A DNA stretch of 64,000 bases from Urechis unicinctus (taxonomy: Eukaryota; Annelida; Polychaeta; Xenopneusta; Urechidae), in NCBI GenBank assembly GCA_034190875.2, contig CM067355.1, positions 37,063,960 to 37,127,959 on the forward strand. The letters run 5' to 3'. Every line of letters begins with the position of its first letter. Position 1 is the first letter of the stretch. The notes beneath the pieces are model-generated. The model did no database searches and was not told the DNA's origin. It saw nothing but the letters and a program-made list of their open reading frames with translations. Positions 1 to 64,000 of the stretch are shown here, piece by piece. Position numbers and translations under genes: made by a program.

Positions 1-2262
1 AATATGTTTTTGTCCTCATTATCTTGTCTCTTGCAGCCTTCATTACATGTTTGGTAACCACAGTAACAAAGTTTTTATCAAGGAGACCCAACACGATTAT
101 TATTGATATGGTAAATGACATTTGGTATGCCTCTTATTTCAAACATGCCCTCACATTCGCCTATAATTCATCCAACCATGTTACAGACTGTAAATCTGTA
201 AATCATGTTGTTGCATTGGTGTGCTTAAATGTTGCACAACGAAAGATGAATAATGAACTGCCCCTCAAGCAGTTGTTGCTAATATAATTGTACGAAAAGA
301 ATATTCTTGTATCGCCCGTTTACTGTTACGGAATTAAATTATACGATCTTAGTCTTCGTTTTAGAAAATACTCTATGATGTTCCTTGTCCTCACTGACTA
401 AGGCAAGTTTTCCCACGGCGCCACCTGGCCACCTGGTCACCTGGTCACCAACACCAATAAATGCTGCATATGAAAACAATGGTAACGCAATCAGTAAAAC
501 CGATTCACATAAAATTGATAAATCTAATTGCATCAGTGACAAAGCTTATAATACCATCGCCTTGGCTGAAACTGAGAGGTTAAAAACACATGTCATCGAA
601 TGCTGCTAAGGCAATTCTGGCTGTGTTATGTGGCCATAGAGTACAACATTGACTCAGATACAAGCAAGCTGTGTTTTACCAGTGTAAGTTGATTAGTATG
701 GCATCATCTCATCCGTGCCCGCGCATAAACGAAACAAGGTGCTGCACGTAAAACAATTACCCTGCGAATTATTTCACGTCATTGATGCCCGTTTTGATAT
801 ATTATTTATGAGCGCAATATGCAGACCAATCTCTTACGGATGTAGAGTACTTAGTATATGCAAAAAACCTATATAGAGAATAATTCGAGCATGCACTTAG
901 ACCATATATTATCATTATTCCAAGACGGAACTATAGACCATGTCACTAGTTTTGTTTTATAGACGCTCCTCTCCATTTAGCGATGTTTATTTAGAAGTAA
1001 ATCACAAACAACCCTTTTACAATGTCCACTGCATATCCTCATCTCAAGAGACGATGAGTAATACATGTCTACTCCTTTACATTCGATGGAGGTCTTCTCT
1101 AATACACCATGGCGCTACTATTATTACAATTGACTATCAAATTAATGATCCATTACATGCATTTTTTCGAACGTGATACGTATTGACATTGCCGGAAGTA
1201 ATGAGGCAATGTCACGATTATCCAACGACTGTTCCGTCATCAGTGGTAATGCGGCACGCATGTTTGGGCTCAGTGAAATGGGAGTGTATCGTCAAACAAA
1301 CGATGCCTCTATTTAAAGCGAATGTGTGTCACATGACAGTAGTCCAAACAGTAGCGTGTTTAAGAGCCATCAAGAGACTCGGTTTCATTTACACTCTTCC
1401 AACTGAGGATTCGAATTGCTCTGATGATTGCAAACCGGCCGTTGTTGAAGCAGCATCGAAATTAATCATGCATTCACCAGTCGTCCGAAAAGCGTCGATT
1501 TCAATATATTGCATGCTAACCAGAGAACCACTGCGTGTTTTCATACGACACATGCACCGAACATGTATTGAAACCTGTGATGGATTATGTATCCACGTCT
1601 CCCTTTATGCTATCAACATTACGTCAGATATCTGGCATTCAACACCAAACATCATTAACGACGACACATCCTGCCTATCAAATTAAACTACGGCATTAGT
1701 TACTAATGTGTACTCAGAGACTGAAAATGGCAGCCATCGTGCATTTAGAATCGTCTCTTGCACATTCTGGTCACCGGCAACCTTTATAATCGCTAAAGTT
1801 GAATATGGATTGAATCCATCAAAAATGAGGTGCAAATGGAGATATGCGAAGAATATTCCTGTATCGCACAATAGCAGTAACTGTTGTGATTGTGTGATTA
1901 TGCTCTTCATCAGACAAATGCTCTTATATGCATCTTGTCTTCGTTATCCTGGCTTAAGCAAGATATTCACACGGCACCACATGGAAGATTTCAATACCAA
2001 TTAAAGTTGTATATGAACCCAGCGTTTATACGATCACTAAAACCGTTTTACATAAAACGGAAGCATCTCAAGACATTATTGGCATTTAGCGAAAACTGCA
2101 ATGGTCATTCTGGTTATGTTATCTGTGCCATAAATGAGTCGTATTCCTTACATTGCTCGATATACATATATCGTTTGTATTATTGGTCGCTGTTAATGTC
2201 ATATTTGCTCATCTTACATCTGTACAATAATTTGCATACGCTTTAGAATGTTGACTTTTAGT
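1..2262. repeat. Segmental duplication, copy 1 (direct, about 31.9 kb from copy 2)
   Basis: This stretch reappears in the same orientation at 31861-37159. Bases 1-52 match 31861-31912, bases 410-1361 match the sequence from about 31913 to 32882, and bases 1668-2262 match 36574-37159, with only a few per cent of substitutions and small indels. Copy 1 has about 357 bp (53-409) that copy 2 lacks. It also retains about 306 bp (1362-1667) where copy 2 carries a 3.7-kb insertion. The left limit is unknown because the window begins inside the duplicate. No recognisable gene lies in it. It could be a true segmental duplication, a dispersed repeat family, or two haplotypes placed in one contig. Confidence 0.93.
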
Positions 2263-2665
2263 CTATATTGTAGTAATGGCAAGAACAAAACAGCTTATCT
2301 TGTCGCAGATTTGCACATGTGTGCGGTTTGAAGCAATTTAAAGTTGTAATAATAATTAATTATACAGCCGTGCAATACCAGATAACAGTGTTTTACAACT
2401 GTAAGCTCGTTGCGCAATTATGGTATAGATGGCATTGAGATTCTACCCACGCAAATATGTCCCTGGATGCCTACAGTGAAAATTAACCCTTGACAATAAG
2501 TTCCGTATTTCTATTTTATTTATGAGGGTAATATGCAAGGCAATCTCTTATGATCCTCTTTCGTTGAACACAGACCGAGGTTGAGAGTAATTACAGCATG
2601 CATCTTAATCATATATAAGACGGAGCTCCAGACCATGCCACTAGGTTTTGTTATAGACGCTATCG
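286..2665. repeat. Older diverged tandem duplication, period about 1.5-1.7 kb
   Basis: Two older units lie head to tail inside copy 1. Landmarks of the first recur in the second: AGAATATTC..TGTATCGC at about 298 and 1850; ATTCTGG..ATGT at about 614 and 2107; GCAATATGCA..CAATCTCTTA at about 812 against the similar block at about 2527; and GACCATG.CACTAG at about 937 and 2632. The spacing varies from 1.50 to 1.72 kb because of indels. Similarity is patchy, so this event predates the 31.9-kb-apart duplication. The unit may belong to a longer array extending left of the window. Confidence 0.75.
1183..1686 (+). other. Unrecognised 167-codon open reading frame, coding status doubtful
   Basis: This is the longest non-repeat reading frame in the first 10 kb. 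The translation begins MTLPEVMRQCHDYP and is rich in Cys, His and Met. I recognise no domain, signal peptide or membrane segment. The duplicate at 32702 keeps the frame only to codon 60, where the 3.7-kb insertion cuts it. The older tandem unit shows no comparable frame. It could be a chance frame in a repeat or an exon remnant. Nothing nearby suggests a promoter or splice partners. Confidence 0.15.
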
Positions 2666-5025
<2,360 letters not shown>

Positions 5026-5071
5026 GTTTAACTCATGTGGTGTAACTCATATGTGACCTTCTGGCAAAGTT

Positions 5072-5123
5072 ATTTATGATCGTCTTAAACCTGGCAACGC
5101 CAGGATTTGAGGCGATCATAAAT
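5072..5123. repeat. Short-loop imperfect hairpin
   Basis: The left arm (5072-5095) starts ATTTATGATCG and ends CCTGGC. After a three-base loop, the right arm (5099-5123) starts GCCAGG and ends CGATCATAAAT. The arms are 24-25 bp and pair except at a few positions. It could be a tiny foldback element. The loop is too short for a typical animal microRNA precursor. Confidence 0.75.
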
Positions 5124-8100
5124 ATAAGAAGGGAAAGGGGCAATACCACGCTAACTCGCCTTGTCGTGGCTCCCAAACTCAATAGAATGATTCGCCGATG
5201 AATTTCGTTATCTCTTGATTTTCACATTACACGGTTTTGGTGAATTGATGGGCTGTGGGGTCTTATATATGGTAACAGCGATGTCCATATTATGAACTTA
5301 CCCTATCTTGTCTCATAAAGAGAGAGGAGCATTATTGACTAATAGATCACTGTGTAAACAACATTCATGGCGTTTACTGCAAGAATTAATGGACAGCGCA
5401 CTCGTCGGTATAGACATATTCTGTATCTGTGCTTCTTCCGTAAACAAAAAACATTAATGGCTCAAGAGACGACGACAGACGATGCTTGAATTCTATGCAA
5501 GCAACTTTTGCAGACACATCTGCCAAGTTTTGCGAATACATATTGAACAGCTGACAAGGAAATGGCGTTTTGTGTGTGGATCTTCCGTTGTCTTCTCAAG
5601 AGAAGTGGGCGAAATGTTGTTTATTGCAGTTGGTAATCCGACGAAATGGCGGGCTTGAAAGTTGTTGCTGCCGCCCATATTTGCATACGGCCCACACGCA
5701 ACTGTGATCAACATTTGATAAAAGCGATGAAGTGTTGTGGCAAATTATCAGGTAATAAATAGAGAGGTAAACTTGCAGGACATATATATATATCATATAT
5801 TCCAATCTCTCAATCACTGCCTCTTGTGCCAATCTTATCGTTACTCCACCCTCATTGATTGCAAGTGACTGTTGAGATCACTTATGTTACAATAATTGTT
5901 CTAAAGCTGAATTATCATGTGATGGTCAACATTAGTGTATAAAATGGGGGAACATCCGAGATGCGGTCGATAATCAATGAGGATATCAAAAGGAATGCCG
6001 GTACTGGATTTTGAGGCGCTCTAGTTTAACACCCTAGTTCCTCATCTGGTTCATTAGCTATTTGGTTACATGCCGCAATTGTAACAGTTTGCATATTGTC
6101 AGTCATCCGGTGTCCCTGGCCTTCCCTCGAGCGTTTTTATCAGCTTTATGCTAACCACATGGGTGGTTATTAGTTGTGTGACAATTGCAATGATCTAGGA
6201 CAATGAAAGATTATTACAAAGTGCAAGTAAGACTAATCAAACACCGCAGACACGCCAGACTTGATGCCGTTGATATGAACTCCCCGTGTCCTTTCGGGCT
6301 GCAACGTTAACATGCAACATGTGTACTGCCATAGTCACTTTTCTAGAAAACGCCATCTGTATGACCAAGCGCTGAATACGCTAAGTTAAATACAATGCTT
6401 CTAGTTAGTTCGAATGTTACACACAAGTTCCACGTACGTCATGTCCATTGTACACACACGTCCTATACGATGATATTATCAACACCCTTCTGTCAATCGT
6501 GATATATCCAGTTAAGGCATGACAGATCATACATCAACGAGCACAGGTGTGCCAGGTATGGCAATACACGCGAATATCTAACTACAACTACTTTCATCTC
6601 ATCGTTTGGTCGCACAAATGATGTTTCCTGGAATATGGATTATGGCAGTACGCGTGTTACATGATAAATCAGCGGCCTTCATCTAGGACAAAGCGAGTAA
6701 TTACAAATAGTATCAAGTCTGGTGTGTTTGCTGTGCAACGTTTTAAAATATTCTGGTAGCGTCTGAAGGTTATTGATGGCTGCAATCTCCTGTCAATAGC
6801 TACGCACGTTGAATTATAATGTTTGCATACAACGAGTTGTGTAATCCAATGCTGCCACAAACAAGCGAGGGATTATATCCGCCGCGTGCTTAACTAGCAC
6901 ATGTATTCGTTTCAGGTATTTTATGAGCATAGTATGACAGTCAACAAAGATGTTTCGCTATCTTGAAAAGAATATTTGCTTTGAGTGAATCTCAGTGAAT
7001 TCTAATACTCATAGACAGCCAGCTATTGTGATGAGTACTACAATGTAAGTTTTCGAATGTTTGATACCAAGCCAGCTGCTTAAGCAATTATCAACCAACG
7101 GTGGCATTATCATACTCGTGCTTGTTCGTGAGGAGGGGAAGGGCTATACTGCACGCGTCGCCGGGTCATAACATAAAACTCATTAAACGCTGACCGGTCA
7201 ATCAGGAAGGAGTGGGAGCGCATGAGGGTGTGTTGGACTGGGAAATGGGATGTTTGGTGGCAGGTTTGGGTGAGGTTAGGTTGTTAGCAGGCATCGGTTT
7301 TGTGTAGTTGTCACGTGTATTGCTATCCCCATATACTTCACTACAGCATAAATTAATAACTTTTGGGCGAGTTATTTGCTTATCGTTAATATGGGATAAC
7401 ATCAACACTTATGTTACTTTTCCGCGCTTTTGATATTCATGAATTTCAAAAACGATGTATCCAAACTCTTCAGGAAGTGAGGGACTGGGTTAAAAAAATG
7501 GCAAGAGGTGGAGTGAGCTTTTGTTCAGACCTAAAGTGGTGCTTTTGAACATCATAGAGGAGATAGGGCACCTCAATAGACAGCTCATAAATGCAAAGCA
7601 GAAAACTGTACTGGTTTTGATTATAACCAACTGAAGTTTGACGAACTAGGTTAATTAACACTTGTTACAAGAAATTGGCACTTCAGTACTACTTAATATT
7701 GAAATTCTCGGTTCTCTTATGATCTATTTTCATTATTTCAATGGTTTCATTATTTGTTTCCGTTCCCCTCAGATTGTTCAAATAAAGCCAATCGAAATAT
7801 AGTTGTAATTGTTAACTCCATTTTAATACACATCTGGTCAGTGTTTAAGTCTGTGTTGAGTATTTGTCCTATTTTGATTAGTCCAAAGCATTGTATACAG
7901 TCATCTAAGTGAAAAATTAGTTCAAACGTCGGCATCCAAATATAGATAATTTTGTCGAAGTGGCGTGTTATTCAATAACTTACTTACGATTACTAGCATG
8001 CTGAATGGTAAGTGATGATGTCAGAGAGAGCGAGAGCAGTTTTACATACATCGACATCAACCTAAGTATGTTTACAACTTTAGACGGTGTAAGCCAACAT

Positions 8101-8475
8101 CACAAAGATGCATAGGGAAAAATCAATCATGCGTTAATGTAGGCTTTGCATCCTACCATGCGATGTATAATTTGTTGCGTCATGTCTTGGTAGCGAATAC
8201 CCGCTAAACCATGGCGCCCACTTCAACTTGCTTTCATCAACAACATAATTAAAACCTATTTGCTATATATCGTCATTTCGGGAACAATCAAACCGTGTTC
8301 ATTGGACTTTGATGGCAATGCTATGACCGGGTTCATTCGTGCTACGATACAGGTAATTCTGTGCTCATGTGTTCTCCATTAGTCCACTAAATACAAAAGC
8401 AGCTCCACTGTTGTCTCTGATCTAATGTATGCATTTATAAACCCTTCATGGAACGGTATGCTCATTGCTAGTAAT
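5124..8475. other. Long stretch with no supportable gene
   Basis: Only frames under 80 codons occur, on both strands, and none resembles a known family. Short AT-rich runs are present, but no clear tandem or inverted repeats larger than about 30 bp. Confidence 0.45.
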
Positions 8476-8705
8476 GGACATACATGGCAGGGTGGACGCT
8501 GTAACTATGTGATATTGTCTCCGTACCGTATAATTTCAATCATTTGATCCAAATTGAAATACTGCTGATTTGAAACACGCACTGCGCGCTGGACATACAT
8601 GATAGGTTGGACGCTGAAACTATGTAATATTACCTCAACCATTTGATTAAAAGTGCAGTAATTACAATGAGATACTGCTGGTTCGAAACGCTCACTGTGA
8701 GCTGA
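8476..8705. repeat. Diverged tandem duplication, period about 115 bp
   Basis: The block opening GGACATACATGG at 8476 recurs as GGACATACATGA at 8591. Both continue with GGTGGACGCTG/GGTTGGACGCTG, CTATGT.ATATT, an ATTTGAT segment, ATACTGCTG.TT and finally GAAAC..CACTG. The copies differ by several substitutions and indels. Confidence 0.85.
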
Positions 8706-9898
8706 ATCATTTTATGAGCCATAATTTTTATTATCTTCTAAAGAGGAATTACAAATCATTGTAATCAATAGACATGCAATTAAAGGTTTTGTCTAAAAGG
8801 TTAATACTGTTAGCAATTCGTATTACATTTTACAGTGACCCCCACATACCTGTATATGTCAGTTGTACAAGCAATTATGTTGATTGCTTATCTTAACAGG
8901 ATTAACAAAGCATTAAACCATTCTTGTTTTCAGCAGAATATCATGCACTTAGTGAACATATGTAGAGATGTATTACAGTTGCGTGCTGTTTTCCTTGGGA
9001 TCAATGCTTATTGGGCGAATGGTTGGGGTGTTTTCAGATCCCATATGTGAGGTTTTTTCAACAAACCTACTTCAAAAACCTACACTACGTAGTAAGGAAC
9101 TACCTATAAGCTAATTAACATCTCCCTTGGGGACTGTTTTATTTCTCAAAGGGATGTTATCCTCAGTATCCACCTGGGTTGTTTTCGCCTCTAGATTAGA
9201 ACATATTTCTCCATTGCTGGTAATTATTGCCTTTGAAATTTTAGGATATAGCATGATACAACTTTAGACTGAGCAATATAAACATGATACTAAAAAGTAG
9301 ATAGTGATTTGGGAGAGTGTTCTATCGTTAACCGACATAGGACTGGTGCATGGGGAATCAACGATAATTAGTGAGTTTGAAGCGTTTGAACAAGACATAC
9401 AAAAGCACGACATACATTCACAATGATCATTCAATTAACGTCACTATGCAGGCAGCTTTCAGCTCGGACATATATGTGTGCCGACAAAAAACGAACTTCT
9501 CGCAGTACCATCATTGAATAATGATAACGAAATCTCTGAACGAATATTTCATTTACTCCTGTTTAAGTTGCTTCCTCTGCACAATCCCAACTGCAGCCTT
9601 TGCTATGTCAACTGACATAACTGATCATGAAATTTACTAATTGCATTGTTACTCATCTGCTGCCTTGGACGTTAGATTTATAAATTGAAACAACCCTCAC
9701 CTGATTACGATCCTTCATATTGCATAAAACATGTACACAGCACTTCTTTTGCATGGTACAATGTAAGTTACTGTGCCTGGGGTGGTAAATGGAGTGGAGA
9801 GATGGGGGAGTTTGTGCATGCGCACCGTAAGTAAGCTTTCAAATATCTACTTGCATTGGCAATGGCATAAATTAATACATCATGTCGTACGAGGTTTT
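8706..9898. other. Non-genic stretch
   Basis: No recognisable gene. The one 71-codon frame at 8835-9050 has no family resemblance. Confidence 0.45.
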
Positions 9899-10160
9899 TA
9901 ACTTGGCGAATTCGCATTCGCCAAGTTATGTTGGTTAGTCACGTTTGTGGCTATGTATGTTGTTTTGCTCACAATATTTTGTCGCGCGACACAGGTCGCA
10001 ATTTTAGAAATTTGCCAAAATTGTTTTTTGACCTTGACCTCATATTAAGGTCAAGGTCAGGTTTTTAATTTTTCATTTCTTGACATCATCATTACCTATG
10101 GTGCGATTTTGTCAATTTTTGGTTTCCTTGTAGTTTTTTTTATTGGCCAACTTTTCATCA
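9899..10160. repeat. Dispersed repeat copy with AGGTCA palindrome
   Basis: The segment opens with a perfect 12-bp inverted repeat, TAACTTGGCGAA (9899-9910) and TTCGCCAAGTTA (9917-9928). It then holds TGACCTTGACCT (10029-10040) and its exact reverse complement AGGTCAAGGTCA (10048-10059), separated by 7 bp. A related segment at 12776-13010 shares the TTTTGTC.CGCGA.ACA lead-in, the CGCAATTTT box and the AGGTCAAGGTCA block, so this is a copy of a repeat family. AGGTCA and TCAAGGTCA are nuclear-receptor half-site sequences. Whether they bind anything here is unknown. Confidence 0.7.
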
Positions 10161-10239
10161 CAAGTGTAATGATAATATACGCACATTTCGCCCCATAGCC
10201 CCAACTCGAAAATTTTTGGTAGTGTTTTACCACATTTTT

Positions 10240-11620
10240 TAATCGCGTATAACTTCGACAATATTCGATGGATGGTCATAAAAATTGCGTCGAATATTGT
10301 TAGGAGCAGTGGCTGTCGAAAGGTAAGATTTATTTCTTAGATGTCGATGAAGTCACTTCCGGTTACGAGTAAAACAACGTAATTACGCTGTACAATAAAA
10401 GGTTAAGACGCCGTTTCTCCGTCGTTAATGGTCGTGTTGTATAAATGGTTGCACCTGAAGATAGCCCATGCACTTCCGAACTTGTAACTAATCAGTCTAA
10501 TTGTATTTTTCAAATAGTTTTCTTACAAGCTGAGCTGAAAGCTCAAAAACGCCCGCCAAAATGCATTAACACCCCGAATTGTTTAATAATACTGGGTCGA
10601 TTTTAAACAATTTACCATGAATTTGTAGGTTACTATTCTAGTAACATTTCGTACACAGCATATCAGCACGAATTTTGCGTAGTTTTCTCACGAATCGCAG
10701 GTAAACTTTTGGAAAACAGCTGAAATTGGCTAGAAATTTTCGATCGCTTATAAAACCGACAATATTTGTTCGAGGGTATTAAAACAAATGTTACCATGGA
10801 GAGCGTTAACCGAATTATAATTCTTTTGGGGAAGTCGCTGACATCATTTTCGGTCACGAACGAATTAAAATTAAAATTTGCGTTTGTCGTCGTGAATGGT
10901 CGTATCGCGAATTTCCTTCCTTTCAAAGGAAGCCCATTCAATTCTGAACATTTGACTAATGTATGACTGATGTAAATAACCGACAGATCTCTCACAAAGT
11001 AAGTTTGAAGTACAGTGGATGTCATTTCCGCTGGCTCGGCGCTGGTTTGTTTACAACAGACGGAATCCCGCGCTGCTCAAAAGATGCCGCTGCTGGCTGC
11101 TTGGCGGGAAGCCAGCAAGTCGCGCACCACGGACCAGTCCAATTGACTTTCAAAATGTATGTAGAATATAGAGCGCCTTCCCTCTGCCCATCATTGTGAA
11201 TTCTATGAACTTCACTGATGTTATTGCTTACACTAACAATCATATGTATAGTTTCAGCCAAATTGATATAATTTAACGTGTCTTGATACAATAGCCTACT
11301 TGCAAACATCGTTAGAAAATAACCCAAACCCCTTGAATTGGGCGATTTCAACCTGTTGTCGAGCAACTAACTTGATCAATACATAAATCTGGAGCAATCG
11401 CGTCGTTTGTCCGTGAATGGTTGCTTCGTGAATTGCTTTACACTCGAAGAAAGCGCATAAAATCCGGAACATAAGAATTTAACTTTCTTTTGTTAATTAC
11501 CGACAGTTGTCTCATGAATCAAGCTTGAAGAACAGCGGGTGCCATTTCTGCTGGCTGAACAAAGGTCGCCGCTGCCTTCTGCTCAGCTCATCGGGCACAG
11601 GCATTCAAGACAATACCCCC
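10240..11620. repeat. Three strongly diverged direct repeats, about 0.5-0.6 kb apart
   Basis: Similar blocks start near 10380, 10860 and 11390. Each carries a version of TCGT.AATGG.(C/T)GT, then a segment of the type AAG..AGCCCAT / AAGAAAGCGCAT, then .C.GAAC.T.., then AACCGACAG or ACCGACAGTTGTCTCA. The second and third also share AAG.ACAG.GG.TG.CATTTC.GCTGGCT (near 11013 and 11530). This looks like a degenerate tandem repeat or nested copies of one element. The short frames at 10663-11366 lie inside it and are not supportable genes. Confidence 0.6.
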
Positions 11621-11747
11621 GAGCGAAGGCACTCGAGTTCGGACATCATGATTTCCCTACACTAGCATTATGATATATGAATCATATACAATAATGCTAG
11701 TGTAGAGAAATCATGATGTTCGAACTCGAGTGTCTGTTCCCCCGAGC
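11616..11747. mobile_element. Foldback MITE-like element with 9-bp target-site duplication
   Basis: Arms of about 42 bp (from CACTCGAGTTCGGACATCAT at 11630, and its near-complement ending GTTCGAACTCGAGTG at 11732) flank a loop of about 20 bp. The 114-bp hairpin is bracketed by CCCCCGAGC at 11616-11624 and again at 11739-11747. That direct repeat has the form of a 9-bp target-site duplication, the length generated by Mutator-like transposons. The two arms differ at only a couple of positions, so the insertion is fairly young. Confidence 0.8.
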
Positions 11748-12775
11748 AACAGTGACATGTGTGTCTATTCATATACACGAGTCAGGCGAAAACGAACACT
11801 ACCGAACGCGCTCGTTGAATTGACTCGGTACTATGTCATAAACCAAACTATTCCATGAGTCAACCAAATCATTGTCAATCTATCATGGCCCCGGGCAGCA
11901 TGACTTTGTTAATAAATGTATTTGCTTATAAAATCCATATGCATGCGATGGTCATGCAAATTTGTTGAATCGTGATCGCTTATAATAATATGATTATGAA
12001 ACACGTGTAAATGATGTTAGCTCTTATGTGTATTTCATCGTTATGTTATGCATGGGTATGCAGGCTGTTTTCGCACAGCATAAATAGGTGGGCCCTGATA
12101 TATTTGTAGAAAAACAATGTGATCACATTATTGATTAGCTAAATTTATTTCAATCATCTCGGCTATATACTAAGATAGGTGATACAAGAAATTGATATGG
12201 TTCATGAAACTATTTATAATATATCAATTTGCATTGACATATCAACTGAAGAGCCACATGTCAACAGGTATACAGGCGTAATACTATGGTCATAACTTTC
12301 TTATGAACTCTGACAATGTAAGCAAAGGTGTTTGTTTGCTAAATAGTAGGTTCACAACGTATTTTGCATTTACAACAGCTGTTGTTATAAAACAAAAATC
12401 AATGCCTTAATTTACCAGGCACGCATACATGATTTGTTAGGCTAGTCCCAATCGGCAATTTCTATGATGATATTGCAATGTAATTTAGTCCAATCTTGTA
12501 CGATCGTAATTGTCTTTCTTGTTATCTTGGTCAGTCGCGTTTGTATGTATATATGTATGATTGATTGTTTTTCCAACTCGCTACCGCATCATAACGCTAC
12601 ATAGTGTAATGCTCGCTGCAGTGGGCCTGAATAACCCTTGATAACCCATTAAAAATATGCTGATGATGATGACGACGGTTATGATTACGATGAATACGAC
12701 AATGATGATGGTGATATCATGCGATTTTTGACGTTCAACGTTGGTTAGCTTCTGATTCAATGTTTGTTAATTTAT
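11748..12775. other. Non-genic stretch
   Basis: No supportable gene. A TGATGATGATGACGACGG run near 12660 is a short simple repeat. Confidence 0.45.
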
Positions 12776-13010
12776 TTTGTCTCGCGATACAGAACGCAAT
12801 TTTCAACATATTTTTTTAATTATTGTTTTTAACTGAAGGTGTCAACGATGCTCAGAACCCAGAGGCTTCATTATGACCTTGATTGCAAACTAAGGTCAAG
12901 GTCATCGAAAGAAATATTATATCATCCATAAATCCGTAGTAACTTGGTCAAATTTGGGGCAATTTTGCAATTTTAAAAACTTCCTGATAAAGTTTGCCTC
13001 GTTCCCCCAT
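12776..13010. repeat. Second copy of the AGGTCA-bearing repeat
   Basis: This copy shares the lead-in, the CGCAATTTT box and AGGTCAAGGTCA (12893-12904) with 9960-10160. The opposite half is decayed to TGACCTTGATT (12874-12884), so the palindrome is no longer perfect. Confidence 0.65.
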
Positions 13011-13030
13011 GTGTTCATTAGCCTCATATA

Positions 13031-16000
13031 GCGTTAAGAACCTAGTCCTTGCTCTTATATTGTACGTTTGAATAATTTAATTTTGTATTGTTAAATATTA
13101 TCGGAAATCATGCAAACCAGCGGAGTAGCTTAGGCAACAGGGCACTTGTCAATTTATTTTCAGAATTGAATTGAATCTAAGCTCTTTTTGTGAATGATAT
13201 AAATCCCCTCTGGATACTATGATTAAACACGGATTAACCAATTTTAAATATATTACTTTTATTCAGTTAGCCACATAATAACAAATATTATGAAATGACA
13301 ACTGCATCTGCAGTTAATGTGCTGAAGGATTTATTAAGGTCAGGACTAGGTAGCAGATGAATTTGTTTTGTTGATGATTAAACTTTGATTGTTGTTTGTT
13401 TGCTTATCAAAGGGGATATAAATTCTACCAATCATGTATCCACAATTTAGGTATTCATAGCGGATTCTGCTGAATAAGCTGACCTCAATGACTGAATGTA
13501 TTGACTTCATAAGGGTAAACAATATAAGAATCTTAAATCAATGATCAGAAAATCAAGCAAATACTTGTGGTCATGTTGCACTAGCAGTAATAGACTTTTA
13601 AGAGGTCCAGCCTTGGTGGGTTTTCATATGGACACAATTAGTGAATCCATACAACAGCTTGTCTATATGATTCAGCAAAAGATGATTCCGTTGTGCATCA
13701 TGTCCGCTGTCACAAACGAAAACATCAGGCTGAGGGTGGGCGAAATGGCAATGTTTACATCTGACAGATTAAGCAAAATCCGTTCACTAAAATGGCGAAT
13801 ACGGTTAAATGTACGTTAGAAAATGCAATGGTAATGAGTAGCTCTGTCGAACCAATCTGTAGCCACTTAGTTACATTAACGTGGTATCTGGGTATTGTTG
13901 ATCGTTGGACTAGTCTTTGGTAAGTGTGACTGAGCGGCTGAGTCAACGTCCAGAACAGTCCGCTGAAGCTCGTTAACCACTGTAAGCTACGGGTATTTCA
14001 AACAATTTGTCGTACATGAAATGTCTTCCCGCAACAATAACGTTCATTGTCACATGAATGATATTCAATCTATAAACGTTGGAATCATACTGACCGAACA
14101 AGAATCACATAGAAACAGAGCGTGTAAAATGGTCATGGCTAACAGATTGCCTTTGTTTATATTCGCTCGTGCACCGGGAACTCCATGCGGTATGGAAAGC
14201 TGGACTTAGTTCAATCCCAAAATAGACCTTCTGGTTAAGCCAGCAGTTCCGCATTTTGCTCAAAATGTGGCTTGAGTATTAAACCACGTATTGTATATTT
14301 TCCTTCCGCTGCCATATCAAATAGACCCCACCTTATTCATGGAAAAGACAGAGGAGGACTAAGACATTATACCAGTATCTCTACAATATCTTAAATGTTT
14401 TGCTATCAGTTTATCACAGCAACGACTTTTGTTCATACAGCTGCAAGTCAGTTTTTCCAAATGTGACCTATCTATTACTTATTAAGTGGAGATATTTGAT
14501 ATGCATCGCCTGCATCTGTCTCGTGATATCATTAACTGGCCACGTGCTGAATCATTGAATCTGGGCAGTTGTGAGGAAGTTACATGAGCCGATCGGAACC
14601 ACATATGGTGCATTTGTGAGTTATCTGTATAGGCATATGCTACGATGGTTTTATCAACATGGGTTGTGATTCGATAAACAGCGCAAGTTAATGATTAATT
14701 ATGCCGTATTAACCATACAGTGTCGAAAACCTTCACAAAATCGTACTGGCCCACACTGAGCAGCGCGACAAACCATGCAGGCGCACATGGTTCATGAGAG
14801 GCCTGTGGACAGCCCACAGACAGCCCGTGAATCTCGTGGGACCATGGTATTAGTTAGAACCGATTCACTCTCTGACAGAATAACTGGCGAGTATCCAGAT
14901 GAGTTTTGCTTGCTTTGCTTCAACTTTTCCGTGATTCACAATCAACACGTTATTAACATTCAGCGCTAACTAGGCCGTCAGAACGTAGTGCAGCCTAGTT
15001 CACATATACTTGGCTCAGCAGAGAGAAATGTTTTGAATAAAATAATGGACAATTCGGCGAACCAAATATATCCTGTTTATTTGTAGGTAGTCAGATCATT
15101 GATTATCAACTGAGTCATATAATCATATAATCAGGCAGCAAAACGTTTCAGCTCTTATTGTTGCCTTTCCCTTGGACCCAATTACATAGGCGACCTGCAA
15201 CGAACCATACAAAACAATTCTGTACACAGATTCAACTCGAGCAGTGTCTTGCTACATTGACTCTATTAATAACGAAAGTACATTTTTATTTTCAGCAATA
15301 TCTTCACTGTACATTGCGGGTCAACTGCTAGGACTTAAAGTGCTATCGAAAGTGCAAGCTTGAGCTAAATGTGGGAAGGGTAAATCAAGTATAACCATCG
15401 TTTCAATAATTGATAAGGCTCAACCAACAAACGTCAGGGACAGAAATGCTGTGCGATTTTTATTATATATTTTGAACCATAATGACCACAGCAAAAACAC
15501 ACGGTTCACTAACCCCTGCCGGGAAGCAGTCTAATGACGTCAAGTACATCATTAGTGCTATTGTACTGCGTTGGCATTACCAATAAACAAGTTTAATGTT
15601 CACGTACACGTTGCTTTGTGGCCTGGACTGTGTTTAGCTGTTATTGGTCAATGTATGTCAGTCTAAAAACAAGTCGTGCACACTTTTATGAAATCAATGC
15701 TTAATACAATAACATTACCAAAATGCTGTTTAGGGTGTTTTAAAAATAATAATCAATCATATACAAATCTATATCTTTACAAAGGGCTGGAATCAGTTTT
15801 TGTCATGCGTTACAGAATGTTACCACCGACCATAAAGGCTAATAGGCATAAGTGCTTGTCAAATATTGGAGGAACTTGTATTCAACTGTTAATTTGAAGA
15901 ATTCAGGCATTTTGCATTCCCTGCTGTCGGTATTTCGAACAGACATATGTTGAGTATATTTTCCAAACACAAGAATCCTTGTTGTTAGTGTCCTCTTGCT

Positions 16001-16042
16001 TGTATAATGGTTCTACAAATAATTGCAACGGGACAATATGCA
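13031..16042. repeat. Inverted duplication, left arm
   Basis: 13031-13279 and 14240-16042 match the reverse complement of 62715-62510 and 60885-59520, in collinear order, at roughly 90% identity by eye. The middle (13280-14239) does not match its counterpart. This arm also carries about 440 bp (about 14305-14745) absent from the other. Short frames found in both arms (for example 15676-15897 here and 59888-59706 there, both containing LNTITLPKCCLGCFKNN) look like duplicated non-coding sequence. The frame loses its alignment at the ends and I recognise no domain. Confidence 0.9.
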
Positions 16043-17319
16043 AGTGGGCACTGGTACTTATGGGGAGCTGTCAAAACAGCCCAATCGTTCACAGTCGCGA
16101 TATCACCTCGTTGTTGAAAGTAACTTAAACCCTAATGTTGTCATAACCATTACTTTCAATCGCCTTAGTATCCGAAACCATGCTCTTGTTTTTAAAATGC
16201 TGTTGGATCAATATATGGATAATTCATAGAACTTTCGGTCAAGAAAGTATCAATATGTTAGTGTTTATTGAATCTGTCCATTTGTGTACATATCACGTTC
16301 TATCTTAAGTCCATGCCCTCAGTCAAATATTCGGCCGGATTACTCCAGACGATTAATTTATCTCGAATACGGCCAACATAGATGGTGGTTGTGTCATTTA
16401 AAACAACTATATTCATCTAGATGAATATAGAGCAATACACAGTAATGTACATCCGTGCCATACACCCCTCTCTATCACCGGCGCGGAGCAACTGATAGTA
16501 CCATACGTCATAAGCGATGTTACCGTGATGATCATATTTCAAATGGTACAAGCCCATTTTAAGTAATCCAGCTCTCAAAATCATAATGTAATGCAAAAGT
16601 ATCAACAATTCAAATACATTTGCAACGTACAGTCTATTAATAGCAAATGAATACATGAAACGTAGGTCTTATCCTTGTAAAAGTATGCTAATGAGCTTAT
16701 GTGTGCACATATGCCAAAGTTGATTAAGACAGCCTTTTAGGCACTAGCTCATCCACAATACTCGGTGCATCAATGAACATTTAAACAGTACATGCTGATG
16801 TATTTACATATAAGTATTTTTTAAACAGACTAGTCGTGAAGGGATACATAGCTGTTAGCCATTGAAAACCACTCCTTAACCAGGTGCAGGCAATATGTCT
16901 ATGTTACGCAAGCAATGACGCTTAAGGGCAGGCAGCATCACAACCACCCTCATACGTTACATAAGCCATATCACTGTGTTCCGTCTATAGTTATTCATTG
17001 CTAGATTGCAGTAATGTTATACTCGCATGCCTGTGATCAGTCGTCTCGTATTAACGGATTGATAATACGTTTAAAGGTGTGTTCATTCTATGTATATCAG
17101 AGATTTAAAGGGAGGGCATTTTAAGACTAGAGAACATGCCGAATGAAGCAATAAGTTCAAAAGGTAGGAACACAAGAAGGCATGGGGCTCAACACTCGGC
17201 TCATTGGAGCGTTGGTCGGGATGCTAGCCTCGGTTCCGAGTAGCGTCTTCTATTGATTAAGGTTTGAGATTATTCGTTTTGGAAGTAAGCCAATGCATTT
17301 ATACCATCTGTAGGTAAAC
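16043..17319. other. Non-genic stretch
   Basis: No supportable gene. Near 17185-17240 there is a weakly tRNA-like stretch (GCTCATTGGAGCGTTGG followed by GGTTCCGAG), too diverged to call as a tRNA or SINE. Confidence 0.4.
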
Positions 17320-19428
17320 AATGATGATGATGATGATGATGATTGTTTGTTAAGCCCATTCCATCGGCATCTCCACAGGCTGTACATCGAGTATGTGAAT
17401 AAATAGATATAATAATTTATATGATGCATAAAGATAAAAGTTTAAAGCAATAGGGCTAATTTCGGACTATATCGATTGAATAAATAAAATAGCACAAAAC
17501 GTTTCCTGAAGATGTGCGTCTTTAGAGATCTTTTGAAGCTCTCAAACACGCTTATATCCCGGATATGTTCCGGTAACTCGGTCCGTAGCTAGGGGGGGCG
17601 GCGTAGCATAGTGAACGCTCATCGTAACCACGACTATACCTTCTCACCTTCCAAAGCGAAGGGGGGACTAATCGCACTGCGGAAGGTCCGCGAAATCGAC
17701 GAGTCGGCTTCACTTCTAAAAGTCTCAGTGAGGTAGTGCGGCGCCGTACTATGGTGAATCACTTTGAAGACAATAAAAAGGATTTTAAAAATAATGCGCT
17801 GCTCAACTGGGAGCCAATGTAGTTCAATGAGAACTGGTGTCATCTCTTGACGAGACTTAAAGGACAAACTGGTGACCAGTCGTGCAGCTGAATCAATTCT
17901 TATTTTCTGATCTGATAATTAGGAATGTCGAAAAACAAACTGTTATAATAATCTAGCCGGGAACTAATGAATGCATGTACTAATTTCTCCATTGTAGATT
18001 GGTCCAAAAGATGCCTAATTTTGCCGATTCTCCACAGAGCGCACAACGCAGCGCTACACACACTAGATATATGTTCGGTCATTGAGCCGGAATTGTCTAT
18101 CACTACTCCAGGTTGCGAGCAGACTGTGATGGAGAAATAGTGACGTCACCCACCCACACGTCAGTCACCGGTGCTTAGAAGTGAACCAGAGAAGTTCCGT
18201 CTTACTGTCATTGAGATCAAGCATATTGTAACACATCCATAGACGGATCTGGTCCAGACAGGCCTCAATGGAAGGAACGCCAGAATAGTCAGACCGGGAT
18301 CGGCAAGTAACGTACAGTTGGGTGTCGTCGGCGGATATAACAGTATGGCCATGGGCCGAAATAATATCTTCAAGTGGTGATATGTATAGGGAAAACAGAA
18401 CTGGTCCAAGTACGGACCCCTGAGGGAATTGAATTCCAATGACTGTGGCTCTTCTGACACCATTTATCCGATAGTCACCTTTTAAGTACGCCCGCGAAGG
18501 AAAGAATCCACCCGCTCAAATACCGACCCAGAAATGCCTAACCGCGTACGTAGCCTGTTCATCAGTATATCGTGATCAATGGTGTCAAAAGCAGCTGAAA
18601 AGTGAGCATAATGAGGATTTTATCCCTCTGGTCATCGAGAGCAATTATGACATCGTTGTGCACTCTAAGGAGTGCAATCTCAGAGCCATGTCCCTCCCGA
18701 TAAGCAGATTGGAATTTGCCATACAGTGAATTGGTAGTCAATTACTCATTCAATTGCACGAATGCGCATTTCTCCAACATTTTGTCCAGAACACTACAAT
18801 TGGAAACGGGTCTGTAGTTCTTTAGCTCATTCCTGTCCAAGCTAGGTTTCTTGATCAGAGGACAGACCATTGCCTCCTTACACATTGCAGGGAATATACC
18901 AGAGGCAAAAGAGCCATTTATAATTCCCGCCAGAACCGGGGCTACAGAATCCATACACTCCTTCACTAGCTCAGTTGGAACCGGATCCAAAGAGCAGGAC
19001 TTATTCGGCATCGCTTGTACCACTTTGATAGTTTCCTCAACTGATACCAGTGCAAAGTTCGTTAGCTGACATGACGGTGCATCCGTGGTCTCTTGTAAGA
19101 TTTGGCCCCTGCCAATCCTCTCACGAATGTCCATTCGTTTGGCTGGAGAACGAGGCCAACCTATCAGTAAGGTATTGAGACTTTGCATCATCCAGGAGGT
19201 TGACATACGCGTCGCGTGTGCGCTTGAAAATCTGTCTATCCAACTCAAGACTGGATGGCTGCCACTTTCTCTCTAGTCCGCGTAGGGACCGTCGCTCATC
19301 CATAATTGCCTTGGTGAACCACGCGTGTCTTTCATGGCGCATGTTTGTCTATAGCATTCTGTAGGACCGAGGTGTAAGAATGACACAGCTTATTCCCATC
19401 CGACGGTACAATAGTAGCGAGCAAGGCA
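17320..19428 (-). pseudogene. LINE retrotransposon (CR1/L2/Rex1-like clade), reverse transcriptase half, degraded
   Basis: Read on the - strand, this is the 3' part of a LINE ORF2. In order from 19410 downward it gives the linker after the endonuclease (HAWFTKAIMDERRSLRGLER), early RT blocks (NKSCSLDPVPTELVKECM; LKNYRPVSNCSVLDKMLEK, about 19090-18760), FQSAYREGHGSEIALLRV, the motif-A region AFDTIDHDIL (about 18590), PQGSVLGPVLFSLYISPLED (about 18400), a motif-C equivalent SADDTQLY where the first residue is usually F, Y or A (about 18330), and the C-terminal SSRLDYYNSLF and LHWLPVEQRIIFKILFIVFK segments (about 17960-17790). Frames change repeatedly and there are internal stops, so it is dead. 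A 3'UTR and a short (ATC)n tail (about 17342-17320) end it. It encoded the enzyme for target-primed reverse transcription. Confidence 0.92.
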
Positions 19429-19550
19429 AGTAGTATAGAGAATTGGGGTTCTGGCGCAGTTGGTGACGATACCAACAACAAGGTCTAGCAGTTGTTCCGG
19501 TGCTAGAACCAACCAATCTGTTAGACCTTGGTGTAGGTATCGTATAGACC

Positions 19551-19673
19551 ATGCAGAAGAAGGAACTGTCTGGGAGAGAAATATAAGAGATCCGGGTCCT
19601 GCGTGGAATCTCCACTGGAGACGAGATCCGCAAAAAGTATGGCATAGGCACCACCATGCTGTACAAGATATAG
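19551..19673 (+). pseudogene. Broken helix-turn-helix-like reading frame in the island
   Basis: Translation from ATG 19551 reads MQKKELSGREI, a TAA stop at 19584, then EIRVLRGISTGDEIRKKYGI and TTMLYKI up to a TAG at 19671. The pattern of a basic helix, GI.tG.eIrkkYGIg and then t.lYkI resembles recombinase or transposase DNA-binding helix-turn-helix domains. That is an inference from pattern alone. With two stops it cannot work as it stands. Confidence 0.4.
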
Positions 19674-19718
19674 GTGAATGGGGGCTAGTGGGAGGTTTTT
19701 AATGGGGGCGAGCGGGAG

Positions 19719-20108
19719 GTGCCCAATAGGGATATGTTGCAAAAGATAGAGAAAAAGCTGGAGGAGTCTGCCGGGCTGGCAGAGGGCCCGGGGCTGGGGC
19801 GGGCCACCTCTGGTGGGCCAGAGGAGGATCCTAGGCCCTCCAGGGTTGGGGATGGTGGGGGGCTCAGTCTTTATGATTTGTTCTTGGACGCCTTTGCGAC
19901 AGACGTAGAGGAGGGAATAGACTACATTCTGGAAGACGATATAGAAGAGGTTGGAACCAATTTAGGAACCATAGCAGACCTAGCGTCGTTTTCGACAAGA
20001 TTGCAAATGGCGGGATATGAAGGAGTTGCCGTATTTCTTGCATGCAAGGTCTGGAAAATCAAAAAAGAACCACATGGAAGCCGCATTGAATTTCCTATCA
20101 AAACCTGA
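19719..20108 (+). CDS. Unrecognised 129-residue acidic protein frame in the island
   Basis: The frame begins MPNRDMLQKIEKKLEESAGL, probably a short coiled coil. A Gly/Pro-rich linker follows (about residues 24-48), then an acidic stretch (DAFATDVEEGIDYILEDD, about residues 57-74) and a more hydrophobic C-terminus (GYEGVAVFLACKVWKIKK). It lies just downstream of the broken helix-turn-helix frame on the same strand and may be a continuation of the same protein, since both would belong to the island. No family is recognised. The Met start is arbitrary. Confidence 0.35.
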   Translation: MPNRDMLQKIEKKLEESAGLAEGPGLGRATSGGPEEDPRPSRVGDGGGLSLYDLFLDAFATDVEEGIDYILEDDIEEVGTNLGTIADLASFSTRLQMAGYEGVAVFLACKVWKIKKEPHGSRIEFPIKT

Positions 20109-20415
20109 ACCCCACAAGCTTATCCCAAGTCGGGACATTGCACCCAAGCCTACCCAAAGTCGGGACATTGGACCCTGGCCTACGCTAGTTGGGCGGGACC
20201 CTTTCTACATAGGATAAGAGACAGGGCAGGCAAATAAATTGCTTGGGGCAGACAACCATTGGGAGAGGCTTTGTAGAGACATATAGATCGCTTGGGGCAG
20301 ACCACCATTGGGAGAGGCTTTGTAGGCTGTATCGCTTGCTTGGTGTAGACCAATGGATAGGGCTGACCAATGTACCGCTTGCTTGGGGCAGACCAATGGA
20401 TCGCTTCTGGAGAGA
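20100..20415. repeat. Short degenerate direct repeats in the island
   Basis: AAGTCGGGACATTG recurs near 20128 and 20157. Versions of GCTTGGGGCAGACCA recur about every 50-60 bp from 20240 to 20397 (near 20240, 20290, 20337 with a variant, and 20380). Confidence 0.75.
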
Positions 20416-20700
20416 TGGTTCAGGGCTTGGCTGGCGGGTTGGGTGGCAGTCCTGGATGAGGTTGGTTAGCGGCTGGTTGGCAGCTTGGCCGGCAGTCCTG
20501 GAGGAGTTTGGCTAGCGGGTTGGTTCGCAGTGGATTTGCGGCTTGGCTGGCGCTCCTGGAGGAGGTGGTTTGTGGCTTGGCTGTCGGCTTGCTTTCTGGT
20601 TGGCTGGCAGTTGGCTGGCGGTTTGGCTTGTGGGTGGTTTGCGGGTTTGCTGGTAGTGGGTTGGAGGCTTTGGAGGAGGCTGGTTTGAGATTGGTCTCGA
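20416..20700. repeat. G/T-rich degenerate tandem repeat in the island
   Basis: Variants of GGCTTGGCTGGC, GGTTGG and TCCTGGAGGAG alternate over 285 bp with an irregular period. Frames across it on both strands (Trp/Leu/Gly-rich on +, Pro/Gln/Thr-rich on -) are repeat artefacts. Confidence 0.85.
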
Positions 20701-20813
20701 GGGCTCACTAGGCTGGATGGCGGAAAAAAGTAGCTGAAAAAAGGGTTGCAGAAATTTGCGGCCTTGTATATGGAGTAGGTTATAGTCTTGCTTTTTTCTT
20801 TCTTTGCCCTCTG

Positions 20814-22067
20814 CTACCATCTATTTGGTGGCATGACCAGTTCTGTCTCTCTATCGTATTTTTTGGTCGTGGTTGGCGAGAGGCCATTTCCTTTTGTTCC
20901 TATATCCTGTGCCACAAACAATCCTTTCCTCTTTTGCCAGTGCAGCCTTCCTGCCAGACCCGGGTTGCAATTGTATAGCATATACACCATATAAAACATC
21001 GGTTGTCTTTGTTCTCTATATTCAAAATTGCTTGTTGTGGAGTAGTTTCTATTGCCGTTTGATAGTTGTGTAGTCTTGTTTATCGCGTGGTGGTGCGGGT
21101 TCTTCCCGTTCGTAGTTGAGTGTATGTACGATGCAGCGATCGCTTTTGCAACAGTGGTCGAAGGCACTTCATTTTCTGAAGGGATCTGTGGTGCCAAAGA
21201 GTATGGTCTGTATGGCTGGAAAAGGCTTTCGCTCTTTTTCGTCGTAGGATTTCTGCAGTCCTGGTGTCGTTCGACTTCTGGTATATCATTCTCTGGTAGG
21301 GGTAGGATGCCACACATCCGGCCTGTCCTGTTGTTTGTCATGTACCTCCTAAGGTGGTGGTGGAAAATCAGTTGGTACAGCTCGCGGACCTGGCGGGGAA
21401 AATCGAAAAGGTGCACTACGGTGGTACCTCGGATGGAAGCAAGAACATCACACTCTTCCTTGTACAGAAACAAATAGGGTGTGTATTTGTGGGCCTGGTC
21501 GTAGAATGCTTGGTCTACCATGTCATCACGGAGCACTTTTTCGATCTCGTCTGTGCGGATTTTGGCAAAGGTTTCTTTGCCTTTGCGGTAGGTCTTTTGG
21601 GCTTCTCTTTCTCCAATATTGCCGGCTTGGATGCCTTCCACTAGGGTGTCGGAAGGCTCCCGGTTGTGTGCAAAGTACTTCTTGCCTTGTGGCGTCGGGG
21701 TGTACGTCTCTTCTATGTGGTATATTTTCCTGGCCTCGCGAACCCCTAGTGAATCAGAAACTATCTCGTGGTAGGCTTTTGGTGGTAGTACTATTTTGCC
21801 AGGCATCGTGCATACTGGTGTGTCCCTTTTGTTCAATTGTTTGTCTGCAATAGGCTTGGAGTACACGTTCGATGGGGTGCGTGTTTGAGGGTTGGGTGGT
21901 CGGGTTCGTTGGCTTGTGTTGGCGAGAAGTCCTGTGGTGGGTTGTAGACCTAGGTTGGAGCGGCTGGTTCGTGGACAAACATGTGTACAAGAATGTATAC
22001 TGGTCCATGAATGCATAGCACGAGCTGCCTTTCCTTGTATGCTTGCGCGTGTGTGTGTGTACAACAT
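20814..22067 (-). CDS. Unrecognised 417-codon reading frame in the GC-rich island
   Basis: This is the longest uninterrupted non-repeat frame in the window. The first 87 codons are low-complexity and basic. An internal Met (position 88, base 21806) followed by PGKIVLPPKAYHEIVSDSLG is a plausible alternative start giving about 330 residues. Residues 88-250 look globular and charged (REARKIYHIEETYTPTPQGK; DEIEKVLRDDMVDQAFYDQA; HLFDFPRQVRELYQLIFHHH). The remainder is Asn/Thr/Ser-rich. I see no signal peptide, transmembrane helix or zinc finger. It probably belongs to the inserted element rather than the host, because its composition matches the island and it lies wholly between the inverted repeats. 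Its function is unknown and it could be a chance frame in GC-rich DNA. Confidence 0.4.
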   Translation of the reverse strand: MLYTHTRASIQGKAARAMHSWTSIHSCTHVCPRTSRSNLGLQPTTGLLANTSQRTRPPNPQTRTPSNVYSKPIADKQLNKRDTPVCTMPGKIVLPPKAYHEIVSDSLGVREARKIYHIEETYTPTPQGKKYFAHNREPSDTLVEGIQAGNIGEREAQKTYRKGKETFAKIRTDEIEKVLRDDMVDQAFYDQAHKYTPYLFLYKEECDVLASIRGTTVVHLFDFPRQVRELYQLIFHHHLRRYMTNNRTGRMCGILPLPENDIPEVERHQDCRNPTTKKSESLFQPYRPYSLAPQIPSENEVPSTTVAKAIAASYIHSTTNGKNPHHHAINKTTQLSNGNRNYSTTSNFEYREQRQPMFYMVYMLYNCNPGLAGRLHWQKRKGLFVAQDIGTKGNGLSPTTTKKYDRETELVMPPNRW

Positions 22068-22346
22068 GGCTCTTTTCCTGCATCGATTTCTATATGTGCG
22101 TCTAGAAATGGGGGATTCCCTGTGGCTTTGGGGATTCGCCTGTTGGCTGGCTGGTGCTGTATATATGTTTGTGGCAGGCGGTGGTATGCATGTGTGGTGC
22201 TGCTGCGCCCGGAGGACGTTGGGGATTCCCTGTTGTCTATACAGTTGGTGGGCCTGTACAAAGCGCAGATGGGGATAAGGCCTCTTCTAGGGTGTGTGTC
22301 TGGAACCGTCCCCCGCTGCGCCAGAACCCCCAGTCTCTATACTACT

Positions 22347-23215
22347 AGGCGAGACCTTCTGTAATCGTATCCTTGAACGCAGACTTGTCCATACTACGGA
22401 TCGGGTGACTTGGTGACCTGTTTTGGGAGGATGACGATGAATGGACGACACAAAATCAATTGCAGCGTGATCCGATGGTAATGTCCAGTCCAAGGCAAAG
22501 TTAGTGAGCCAAGAATCAGATGTTCTCGTCAGGTTGAGGTCCAACGTGTGACCACGCACATGAGTGGGGCCCTTGACGTGTTGTTCTAATCCGAGCGACT
22601 TTACAAGATCCAAGAACCGAAGCGCGTCATTATCATTAGGATCGTCGATATGAATATTGATATCACCAGTGTCCGGGTGCTAATAGAGCATGTTAAAGCA
22701 ATGATGAGAATTCAGATAGGAAATGCATAATTGTGAATTTATGTTGGACGGAATAGGGTGGCCTGCATATGACTAGAAGATGCATGATCGTAGCTCCACA
22801 CTGTGAATATTTACATCCATCATCTCGCAGGACTGGAACGTGCCCACCTTGTTTTTAGAAACTCTCAGTCATAGAAGTGAGATTCAACCTACTTTCCTCC
22901 TATTCTTAGGAACATGGTGAGGCGTATATCCACTGAGAGTGGCAGAAAAATCCTCATCTGTTTTGGGCACCATTTTTATTGTTAATCCAACTCTCAGTGA
23001 CGATAAAAAAATATCCGTCCGCTTTTCTGAGATAGAAGCACACAGGGAACTCATTATATTTGTCATTGATCTCGCATTCCAAATGGTCATATTTACAAAG
23101 GATTTCAAAACGTAGCACAAAGTACATTTCACAACAGTCCGAGTCGCTGGACGTTCACGGTGGTCGATTGTCACAGCCCCTGCTGGAGTGACTCTTTTGT
23201 GTCGATCTGTTGTGT
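22347..23215 (-). pseudogene. Same LINE, endonuclease half, degraded
   Basis: The - strand shows remains of an APE-type endonuclease: MTIWNARSMTNI near 23090 (the N-terminal 'WNARS' block), DEDFSATLSGYTPHHVPKNR near 22930, then SLGLEQHVKGPTHVRGHTLD and the following LDLNLTR and SDHAAI blocks near 22595-22460, which are typical of the C-terminal part of this domain in Jockey/CR1-type LINEs. Several frame changes separate them. The reading then stops at 22347, where a GC-rich island has been inserted. It resumes at 19428 (LATIVPSDGNKLCHSYTSVL), so the two halves were once continuous. Confidence 0.88.
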
Positions 23216-24595
23216 CTCTGGCCGGCCTTCACACAACGGGGTCTGATCATCCTTTCAATGCGAGCGGCGGCACTTAATCCTATTGCCTTAGTGGTATCAA
23301 ACGAACCACGCATGGCCAGTAGTTCAGCTTTGCATGCCTCAGTTTCAGCTTTCTTAAGACATCACACCATTTTCTGATTTACACCCCAGTATAGAGACCA
23401 CTCACAGGGCCTTTGACAGACCCTCTCTGCCGAGGGTGCAGCTATGGGTTGAAGTATTGAGTATGCTAACACCTGTCTACAGAACGAATCCCGTGCTATG
23501 GCAAATCGGTCATTGTCATGACATTTGTATACTCTGTGGTCTGACGCTGTAGTTATTAAGTCATTCCGGCGACCTGAGATGCAGGCCAAAATCACTAAAT
23601 TACTGTGACAACATTTAATACAGAGCTATTGTCACTTGGAGTGACAACCTTAGATTCAGATACGGTTAGTAAATCAGTCTGAACGCCACACCTTTGTAGC
23701 CGCTTATGCGTCTTTAAAGATGTGGGCGCGTGTTCACAAGTACAGCTGATAAAACGAGCAGCTGAAAAACATGTGCTTTAGCGCATGATTACCCAAAATA
23801 TATGCTGATCAACCCAAAGTTTTGCTTTCATGTCTCGAAATATATCACATCCAACAAAATATAAACTGCAAAAAGAACGAGGTGCTGACAGCGATGCAAG
23901 AATGTATCGCGTTGTGTTAGTCGCTATAGCCAGTTTATAACTTCGCCTTCAGGTGGGTGTTTTAGACTCACAGCAATGTTTACAAATCTCTGCTCTGAGC
24001 GCCTGTTCTATTCATTCCTTTGGTGTCATCTGGCTTGCTCCTACTAGCTGTGTTTCTGCTCCATATCACTGAACATGCTCGGTTCATTCTGTCTCAATGA
24101 CGCTCCTGTGTACTTACATTACCAAAGAGCCAGTAATCTTCCAATTTATCTCATCTACACAATCTCTCTCCTTTCTTTATTAATTCGCTTCCCCAATCAC
24201 CTCACGCAACAGAACAATAAATGAATCTATATCAAAATTTTGGACGGCTCTATTGTACCTTTTCTGATTCTTCCTTCAATATCCTCCCATTAAACCCACA
24301 CAGCCCATGCCAATTTATCTGCCCAGGATCCACCCAAAGCTACATCAGGCTATTAACGCCTACCCAACTCTATTCCTCCCACCCAAACACCATGATCTCC
24401 AACACACTGGACCATCCCCATCCCTAGCCTTTACTCCTGTGCCCTTGTTAACTGTTCACTTCCGCGTCGATTTAGGTAGATAGTCGGTCAGTCGTAATGG
24501 CTGCTGGGCAGTGTTGGCATATAATGCATATTTGTACAGCTGTTGTTAAATCTAGACTAGTGGTTGCTGGACGAGCAACCATTCTCCTTCTCTCT
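23216..24595. other. Non-genic stretch
   Basis: The first part may be residual LINE 5' sequence. From about 24000 to 24450 the + strand is C/T-rich with few G. No supportable gene. Confidence 0.4.
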
Positions 24596-24905
24596 TCCTC
24601 GTCCTCTCTCTATACACATTCCCCCTCTATATGTCTTGCTCTCTAGTACTCTCTCTATACACTTCCCCTTCTCCATATATTGCACTGTGTAGATCTCTCT
24701 CTATACACCCCCCTCTTTATATCTTGCCCTCTAGATCTCTCTCTATACACTTCCTCCTCTTTATATCTGGCTCTCTAGATCTCTCTATACACTTCCTCCT
24801 CTTTATATCTGGTTCTCTACATCTCTCTCTCTCTATCTCTACCTCTATCTCTCTCTCTCACACACCTGCCCCTCTATATGTCTTGCTCTCTGGTTCTTTC
24901 TCTGT
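24596..24905. repeat. CT-rich tandem repeat, period about 40-47 bp
   Basis: The core CTCTCTATACACTTCC followed by CTCTTTATATCT(G/T)G and CTCTAGATCT recurs about six times with length variants and a CT microsatellite at the right end. Confidence 0.85.
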
Positions 24906-25527
24906 AGGGATGTACATCAAAGGGAATAGCTTTATATACATATGCCTGCATATAAATTCTTTAGAAAGGTGCAGCCACCACAATTGACAGCCATATACGA
25001 GGTCAAGCATTCGTCTGATGTGGTCAGACTAAATGTTTAATAAACATTAGCTCGAATTGCAGTGTATGACATGACTACATGATGTGTCAAAATATGCCCA
25101 TACCCAAAACACCTTGCGTATTGACCCTTTCCTGACACACAATATTGTGAATCATAAATATATACTGAACAATATCAGATCCGTCCACTTGCGGTCAAAT
25201 GAGATCAAAAACACTAGACGAAGGTGATGGTTACAATTCTTGATTTTGAGGATGATTATGATGCTTGGAATAGCGCACCTTAAATGTCAGCGTCCACTTG
25301 CCATGTGAATATTATTTGCACCTTGTTCAATATCGTATCTACTGCATTTCCGTACACACAAGCACATTATTTGGTTAGTTGTACAACGGCAATACCGTAG
25401 AAATAACCAAATCGAAGAGTAGATTTGAGACAGGAACTGGGGAGAATATCTGAGACGGATCCGCCAACCAAAATGCTCTGCTGAAACGGTTGAGAGTCAT
25501 CCAAAAATTTATAAACTATATATAAAT
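24906..25527. other. Non-genic stretch
   Basis: No supportable gene. A 'TATTGACCCTTTCC' motif near 25120 recurs near 26035, so the two flanks of the TA tract share short sequence. Confidence 0.4.
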
Positions 25528-25798
<271 letters not shown>

Positions 25799-26327
25799 AT
25801 ATGTGCAATTATGCCATATCACACAGCATAAATATATTCTATCGTTGGTAAAATATTCAGTCGGACCATATCAGACGGGCATTTGATTTCACGGCGGTCA
25901 CAGATGGTGGCTGCATCTTCCCAAGGAATATACAACATATATATGGATATAAAGCAAAACCCTGTACTAAACAACCATGCCACACCTCGCCCGGTATTCG
26001 ATATATTTGCATATATTCAATAAAGAACATGCGTATTGACCCTTTCCGGAAGGAATATTGTATAGATCATGAATATGTTCAGTCACCTCTGCCCCAGCTA
26101 GATGTTTCAGAGACGAGAGCCTTGGAGTAAGGTGCTATACGAGAAGCTCCGCCTGTGACGCGGATGTATTCATTAACAGACCTTTGATGGATATTGATCT
26201 TGCTTTCCCCATATTTTTACGTTGAATAAAATAACTATATGCAGCTCAAGCCTTGAGATTAAGAAAATCGATTTCTCGCACCCCAAAGGCAAACTGCATT
26301 ACTGCTTGGATGTCGGATATCCTCACA

Positions 26328-27752
26328 ATGAAGACGCGAATCAACTTTTTTCGTCTGGTCGCATATTGGATCATGCTTTCAGTGTTTGCTTATTTTCTGA
26401 TCCATCGGAACGGATTGGCTAGCAGGATGCCTGAAAGTGAAAATCAAAAGGAAAACTCCATCACGACCACGAACTCTCCGACAACTGCCCATCAATCTGC
26501 AATCCATACGTTGCCTGAGCAGGTTGAATCTTTGGGATGCCCGTTCGATTGGCCCAGCCAACACATTGATGCATCGGGATTCAGGATGCTGAACGAGGAG
26601 AGTTACGTCTACTCAGCATTTTATGACAATCGTTTCAGCCCTGCCGTTATACGAGTGGTAGGTCTTTCGGATAACGTGACCCGATATTCGCCACCTTTAT
26701 GTGTCGTTTGGTACAGTAAGACCGATTGTGATGTGCTGCGCGCGACTATAAAGAGAGTGGAGATGCGCAATAACCTGAAGTAAGTTAGTTCATGATACTT
26801 AAATCAATCATATGTTAAAATTCACTGCTTGCGATTCTTACTTGAATTCATGTTGTCTCAGGAACCCGTCCTCGATCTATTTATGTCCAACACAACGAGA
26901 AGACACTCCTTCTCATATATCGCTGGCCGATGGTATGCGTTCGCGAATGGAGGCTACACTTCCAGTACGCAATACAGCGCCGCATGATGGAGCCAAATTC
27001 AATTTTATTGTCTGCATACATAAGGCCTTCTACGGATGCTATCCATCATCAAGGCTTCTTGTGGAATTTATTGAAGTATACCGAATGCTCGGGGCGGACA
27101 AGATTATTCTTTATAATGCTACCAGTAGCTGTGGCTTGAAGTCTGTGATGGCACGGTACGCGAATGATAGAGGTATTGAGCTTCACCAATGGAGACTTCC
27201 AGTGCACGTTTAAAACGCATGCTTTCGCACAGCCAGCTCTCATCAATGATTGCATTTATAGGTATATGCACGCAACTAGATATCTGGCCTTAGTAAATGT
27301 AGATGAATTCATGATACCTAGAAAACACAACAATTTGATTGACTTGCTCGACCAAGGGCATTGTAATGGTGCTGGAGAACAGCTCTTCCAGAATGCCATA
27401 TTTTCTCTTCATAGTCCAATAAGTACTCAGCTGGTAAACAATAAGACACTGGCGCGGCTACAATCTGTTGCGTTAGGATATACGACACGTTCAGAAGTGT
27501 GGGGGATCAGATGCCCGGGCTAAATGCGTCGTGCAGCCACAACAAGTGATAGCTAGTCAGATCCATGGCAGCAGCACCCTCATGTTCGGCTCTAACAGCT
27601 GTGTCGTTCCAAGCCATGAGGGTCTAAGTCATCATTACTCGATGCGGTCGCTGGACCCCCGAAATTCTACTGTCGATAACATCATTGGCAAATTTAAGGA
27701 TAGCATAGTTGATCGTTTGAATAAGGCAATTTCTGCGGATTTTGAAGAATGA
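26328..27752 (+). pseudogene. GT92 (DUF23) family glycosyltransferase, copy A, two frameshifts
   Basis: Exon 1 is 26328-26779 (donor GTAAGT at 26780) and exon 2 is 26862-27752 (acceptor TCTCAG). The 82-bp intron interrupts a Lys codon. I chose ATG 26328 because copy B starts at the same place. Residues about 8-26 are a hydrophobic signal anchor (FRLVAYWIMLSVFAYFLIH), giving the type II Golgi topology usual for this family. GT92 landmarks follow: ESYVYSAFYDNRFSP, CVVWYSK, FNFIVCIHKAFYGCYP, LVEFIEVYRMLGADKIILYN, and LALVNVDEFMIPRK, where a D-x-D-type site is usual but Asn stands first. A one-base insertion in the T run at 27209-27211, and an extra A at 27506 relative to copy B, break the frame. 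Allowing for both, the length would be about 446 residues. Known animal members transfer galactose to glycans. The substrate here is unknown. Confidence 0.88.
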
Positions 27753-28744
27753 ACAAAAAATATCAACATTTTGTCACATTAATATGATTCCAATGATCAA
27801 TATAAACCTAACACTGACCACAATGGGTATTAAGAAGTTTGTCTTTATTTGTTTTATGTATCAATATGATTTTCGTATGAATACTTATAAGTATGATATC
27901 TCCAGCTTATATCTAACTCGAGCCTTGAATGTGAAATGGAACATGTCATACATGCACGTAGTCAAAGGAACGAGAACTGTATTACGTGAAACTATGTGAA
28001 CTCCAAAGGGGGTCAGGTGTCCTCAAATAATCTAATGTGAATATGTAGATAATAAAATACTCTTCTAGCATCGCCTATGCACTGATCTCTATAGCGCTGC
28101 ATACTTCGTTGACCTATGACCTTCACTGATAAGAGTGACAATAAACATCTATGAGTGCATTTCTGCAGTGCATACACTGCGCACCATGACTTGTATCGAA
28201 TAAACACTCTATATTATCATTAAAGACCAAGGTCGAATCTAGACACGCAGAATAATACATGCTATGGGAGGGATAGTTCGACCTTGTGTACCTTGTGTTC
28301 GGCTCGCACCGGTTTTTGTTCATGCAAAATACAATATTCGTAAATTCACGCAAAATGGGATCTACCCAGGAAAGTTATCCGCAACTAATTGTAAAAAAAC
28401 TGGAGCGTTGTCAATCCTATATATTGGTCTACAATGGCAATGAAATCTCGAACCAGACAAGTATGGTCCACATATTGAATGGGAGAGTCTAATTAGCAGC
28501 GCTTTCTCATCTCGATGATCAAAGCCCCTAACGAACCTCTATCTGTAATCAGTCGTATCAATTAAAGCACACCAGTGCTGACATCGTCGTGACAGCGGCG
28601 GCTCCACCAGACAGATGGCCTTTAGGACGCACTGATTTCTGTCATCATCTTAGTTAGCATCGATATGTTTTTCGTCGGAAATAGAGAGGGATACAAGGGG
28701 TTGTTATCAATAGGTGGATCTAGCGATTATATCCGGAGAAAGAA
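27753..28744. other. 3' flank of GT92-A, partly duplicated near GT92-C
   Basis: 27765 to about 28215 matches the reverse complement of about 54965-54545 (for example TGACCACAATGGGT and GACCTATGACCT), so the duplication reaches beyond the gene. The rest holds no supportable gene. Confidence 0.75.
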
Positions 28745-29095
28745 GCACCGAGGAACCACTGAGGAAACACTAAGGAAGGACTACTAAGGAAGCACTGAGA
28801 AGCACTAAGGAAGCACTGAGGAAGCACTGATTTAGCACTGAGGAAGCACTGAGGAAGCACTGAGGAAGCCCTAAGGAAGCACTGAGGAAGCACTGAGAAC
28901 GCACAGAGGAAGCACCGAGGAAGCACTTAGGAAGCACTGAGAAAACACTGAGAAAGCACAGAGGAAGCATCGAGGAAGCACTAAGGAAGCACTGAGAAAA
29001 CACTTAGAAAGCACAGAGGAAGCACCGAGGAAGCACTAAGGAAGCACTGAGAAAACACTAAGGAAGCACTGAGAAAGCATCGAGGAAGAACTAAT
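28745..29095. repeat. Tandem repeat with 11-bp unit
   Basis: About 30 copies of GAAGCACTGAG and variants (GAAGCACTAAG, GAAAACACTGA, GAAGCACCGAG). The Cys/Phe/Leu/Ser-rich frames on the - strand follow from the 11-bp period. Confidence 0.95.
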
Positions 29096-29740
29096 CACAA
29101 GGCGAGTGTATCAAAAGCGGTGTTCATTGACTGCTGAACGACCTGCTTTAACGTCTCTCAACAGGAGCCATCTCTCTATACACAAGCGCCGGAACACAAA
29201 CACACCATACACTAACACCAATCTGTCTGTAGAGATGTAGACCACCTGCGCTCGGAACTTTGAGTTCCGAGCAACAGTAATAACGCTCGTTCACACAGAC
29301 ATTTCCAAACTCAGACGCCAACTTCTCGATGTCAGGACCCCGCACCCCGACATGGATTCCGGCCATCGGGACCCGACCCGAAAACTTTGATGCTTTTGTA
29401 ACCGGAAGTGACGTCATCGACATTCATGATAATTTAGGATACGTCTTAGTATGTAGCGGAGAACATGTGAACCAATATTTATTACAATCGTACATGTATG
29501 ATGGTTTTATAGGCGCTCAAATTATTCATTAGGCGCTTGGGAAAACCTTTGGTTAGATGGCCACATAGGTCATTAAAAAAGTTTGCAATTAGAATGAGCT
29601 ACACGATGGTGTAAAATCCGACCATTATTAACGGAGTTATTCGAGATACTAGTTTTTTTCACCTCTCGGTTCTGGGCATTATTTGACGCCTAACTATTGA
29701 AGAAGAAAACATTAGACAATTGCAACAATCGCGTTCGTAC
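29096..29740. other. Non-genic stretch with a perfect short palindrome
   Basis: GCTCGGAACT (29250-29259) and AGTTCCGAGC (29263-29272) form a 10-bp perfect stem with a 3-base loop. A 91-codon - strand frame (29423-29148) spans it, but I recognise nothing in it. Confidence 0.55.
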
Positions 29741-30009
29741 AGCGTATATCTATATATATAGATATATAGAGAGATATATAGAGAGAGATAGAGAGAGAGA
29801 TAGATATAGAGAGAGATATATAGAGAGACAGATAGATAGAGAGAGAGAGATATACATATAGATATTTATAGAGACAGAGAGAGATATAGAGATATATAGA
29901 TAGAGATATAGATATATATATAGAGATATATATATATATAGAGAGACTATCTAAAGGATAGATATACATACATTTATATATATATATTTATATATGTGCA
30001 TATATATAT

Positions 30010-30054
<45 letters not shown>

Positions 30055-30068
30055 TAGATATATAGATA

Positions 30069-30100
<32 letters not shown>

Positions 30101-30312
30101 CTACTAGATAGATATATCTTTATATATATCTCCCTTATATAGGGGTGTTCTATATATATATATATATATATCTATATATATATCTCTAATAGATATATAT
30201 ATATATATATATATATATCTATATCTCTATCTCTATCTATATCTCTCTATCTATATATATATATATATCTATCTATATATATATATCTCTCTATATATAT
30301 ATATATATATAC
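29741..30312. repeat. Compound TA / GATA / GAGA / CTCT microsatellite
   Basis: GAGATATA-rich sequence to about 29945, then TA runs broken by TATC and CTCT blocks to 30312. The purine-rich left half and pyrimidine-interrupted right half are roughly mirror complements, so the whole could fold on itself. Confidence 0.93.
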
Positions 30313-31169
30313 AGTCAGCACTCTCCAGCAGTCCTTGTCATTGAAAACCTTCTGAGCACACATCGCATGATTCCTACATTATAGTCTCTGTATAAATATG
30401 TATACAAGATCCTACCTCTCTACATCTTTTACAATCGGCAGCCATTGTCGGCCGTTAGCTTCATTAGCCTCGCTGACCCGCTTGATCTCCTCTTCTTAAC
30501 CGCTGGTACCTGTTAGTTGGGTTAATAAGCCATACAACTGGGCGATCCCGCCTCTACGATCAATTCTGAGCAGTATGTCGTCAATCCGATTCCCTATCAC
30601 ACAACTGATTTTTCAAGCTATTGAAAAAGATCGATAATTTTATCATTCCATTCCGCAGACTTATATAGTTTTTCCAATTTTAAAACGAGTACCATCGAAT
30701 CATGTGCTGTGATCAGGCCAATGGCACAGACGATCTCAATCTCTATCTATTCTGTTTTTTAGTAACCATTGGGTTATTAATATCATACCACATGCAGGAT
30801 CTGATCAATTATTTATTAACATGACAGCTTGTTCTAATGTTAAGCACATCTAGGGAACTCCTTTTGGTCATGAATATCGTCCCATGTCGTAAAAGTTATC
30901 TAACTCGCCTTTAGACCCGACGATTGTGGTTTCCATCCCAAAGTGTGTAAACCTGACTCTGATAATCATGTTAAATGGAGGTCGTAACTCTGAAAGGGAA
31001 TGCGACTTTATCCATTACCGTCGCGATATCGGTCCGCGAGATGTGTTATATGTTTTCCCATTGCTTTTCTGTTGCAACAAGGCGGCAGTATTTTGTGCGT
31101 GTTGCAGTTGTGCGATAAGGTACGAATGGGCTAAATACAGCATGGAATTGTAATAATGAGAGATGATAT
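30313..31169. other. Non-genic stretch
   Basis: No supportable gene. A 75-codon frame at 30926-31153 has no family resemblance. Confidence 0.4.
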
Positions 31170-31875
31170 AAAAAATGTGGTTTAGTTCATGTACTTTCTT
31201 ATGCTGCCTAATCTTCTAATCTGATTAAAGAGAGATTTAGTGTATTCCATCATCTGCGGTTTGCCCGTAAACTCTGAGTATATCAGAATACTGAGGTTTA
31301 TGGCTGCTTCAGATGTAGATGCAGCAATATCGACAATTTTAACTTAATCAACCGACGTACCGAGATGCGATAAATATAATCTCAGTTTGATCTTCTTTAG
31401 AAAATTGTCTGCCATCCATGATCTTATCTGTCGGATGTATTGTTAAAAAATTAATAGGAGTTAATGTGGAGACAAATTGGTGAAACATCAGCATATTGGT
31501 GGTATTGTAGTCCAGTGTGTTTCATCAGATTGCCAAGTGGTGATGTGTAGGTTGTAAACACTAATGGCCATATTAATGATCCGTGTGGCACACCACATAT
31601 TAGTTTGTGTCTTTTGGAGCACATGCCTTCAACACGGACTCTTTGCGAGCAGTTTGAGAGGTGAGAAAGTTAGCCATGCGAGGCATTTCCCATTGATACC
31701 GAAACTTCCTGAAAGATGCCCTAGCAGGATTTGTATGATAGACAGTATCAAACGTTGCGCTGAAGTCCAGAAGCACGAGGGCTACAGTACAAGCAATGCC
31801 ATTGTATGCTCGGAAAAGTGCTGCCACAGTGCAATGGGCAATTCATTAGCAGAAAGCTCAAATATGTTTTTGTCC
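31170..31875 (-). pseudogene. LINE reverse transcriptase fragment, degraded
   Basis: The - strand reads VALVLLDFSATFDTVYH (RT motif A, about 31790-31735), a degenerate block ending near 31600, then PLGNLMKHTGLQYHQYADVS (about 31535-31475), in which the catalytic YADD has become YADV, and LFNQIRRLGSIRKY (about 31230-31190) from the RT C-terminal segment. Stops and frame changes show it is dead. It is a different copy from the 17-23 kb LINE, and it abuts or slightly overlaps the second duplication copy. Confidence 0.85.
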
Positions 31876-33159
31876 TCATTATCTTGTCTCTTGCAGCCTT
31901 CATTACATGTTTTCCCACTGCGCCACCTGGCCACCTGGTCACCTGGTCACCAACACCAATAAATGCTGCATATGAAAACAATGGTAACGCAATCATTAGA
32001 ACCGATTTACATAAAATTGATAAATCTAACTGCATCAGTGACAAAGCTTATAATACCATCGCCTTGGCTAAAACTGAGAGGTTAAAAACACATGTCATCG
32101 AATGCTGCTAAGGCAATTCTGGCTGTGTTATGTGGCCATAGAGTACAACATTGACTCAGATACAAGCAAGCTGTGTTTAAACCAGTGTAAGTTGATTAGT
32201 ATGGCATCATCTCAGCCTATGTAGATTCCATCCGTGCCCGCGCACAAACGACACAAGGTGCTGCACGTAAAACAATAACCCTGCGAATTATTTCACGTCA
32301 TTGATGCCCGTGTTGATATATTATTTATGAGCGCAATATGCAGGCCAATCTCTTACGGATGTAGAGTGCTTAGTATATGCAAAAAACCTATATAGAGAAT
32401 AATTCAAGCATGCACTTAGACCATATATTATCATTATTCCAAGACGGAACTATAGACCATGTCACTAGTTTTGTTTTATAGACGCTCCTCTCCATTTAGC
32501 GATGTTTATTTAGAAGTAAATCACAAACAACCCTTTTACAATGTCCACTGCATATCCTCATCTCAAGAGACGATGAGTAATACATGTCTACTTCTTTACA
32601 TTCGATGGAGGTCTTCTCTAATACACCATGGCGCTACTATTATTACAATTGACTATCAAATTAATGATCCATTACATGCATTTTTTCGAACGTGATACGT
32701 ATTGACATTGCCGGAAGTAATGAGGCAATGTCACGATTATCCAACGACTGTTCCGTCATCAGTGGTAATGCGGCACGCATGTTTGGGCTCAGTGAAATGG
32801 GAGTGTATCGTCAAACAAACGATGCCTCTATTTAAAGCGAATGTGTGTCACATGACAGTAGTCCAAACAGTAGCGTGTTTAAAGGTGCATTTTTTTCAAA
32901 AAATCGAATCGAAAAAAAAAGTTGCTAACTCCAAGAGTACCCTAAATGGTGCTGATATCCGGATTCCAAAGTTGGAATGGCCGTATATATTTCTTGTTGT
33001 TCGTAAATAAACCTTCAATTCCTTATTTTTCACTTCCAGCCAAGAATAGACCATATTTGGAAGCTCATGTATTATTAATTTCGGAAGCGCAGAAACGTCA
33101 TCACTCTGTGCCGATTGCCGCCGGCGGGTGTTTAGTTTGCGCTATTTTCATTGCGATAA

Positions 33160-34020
33160 TGGACGATCAAACCAAGAAACGAAGAAAAGATGGAGGGAGA
33201 AAGAAGCTGTTAATAGATTCAACAACTAAGAGAAGGAAGCGGGAGCTAGACCAGCTGCGGTCTAACACGAGGGTGTCTTAAGATAGGCATTCAGGGAAGT
33301 AAGTAGTGTGACCAACGAAGAAGCTGCAAAGTTTTTGCTGGACATGTAAGTAATCTCGTTGTATTATAAATACCCTGCTATCGAATCGGTCTGTATTGAA
33401 TCGACTTGTGTAAATGTCACCGATTAAATAAAATCTAAGGGCCTATTGTGAGTTCATTGCACCATTTAGATTTGTAGATTGTTGTTGCAAACATACCTTA
33501 CTTAATTTGTAAATTTCAGGTAGAGAAATGATTGCATCCTCTTGACCCTAATTCAATGGCTGGTGATCAGGTGTTCGTCAGACCTTGCCTGCAGTCAAGT
33601 TGTGACAATGGACCACAACAGGCATAGGGATAGGACATATGCACTCAAGTAGGGTTGGTCAGCCAATGTAAGTCTCTCATGACCACTCAACTACGCACTG
33701 ACTTATGTCCTATCAGAAAACAAAATACTGATGCTGCACATGTAATGTGTTCTAGCTATTTGGCCATATAATGCCATTTGTTGTGTTACAGGTACAGCAA
33801 TCGCTTCAACAAGCAGTCAAAGACGTGGTCATCGGTTTAGAGATCAAGACTTATGCCCATATACCAGATATGATGACAGAAATCTTTAGGCCCAAGCAAT
33901 GCGACAGCAATCACAACAACACCCACAACGCTCTGCTGATGACCCCGCAAAATCAGTTTGAACATTGCTCCTGTGCCAGGCCACCTACCCGAGAAACAGT
34001 TGCAGGAGTCTCATTTTGAT
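33160..34020 (+). pseudogene. Basic-N-terminus gene remnant (two putative exons)
   Basis: Exon 1 starts at the ATG in 'ATAATGGACGATC' (33160) and gives MDDQTKKRRKDGGRKKLLID, more Lys/Arg-rich sequence, and LRSNTRVS. After a frame change it continues to SSVTNEEAAKFLLDM before a good donor (ATGTAAGT, about 33349). A pattern of R-V-x, then (W)RE, then A-x-FLLD is one I associate with N-terminal segments of invertebrate proteins that also carry P2X7C-like domains, from memory only. A possible second exon follows the acceptor TTACAG at about 33791, but all frames hold stops. No catalytic domain is seen. Confidence 0.4.
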
Positions 34021-34511
34021 TAAAAATATGATTTGGAAATTTGTTTTTGTTGAAATGTACAATAATTTATTAGTCACATTCTTTTGTCTGTAAATCCAAA
34101 CTGCAATAGAAAAACACATGTAATTGGCAAATAAATAATACATGAACTCATTTTAATGTCACTTCTTTTTTTATCAGGGCTAGAATTATGAACATAAAAA
34201 TCTGAAGATAATTGTCATGACTAATTGACAAAATAATGTGTGCATAATTCTTTTCTTCTGTGTTTGAGAGACGAAAAATTTACTAATATATGAATGCTCA
34301 TTCCATGAAACAAATAGACAATAAGATATCAGATTGTCGAAGCAAAAATGTTCAGAACAAATAATACCACGTTTTGTAAAGACTAAGCAATTTATAATCC
34401 ACACAAAAATACCAATCAGAACAATGTGATATTTCTGGATTAAAATTAAAAATTAAAACATTTAGGCTTAGTATATTACCAAATCCTATTTTGTATTAAG
34501 CCTGTATACTG

Positions 34512-35229
34512 TCAATACTTATTAAGGAAGAGGTCTCTGATCTTCCTTACACAAACGGAGTTACCCTCCTCCAAAAATACATGAATCCACAGAACCAATT
34601 GCTGACAGGCGTCGTGTCTAAGCATCTTTTTTTTTGTCCTCGACAACCGCATCCCATAGCAAGTCCACCCGGTACCTGTTAATAACCTCAATGACCATTG
34701 GGTCAAGCACAACTCCTTCCATCTGAGGTAGTGCATATGTGCAAAAGTCTGGGCTGTTAGTGCAACATTGCCGCTCCACAGGGGGAGGCATTTCTCTACA
34801 GTGAAGGCAGATGCAACAGTCTGGGGAAGTAGTAGTTGATGGAGGGTGGAATCCTTCTTTCGGCGGTGTGGGTTGTTGGGTGATTGTAAGCGCAAACTGT
34901 GGCTGTCTTTCTGACCAGCAACTGACCCACCCCATCCAAATCCAGCCACCGCACTAAATTCTGAAAATATGAGTAATCAAAAGTCTTCATTTTGATGAAT
35001 TGAATATCTCCAACACAAATCTCTCTCTGTGACCAAAATTGCATGAAGGTTCTTGGAGCAGCTGAAGAGTGCTAAATGCTGAGTTGTACAATACCTTCAA
35101 TTTCTCCTTCTGTGACAGCTCTAAAGATTTAGCAGTCACTCTACTCTGCTGTAGGGTCTGGTTAGTTATTGGTGTGTTGCAAAGGTAGCCTCTGCAAACA
35201 AGATTGACTCGCTTTCGGCCTGTCGAGGT
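34512..35229 (-). pseudogene. P2X7 C-terminal ('ballast')-like zinc-binding domain protein, frameshifted
   Basis: Putative exons are 35229-35095 (TSTGRKRVNLVCRGYLCNTP onward; donor GTATTG) and 34960-34512 (acceptor TTTTCAG). The second encodes DCCICLHCREMPPPVERQCC and then DPMVIEVINRYRVDLLWD. This resembles the C-x-C-x2-C / CC arrangement and following helix of the P2X7 intracellular domain (Pfam P2RX7_C). The final block, RHDACQQLVLWIHVFLEEGN followed by IRDLFLNKY, also fits that domain but lies in another frame, split at a nine-base homopolymer (about 34628-34636). A further frame mismatch at the exon junction supports decay. There are no P2X transmembrane segments, so this is not a receptor channel gene. 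Zinc binding is expected from the cysteines. The biological role is unknown. Confidence 0.72.
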
Positions 35230-35771
35230 CTACAAACAAATGAGAACCAATGGAAATTTATGGATCGATAGTTCAACATAGGACCTATTTACTGACAAAG
35301 TGATTCAATTAGGTAAGGCAGCCCAAAAGTACCTTGTTTGAAGAAGGTGGGGCTCCTCTGCCACCTCTTCAGGCTTGTCTGCAACCTCCACCAACTTGGA
35401 CACCTGTGTCATGGTGAACAATTTCAAACCATTAAACACATCCTTCCCAGTCATAATGGGTGTATTGAGTTCAATAAAATACCCTTGATAAGAATCAAAT
35501 AAAAAAGGAACTAACCTCAGTTCCACACACGTTGTCAGAATCTGTACAATGACCCCTTCCACTGCCTCTTCTTGTACGTGATCCCCACCTTGGCGTTTTG
35601 ATTTCCTTTAAATTTGAAAGTGGGTTGGTTCAATTTAATCAATGAATGAACATAACAAGAATAATTCAATCAATAATGTTACAGTGTTTGAGCCAAAAGC
35701 CTGCAAAAGTCAGCCAAACCCATACGATGATACATACCACCCCAAACTCCTAGCGTGGACGTTTCAGTACA

Positions 35772-35861
35772 CAGGGATTTGCCATTGGCTGGCCGCTATC
35801 TTCTCTGTAGGGTTTATGTATGCATAGAAGATAGCGACTGGCCAGCCAATTCAAATCCCTG
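35772..35861. repeat. Inverted repeat hairpin
   Basis: Left arm CAGGGATTTGCCATTGGCTG... (35772-35804) and right arm ending ...CAATTCAAATCCCTG (35826-35861) pair over about 32 bp with small bulges and a loop of about 21 bp. The hairpin lies inside the 3.7-kb insert, upstream of the - strand gene remnant. Confidence 0.85.
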
Positions 35862-37159
35862 TTTCAGTTCACTATAACCAGATAAGGTAGACGTCCTGAG
35901 GGAGACCCCAGTCCCTTGATTTATAATACAATTTATGAGTTCATTCAGGAATATTCCAATAGTTTGCTATGAAAAAAGCACCGATAATTGCATATGAAAT
36001 AATCAAACTTCGAACAAGTGTCATGGCTTTACACTCAAAAACGTGAAAGACTAGTCAAGAATATCGTTTTTATTACGCTTGAACATGCGCAGCCTCTGTA
36101 TAAATATAATATACTAAGTCTAAGGGCTACCTCAGGGTTCGTTCGCAGGTGTAACGCTATCTGTTGTCAAATTTATGGTAATCTATTGTACCGATAGTGT
36201 TCACTTTATTGAGGCGGGTTCTTTTTTATATATAACATTCGAAAACTCCAATCAAAGAAGAACTAAAAAGAAGAGAAATGTAGGAATCAAAACACTCACC
36301 ATTTCGGCTGCATGCGTTTCCACCTTCTGCCGAATCAGCGCTGCGCGTGACGTCACGACTATGTGTTGTCAACAAATGACCCTTCAATACGCATGCGTCA
36401 TTTTCCCTTCGACATGTGCTCATGTTTGTAAACATGTTTGTGGCCGACAGATTTCGATACGGTGTAATCGACGATATAGCGATGAACTAGTCCGCAAAAT
36501 GGTTTATATGGGTTCCAAAAGAGTTGTTCTATTAAATGGAGCAAAAAAAACGCATGCCATTTTTTTTGAAAAAATCATCCTGCCAATCAAATTAAACTAA
36601 GGCACTAGTTACTAATGTGTACTCAGAGACTGAAAATGGCAGCCATCGTGCATTTAGAATCGTCTCTTGCACATTCTGGTCACCGGCAACCTTTATAATC
36701 GCTAAAGTTGAATATGGATTGAATCCATCAAGAATGAGGTGCAAATGGAGATATGCGAAGAATATTCCTGTATCGCACAATAGCAGTAACTGTTGTGATT
36801 GTGTGATTATGCTCTTCATCAGACAAATGCTTTAATATGCATCTTGTCTTCGTTATCGTGGCTTAAGCAAGATATTTACACGGCACCAAATTGAAGTTTC
36901 AATACCAATTAAAGTTGTATATGAACCCAGCGTTTATACGATCACTAAAACCGTTTTACATAAAACGGAAGCATCTCAAGACATTATTGGCATTTAGCGA
37001 AAACTGCAATGGTCATTCTGGTTATGTTATCTGTGCCATAAATGAGTCGTATTCCTTACATTGCTCGATATACATATATCGTTTGTATTATTGGTCGCTG
37101 TTAATGTCATATTTGCTCATCTTACATCTGTACAATAATTTGCATACGCTTTAGAATGT

Positions 37160-37259
37160 NNNNNNNNNNNNNNNNNNNNNNNNNNNNNNNNNNNNNNNNN
37201 NNNNNNNNNNNNNNNNNNNNNNNNNNNNNNNNNNNNNNNNNNNNNNNNNNNNNNNNNNN
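37160..37259. other. Assembly gap (100 N)
   Basis: Exactly 100 N, a conventional placeholder for unknown length. It separates duplication copy 2 from unrelated sequence next to a TA tract. Confidence 0.99.
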
Positions 37260-37893
37260 ATTTATATATATATCTGGAGCAGCAGTACCTCTGCGATGCC
37301 GCCAACGCCTGTGTTTGGAAGCATAGACACCCTAGTCAATTATTCATTAGGCTTAGCCTGACTCATGTATATATGATTTTATACATGTCACTGTCACTTG
37401 GGGAACGTGCTCGTTGAGTGAATTGACTTGGTTGCCTGTGATTGACAGCAGTCGATGGTATACTTTGAACACAGTTTGGGCTCCAACTCGATCGCATTTC
37501 GTTTTACTGTTCTCTCATAGAGAAGTTTTCTTTTGTTAAGTACATTATAGTTTATAAATCCATCTTTACGCAAAATCATTGAAGATAACATTTTACTCCC
37601 CTCAAAACAGCAAATATTCTTCTTGTTTGTATTCGGCGAGGGACCAAAAATATGGTATCATGCCAAGTACATTATTCTAAGTCTGTAACAGATCCGATCA
37701 TGTTCCTTTATCAATATAAAAATATAGATCAAAGGTTGGTTCTATAATGTTCCTCGTTTGTTATATGATAGCACACAATACTCTGCCCGTATTTTCTTTA
37801 AATTTATCATCGCATGGTGTGCGGGCGATATTTGCGAATCATAAGTGCTATGCGCGTTCTCTGATTTATTGTAACTCCAAATTGCGAATACAC

Positions 37894-37896
<3 letters not shown>
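37260..37896. other. Non-genic stretch
   Basis: No supportable gene. Confidence 0.4.
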
Positions 37897-38078
<182 letters not shown>

Positions 38079-38081
38079 CTA

Positions 38082-38138
38082 TGAGATTACCAGTATACGG
38101 CCAAACGCCGCGCCAATCTCGCTTGGACAGGGCCGTTT
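38082..38138. repeat. Imperfect inverted repeat next to the TA tract
   Basis: TGAGATTACCA (about 38082) with downstream CGGCC pairs with GGCCGTTTGGTAATCTCA (about 38129-38146). It may be a transposon end or a small hairpin. Confidence 0.6.
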
Positions 38139-38146
38139 GGTAATCT

Positions 38147-44229
<6,083 letters not shown>

Positions 44230-47200
44230 ATTTTCGCAGCAACGTGCATTGTGGGTGAACAGAAATCGATATTCTCAGGTATGATATACCCCTTCGAAGG
44301 GGTGGATAATCAGTTGCACAATAGTTACAAGCCGCCAAAAATGACTACTTGTTAAGCAATCTTTACCAACGTAAATTTTGATGCAATCAAAAGGTACGTG
44401 TTGGGCAACATTTGTTCAATTTGTGCCGCTTAATCATCGTGCTTGTTAAAGGTGTTGCTGGTAGTCATTTTGCTAAGAGTATTAATGCCAGTTTGTCGTG
44501 CTCTTAATTTCGTTCGGAAGCAGTTTTGGTCTCCTTCACCGATCCTACCGGTACCTGTACATATAAATTGTAGCACTGTTTATACACGACGACCTTAGCT
44601 CCGACCTAGAACTGATTTATGCCGAGCCTTATATTAGTCATGTACAACTAAAACAAAAATAACTCCTCACCTTATTCCTCATCGTGAGCGAAGGTCGAGT
44701 TTAACCTGACATCCATAATAACAATATTAGACCTATGAACGGCAAAGTAAATGTAATATAGCAACGGATCGCCTCATCAAATCGGTCCGAGCACTTAAGT
44801 ACCCTGAATACCGGGTAAATGCCTGCTAGACATTGGCTATGGAAATGACAGCGGTATTCACACATATATTTGAAACCGGTATCACAGTTGTATTTGATAA
44901 CGGTATAGAAGCGGCAAATCCTAAATATACAACATCATCACCGAAGCTTAATTAGTCTGCAGGTGAATGTTCATGTGTGATGTTACTCGTTAGAATTTAA
45001 TTGCCATTTGGCAGGCAGTTAAGCAGAACACTGACTAATAAGGAGCAATGATGATCGTCTAGCTTATCCTGAATCATTATTGTCGTTATAATGTGAAATA
45101 TGAAAGAATATTGATATGGTGTTGTTTCCTAGTTATGTTAGTTGCGTTAATTAGTTGACATAACGTGCACGAGAACATCAAGCTAGACGAAAATAACCAT
45201 AACATAACGAGGAAAGGGAAGCTAAGTTTATTGAATGGCAAATGGACTGCGCCGGCCAATACCAGCCAATCAGGGAACGTGGCGGCTTGCCAGTCATACT
45301 TTGCAGAAGGAACAAAAGATATGAGTAACTAGATATTATCTTCAATCCTTGAAGTGTTGCATTGCTCATGGAGATTGCATTTGAGTAGACAGATATCTAC
45401 CTGATGACGTTTGCAATCTAATTGCAATCTAGTTAGCTTGTGAAGTTAAAACAGGTAGTCGCTGTGGACTAACTCGCGAAATGACTCTCCTATTGATGAA
45501 CGTGACGATTGTGTATTATGTCATAATATACGGTATGTTATGTTTGCATTGTTATCTATAGGCAATCGATTTTTGTTAGAAAAGCGCTTATTTATCTAAT
45601 ACATAACTTTTATCTGCTACAACTCTAAACTAAGTAGCCGTTACCCATTTTGTTTATGTTTGGGCGTGATTCGCCATAGCGTATATGAAGAGGGTGTCAC
45701 AAAACACGGAACAACTTGATTCTTAGCTGTCAATTCACGTAGATCCTAAGATCTGTCGCAGCAAAATCTTACAGACTGATCGTTTTTATTGTCACGGATA
45801 ATACTATTCATGTGGTTAATTGTAAGAATATCACTGTAAAATTAATCATCTTGTGAGACAACCGGGCAAAGTGACCGGGCCGATGCACAATCCGGTTTCA
45901 TGAGGATAGTGTAACTGTAATATGGGTATTGCGGGAGCTGTAACACTAACTTCGAAATGCACTTAACGATTTACTTGATAATTCTAATCATGCACTTGAC
46001 GAGTTTTACGCCCAAAATAATTGTATTGAGATGGAAGTATTCGAGAATAATACCATTACTTACAGCCAGATGATGTGTATAATTCTTTGCGCTTGCTATA
46101 CATGACAGTGTGTGCTCTTTTGGATTATTTTGATATTGTTGGTTAGATAATAAGAAATAATACCGCCTGTGTCGACGCAATTCCCTGCGAAGAACACAAT
46201 GGGCAATCAGCCATTTTGCACATTGGATTGACTGTATAATCAGAAATGTCCTAGACATTGTGGTATAGTGTTTAAATCCAACAGGCGTACCCTAACATGT
46301 CCTCACAATGACGATTGATTGCAACACTAACATGTACAACACAATACCACCACTCTGAGTTCTATGATAACCTGAATATACTTCTGTGGTTCTTTAATGC
46401 GGGAAGGGCATGTATTCAATATTAAATTCCGCAGGATTTCATCAAATGATTGTGATGACGCATAGATTCTTGATCTAAAGCCACAAATGGTTCAGAGGCT
46501 GATTGTCTTGAGTTACTTGTTGATGTATGTAATTCTGTATATTATAAAGCTCCATTTGCATCCAATCACTCGACTAATTGTTGTTCTATTCAAGAAGTAT
46601 AAATATTTTCATTTAGTCATAACAATACCGCTAATAACTACAGTGGATTATAATACACATATGGATTACATTCGATCGTCATGATTATCATCATAAGTGC
46701 CTGTTCATTAAAATGGTCATACGTTCAGTACTAAATGTATCAGTAATAGCGTACCCCTCTCTGTGCGTTTCTCAAAACTATATATTCCTTAGCATTATTG
46801 GCAGATGGGCAATTATTGACTACTGTTATGGTGTACTTTTAACGCAAGCGGCGAAAGGCATTTGCATTGATATATGTTGATTATTATATTGACTTGGACA
46901 AACGCAAGAAACATCGCCAATTCATCTAATGGCCAATTTCCGTAAGTTGAGCATCCAGTTGCATTCAAAGACATGATGCTATATACTTATTGGAGTGTCA
47001 TTATGAATATTTCCGCCAGCTGTTCATCAAGGTTGTTGAGCGTGGTGCTATACCATATTATTGTTAATGCATGGGACATGAAAGGATATTGTTATCCTCA
47101 GACAACATTACGTAATTCACGTTGATAAGTATAGCCTTCCTAGGCTCACAGCGACATTCGAATTTAGGAATATAATGCTGTACTCAATTTAGATCCGCTT

Positions 47201-47515
47201 AATAGATTCGGCCAAAAAAACGTTTGCGCGCCTAAAACTCTTAACACCAAACAACGTATTTATTCAACAACCATCTATCACTATCAACTTGCTGTGTTCG
47301 CAAATATATATCTTAAGGTAATGAATAAGCATCGAATATTAAGTAGCTGCTTCTTCATGTTGTTGGCAGTGTTTGAGTACAAAGACTGCTGATATACAGC
47401 GCTCATCAAACAATTGGGCAGAACATGAATTTGTCATTATTATATACTTATTGCATTTGTACAAAGTTTGATGGGCATTAATTTGTAATGCAAAAAGATA
47501 AAGGCCAGTTGATAA
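44230..47515. other. Long stretch with no supportable gene
   Basis: Short frames only, on both strands, without family resemblance. No marked repeats seen. Confidence 0.4.
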
Positions 47516-48636
47516 TGATCGAGCCATCAGAGAATATATGCCCTCCATTTAAATGTATACTACATCAATCCATCAGAGAATATATGCCCTCCATTATACT
47601 ACATCAATCCATCAGCGAATATATGCCCTCCATTTAAATATATACTACATCAATCCATCAGAGAATATATGCCCTCCATTTAAATATATACTACATCAAT
47701 CTATCAGCGAATATATGCCCTCCATTTAAATATATACTACATCAATCCATCAGAGAATATATGCCCTCCATTTACATATATACTACATCAATCCATCAGA
47801 GAATATATGCCCTCCATTTAAATATATACTACATCAATCCATCAGAGAATATATGCCCTCCATTTAAATATATACTACATCAATCCATCAGAGAATATAT
47901 GCCCTCCATTTAAATATATACTACATCAATCCATCAGAGAATATATGCCCTCCATTTAAATATATACTACATCAATCCATCAGAGAATATATGCCCTCCA
48001 TTTAAATATATACTACATCAATCCATCAGAGAATCGAGCTATCAGAGAATATATGCCCTCCATTTAAATATATACTACATCAATCCATCAGAGAATATAT
48101 GCCCTCCATTATACTACATCAATCCATCAGAGAATATATGCCCTCCATTTACATATATACTACATCAATCCATCAGAGAATATATGCCCTCCATTTAAAT
48201 ATATACTACATCAATCCATCAGAGAATATATGCCCTCCATTTAAATATATACTACATCAATCCATCAGAGAATATATGCCCTCCATTTAAATATATACTA
48301 CATCAATCCATCAGAGAATATATGCCCTCCATTATACTACATCAATCCATCAGAGAATATATGCCCTCCATTTAAATATATACTACATCAATCCATCAGA
48401 GAATATATGCCCTCCATTTAAATATATACTACATCAATCCATCAGAGAATATATGCCCTCCATTTAAATATATACTACATCAATCCATCAGAGAATCGAG
48501 CTATCAGAGAATATATGCCCTCCATTTAAATATATACTACATCAATCCATCAGAGAATATATGCCCTCCATTATACTACATCAATCCATCAGAGAATATA
48601 TGCCCTCCATTTAAATATATACTACATCAATCCATA
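47516..48636. repeat. Minisatellite, 46-bp unit with higher-order structure
   Basis: About 25 copies of a unit that starts CATCAATCCATCAGAGAATA and ends ATATACTA. Most units are 46 bp. Some are 39 bp because TTAAATATA is shortened at the join to TATACTA. The junction block CGAGC(T/C)ATCAGAGAAT starts three sub-arrays, at about 47520, 48035 and 48496, each followed by one full unit and then one 39-bp unit. That is the mark of higher-order amplification. Substitutions between units are few. Confidence 0.96.
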
Positions 48637-49075
48637 ATACTTGTAGCCAAATATAATTAACCAATCAAGACGTATTCTCAATAGTTAGAAATAAGCATAT
48701 TCATTGTTTGTTCTTGTTGGACAACACCTTATTGTTAGAGAGGAAATTATTCATCTTGAGTTACAGAATGCATCATGTAACATCTCTTTATATTGAAATA
48801 AATACATTCCATCATCATCTGAAAATATCCGTCAATTGTTTCCGCCATACATGACGTACTTTTCACCAACTAACTTAATGGGAAAGCACTAGCCTGGCCG
48901 TTTATTTCCATTTTGACGACATCACAATGGCTCAATAGCACAAACATCGTCGGTGCTTGGTTAACTGCTCCCGTGCTGTATGCCTTACGCTAAATAAATT
49001 AAGCATTGACACCGACCATCATTTAGACACTATGTATCTCTATAAAAATAGACTAATCAACCACCATAGCAGATT
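48637..49075. other. Non-genic stretch
   Basis: No supportable gene between minisatellites. Confidence 0.45.
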
Positions 49076-49288
49076 GACAGATGCATGCATTCATAGATTA
49101 CAACCGATTCGGGAGAATTTGTTTTGGCAGATATCAAAGACATGACATATAAGACCGTTTGCAAATGGCCGACATACCATCGACAGATGCATGCATCCAT
49201 AGATTACAACCGATTCGAGAGAATTTGTTTTGGCAGATATCAAAGACATGACATATAAGACCGTTTGCAAATGGCAGACATACCATCA
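49076..49288. repeat. Tandem duplication, 106-bp unit, two copies
   Basis: GACAGATGCATGCAT begins each copy (49076 and 49182), and both run to GGC(C/A)GACATACCATC with only three or four differences. Confidence 0.95.
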
Positions 49289-49602
49289 CAAAAGTTGCCT
49301 ACGTATAGCAATTCACAAATGCATCTTTAAAACAACAAAACATCAACAAGGATGAAAACTACTGTTACATGCACAAAAATACTGATTCTACTTTGAACTC
49401 AATCCGGCTTACAGGGTCACATATTTTGTTTACAAGACAGTTTCCTCTGAAATGCATGGTGACTCCCTCGCACGGTATGTATTATAAGTATCTGAACCTT
49501 TGATATATGGCAGCAGCATTGCATTTTCGGCTTAAACAACCATCGTTGTTACGTTGCTCTGGATTCCTATCGCACCACTTTAACGTTGAATGTCGCCTAC
49601 TC
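49289..49602. other. Non-genic stretch
   Basis: No supportable gene. Confidence 0.45.
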
Positions 49603-50487
49603 GTTTGCGGGATTGACGAGCTGATGCAAGCAGTTGGTGAAGCGCTGATATTGCTTGTTTTGCGGGATTGACGAGCTGATGCAAGCGGTTGGTGAAGCGC
49701 TGATATTGCTTGGTTTGCGGGATTGACGAGCTGATGCAAGCGGTTGGTGAAGCGCTGATATTGCTTGGTTTGCGGGATTGACGAGCTGATGCAAGCAGTT
49801 GGTGAAGCGCTGATATTGCTTGGTTTGCGGGATTGACGAGCTGATGCAAGCAGTTGGTGAAGCGCTGATATTGCTTGGTTTGCGGGATTGACGAGCTGAT
49901 GCAAGCAGTTGGTGAAGCGCTGATATTGCTTGTTTTGCGGGATTGACGAGCTGATGCAAGCGGTTGGTGAAGCGCTGATATTGCTTGGTTTGCGGGATTG
50001 ACGAGCTGATGCAAGCAGTTGGTGAAGCGCTGATATTGCTTGGTTTGCGGGATTGACGAGCTGATGCAAGCAGTTGGTGAAGCGCTGATATTGCTTGGTT
50101 TGCGGGATTGACGAGCTGATGCAAGCAGTTGGTGAAGCGCTGATATTGCTTGGTTTGCGGGATTGACGAGCTGATGCAAGCAGTTGGTGAAGCGCTGATA
50201 TTGCTTGGTTTGCGGGATTGACGAGCTGATGCAAGCAGTTGGTGAAGCGCTGATATTGCTTGGTTTGCGGGATTGACGAGCTGATGCAAGCAGTTGGTGA
50301 TGCGCTGATATTGCTTGGTTTGCGGGATTGACGAGCTGATGCAAGCGGTTGGTGATGCGCTGATATTGCTTGGTTTGCGGGATTGACGAGCTGATGCAAG
50401 CGGTTGGTGAAGCGCTGATATTGCTTGGTTTGCGGAATTGACGATCTGATGCAAGCGGTTGGTGAAGCGCTGATATTGCTTGGTTTG
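49603..50487. repeat. Minisatellite, 55-bp unit, about 16 copies
   Basis: The unit starts TTTGCGGGATTGACGAGCTG and ends GCTGATATTGCTTGG. Copies are nearly identical, with variation mainly at CAAGC(A/G)GTTGG, TGA(A/T)GCGC and TTG(G/T)TTTG. Since 55 is not a multiple of 3 and the unit lacks - strand stops in any phase, all three - strand frames stay open (305, 254 and 353 codons). The translated repeat is 55 residues long (for example SNISASPTACISSSIPQTKQ). Protein coding is not supported by anything outside the array. Confidence 0.97.
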
Positions 50488-51200
50488 TGTAACTAGTGCT
50501 TGCTGAGCAGCTAGTTGTATTGCTATGTAGTACAAGGTGCCAGTTATTTCCAATGGATTAGCAGTTGTGGACATACACCAACCACAATCATATAGAAGTC
50601 TGCATGACACTATGAACTGATAAATATGCCTGATTAGAGCTAAATTGCTTAGCTCCAATACCGTATCAACTTATGCAATAAACTACTGTGATGAAGTAAA
50701 TATCTGGACTGAAGGCAATGTTGAAAGGAGCGAGACTCTGTATAAAGATCTGTCAATGCAAAATATGGCGTCGGCCCATTTGTAATGTCTCTGTTCATGT
50801 GCGTGTGAATAGGATGATCTCAGTTGTCATTAATTGGCGTGATTTAATATTAATATCTCTGGATTTGTTGTCAACAAACGAGACATTAGAAGCAATGCGA
50901 CGGCTCTTCTGGGACATTGCAATGCTATCGTTGTATTGGACTCGTAAATGGGTCCAAATGTCTAAGTGTCTCGTCTAGCTTATCCTTGATAAGGCATTTA
51001 GAATTATTTTTCTGATTTCGTTAATGCATGTACGTAACAGTTAACTTACACGCCTAAATATTTACTAATCGAACCACTGCTTGTGAAATTTCCTCCATAT
51101 TCAACGAAATTGCATTCAATTCTTTGACTGCTATCACTAATTATAATTATTTCAACCTGGCTGACCAAACAAACATTGGTCAATGGAGCCCTAAACGACC
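50488..51200. other. Non-genic stretch
   Basis: No supportable gene. Confidence 0.4.
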
Positions 51201-51395
51201 AACTGGTAGTAATCATTATTTACTACACTCTGCTTCGAAAATCACTCATACTCCTTCAAATACAGCTGCAGCTATGCTGAATCAAAAGGATTTTTCCAAC
51301 TGGTAGTAATCATTATTTACTACACTCTGCTTCGAAAATCACTCATACTCCTTCAAATACAGCTGCAGCAATGCTGAATCAAAAGGATTTTTCCT
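51201..51395. repeat. Tandem duplication, 97-bp unit, two copies
   Basis: AACTGGTAGTAATCATTATT starts each copy (51201 and 51298), and both end AAAAGGATTTTTCC. One difference was seen (CAGC(T/A)ATG), so the duplication is very recent. Confidence 0.97.
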
Positions 51396-54300
51396 TGGCG
51401 AAAACTATTGCTCTTGAACGATTTGCTTTTGACAAAGGCAGCCTAGGTTGTAGCGCGTTGAAGTTTGCATAACCACTCATTAATTCGCAAGTCGATAAAG
51501 CTGCCCTAATCACAACAATCACGAGTAACCGCAGTCCATATGGAAAACCAAGCATTTGCTGTGGGGTTTTCCGGCCCATATCAAGGGTGCTTGATGCAGC
51601 ATTCTTCATAACGCGCCGACGACGAAACTCCTGGGGTAGGGGGGGTGGGGTGGGAAGCAGTCAGGTAACGGCTGGCAATTGTATGCGTGGTTGCATACAA
51701 ACGGAACAACAAGGTAACATTCAGCTAATAAGTCGATATGTATTATAGATGGCGTAGTCTGCGCACAATCTTATCAAGGTCCTTCACATTTCACGACCGT
51801 TTGAAACCGAAGAATTAGCAGCCTTGATATTATCTTCATCTGATGTAAATATGTGGGATATGTATAAGTGATGGGTTATAGAGAATTCAGAGCACCTAAC
51901 ATTTGAGATTCAATAGCAAAAGCCTTCTTTACAAATAATTAAAGTGTTCTGAGGTTAAACAGACTGACGTCGTTACATGAGATCCTGTTCTCCTTTCCTC
52001 GCATTAAGCCCATGTGAAAGATTTATGCATATATTCAGCAATCGATATCATTTCATTTAAGAACTACGAAACTAAGTGTGAACGAGGTTAAGTGCTTGGG
52101 TCTAAGAATATCGTTGCACCCCTACCTGATTCAAATGAATATCTTAACGGATAATGCTACTTTCATATGTTTGCCAGGTGGTGAAAGCATCACGATAATG
52201 GCCAAATCCTAGAATACAGCCACATTGTAACACTCATAACGTCAATTGTGCCTGATTTTGTTGTTTCACATAGAACTTACGCAAACCCAGTTCTTCAACA
52301 GAGCAAACATTAAGGCTTTTTAATGCGAACTACAACAATTTGTTAACATTGCTTTCCAGCATTCTGTGTCAATCAAATCAACTTCTACAGGAAATGACAT
52401 AAGATGGCGATGTAGGCGTACCTTCTGTACAGTGAAAGCAGTATAACAAATGTCTATTTAGTAAACTATCACTGCGCAGCCTTCCTTTATGGCTTCATCT
52501 TCAAGTATTACAGAATATACTCCGCAAAACTCCTCTGCAGCTAACTCCTACACAACCCGATCGCATTGTCGCTCCTTTATGGCGACCCAAATCATTTAGC
52601 ATCGGGTCATTCAACGTTGGAACTATTGGCTGATGTACAACCTTGCCGCGCGTTACTGATCTTGTGTATTGAGGATATATCAATACCTTGCAGCTACTGA
52701 TCCACATATGGCAGCATGGTGCACGCCTCGGTCACCTCCATGCAACAGCTCGGATGTTGACTGACATCCCACACGGCAAGCTAGAGCAATAAGCTGTGCA
52801 ACAACCCTAGTTAGCCTCCGCATTAAACGTTAACAGCTTCGTGTATATAATTCCGGTTGACTTAAGCACACGGATATTGTACATATAGACAGAGGATGCC
52901 GACAGTTTACAATTCTTAAGGATTTCATTTCGTTTCTGTTCTATCATCCTCGTGATAACGAGATATAGGGGGTTCCTATAGTAGAGTTCCAAGCTAATAA
53001 TATTCTTGCTGCTGTTACGCTGAAACCAATGCATGCATTTTCTAGTAGCTGTTTAAAACGCTCACAATGGTCTATCTATCATCTGTGATGTGTTAAGCTT
53101 ATTGCTGCGTTTCCAGGCATGAAAAGGTATCTCTGTTTTCTGTGTGTGGCTTCCATATTGATGTTCTTATCATAGTTGATGTATAACTAAGACCACACTT
53201 TGGTCTTATTACACAAGGACAGGAAAGTATTGCTTACACAGCCGCAATGATTAATTGACGTCAGTGCTGGCAGTTTGTTTTGTTTCTTTAAGTGCGGAAA
53301 GTATTGCATTAAAAACGTATTTATTATGATAAGTCTCGCCTATTCATCGCAGATAGCTTCATGTAAATCGCTTAATCAAAATTGAACCAGCGAATGGTGG
53401 CATGCTGGGTCGGGAGATGACGCACTTGACATAGTAAATGGACGACAGGGAAATATGTAGACTGGACACAAATAAACTTATAAGGCTGGAGCATCAGTAA
53501 ATAGTTATTTCAGTCCTAAATCAAATTAAATAATTACCAAATCTAATAAAAACCCTGTTACTGTTCACAAGTAACGCTCTATCACATATATAGATATGTT
53601 ATGAAGTTACGCTGAATCTGTGCTTAATTGTATTTTCATGCAATTATTGATTTGACTCAGTGCTTGTCGCGACAGTGCGATAATAGTCATTGATTCTTAT
53701 AAGCCTGTATCGTAAATATAGCATTCCACGTTCCATTAACCACGAGAGATGTTTGCTATGATGCTCCAAGTTGGGGGGCTTGGGTACTGCTCGGTTGGGG
53801 TTGGGGTGCTATATGTCTGCTATGGAAAGTGAACGACGCGTAAGAGCCAGAAACCCATATCAGGTATGTTACTCCTTGGCGACTAGAGTTTAGTTACTCT
53901 AATCAATTATGCAACGGGTATGCGTATTAGGATGTCGATGTAGCCCTGCAAGGAGCAAAGGCTAGCTTACTTTGAGACTGATTTAGTGTTTTAACATCCC
54001 AATGTTTAGAATGTATGTCTGTATAGAAAGCTGCCTTGAAAAATCGTTATTTAATTTGATAAAACATCTCACACGAGCTATGCCAGTTGGCTTATTATGA
54101 GAACCGATTGATTGTTTTGAAGACATGCAAGGTCTCAAAATGCATGTCTTCCAAAGCAAATGGAATTCCCTGCTTAAAAGTTCATGCAATGAAGGTTTAG
54201 CGTCAAGTATATATCCATTCTTGGTTATACTTACATTTCCTTTGAAGTCAATCTCAAAACCTAATAACATGTACGCCCACGCCTTTCTGTTGCCGTATAA

Positions 54301-54499
54301 TTCCATCTTCATGTTTTTGACACCAAGATTTATCTTAAACCAATCTTTAACGTGCGTTCGTACAATATCGTGACGTAGAGCTGGACAATGGTTGTTTTGT
54401 TGCGGTGGAAGCAGCTGTAGAGATGGCCAGTGGGCCTATTGCCGCGTCGTGTAGATGACTAGCAATCGATCGCGCAACAGGGAGTTTTGTAAAAATATC
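51396..54499. other. Long stretch with no supportable gene
   Basis: Only short frames. The 109-codon - strand frame at 54312-53983 has no recognised domain. Confidence 0.4.
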
Positions 54500-55612
<1,113 letters not shown>

Positions 55613-56117
55613 CCAACGTTTACCAATTTTATTACTTTCACGTATAGTAATACCAATAATTAGAACATTGTTTCTATCTGCATCTTTGCACGGACTACAC
55701 TGGTGCAATATAATTTTTCCAGTATTTTAGAAGCTATACGATTCAATTTCCGCCTATCGTTATGTACCAGTCTATCAAATATTCACAAAATAGCATTATT
55801 CATATCGGGTACATTCATCATCATCGTTCATGCTGTAAATTGCATCATCCTCCCTATATAAGATGCCTTATGTAGCAAAGACTTAACTCTGCCTGCTTAT
55901 CTCGAGTTTACCCAATATCAACGGCAAATGCAATAATAAACAGCATTAGATTGGTAAAAACCGTAATCTTAACCCACTTCTACAGGAGGCTTTGATGGAA
56001 ACGTTGATTGTTATATAAGCAGTGTAAGTTTGGAGATCAACGGTTACAATTTATTGCAATGGCGGGAAATGCAGCAATCTGCTACACATGCGAACAAATA
56101 TACAGCGAGACGATCGA
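55613..56117. other. Non-genic stretch
   Basis: No supportable gene. Confidence 0.4.
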
Positions 56118-56120
56118 TAT

Positions 56121-56151
<31 letters not shown>

Positions 56152-56262
56152 GATATATATATAGATATATAGATATAGAGAGAGATATAGATAGATATAT
56201 ATAGATGTAGATATATTTATATAAATATATATATATATAAATAAAAATATATGTATATATAC

Positions 56263-56352
<90 letters not shown>
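56118..56352. repeat. TA/GATA-rich microsatellite
   Basis: GATATA and AGAGATATA blocks on the left, then about 80 bp of pure TA. It lies about 100 bp beyond the stop codon of GT92-B. Confidence 0.95.
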
Positions 56353-56354
<2 letters not shown>

Positions 56355-56454
56355 TGAATATGTATAAATATGCATACATAAAATAATAATACAAATATTA
56401 ATAATCATTGGCGGCGAGTTTCGCCCGGTAACGCACGCATATTACATATCCAAC

Positions 56455-57868
56455 TTATTCTCCAGAATCAAAGGAATAGGCTTTTGTTAAACGGTCGGTT
56501 ATGATATCTTTATATTTGCCAATGATAACATCAACAGTCGAATTCTTGGGGTTCAATGGTCGCTTGCAGTAATGATGGCTTAGAGCTTCAGTGCTTGGGA
56601 TGACGCAGCTCTTCGAATCGCCAATCAGCTTGCTCCCGCCATGGATCTGCCCACTTAGCACACGGTGTGGCTGCACGACACATTTAGCACGGGCCGATGA
56701 CCCCCACACTTCTGAACGTGTTATGTATCCTAACACTGTGGACTGTAGCCTCGTGAGGGTCTCATTGTTCACCAGCTGAGTACTTATTGGGCTATTTAGA
56801 GAAAATACGGCATTTTGGAGCAGGTGCTCTCCGGCACCTTTACAATAACCTTGGTCGAGCAAGTCTACCAATGTATGGTGTTTTCTTGGTATCATGAATT
56901 CGTCAATATTTACTAATGCCAGATATCTTGTGCTAAACATACACCTATAAATGCATTCACTAACGAGCGCCGTCTGCGCAAAAGCGTGGGTTTTAACGTG
57001 AGCTGGAAGTCTCCATTGGTGAAGCTCGAGGATGTTATCCCTCGAATAGTGCGCCATCACTGTCTCCAAGCCACAGCTACTGCTAGCATTATAGAGTATA
57101 AACTTATCTGCTCCCAGCATTCGGTATACTTCAATAAATTCCACCAGAAGTCTTGATGGTGGATAGCATCCATGAATTGCCTCATGAATGCAGACCGTGA
57201 GGTTGTGTTTTGGCCCGTCAAACTGCAGAGTGTTTCGCACTTTGAGGGTAGTCTCCAAGCTAGAACCCATACTGAAGACCAGTGATATGTGGGATGGAGC
57301 TTCTTCTTGCTGGGTTTGACATACAAAGATAGATGACGGATTCCTGAAACAATAGATATCAGAGGCAAACACCACAATCTGAAAAATGCACCCATACAGT
57401 CATATGAACTGTAAAGAATTTACTTACTTTAGATTATTGCGCGCCTCCACCTTCACGATGGATGCTCGTACCACATCACATATGGTCTGACTGTACCATA
57501 CGACGCACAAAAGGCGGTGAATGTCGAGTTGCGCTACCCGAAATACCGAAAACTCGTATATAGCCTGGGCTGAACCGATTGTCAAAATAAGCTGAATACA
57601 CATAACTTTCATTGTTTAGCATCACAAATCCGGGTGCATCTATGTGATGACTTGGCCATTCAAATCGGCAACGGGATGGTTCAACTTGACCACGCAGTGC
57701 GTGTATTGTGGTGTCCGGGGAGTTAGTGGCCAGGCTGATGTTCTCTTGCCGATAATCACGATTAAAGATTGAAATCAGCCATCTTTTGTGATTGATTGCA
57801 ACATACGCTAGTACCGAAAGTGATACCCAATATGACACGAAACGCGAAAAAGCGATTCTCGTATTCAT
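56455..57868 (-). pseudogene. GT92 (DUF23) family glycosyltransferase, copy B, one frameshift in exon 1
   Basis: Exon 1 is 57868-57428 and exon 2 is 57343-56455, with an 84-bp intron (GTAAGT...TTTCAG) at the same Lys codon as copy A. The start MNTRIAFSRFVSYWVSLSVL is a type II signal anchor. The body matches copy A throughout: ESYVYSAYFDNRFSP, CVVWYSQ, LTVCIHEAIHGCYP, LVEFIEVYRMLGADKFILYN, LALVNIDEFMIPRK and LSHHYCKRPLNPKNSTVD. Exon 2 is fully open. One extra base in the T4 run at 57509-57512 (after SPP, before LCVVWY) shifts exon 1. Without it the protein would be about 442 residues, close to the family's usual size. It could be a functional gene with a single sequencing error, or a recent pseudogene. 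As in copy A, the expected first Asp of the D-x-D-like site is Asn. Likely role: Golgi glycan modification, acceptor unknown. Confidence 0.85.
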
Positions 57869-58272
<404 letters not shown>

Positions 58273-59519
58273 TTATTAGTTTTTGATTAAAGGCCATTGA
58301 TCATATACCATGCAAAAACTTCCTGTCTGACTGGCTTCTTTATGAAATGCCCATGTATGATTCTGACAGATATCCTTCCCTGCTGGCGAGTATCGTATAT
58401 CTGAGCCGACCAAAGTGCTGCTTTCTTTTGATGTGGCTATGGTGGCGGCATTTCAATCATGAGCTAGTATTCGATTAACCAAAAGGCTGTTTACCAATAT
58501 GTATTACCACCACCGTCAGCTGGCTGTAAATTCCTGCTGGCACAAAAAAACTCTGTTATATGGGCTCTATTTGTCTAGCATTGTTTAGCGATATGCTTTG
58601 TTGAGCGAAAAGTGATCTATTTTTTCACGCTGGATCCTACAGAATACTGAATTGGCACGTAATTATTAGGGAACCACTCTTGTGTATACATATGAAAAGC
58701 AAACTAAAACACAGCAAATTATAATTCTGTTGGAGTCGTATTTTCTACAGATATTCAAAACGCGTTTATCTGTTTTATTGTTCCTAGCTTTGATAACCAT
58801 CTCCCATATTCTAGCCCTACAGACGTCTGAGTATATTCATATTACAGTTCGACTGGAGCTACCCATATTCTACTATATGCAGCTGTGTATATAGGCGACG
58901 GCAAAACTAAGATATTATCCACACTAATATGCACCCTTTGTACAGATAACACCTATTGTACGAACACCATCAAACACACATTACGAAGGTAAAATTACCA
59001 CCCATAAGTTCACAATTGTGTATCGGTGCATTGACTCAGAATTACTAGCAGAAGGGGCACGCCTTGCGTATCAAAGCATGCAGTGTGACTCACAGTTGTA
59101 ACACATGGAAATAATATTTGAGAAATCATTGTCTTGTAGAGCGATGGCAATAGAATACAATAACTGTCAAATATTCCAGCTGCATTATATACAAATAAAA
59201 TGCAAATATCATTAACGACAAAACGCAACACCTTATCTCTGTCGGATGCACTATTCTAAACGACTTAGCATTTAGTTTTACTAGGTATGGCGTTTTCGTT
59301 GAAAAGAGTACGAGAAAGGAATAGCGTAGCATCATGTCGGTTGAAACGATTCGTTCCAGCTGATCAGTTGCGCCAGGAGAGCAGTAGAATCATATTTCAC
59401 TTATCCCGCTTGATTTACAGTCTTTTAGTATTTGAAGCTCACAGCTAATTCACAAGGTTTTGACCTAAAGAAACTTCATATCAGTTGACCTGTTCTATGA
59501 AAATCTCTCGCTAGATATA
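58273..59519. other. Non-genic stretch
   Basis: No supportable gene. Confidence 0.4.
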
Positions 59520-61053
59520 TCTGCATATTGTCCCGCTGAAATTATTTGTAGAATCATTATACAAGCAAGAGGACACAAACAACATGGATCTTTGTGTTTT
59601 GAATATATACTCAACATATATCTGTTCGAAATACCGACAGCCGCGAGTGCCAAATGCATGAATTATTCAAATTAACAGTTGAATACAAGTTCCTCCAATA
59701 TTTGACTAGCAATTATACCTATTAGCCTTTATGTTCGGTGTTAACATTCTGTAACGCAGGACAAAAACTGATTCCAGCCCTTTGTAAAGAATTCGATTTG
59801 AATATGATTGATAATTATTTTTAAAACACCCTAAACAGCATTTTGGTAATGTTATTGTATTAAGTACTGATTTCATAGAAGTGTGCACTACTGGTTGTTA
59901 GACTGACATACATTGACCAATAACAGCTAAACACAGTCCAGGCCACAAAGCAACGTGTACGTGTACATTAAACTTGTTTATTGGTAATGCCAACGCAGCA
60001 CAATAGCACTAATGATGTACTTGACGTCATTAGACTGCTTCCCGGCAGGGGTTAGTGAACCGTGTGTTTTGGCTGTGGACATTATGGTTCAAAATATAAA
60101 ATGAAAATCGCATAGCATCTCTGCCCCTAAAGTTTGTATATATGTGCCTTATCAATTATTGAAAGGATGGTTATATTAGATTTACCCTTCCCACATTCAG
60201 CTCCAGCTTGCAATTTCGGTAGCACTTTAAGTCTTAGCGGTTGACCCGCAATGAACAGTGAAGATATTGTTGAAAATAAAAATGTACTTTCGTTATTAAT
60301 AGAGTCAATGTAGCAAGACACTGCTCGAGTAAAATCTGTGTACAGAATTGCTTTGAATGGTTCGTTGCACGTCGCATATGTAATTGGGTCCAAGGGAAAG
60401 GCAGCAATAAGTGCTGAAACTTGTTTCTGCCTGATTATATGATTATATGACTCAGTTGATGATCAATGATCTGACGACCTACAAATAAACAGGATATATT
60501 TGGTTCGCCGAATTGTCCATTATTTTATTTAGAACATTACTCTCTGCTGAGCCAAGTATATGTGAACTAGGCTGCACTACGTTCTGACGGCCTAGTTAGC
60601 ACTGAATGTTAATAACGTGTTGATTATGAATCAAGGAAAAGTTTAAGCAAAGCAAGCAAAACTCATCTTGCTACTCGCCAGCTATTTTGTCAGAGAGGGA
60701 ATCGGTTCTAACTAACGCCACGGTCCCATGAGATTCACGGGCTCTCTATGGGCTGTCAAAAGGCCTCTCATGGACCATGTGAGCCTGCAGGGTTTGTCGC
60801 GCTGCTGAGTGTGGGGCCTGGAATATATACAATACTTGGTTTAATACTCGAGCCACATTTTGAGCAAAATGCGGAACCGCAGTCTTTTTCCCATATCATC
60901 TCAAACGCACAGTTTGCCATGCGATAACTGCAACCGTGTCGATATATCACCGAGAAACAACTTCACTTGAGATGGTCCCTCACAGAGCACCGCTGCTCTG
61001 GCATGGCAGCACTACGGAGGTTCTTAATATCACGCACACTTTACATGTCTTAA

Positions 61054-62060
61054 AGAGGCTGTTCAGCCTCATATAAGGCAATCAGGGATCATTTGGTAAA
61101 TACATTACTACGCTCGATGCGGTTACGAAATAATGCCGTCGTTTATTTGGTGCGTCAAATTTTACTTCATCCAAAATTATGCTGGTAATTTTTAAACATA
61201 TTTGTTTCACTGGAAATCCAAAAGATGTACAGTAGAAGGCTATATCATTTAGCTGTGTCAGTCCATCGATAACGATACCTCCCTAAAACCATCAGCCGCT
61301 CGTTTGTCGGCTGTAAATCACTACGCGCGTCTTATAACTACCTCGCTACGGATGTGTATATCTCCGCTCAAGTTTCAAAATGTAGTTTTCTTCAAATCAA
61401 GGTTGTGGGCAACACCAACACGATAAATAGTAACTTTTGTCCCACCATATGGTACCTTTTATCATACAATGGAATTAAGCACACTGTATTCGTCATCATC
61501 TAACACCGAAAAATTTTCCGCCGACGCTCGCTGGAGATTGAAACTGAAACCTCACTATCGTCCGTCCGTAAACACAACTCAGCTGCGATTTGTATGAAGT
61601 TTTCATTGAAGGGAGGTCCGATCACCGTTAGCCCTGCCGATCAAAATGGATCCAAAACGTTTGCCACATTAATAAATCCGGCGTTCGAAGCGTCGAGCGT
61701 TCCATATTGTACTCGGGAGGTACTCAATGAACCATTGCCCATTCAGTCTGCATGGGCTGCAGATTACGAGAGACTTGAGACCCCAAGCGGTTCCACTTCC
61801 ACAACCCATTTACCCGTTGCGGTGATATTGGAGGGACTGGCCAGTGGAGGTAAAGTGCTACAAGAGATACCCCCTCGCAAGAGTAATTTCTCACAACAAC
61901 AACAAAACTGCAGACGGCGGGAGTCAGGATCTACTTGCAAAGACCGCAGCGCCGCGTAGCGAGGGAAAGTCTGAAAATGTAACATTTTTGGTTTCCAAGG
62001 TGCTGTTACCAAGCAGCTTGCTAGGCAACCACTTTCCTTATATGGGGCTGAACAGTCTCT
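61054..62060. mobile_element. 1,007-bp DNA transposon or MITE with TTAA target duplication
   Basis: The left end reads AGAGGCTGTTCAGCCTCATA. The right end, read inward, is AGAGACTGTTCAGCCCCATA. The terminal inverted repeat is about 25 bp with two mismatches. TTAA flanks both sides (61050-61053 and 62061-62064), the target duplication of piggyBac, Kolobok and a few other superfamilies. The element sits inside the right arm of the inverted duplication and is missing from the left, so it inserted after duplication or was lost there. No transposase is recognised, so it is non-autonomous. Confidence 0.88.
61594..61959 (+). other. 121-codon unrecognised reading frame inside the TTAA element
   Basis: It starts MKFSLKGGPITVSPADQNGS and ends in a Gln/Arg/Ser-rich segment. 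Composition is protein-like (balanced, few rare residues) over residues 1-90. It could be a captured exon or the remnant of a transposase 5' exon. I recognise no family. Confidence 0.3.
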
Positions 62061-62432
62061 TTAAAACGAAGGTTTTCTCAAGAGTCATTTGCTTGCCAGC
62101 CGCTAATGTGGTTGCGTAGCGCTCATCGGGACGTCACGGTATTATCCCATCTCCCCGGAATCATGCTGAGGCACGAAAATGTAACACCTGCCGAGCCGTG
62201 TCTACTGCGCTTCAGTGTTGCTAGTATCAAACAATGAAGCATATTCTAATAAAAAAACAAGTATAGAAAAAAAAGTATGTATCTAATCATCACTTAAACG
62301 CAGGCAGCTGAGACCGAATGGTGGATTAAGATCTACCCCTCTCATTAACAGGTCACAGGAAGATACCTTACATAACATAGGTTCACGCTAATTATCATTA
62401 TTAGGAGACAGCGCCGTGCTTGATTATCGCGT

Positions 62433-62492
62433 GTAGGTGCCATCGTGGTCACGCGGATGATATCACCCACGTGACCATGCGATAACTAACAC
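62433..62492. repeat. Imperfect hairpin with CACGTGA core
   Basis: TTATCGCG...TGGTCACG...GATATC is followed by its near-complement CACGTGACCATGCGATAA, with a short loop. The same CCATGCGATAACT motif also occurs near 60917, just outside the element on the other side. Confidence 0.6.
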
Positions 62493-62715
62493 TTGTCATT
62501 ATGTGGCTAACTGAATAAAAGTGATATATTTAAAATTGATTAATCCGTGTTTAATCATAGTATCCTGATGATATTCTGAAAATAAATTGGTAAGTGCCCT
62601 GTTGCCTAAGCTACTCGGCTGGTTTGCATGATTTCCGATAATATTTAACAATACAAAAATAAATTATTGAAACGTACATTAAAAGAGCAAGGACTAGGTT
62701 CTTAACGCTTTGTTA

Positions 62716-63872
62716 TGCTGCCTCCACTGCTCCGTGATTATTCTGCGTACATCTAGCCGCTCAGAACTTCACAGAAGACTGTCAACCCGACAGATTTGGG
62801 AAACACCCAAATAGCTTCAGTCGAAAGTTATTTGCTGTCAAATGAACATATCTCATTTGCCTTATATTTACTATATATAAAGACTACCTCTTTCAATTGG
62901 GACTAATATAAGATTATCACCATGTGGTTTTTGCTGCACCAACTTAAAGAGGATTTGGCAACTTTGGCCATGCGCAGCACAATTGTCTCCATGATGCACA
63001 GAGATTAAAAATGACAGCTGTTTCGACTCGAGGGACGTTCAAGGGACGTTGGCCAATATCGTTGATTGACACATTACAGTGTCCAGAGTGGTTACACCAT
63101 TATGCTGGGCAAAGCAATCAATATGTATAATAGTTTCAACAGTAACATAAATGATGGAAATTTGGTTATCCATGAATCAGGGAATAAATACGATATAATA
63201 TATGCCCTATATGATATTTTGACATGGAATCGTCTGTGCTGCTACATTAGAGACGACAATGTTTAGAATGTTAAGTATCACTGATTCTTGTTCAAACTCG
63301 CAATTCCTAAGTATAAACTAAATTAATTGTACTTAAATCAACAACGATTACTTTAAAGAACTGTTCCTTAAAAAGGTGGATTTAGTACATAATTTCCATC
63401 TCCCCCCAATATACTTCATGCTCGGCAAGGTTCGGAACTTTTCGGAGCGAGAGATTGCGTCAGCATTTCGTGGAACCGCGATGATAAATTAGCTTCACTA
63501 TTTTCGTCATGGCTCGTTGAATTTTGTGAATGCATATTTATGAATAGCTAATGCGTAGTTCTAATTATAAACAATAAGAAATAGAAAGACCTAAAAACGC
63601 GCAATTATTTGAGGGAGCTTTGTAACCTAAAATTGCACGAACGTTGTTCTGTCAGTGGTATAACAAAAGTCTGAAAGGTTGGTTATTGAACTTGGACAAA
63701 AGTAATATATTAGGATTTTTTTTGTATATCTAAGTATGGCAAGCAGGTAGGTTGGTTGGGATAATAATATGTTAAGAATGGTTGTTAATATCGGAAAGCA
63801 AGCATGGCTGGCCGGCCATTTTGTGCACTTAAATGGCCAATATGACCCGTTAAAAGAAACATATAGTTGGAT
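62716..63872. other. Non-genic stretch
   Basis: No supportable gene. The 114-codon - strand frame at 63971-63627 has no family resemblance. Confidence 0.4.
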
Positions 63873-63948
63873 ATATGAAATCGCCAAAATGGTTGGTTTT
63901 ATCAAATGGCCAAAATGATTGGTTATATAAAAGGTCCGAAATGGGGGT
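63873..63948. repeat. Short degenerate direct repeat, about 27-bp unit, three copies
   Basis: Versions of TAT.AAAT.GCCAAAATG.TTGGTT recur three times, the last strongly decayed (AGGTCCGAAATGG). Confidence 0.6.
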
Positions 63949-64000
63949 TTAATTGTCTGACAATCTATCATGACCTTTTTGATGCAAAATTTTTGGGCTA

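Follow-up and report, generated by a model that had tools for sequence, protein, structure and literature searches.

A 2.9-kb insertion in a LINE of Urechis unicinctus is very probably a non-autonomous, internally deleted derivative of a Polinton/Maverick-like element

What kind of mobile element is the GC-rich island with inverted ends that interrupts a LINE in the genome of Urechis unicinctus? The window that we analysed, a stretch of 64,000 nucleotides, corresponds to C14:37063960-37127959 of the 1.19-Gb genome and contains, at positions 19429-22346, a 2918-bp insertion within a CR1-like LINE. An earlier note on this DNA had assigned the island to an unknown class and to no known superfamily, and we replace that assignment with Polinton/Maverick because of the element's ends, its target duplication and its PolB-linked relatives. 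Specifically, we consider the element to be non-autonomous and to derive, by internal deletion, from a Polinton/Maverick-like parent, with a probability of roughly 90%. Its features and those of its insertion site, in window coordinates, are as follows:

18742..19423, minus strand: CR1-like LINE, downstream part of the interrupted frame
19424..19428, no strand: left target duplication copy, AGGCA, 4/5 identical to the right copy
19429..19459, plus strand: left terminal inverted repeat, beginning AGTAGTATAGAGA, the (AGT)2 end motif (29/31 match between ends and genome pattern search)
19466..19543, plus strand: subterminal near-perfect hairpin (fold stability against shuffles)
19548..20108, plus strand: gene A, helix-turn-helix-like protein, broken by one TAA and two TAG codons
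20115..20720, no strand: tandem-repeat blocks with units of 30, 49, 43 and about 46-58 bp, expanded or rearranged in other copies
20903..21252, minus strand: gene B, probable C part, two pieces in frames other than the 417-aa frame, the first with stops; ends ...NIENKDNRCFIWC...
21345..21806, minus strand: gene B, N part, the conserved part of the 417-aa frame (copy alignment and codon bias)
22316..22346, minus strand: right terminal inverted repeat, ending ...TCTCTATACTACT
22347..22351, no strand: right target duplication copy, AGGCG
22352..22679, minus strand: CR1-like LINE, upstream (endonuclease-side) part of the interrupted frame

When the LINE flanks are rejoined without the element and with a single 5-bp copy of the duplication, a stop-free frame runs across the junction, reading ...KSAFKDTITEGLA on one side and LLATIVPSDG... 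on the other. An offset of 2 in joining the flanks also fits the LINE frame, because it is the same modulo 3 as 5 bp. The duplication, which had been described as possibly 4-5 bp long, proved to be 5 bp when its length was checked (AGGCA/AGGCG, one mismatch). The interrupted LINE is frameshifted and is itself old, and its upstream part gives a weak endonuclease match (Exo_endo_phos_2, E 0.014) that is below the Pfam cut-off.

The 31-bp ends at 19429-19459 and 22316-22346 are complementary at 29 of 31 positions, as had been noticed, and a weaker likeness between them extends to 63 nt at 76%. Together with the stop-free LINE frame obtained on removal, these ends uphold the earlier view of the locus as an island bounded by inverted repeats and inserted in a LINE. 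Among inverted 31-bp pairs less than 6 kb apart in the window, 2134 antidiagonals reach at least 27/31, and 32 are left when two-letter low complexity is masked; among the best 20 of these 32, two other pairs outside AT/AG repeats reach 28-29/31. The base composition likewise departs from that of the host in the way previously claimed, with a GC content of 51% in the element versus 39% in the remaining window. Read from left to right, the element consists of an end, a hairpin, gene A on the plus strand, two tandem-repeat blocks, gene B on the minus strand and an end. None of 200 shuffles is as stable as the left subterminal hairpin (19463-19546; z -8.2), and the right end is not notable for hairpin stability (z -0.8). 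The sequence of the left end had raised the possibility of a tRNA-like structure, which was rejected when neither ARAGORN nor Rfam reported a hit anywhere in the window. Among the frames of the window that were scanned with Pfam, none matched a polymerase, an integrase, a capsid protein, an ATPase or a protease.

Vertebrate Mavericks most often end in (AGT)2//(ACT)2, a motif explained by the jumping-back step of protein-primed replication (PMC8097293), and the window element has these same ends, 5'-AG...CT-3' with short tandem repeats. The corresponding end pattern, AGTAGTATAGRKANNNNNGGTTC, has 1160 matches in the genome (589 forward and 571 reverse), and a control search with the pattern written backwards returned none on either strand. 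A single match to the pattern in a viral contig was judged from its surroundings to be due to chance, and published papers in which the end sequence occurs deal, to judge by their titles, with unrelated subjects. The 74 end matches located on C1 can be combined into 17 convergent pairs less than 25 kb apart, with spacings of 172 bp to 18.7 kb, and one of the 17 joins unlike end subtypes. Three of these pairs are 244-255 bp long and one is 172 bp long; by likeness to L031, a locus discussed below, some of them may be end units of larger elements.

One of the C1 pairs, C1:533716-548880, spans 15,165 bp and encloses a PolB match above the Pfam cut-off. It is flanked by perfect TGTCA duplications. 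Its two ends agree with one another along 32 bases, and with either end of the window element at 25 of 31 positions. Among the three PolB matches listed on C1, it is this one that lies within a listed end pair, and the other two lie in none. Vertebrate Mavericks are 12.7-24.6 kb long, carry inverted repeats of 46-1447 bp in intact elements and make a 6-bp duplication, so that the 15-kb enclosing pair falls within the published size range (PMC8097293). The short element therefore has its ends and the length of its duplication in common with a PolB-enclosing pair of the same genome, one such pair having been examined.

We scored 91 matches to PolB (PF03175) from 630 candidates in the genome, and found none in 14 control genomes. 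Relatives carry this polymerase and, in one case, an integrase. At L039, a stretch resembling element positions 54-680 (76%), with gene A, is followed directly by PolB N-terminal sequence that is 82% identical in amino acids to L033 over residues 113-330, and then by DNA_pol_B_2 (E 5.9e-12). An AGTAGTATAG end is located there at 965, about 500 bp before the matching stretch (1462); this left end has 16-17/31 ungapped identity to the window ends and is part of a 44-bp inverted unit. At L030, gene A is joined to pieces sharing 81-92% identity with the PolB frames found at L033 and L035, a PolB identity established by BLAST to those two loci, Pfam having recognised none of the four pieces. At L037, PolB-type frames are located beside an rve integrase (E 2.7e-8, 34.4 bits versus a cut-off of 32.6). 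A second short element, L031:7370-9295, has AGTAGTATAGGTAATAGC ends and an AGTTG duplication and codes for a segment with 45% identity to the N-terminus of Polinton PolB (E 2e-20). It resembles the window element in having AGTAGTATAG ends, a 5-bp duplication and, in its interior, a tie to Polintons, and differs from it in its end subtype, GTAATAGC, and in its end units of about 250 bp, which are themselves inverted pairs. A PolB N-terminal motif pattern matched nothing in viral contigs. Taken together, the 15-kb PolB pair and the two loci at which gene A adjoins PolB sequence, L039 and L030, make probable what the earlier note had offered as a possibility, namely that the island derives by deletion from a larger virus-like element.

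The window element is not an autonomous Polinton, because its scanned frames gave neither a polymerase nor an integrase and because its duplication is 5 bp long instead of 6 bp. It further differs from published Mavericks in its length of 2.9 kb and in its inverted repeat of 31-63 bp, compared to 46-1447 bp (PMC8097293), in the lack of any PolB or rve integrase match in the window frames scanned, and in its genes A and B, to which no functions are assigned. A 5-bp duplication is not new in itself, since duplications of 5-6 bp are on record for mavirus and for MPEs, which we read as Maverick/Polinton elements (PMC8547959), and for Polinton-like viruses (PMC12220804). Mavirus-type virophages and related endogenous elements resemble the window family in this respect (PMC8547959), although the general scans of the window brought up no virophage gene.

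The short ends, the 3-kb size and the 5-bp duplication would also suit a DNA transposon that moves by cut and paste, belongs to another superfamily, whether known (such as a Ginger-like one) or unknown, and resembles Polintons at the ends only. We regard such an origin as highly improbable, given that a 15-kb element with a PolB match carries ends of the same kind and that the (AGT)2...(ACT)2 ends seen here contrast with what is described for Gingers, in which Ginger1 has TGTNR ends and 4-bp CCGG/CCGT duplications and the animal Ginger2 elements treated in the same source have 4-bp duplications (PMC2836005). Ginger2 and TDD elements share with the window element an integrase-related transposition and, in TDD-4/5, a 5-bp duplication; they differ in that no Ginger transposase was found in the window element and that its end motif is unlike Ginger1 ends (PMC2836005). 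Membership in Ginger1 was rejected, as the ends and flanks of the element fit neither TGTNR nor CCGG/CCGT (PMC2836005).

Placement as a Polinton/Maverick derivative also bears on how the short form arose. Searching the genome with the element as a DNA query gave at least 157 matches (40 of 927 candidates scored), a family count that is a lower bound because of the fraction scored; these matches and the many matches to the end pattern answer the earlier call for other copies. Twenty family loci were fetched (L010-L029). Four have both ends and a perfect 5-bp duplication: L019 (TGTGT), L025 (CTGTC), L027 (ATTCT) and L029 (ACTGG), the last added by eye since its left end is below the automatic threshold. 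The other 16 showed only a right-type end, and their left parts are truncated, rearranged or enter simple repeats. L016, where inspection by eye suggested a poor second end flanked by AACGC/AATGC, is excluded from the count of four. Overall, exact 5-bp duplications accompany six of the seven end pairs examined, the window pair matching at four of five bases.

A full-length Polinton could in principle have inserted in the LINE and been reduced in place later, leaving a short form that was never mobile. L030, which joins a Polinton piece to gene A in another way, and the many copies truncated on the left would agree with such a history. It is nevertheless very unlikely, since L019, L025, L027 and L029 are short elements with perfect duplications of their own and since the same internal order is found at other loci. 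Specifically, L010 aligns with element positions 65-2286 in one alignment (78%), and C1:36023400-36026298, a 2899-bp element with both ends, matches positions 1460-2286. The L010 alignment implies that the short arrangement is older than the window insertion, and the recurrence of the internal order at both loci indicates that the element most likely spread in its short form, rather than arising through a deletion local to this LINE. The window copy itself is old and dead.

For a non-autonomous Polinton derivative of this kind, movement would presumably have been provided in trans by its parents. A parent PolB would copy the linear form by protein priming from the (AGT)2 ends, with jumping back on the repeated AGT during copying, and a parent rve-type integrase would join the ends to a 5-bp staggered cut. 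The short form would contribute the ends only, and perhaps DNA-binding proteins; the products of genes A and B may bind element DNA, possibly at the subterminal hairpin. Repeat annotation that relies on finding a transposase can easily misplace short Polinton derivatives of this kind, and the present genome holds more than 1000 exact matches to a Polinton-type end pattern, with pairs on C1 ranging from less than 1 kb to more than 15 kb. Repeat libraries hold entries for non-autonomous Polintons. Our literature search found no non-autonomous Polintons or Mavericks described, which is no proof that none are, and passages of PMC6431247 contain none.

The 417-codon frame singled out previously lies in a minus-strand open stretch of 490 codons from stop to stop; in 1000 dinucleotide shuffles of the element none reaches 489 codons, the longest being 255. 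Long as it is, the frame is probably not a single gene: 21806-21345 is the conserved N part of gene B, and the 417 codons probably coincide with the true frame of that gene for part of their length only. When the copies are aligned, their common frame coincides with the 417-aa frame as far as 21345. This may explain why significant codon-position bias is confined to codons 200-300 of the open stretch (2 of 10 windows, p 0.013-0.017). The C-part frame is open in eight fetched copies (L010, L011, L012, L013, L017, L019, L028 and L029) and corresponds in the window to the pieces 21252-21025 and 21031-20903, which are in other frames. L019, however, keeps the later part of the 417 frame open too, and for the C part of gene B the two-piece reading in other frames is no more than probable.

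The dN/dS ratio of the gene B N part is 0.28-0.96 (10 pairs from five copies), with the four comparisons that involve the window copy at 0.75-0.96, and that of the C part is 0.49-1.42 (15 pairs from six copies), values that do not mark the C part in particular as coding; where a copy carries stop codons, as L012 and L018 do, these codons were skipped. The gene B pieces have thus decayed mostly near neutrality. A profile comparison of the C part with the Polinton PolB N-terminal region gave a weak likeness (hhalign, 32-33 residues, P 0.001-0.003, probability 11-22%), and the N part showed none (P 0.94). Two similar stretches of the N part look helix-turn-helix-like by eye, and a structure prediction of this part was discarded at a mean pLDDT of 35. 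Neither the 417-aa frame nor its N part has relatives in viral contigs or prokaryote genomes, scans that reach close relatives only; the 417-aa frame has no match in phages or plasmids, and a sequence comparison to the PDB gave three matches with E values of 0.7 and worse.

Gene A was known from the earlier description as a broken helix-turn-helix-like frame, and it is indeed present on the plus strand with three stops. One stretch of it can be read by eye as helix-turn-helix-like, and Pfam recognises no helix-turn-helix in gene A or gene B. A protein search of the genome with gene A gave at least 155 matches (150 of 1034 candidates scored). Counted by hand among the matches listed, 34 rows have at most 60% identity and span at least 170 residues, and nine of these 34 are free of stops, at 44-56% identity. 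Gene A matches also lie within end pairs of other subtypes, at C1:36559857-36561950 (2.1 kb, 50% identity, one stop), C2:18927986-18931214 (3.2 kb, no stop, pair by eye) and C2:8895634-8901976 (6.3 kb, pair by eye). Gene A is therefore more than a fossil of the window copy. For a piece of gene A, a scan of viral contigs, which reaches close relatives only, found none.

Two tail-to-tail genes with frames common to the copies, and gene A matches inside shorter end pairs of several subtypes, could be taken for a self-sufficient small virus-like element in which both genes serve its own replication and the link to Polintons is through the ends only. Of all the readings weighed we give this one the least credence, as no enzymatic domain was found in gene A or gene B and gene A is also the upstream neighbor of PolB at L039. 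Within the Polinton-derived reading that we prefer, a doubtful extension is that the short elements are coding satellites of Polintons, in which gene A, and in the window subfamily also gene B, would favor their own copying or integration by the enzymes of a Polinton. This tentative version would place the short elements within a Polinton clade that makes 5-bp duplications, and would have them drop polymerase and integrase and keep helix-turn-helix-like DNA-binding genes. Gene A-like sequence within shorter end pairs of several subtypes, some of it open at about 50% identity, is an observation in its favor. Should gene A prove to help the short forms, coding satellites would accompany Polintons much as virophages accompany giant viruses.

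The frames of genes A and B match nothing above threshold in PHROGs, NCBIfam or Pfam; below threshold, they give Arfaptin, PP-binding_2, NPV_P10 and two PHROGs annotated without a function. Elsewhere, the window contains pieces of a GT92 glycosyltransferase gene and AT-repeats.

The hairpin near the element's left end varies between copies. In one of the 20 close copies fetched from this genome (L010), the hairpin region is enlarged by short repeats at about 6100-6300, and in another (L012) long AT and TATC repeats stand in its place at about 3900-4400. The hairpin may be the place where copies lose their left ends.

Nested ends were found on two larger elements, in which each end unit (about 250 bp) is itself an inverted pair of the AGTAGTATAG motif:

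L031:7370-7625 and 9046-9295, at both ends of an element of 1.9 kb
C1:58200979-58201222 and 58216874-58217128, at both ends of an element of about 16 kb (from coordinates only)

Such nesting might allow an end unit to move or replicate by itself. The window also holds two further inverted pairs outside simple repeats, each matching at 28-29/31, which are possibly two more small transposon-like elements:

11630-11732, inverted pair
61047-62067, inverted pair

The genome's top PF03175 match, among the matches listed, is an open frame of 1006 codons on C17 (L034:2063-5080; C17:6586562-6589579), whose single protein carries an AEP_C962R primase domain (C962R of African swine fever virus) together with PriCT_2 and DNA_pol_B_2. 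This gene is virus-like and distinct from Polinton PolB.

Elsewhere, the window contains two pieces of glycosyltransferase family 92 genes, one on each strand, and two large tandem arrays:

26803-27210, +, glycosyltransferase family 92 gene piece
56458-57399, -, glycosyltransferase family 92 gene piece
47524-48637, array of 46-bp units
49603-50487, array of 55-bp units, inter-copy matches 98%
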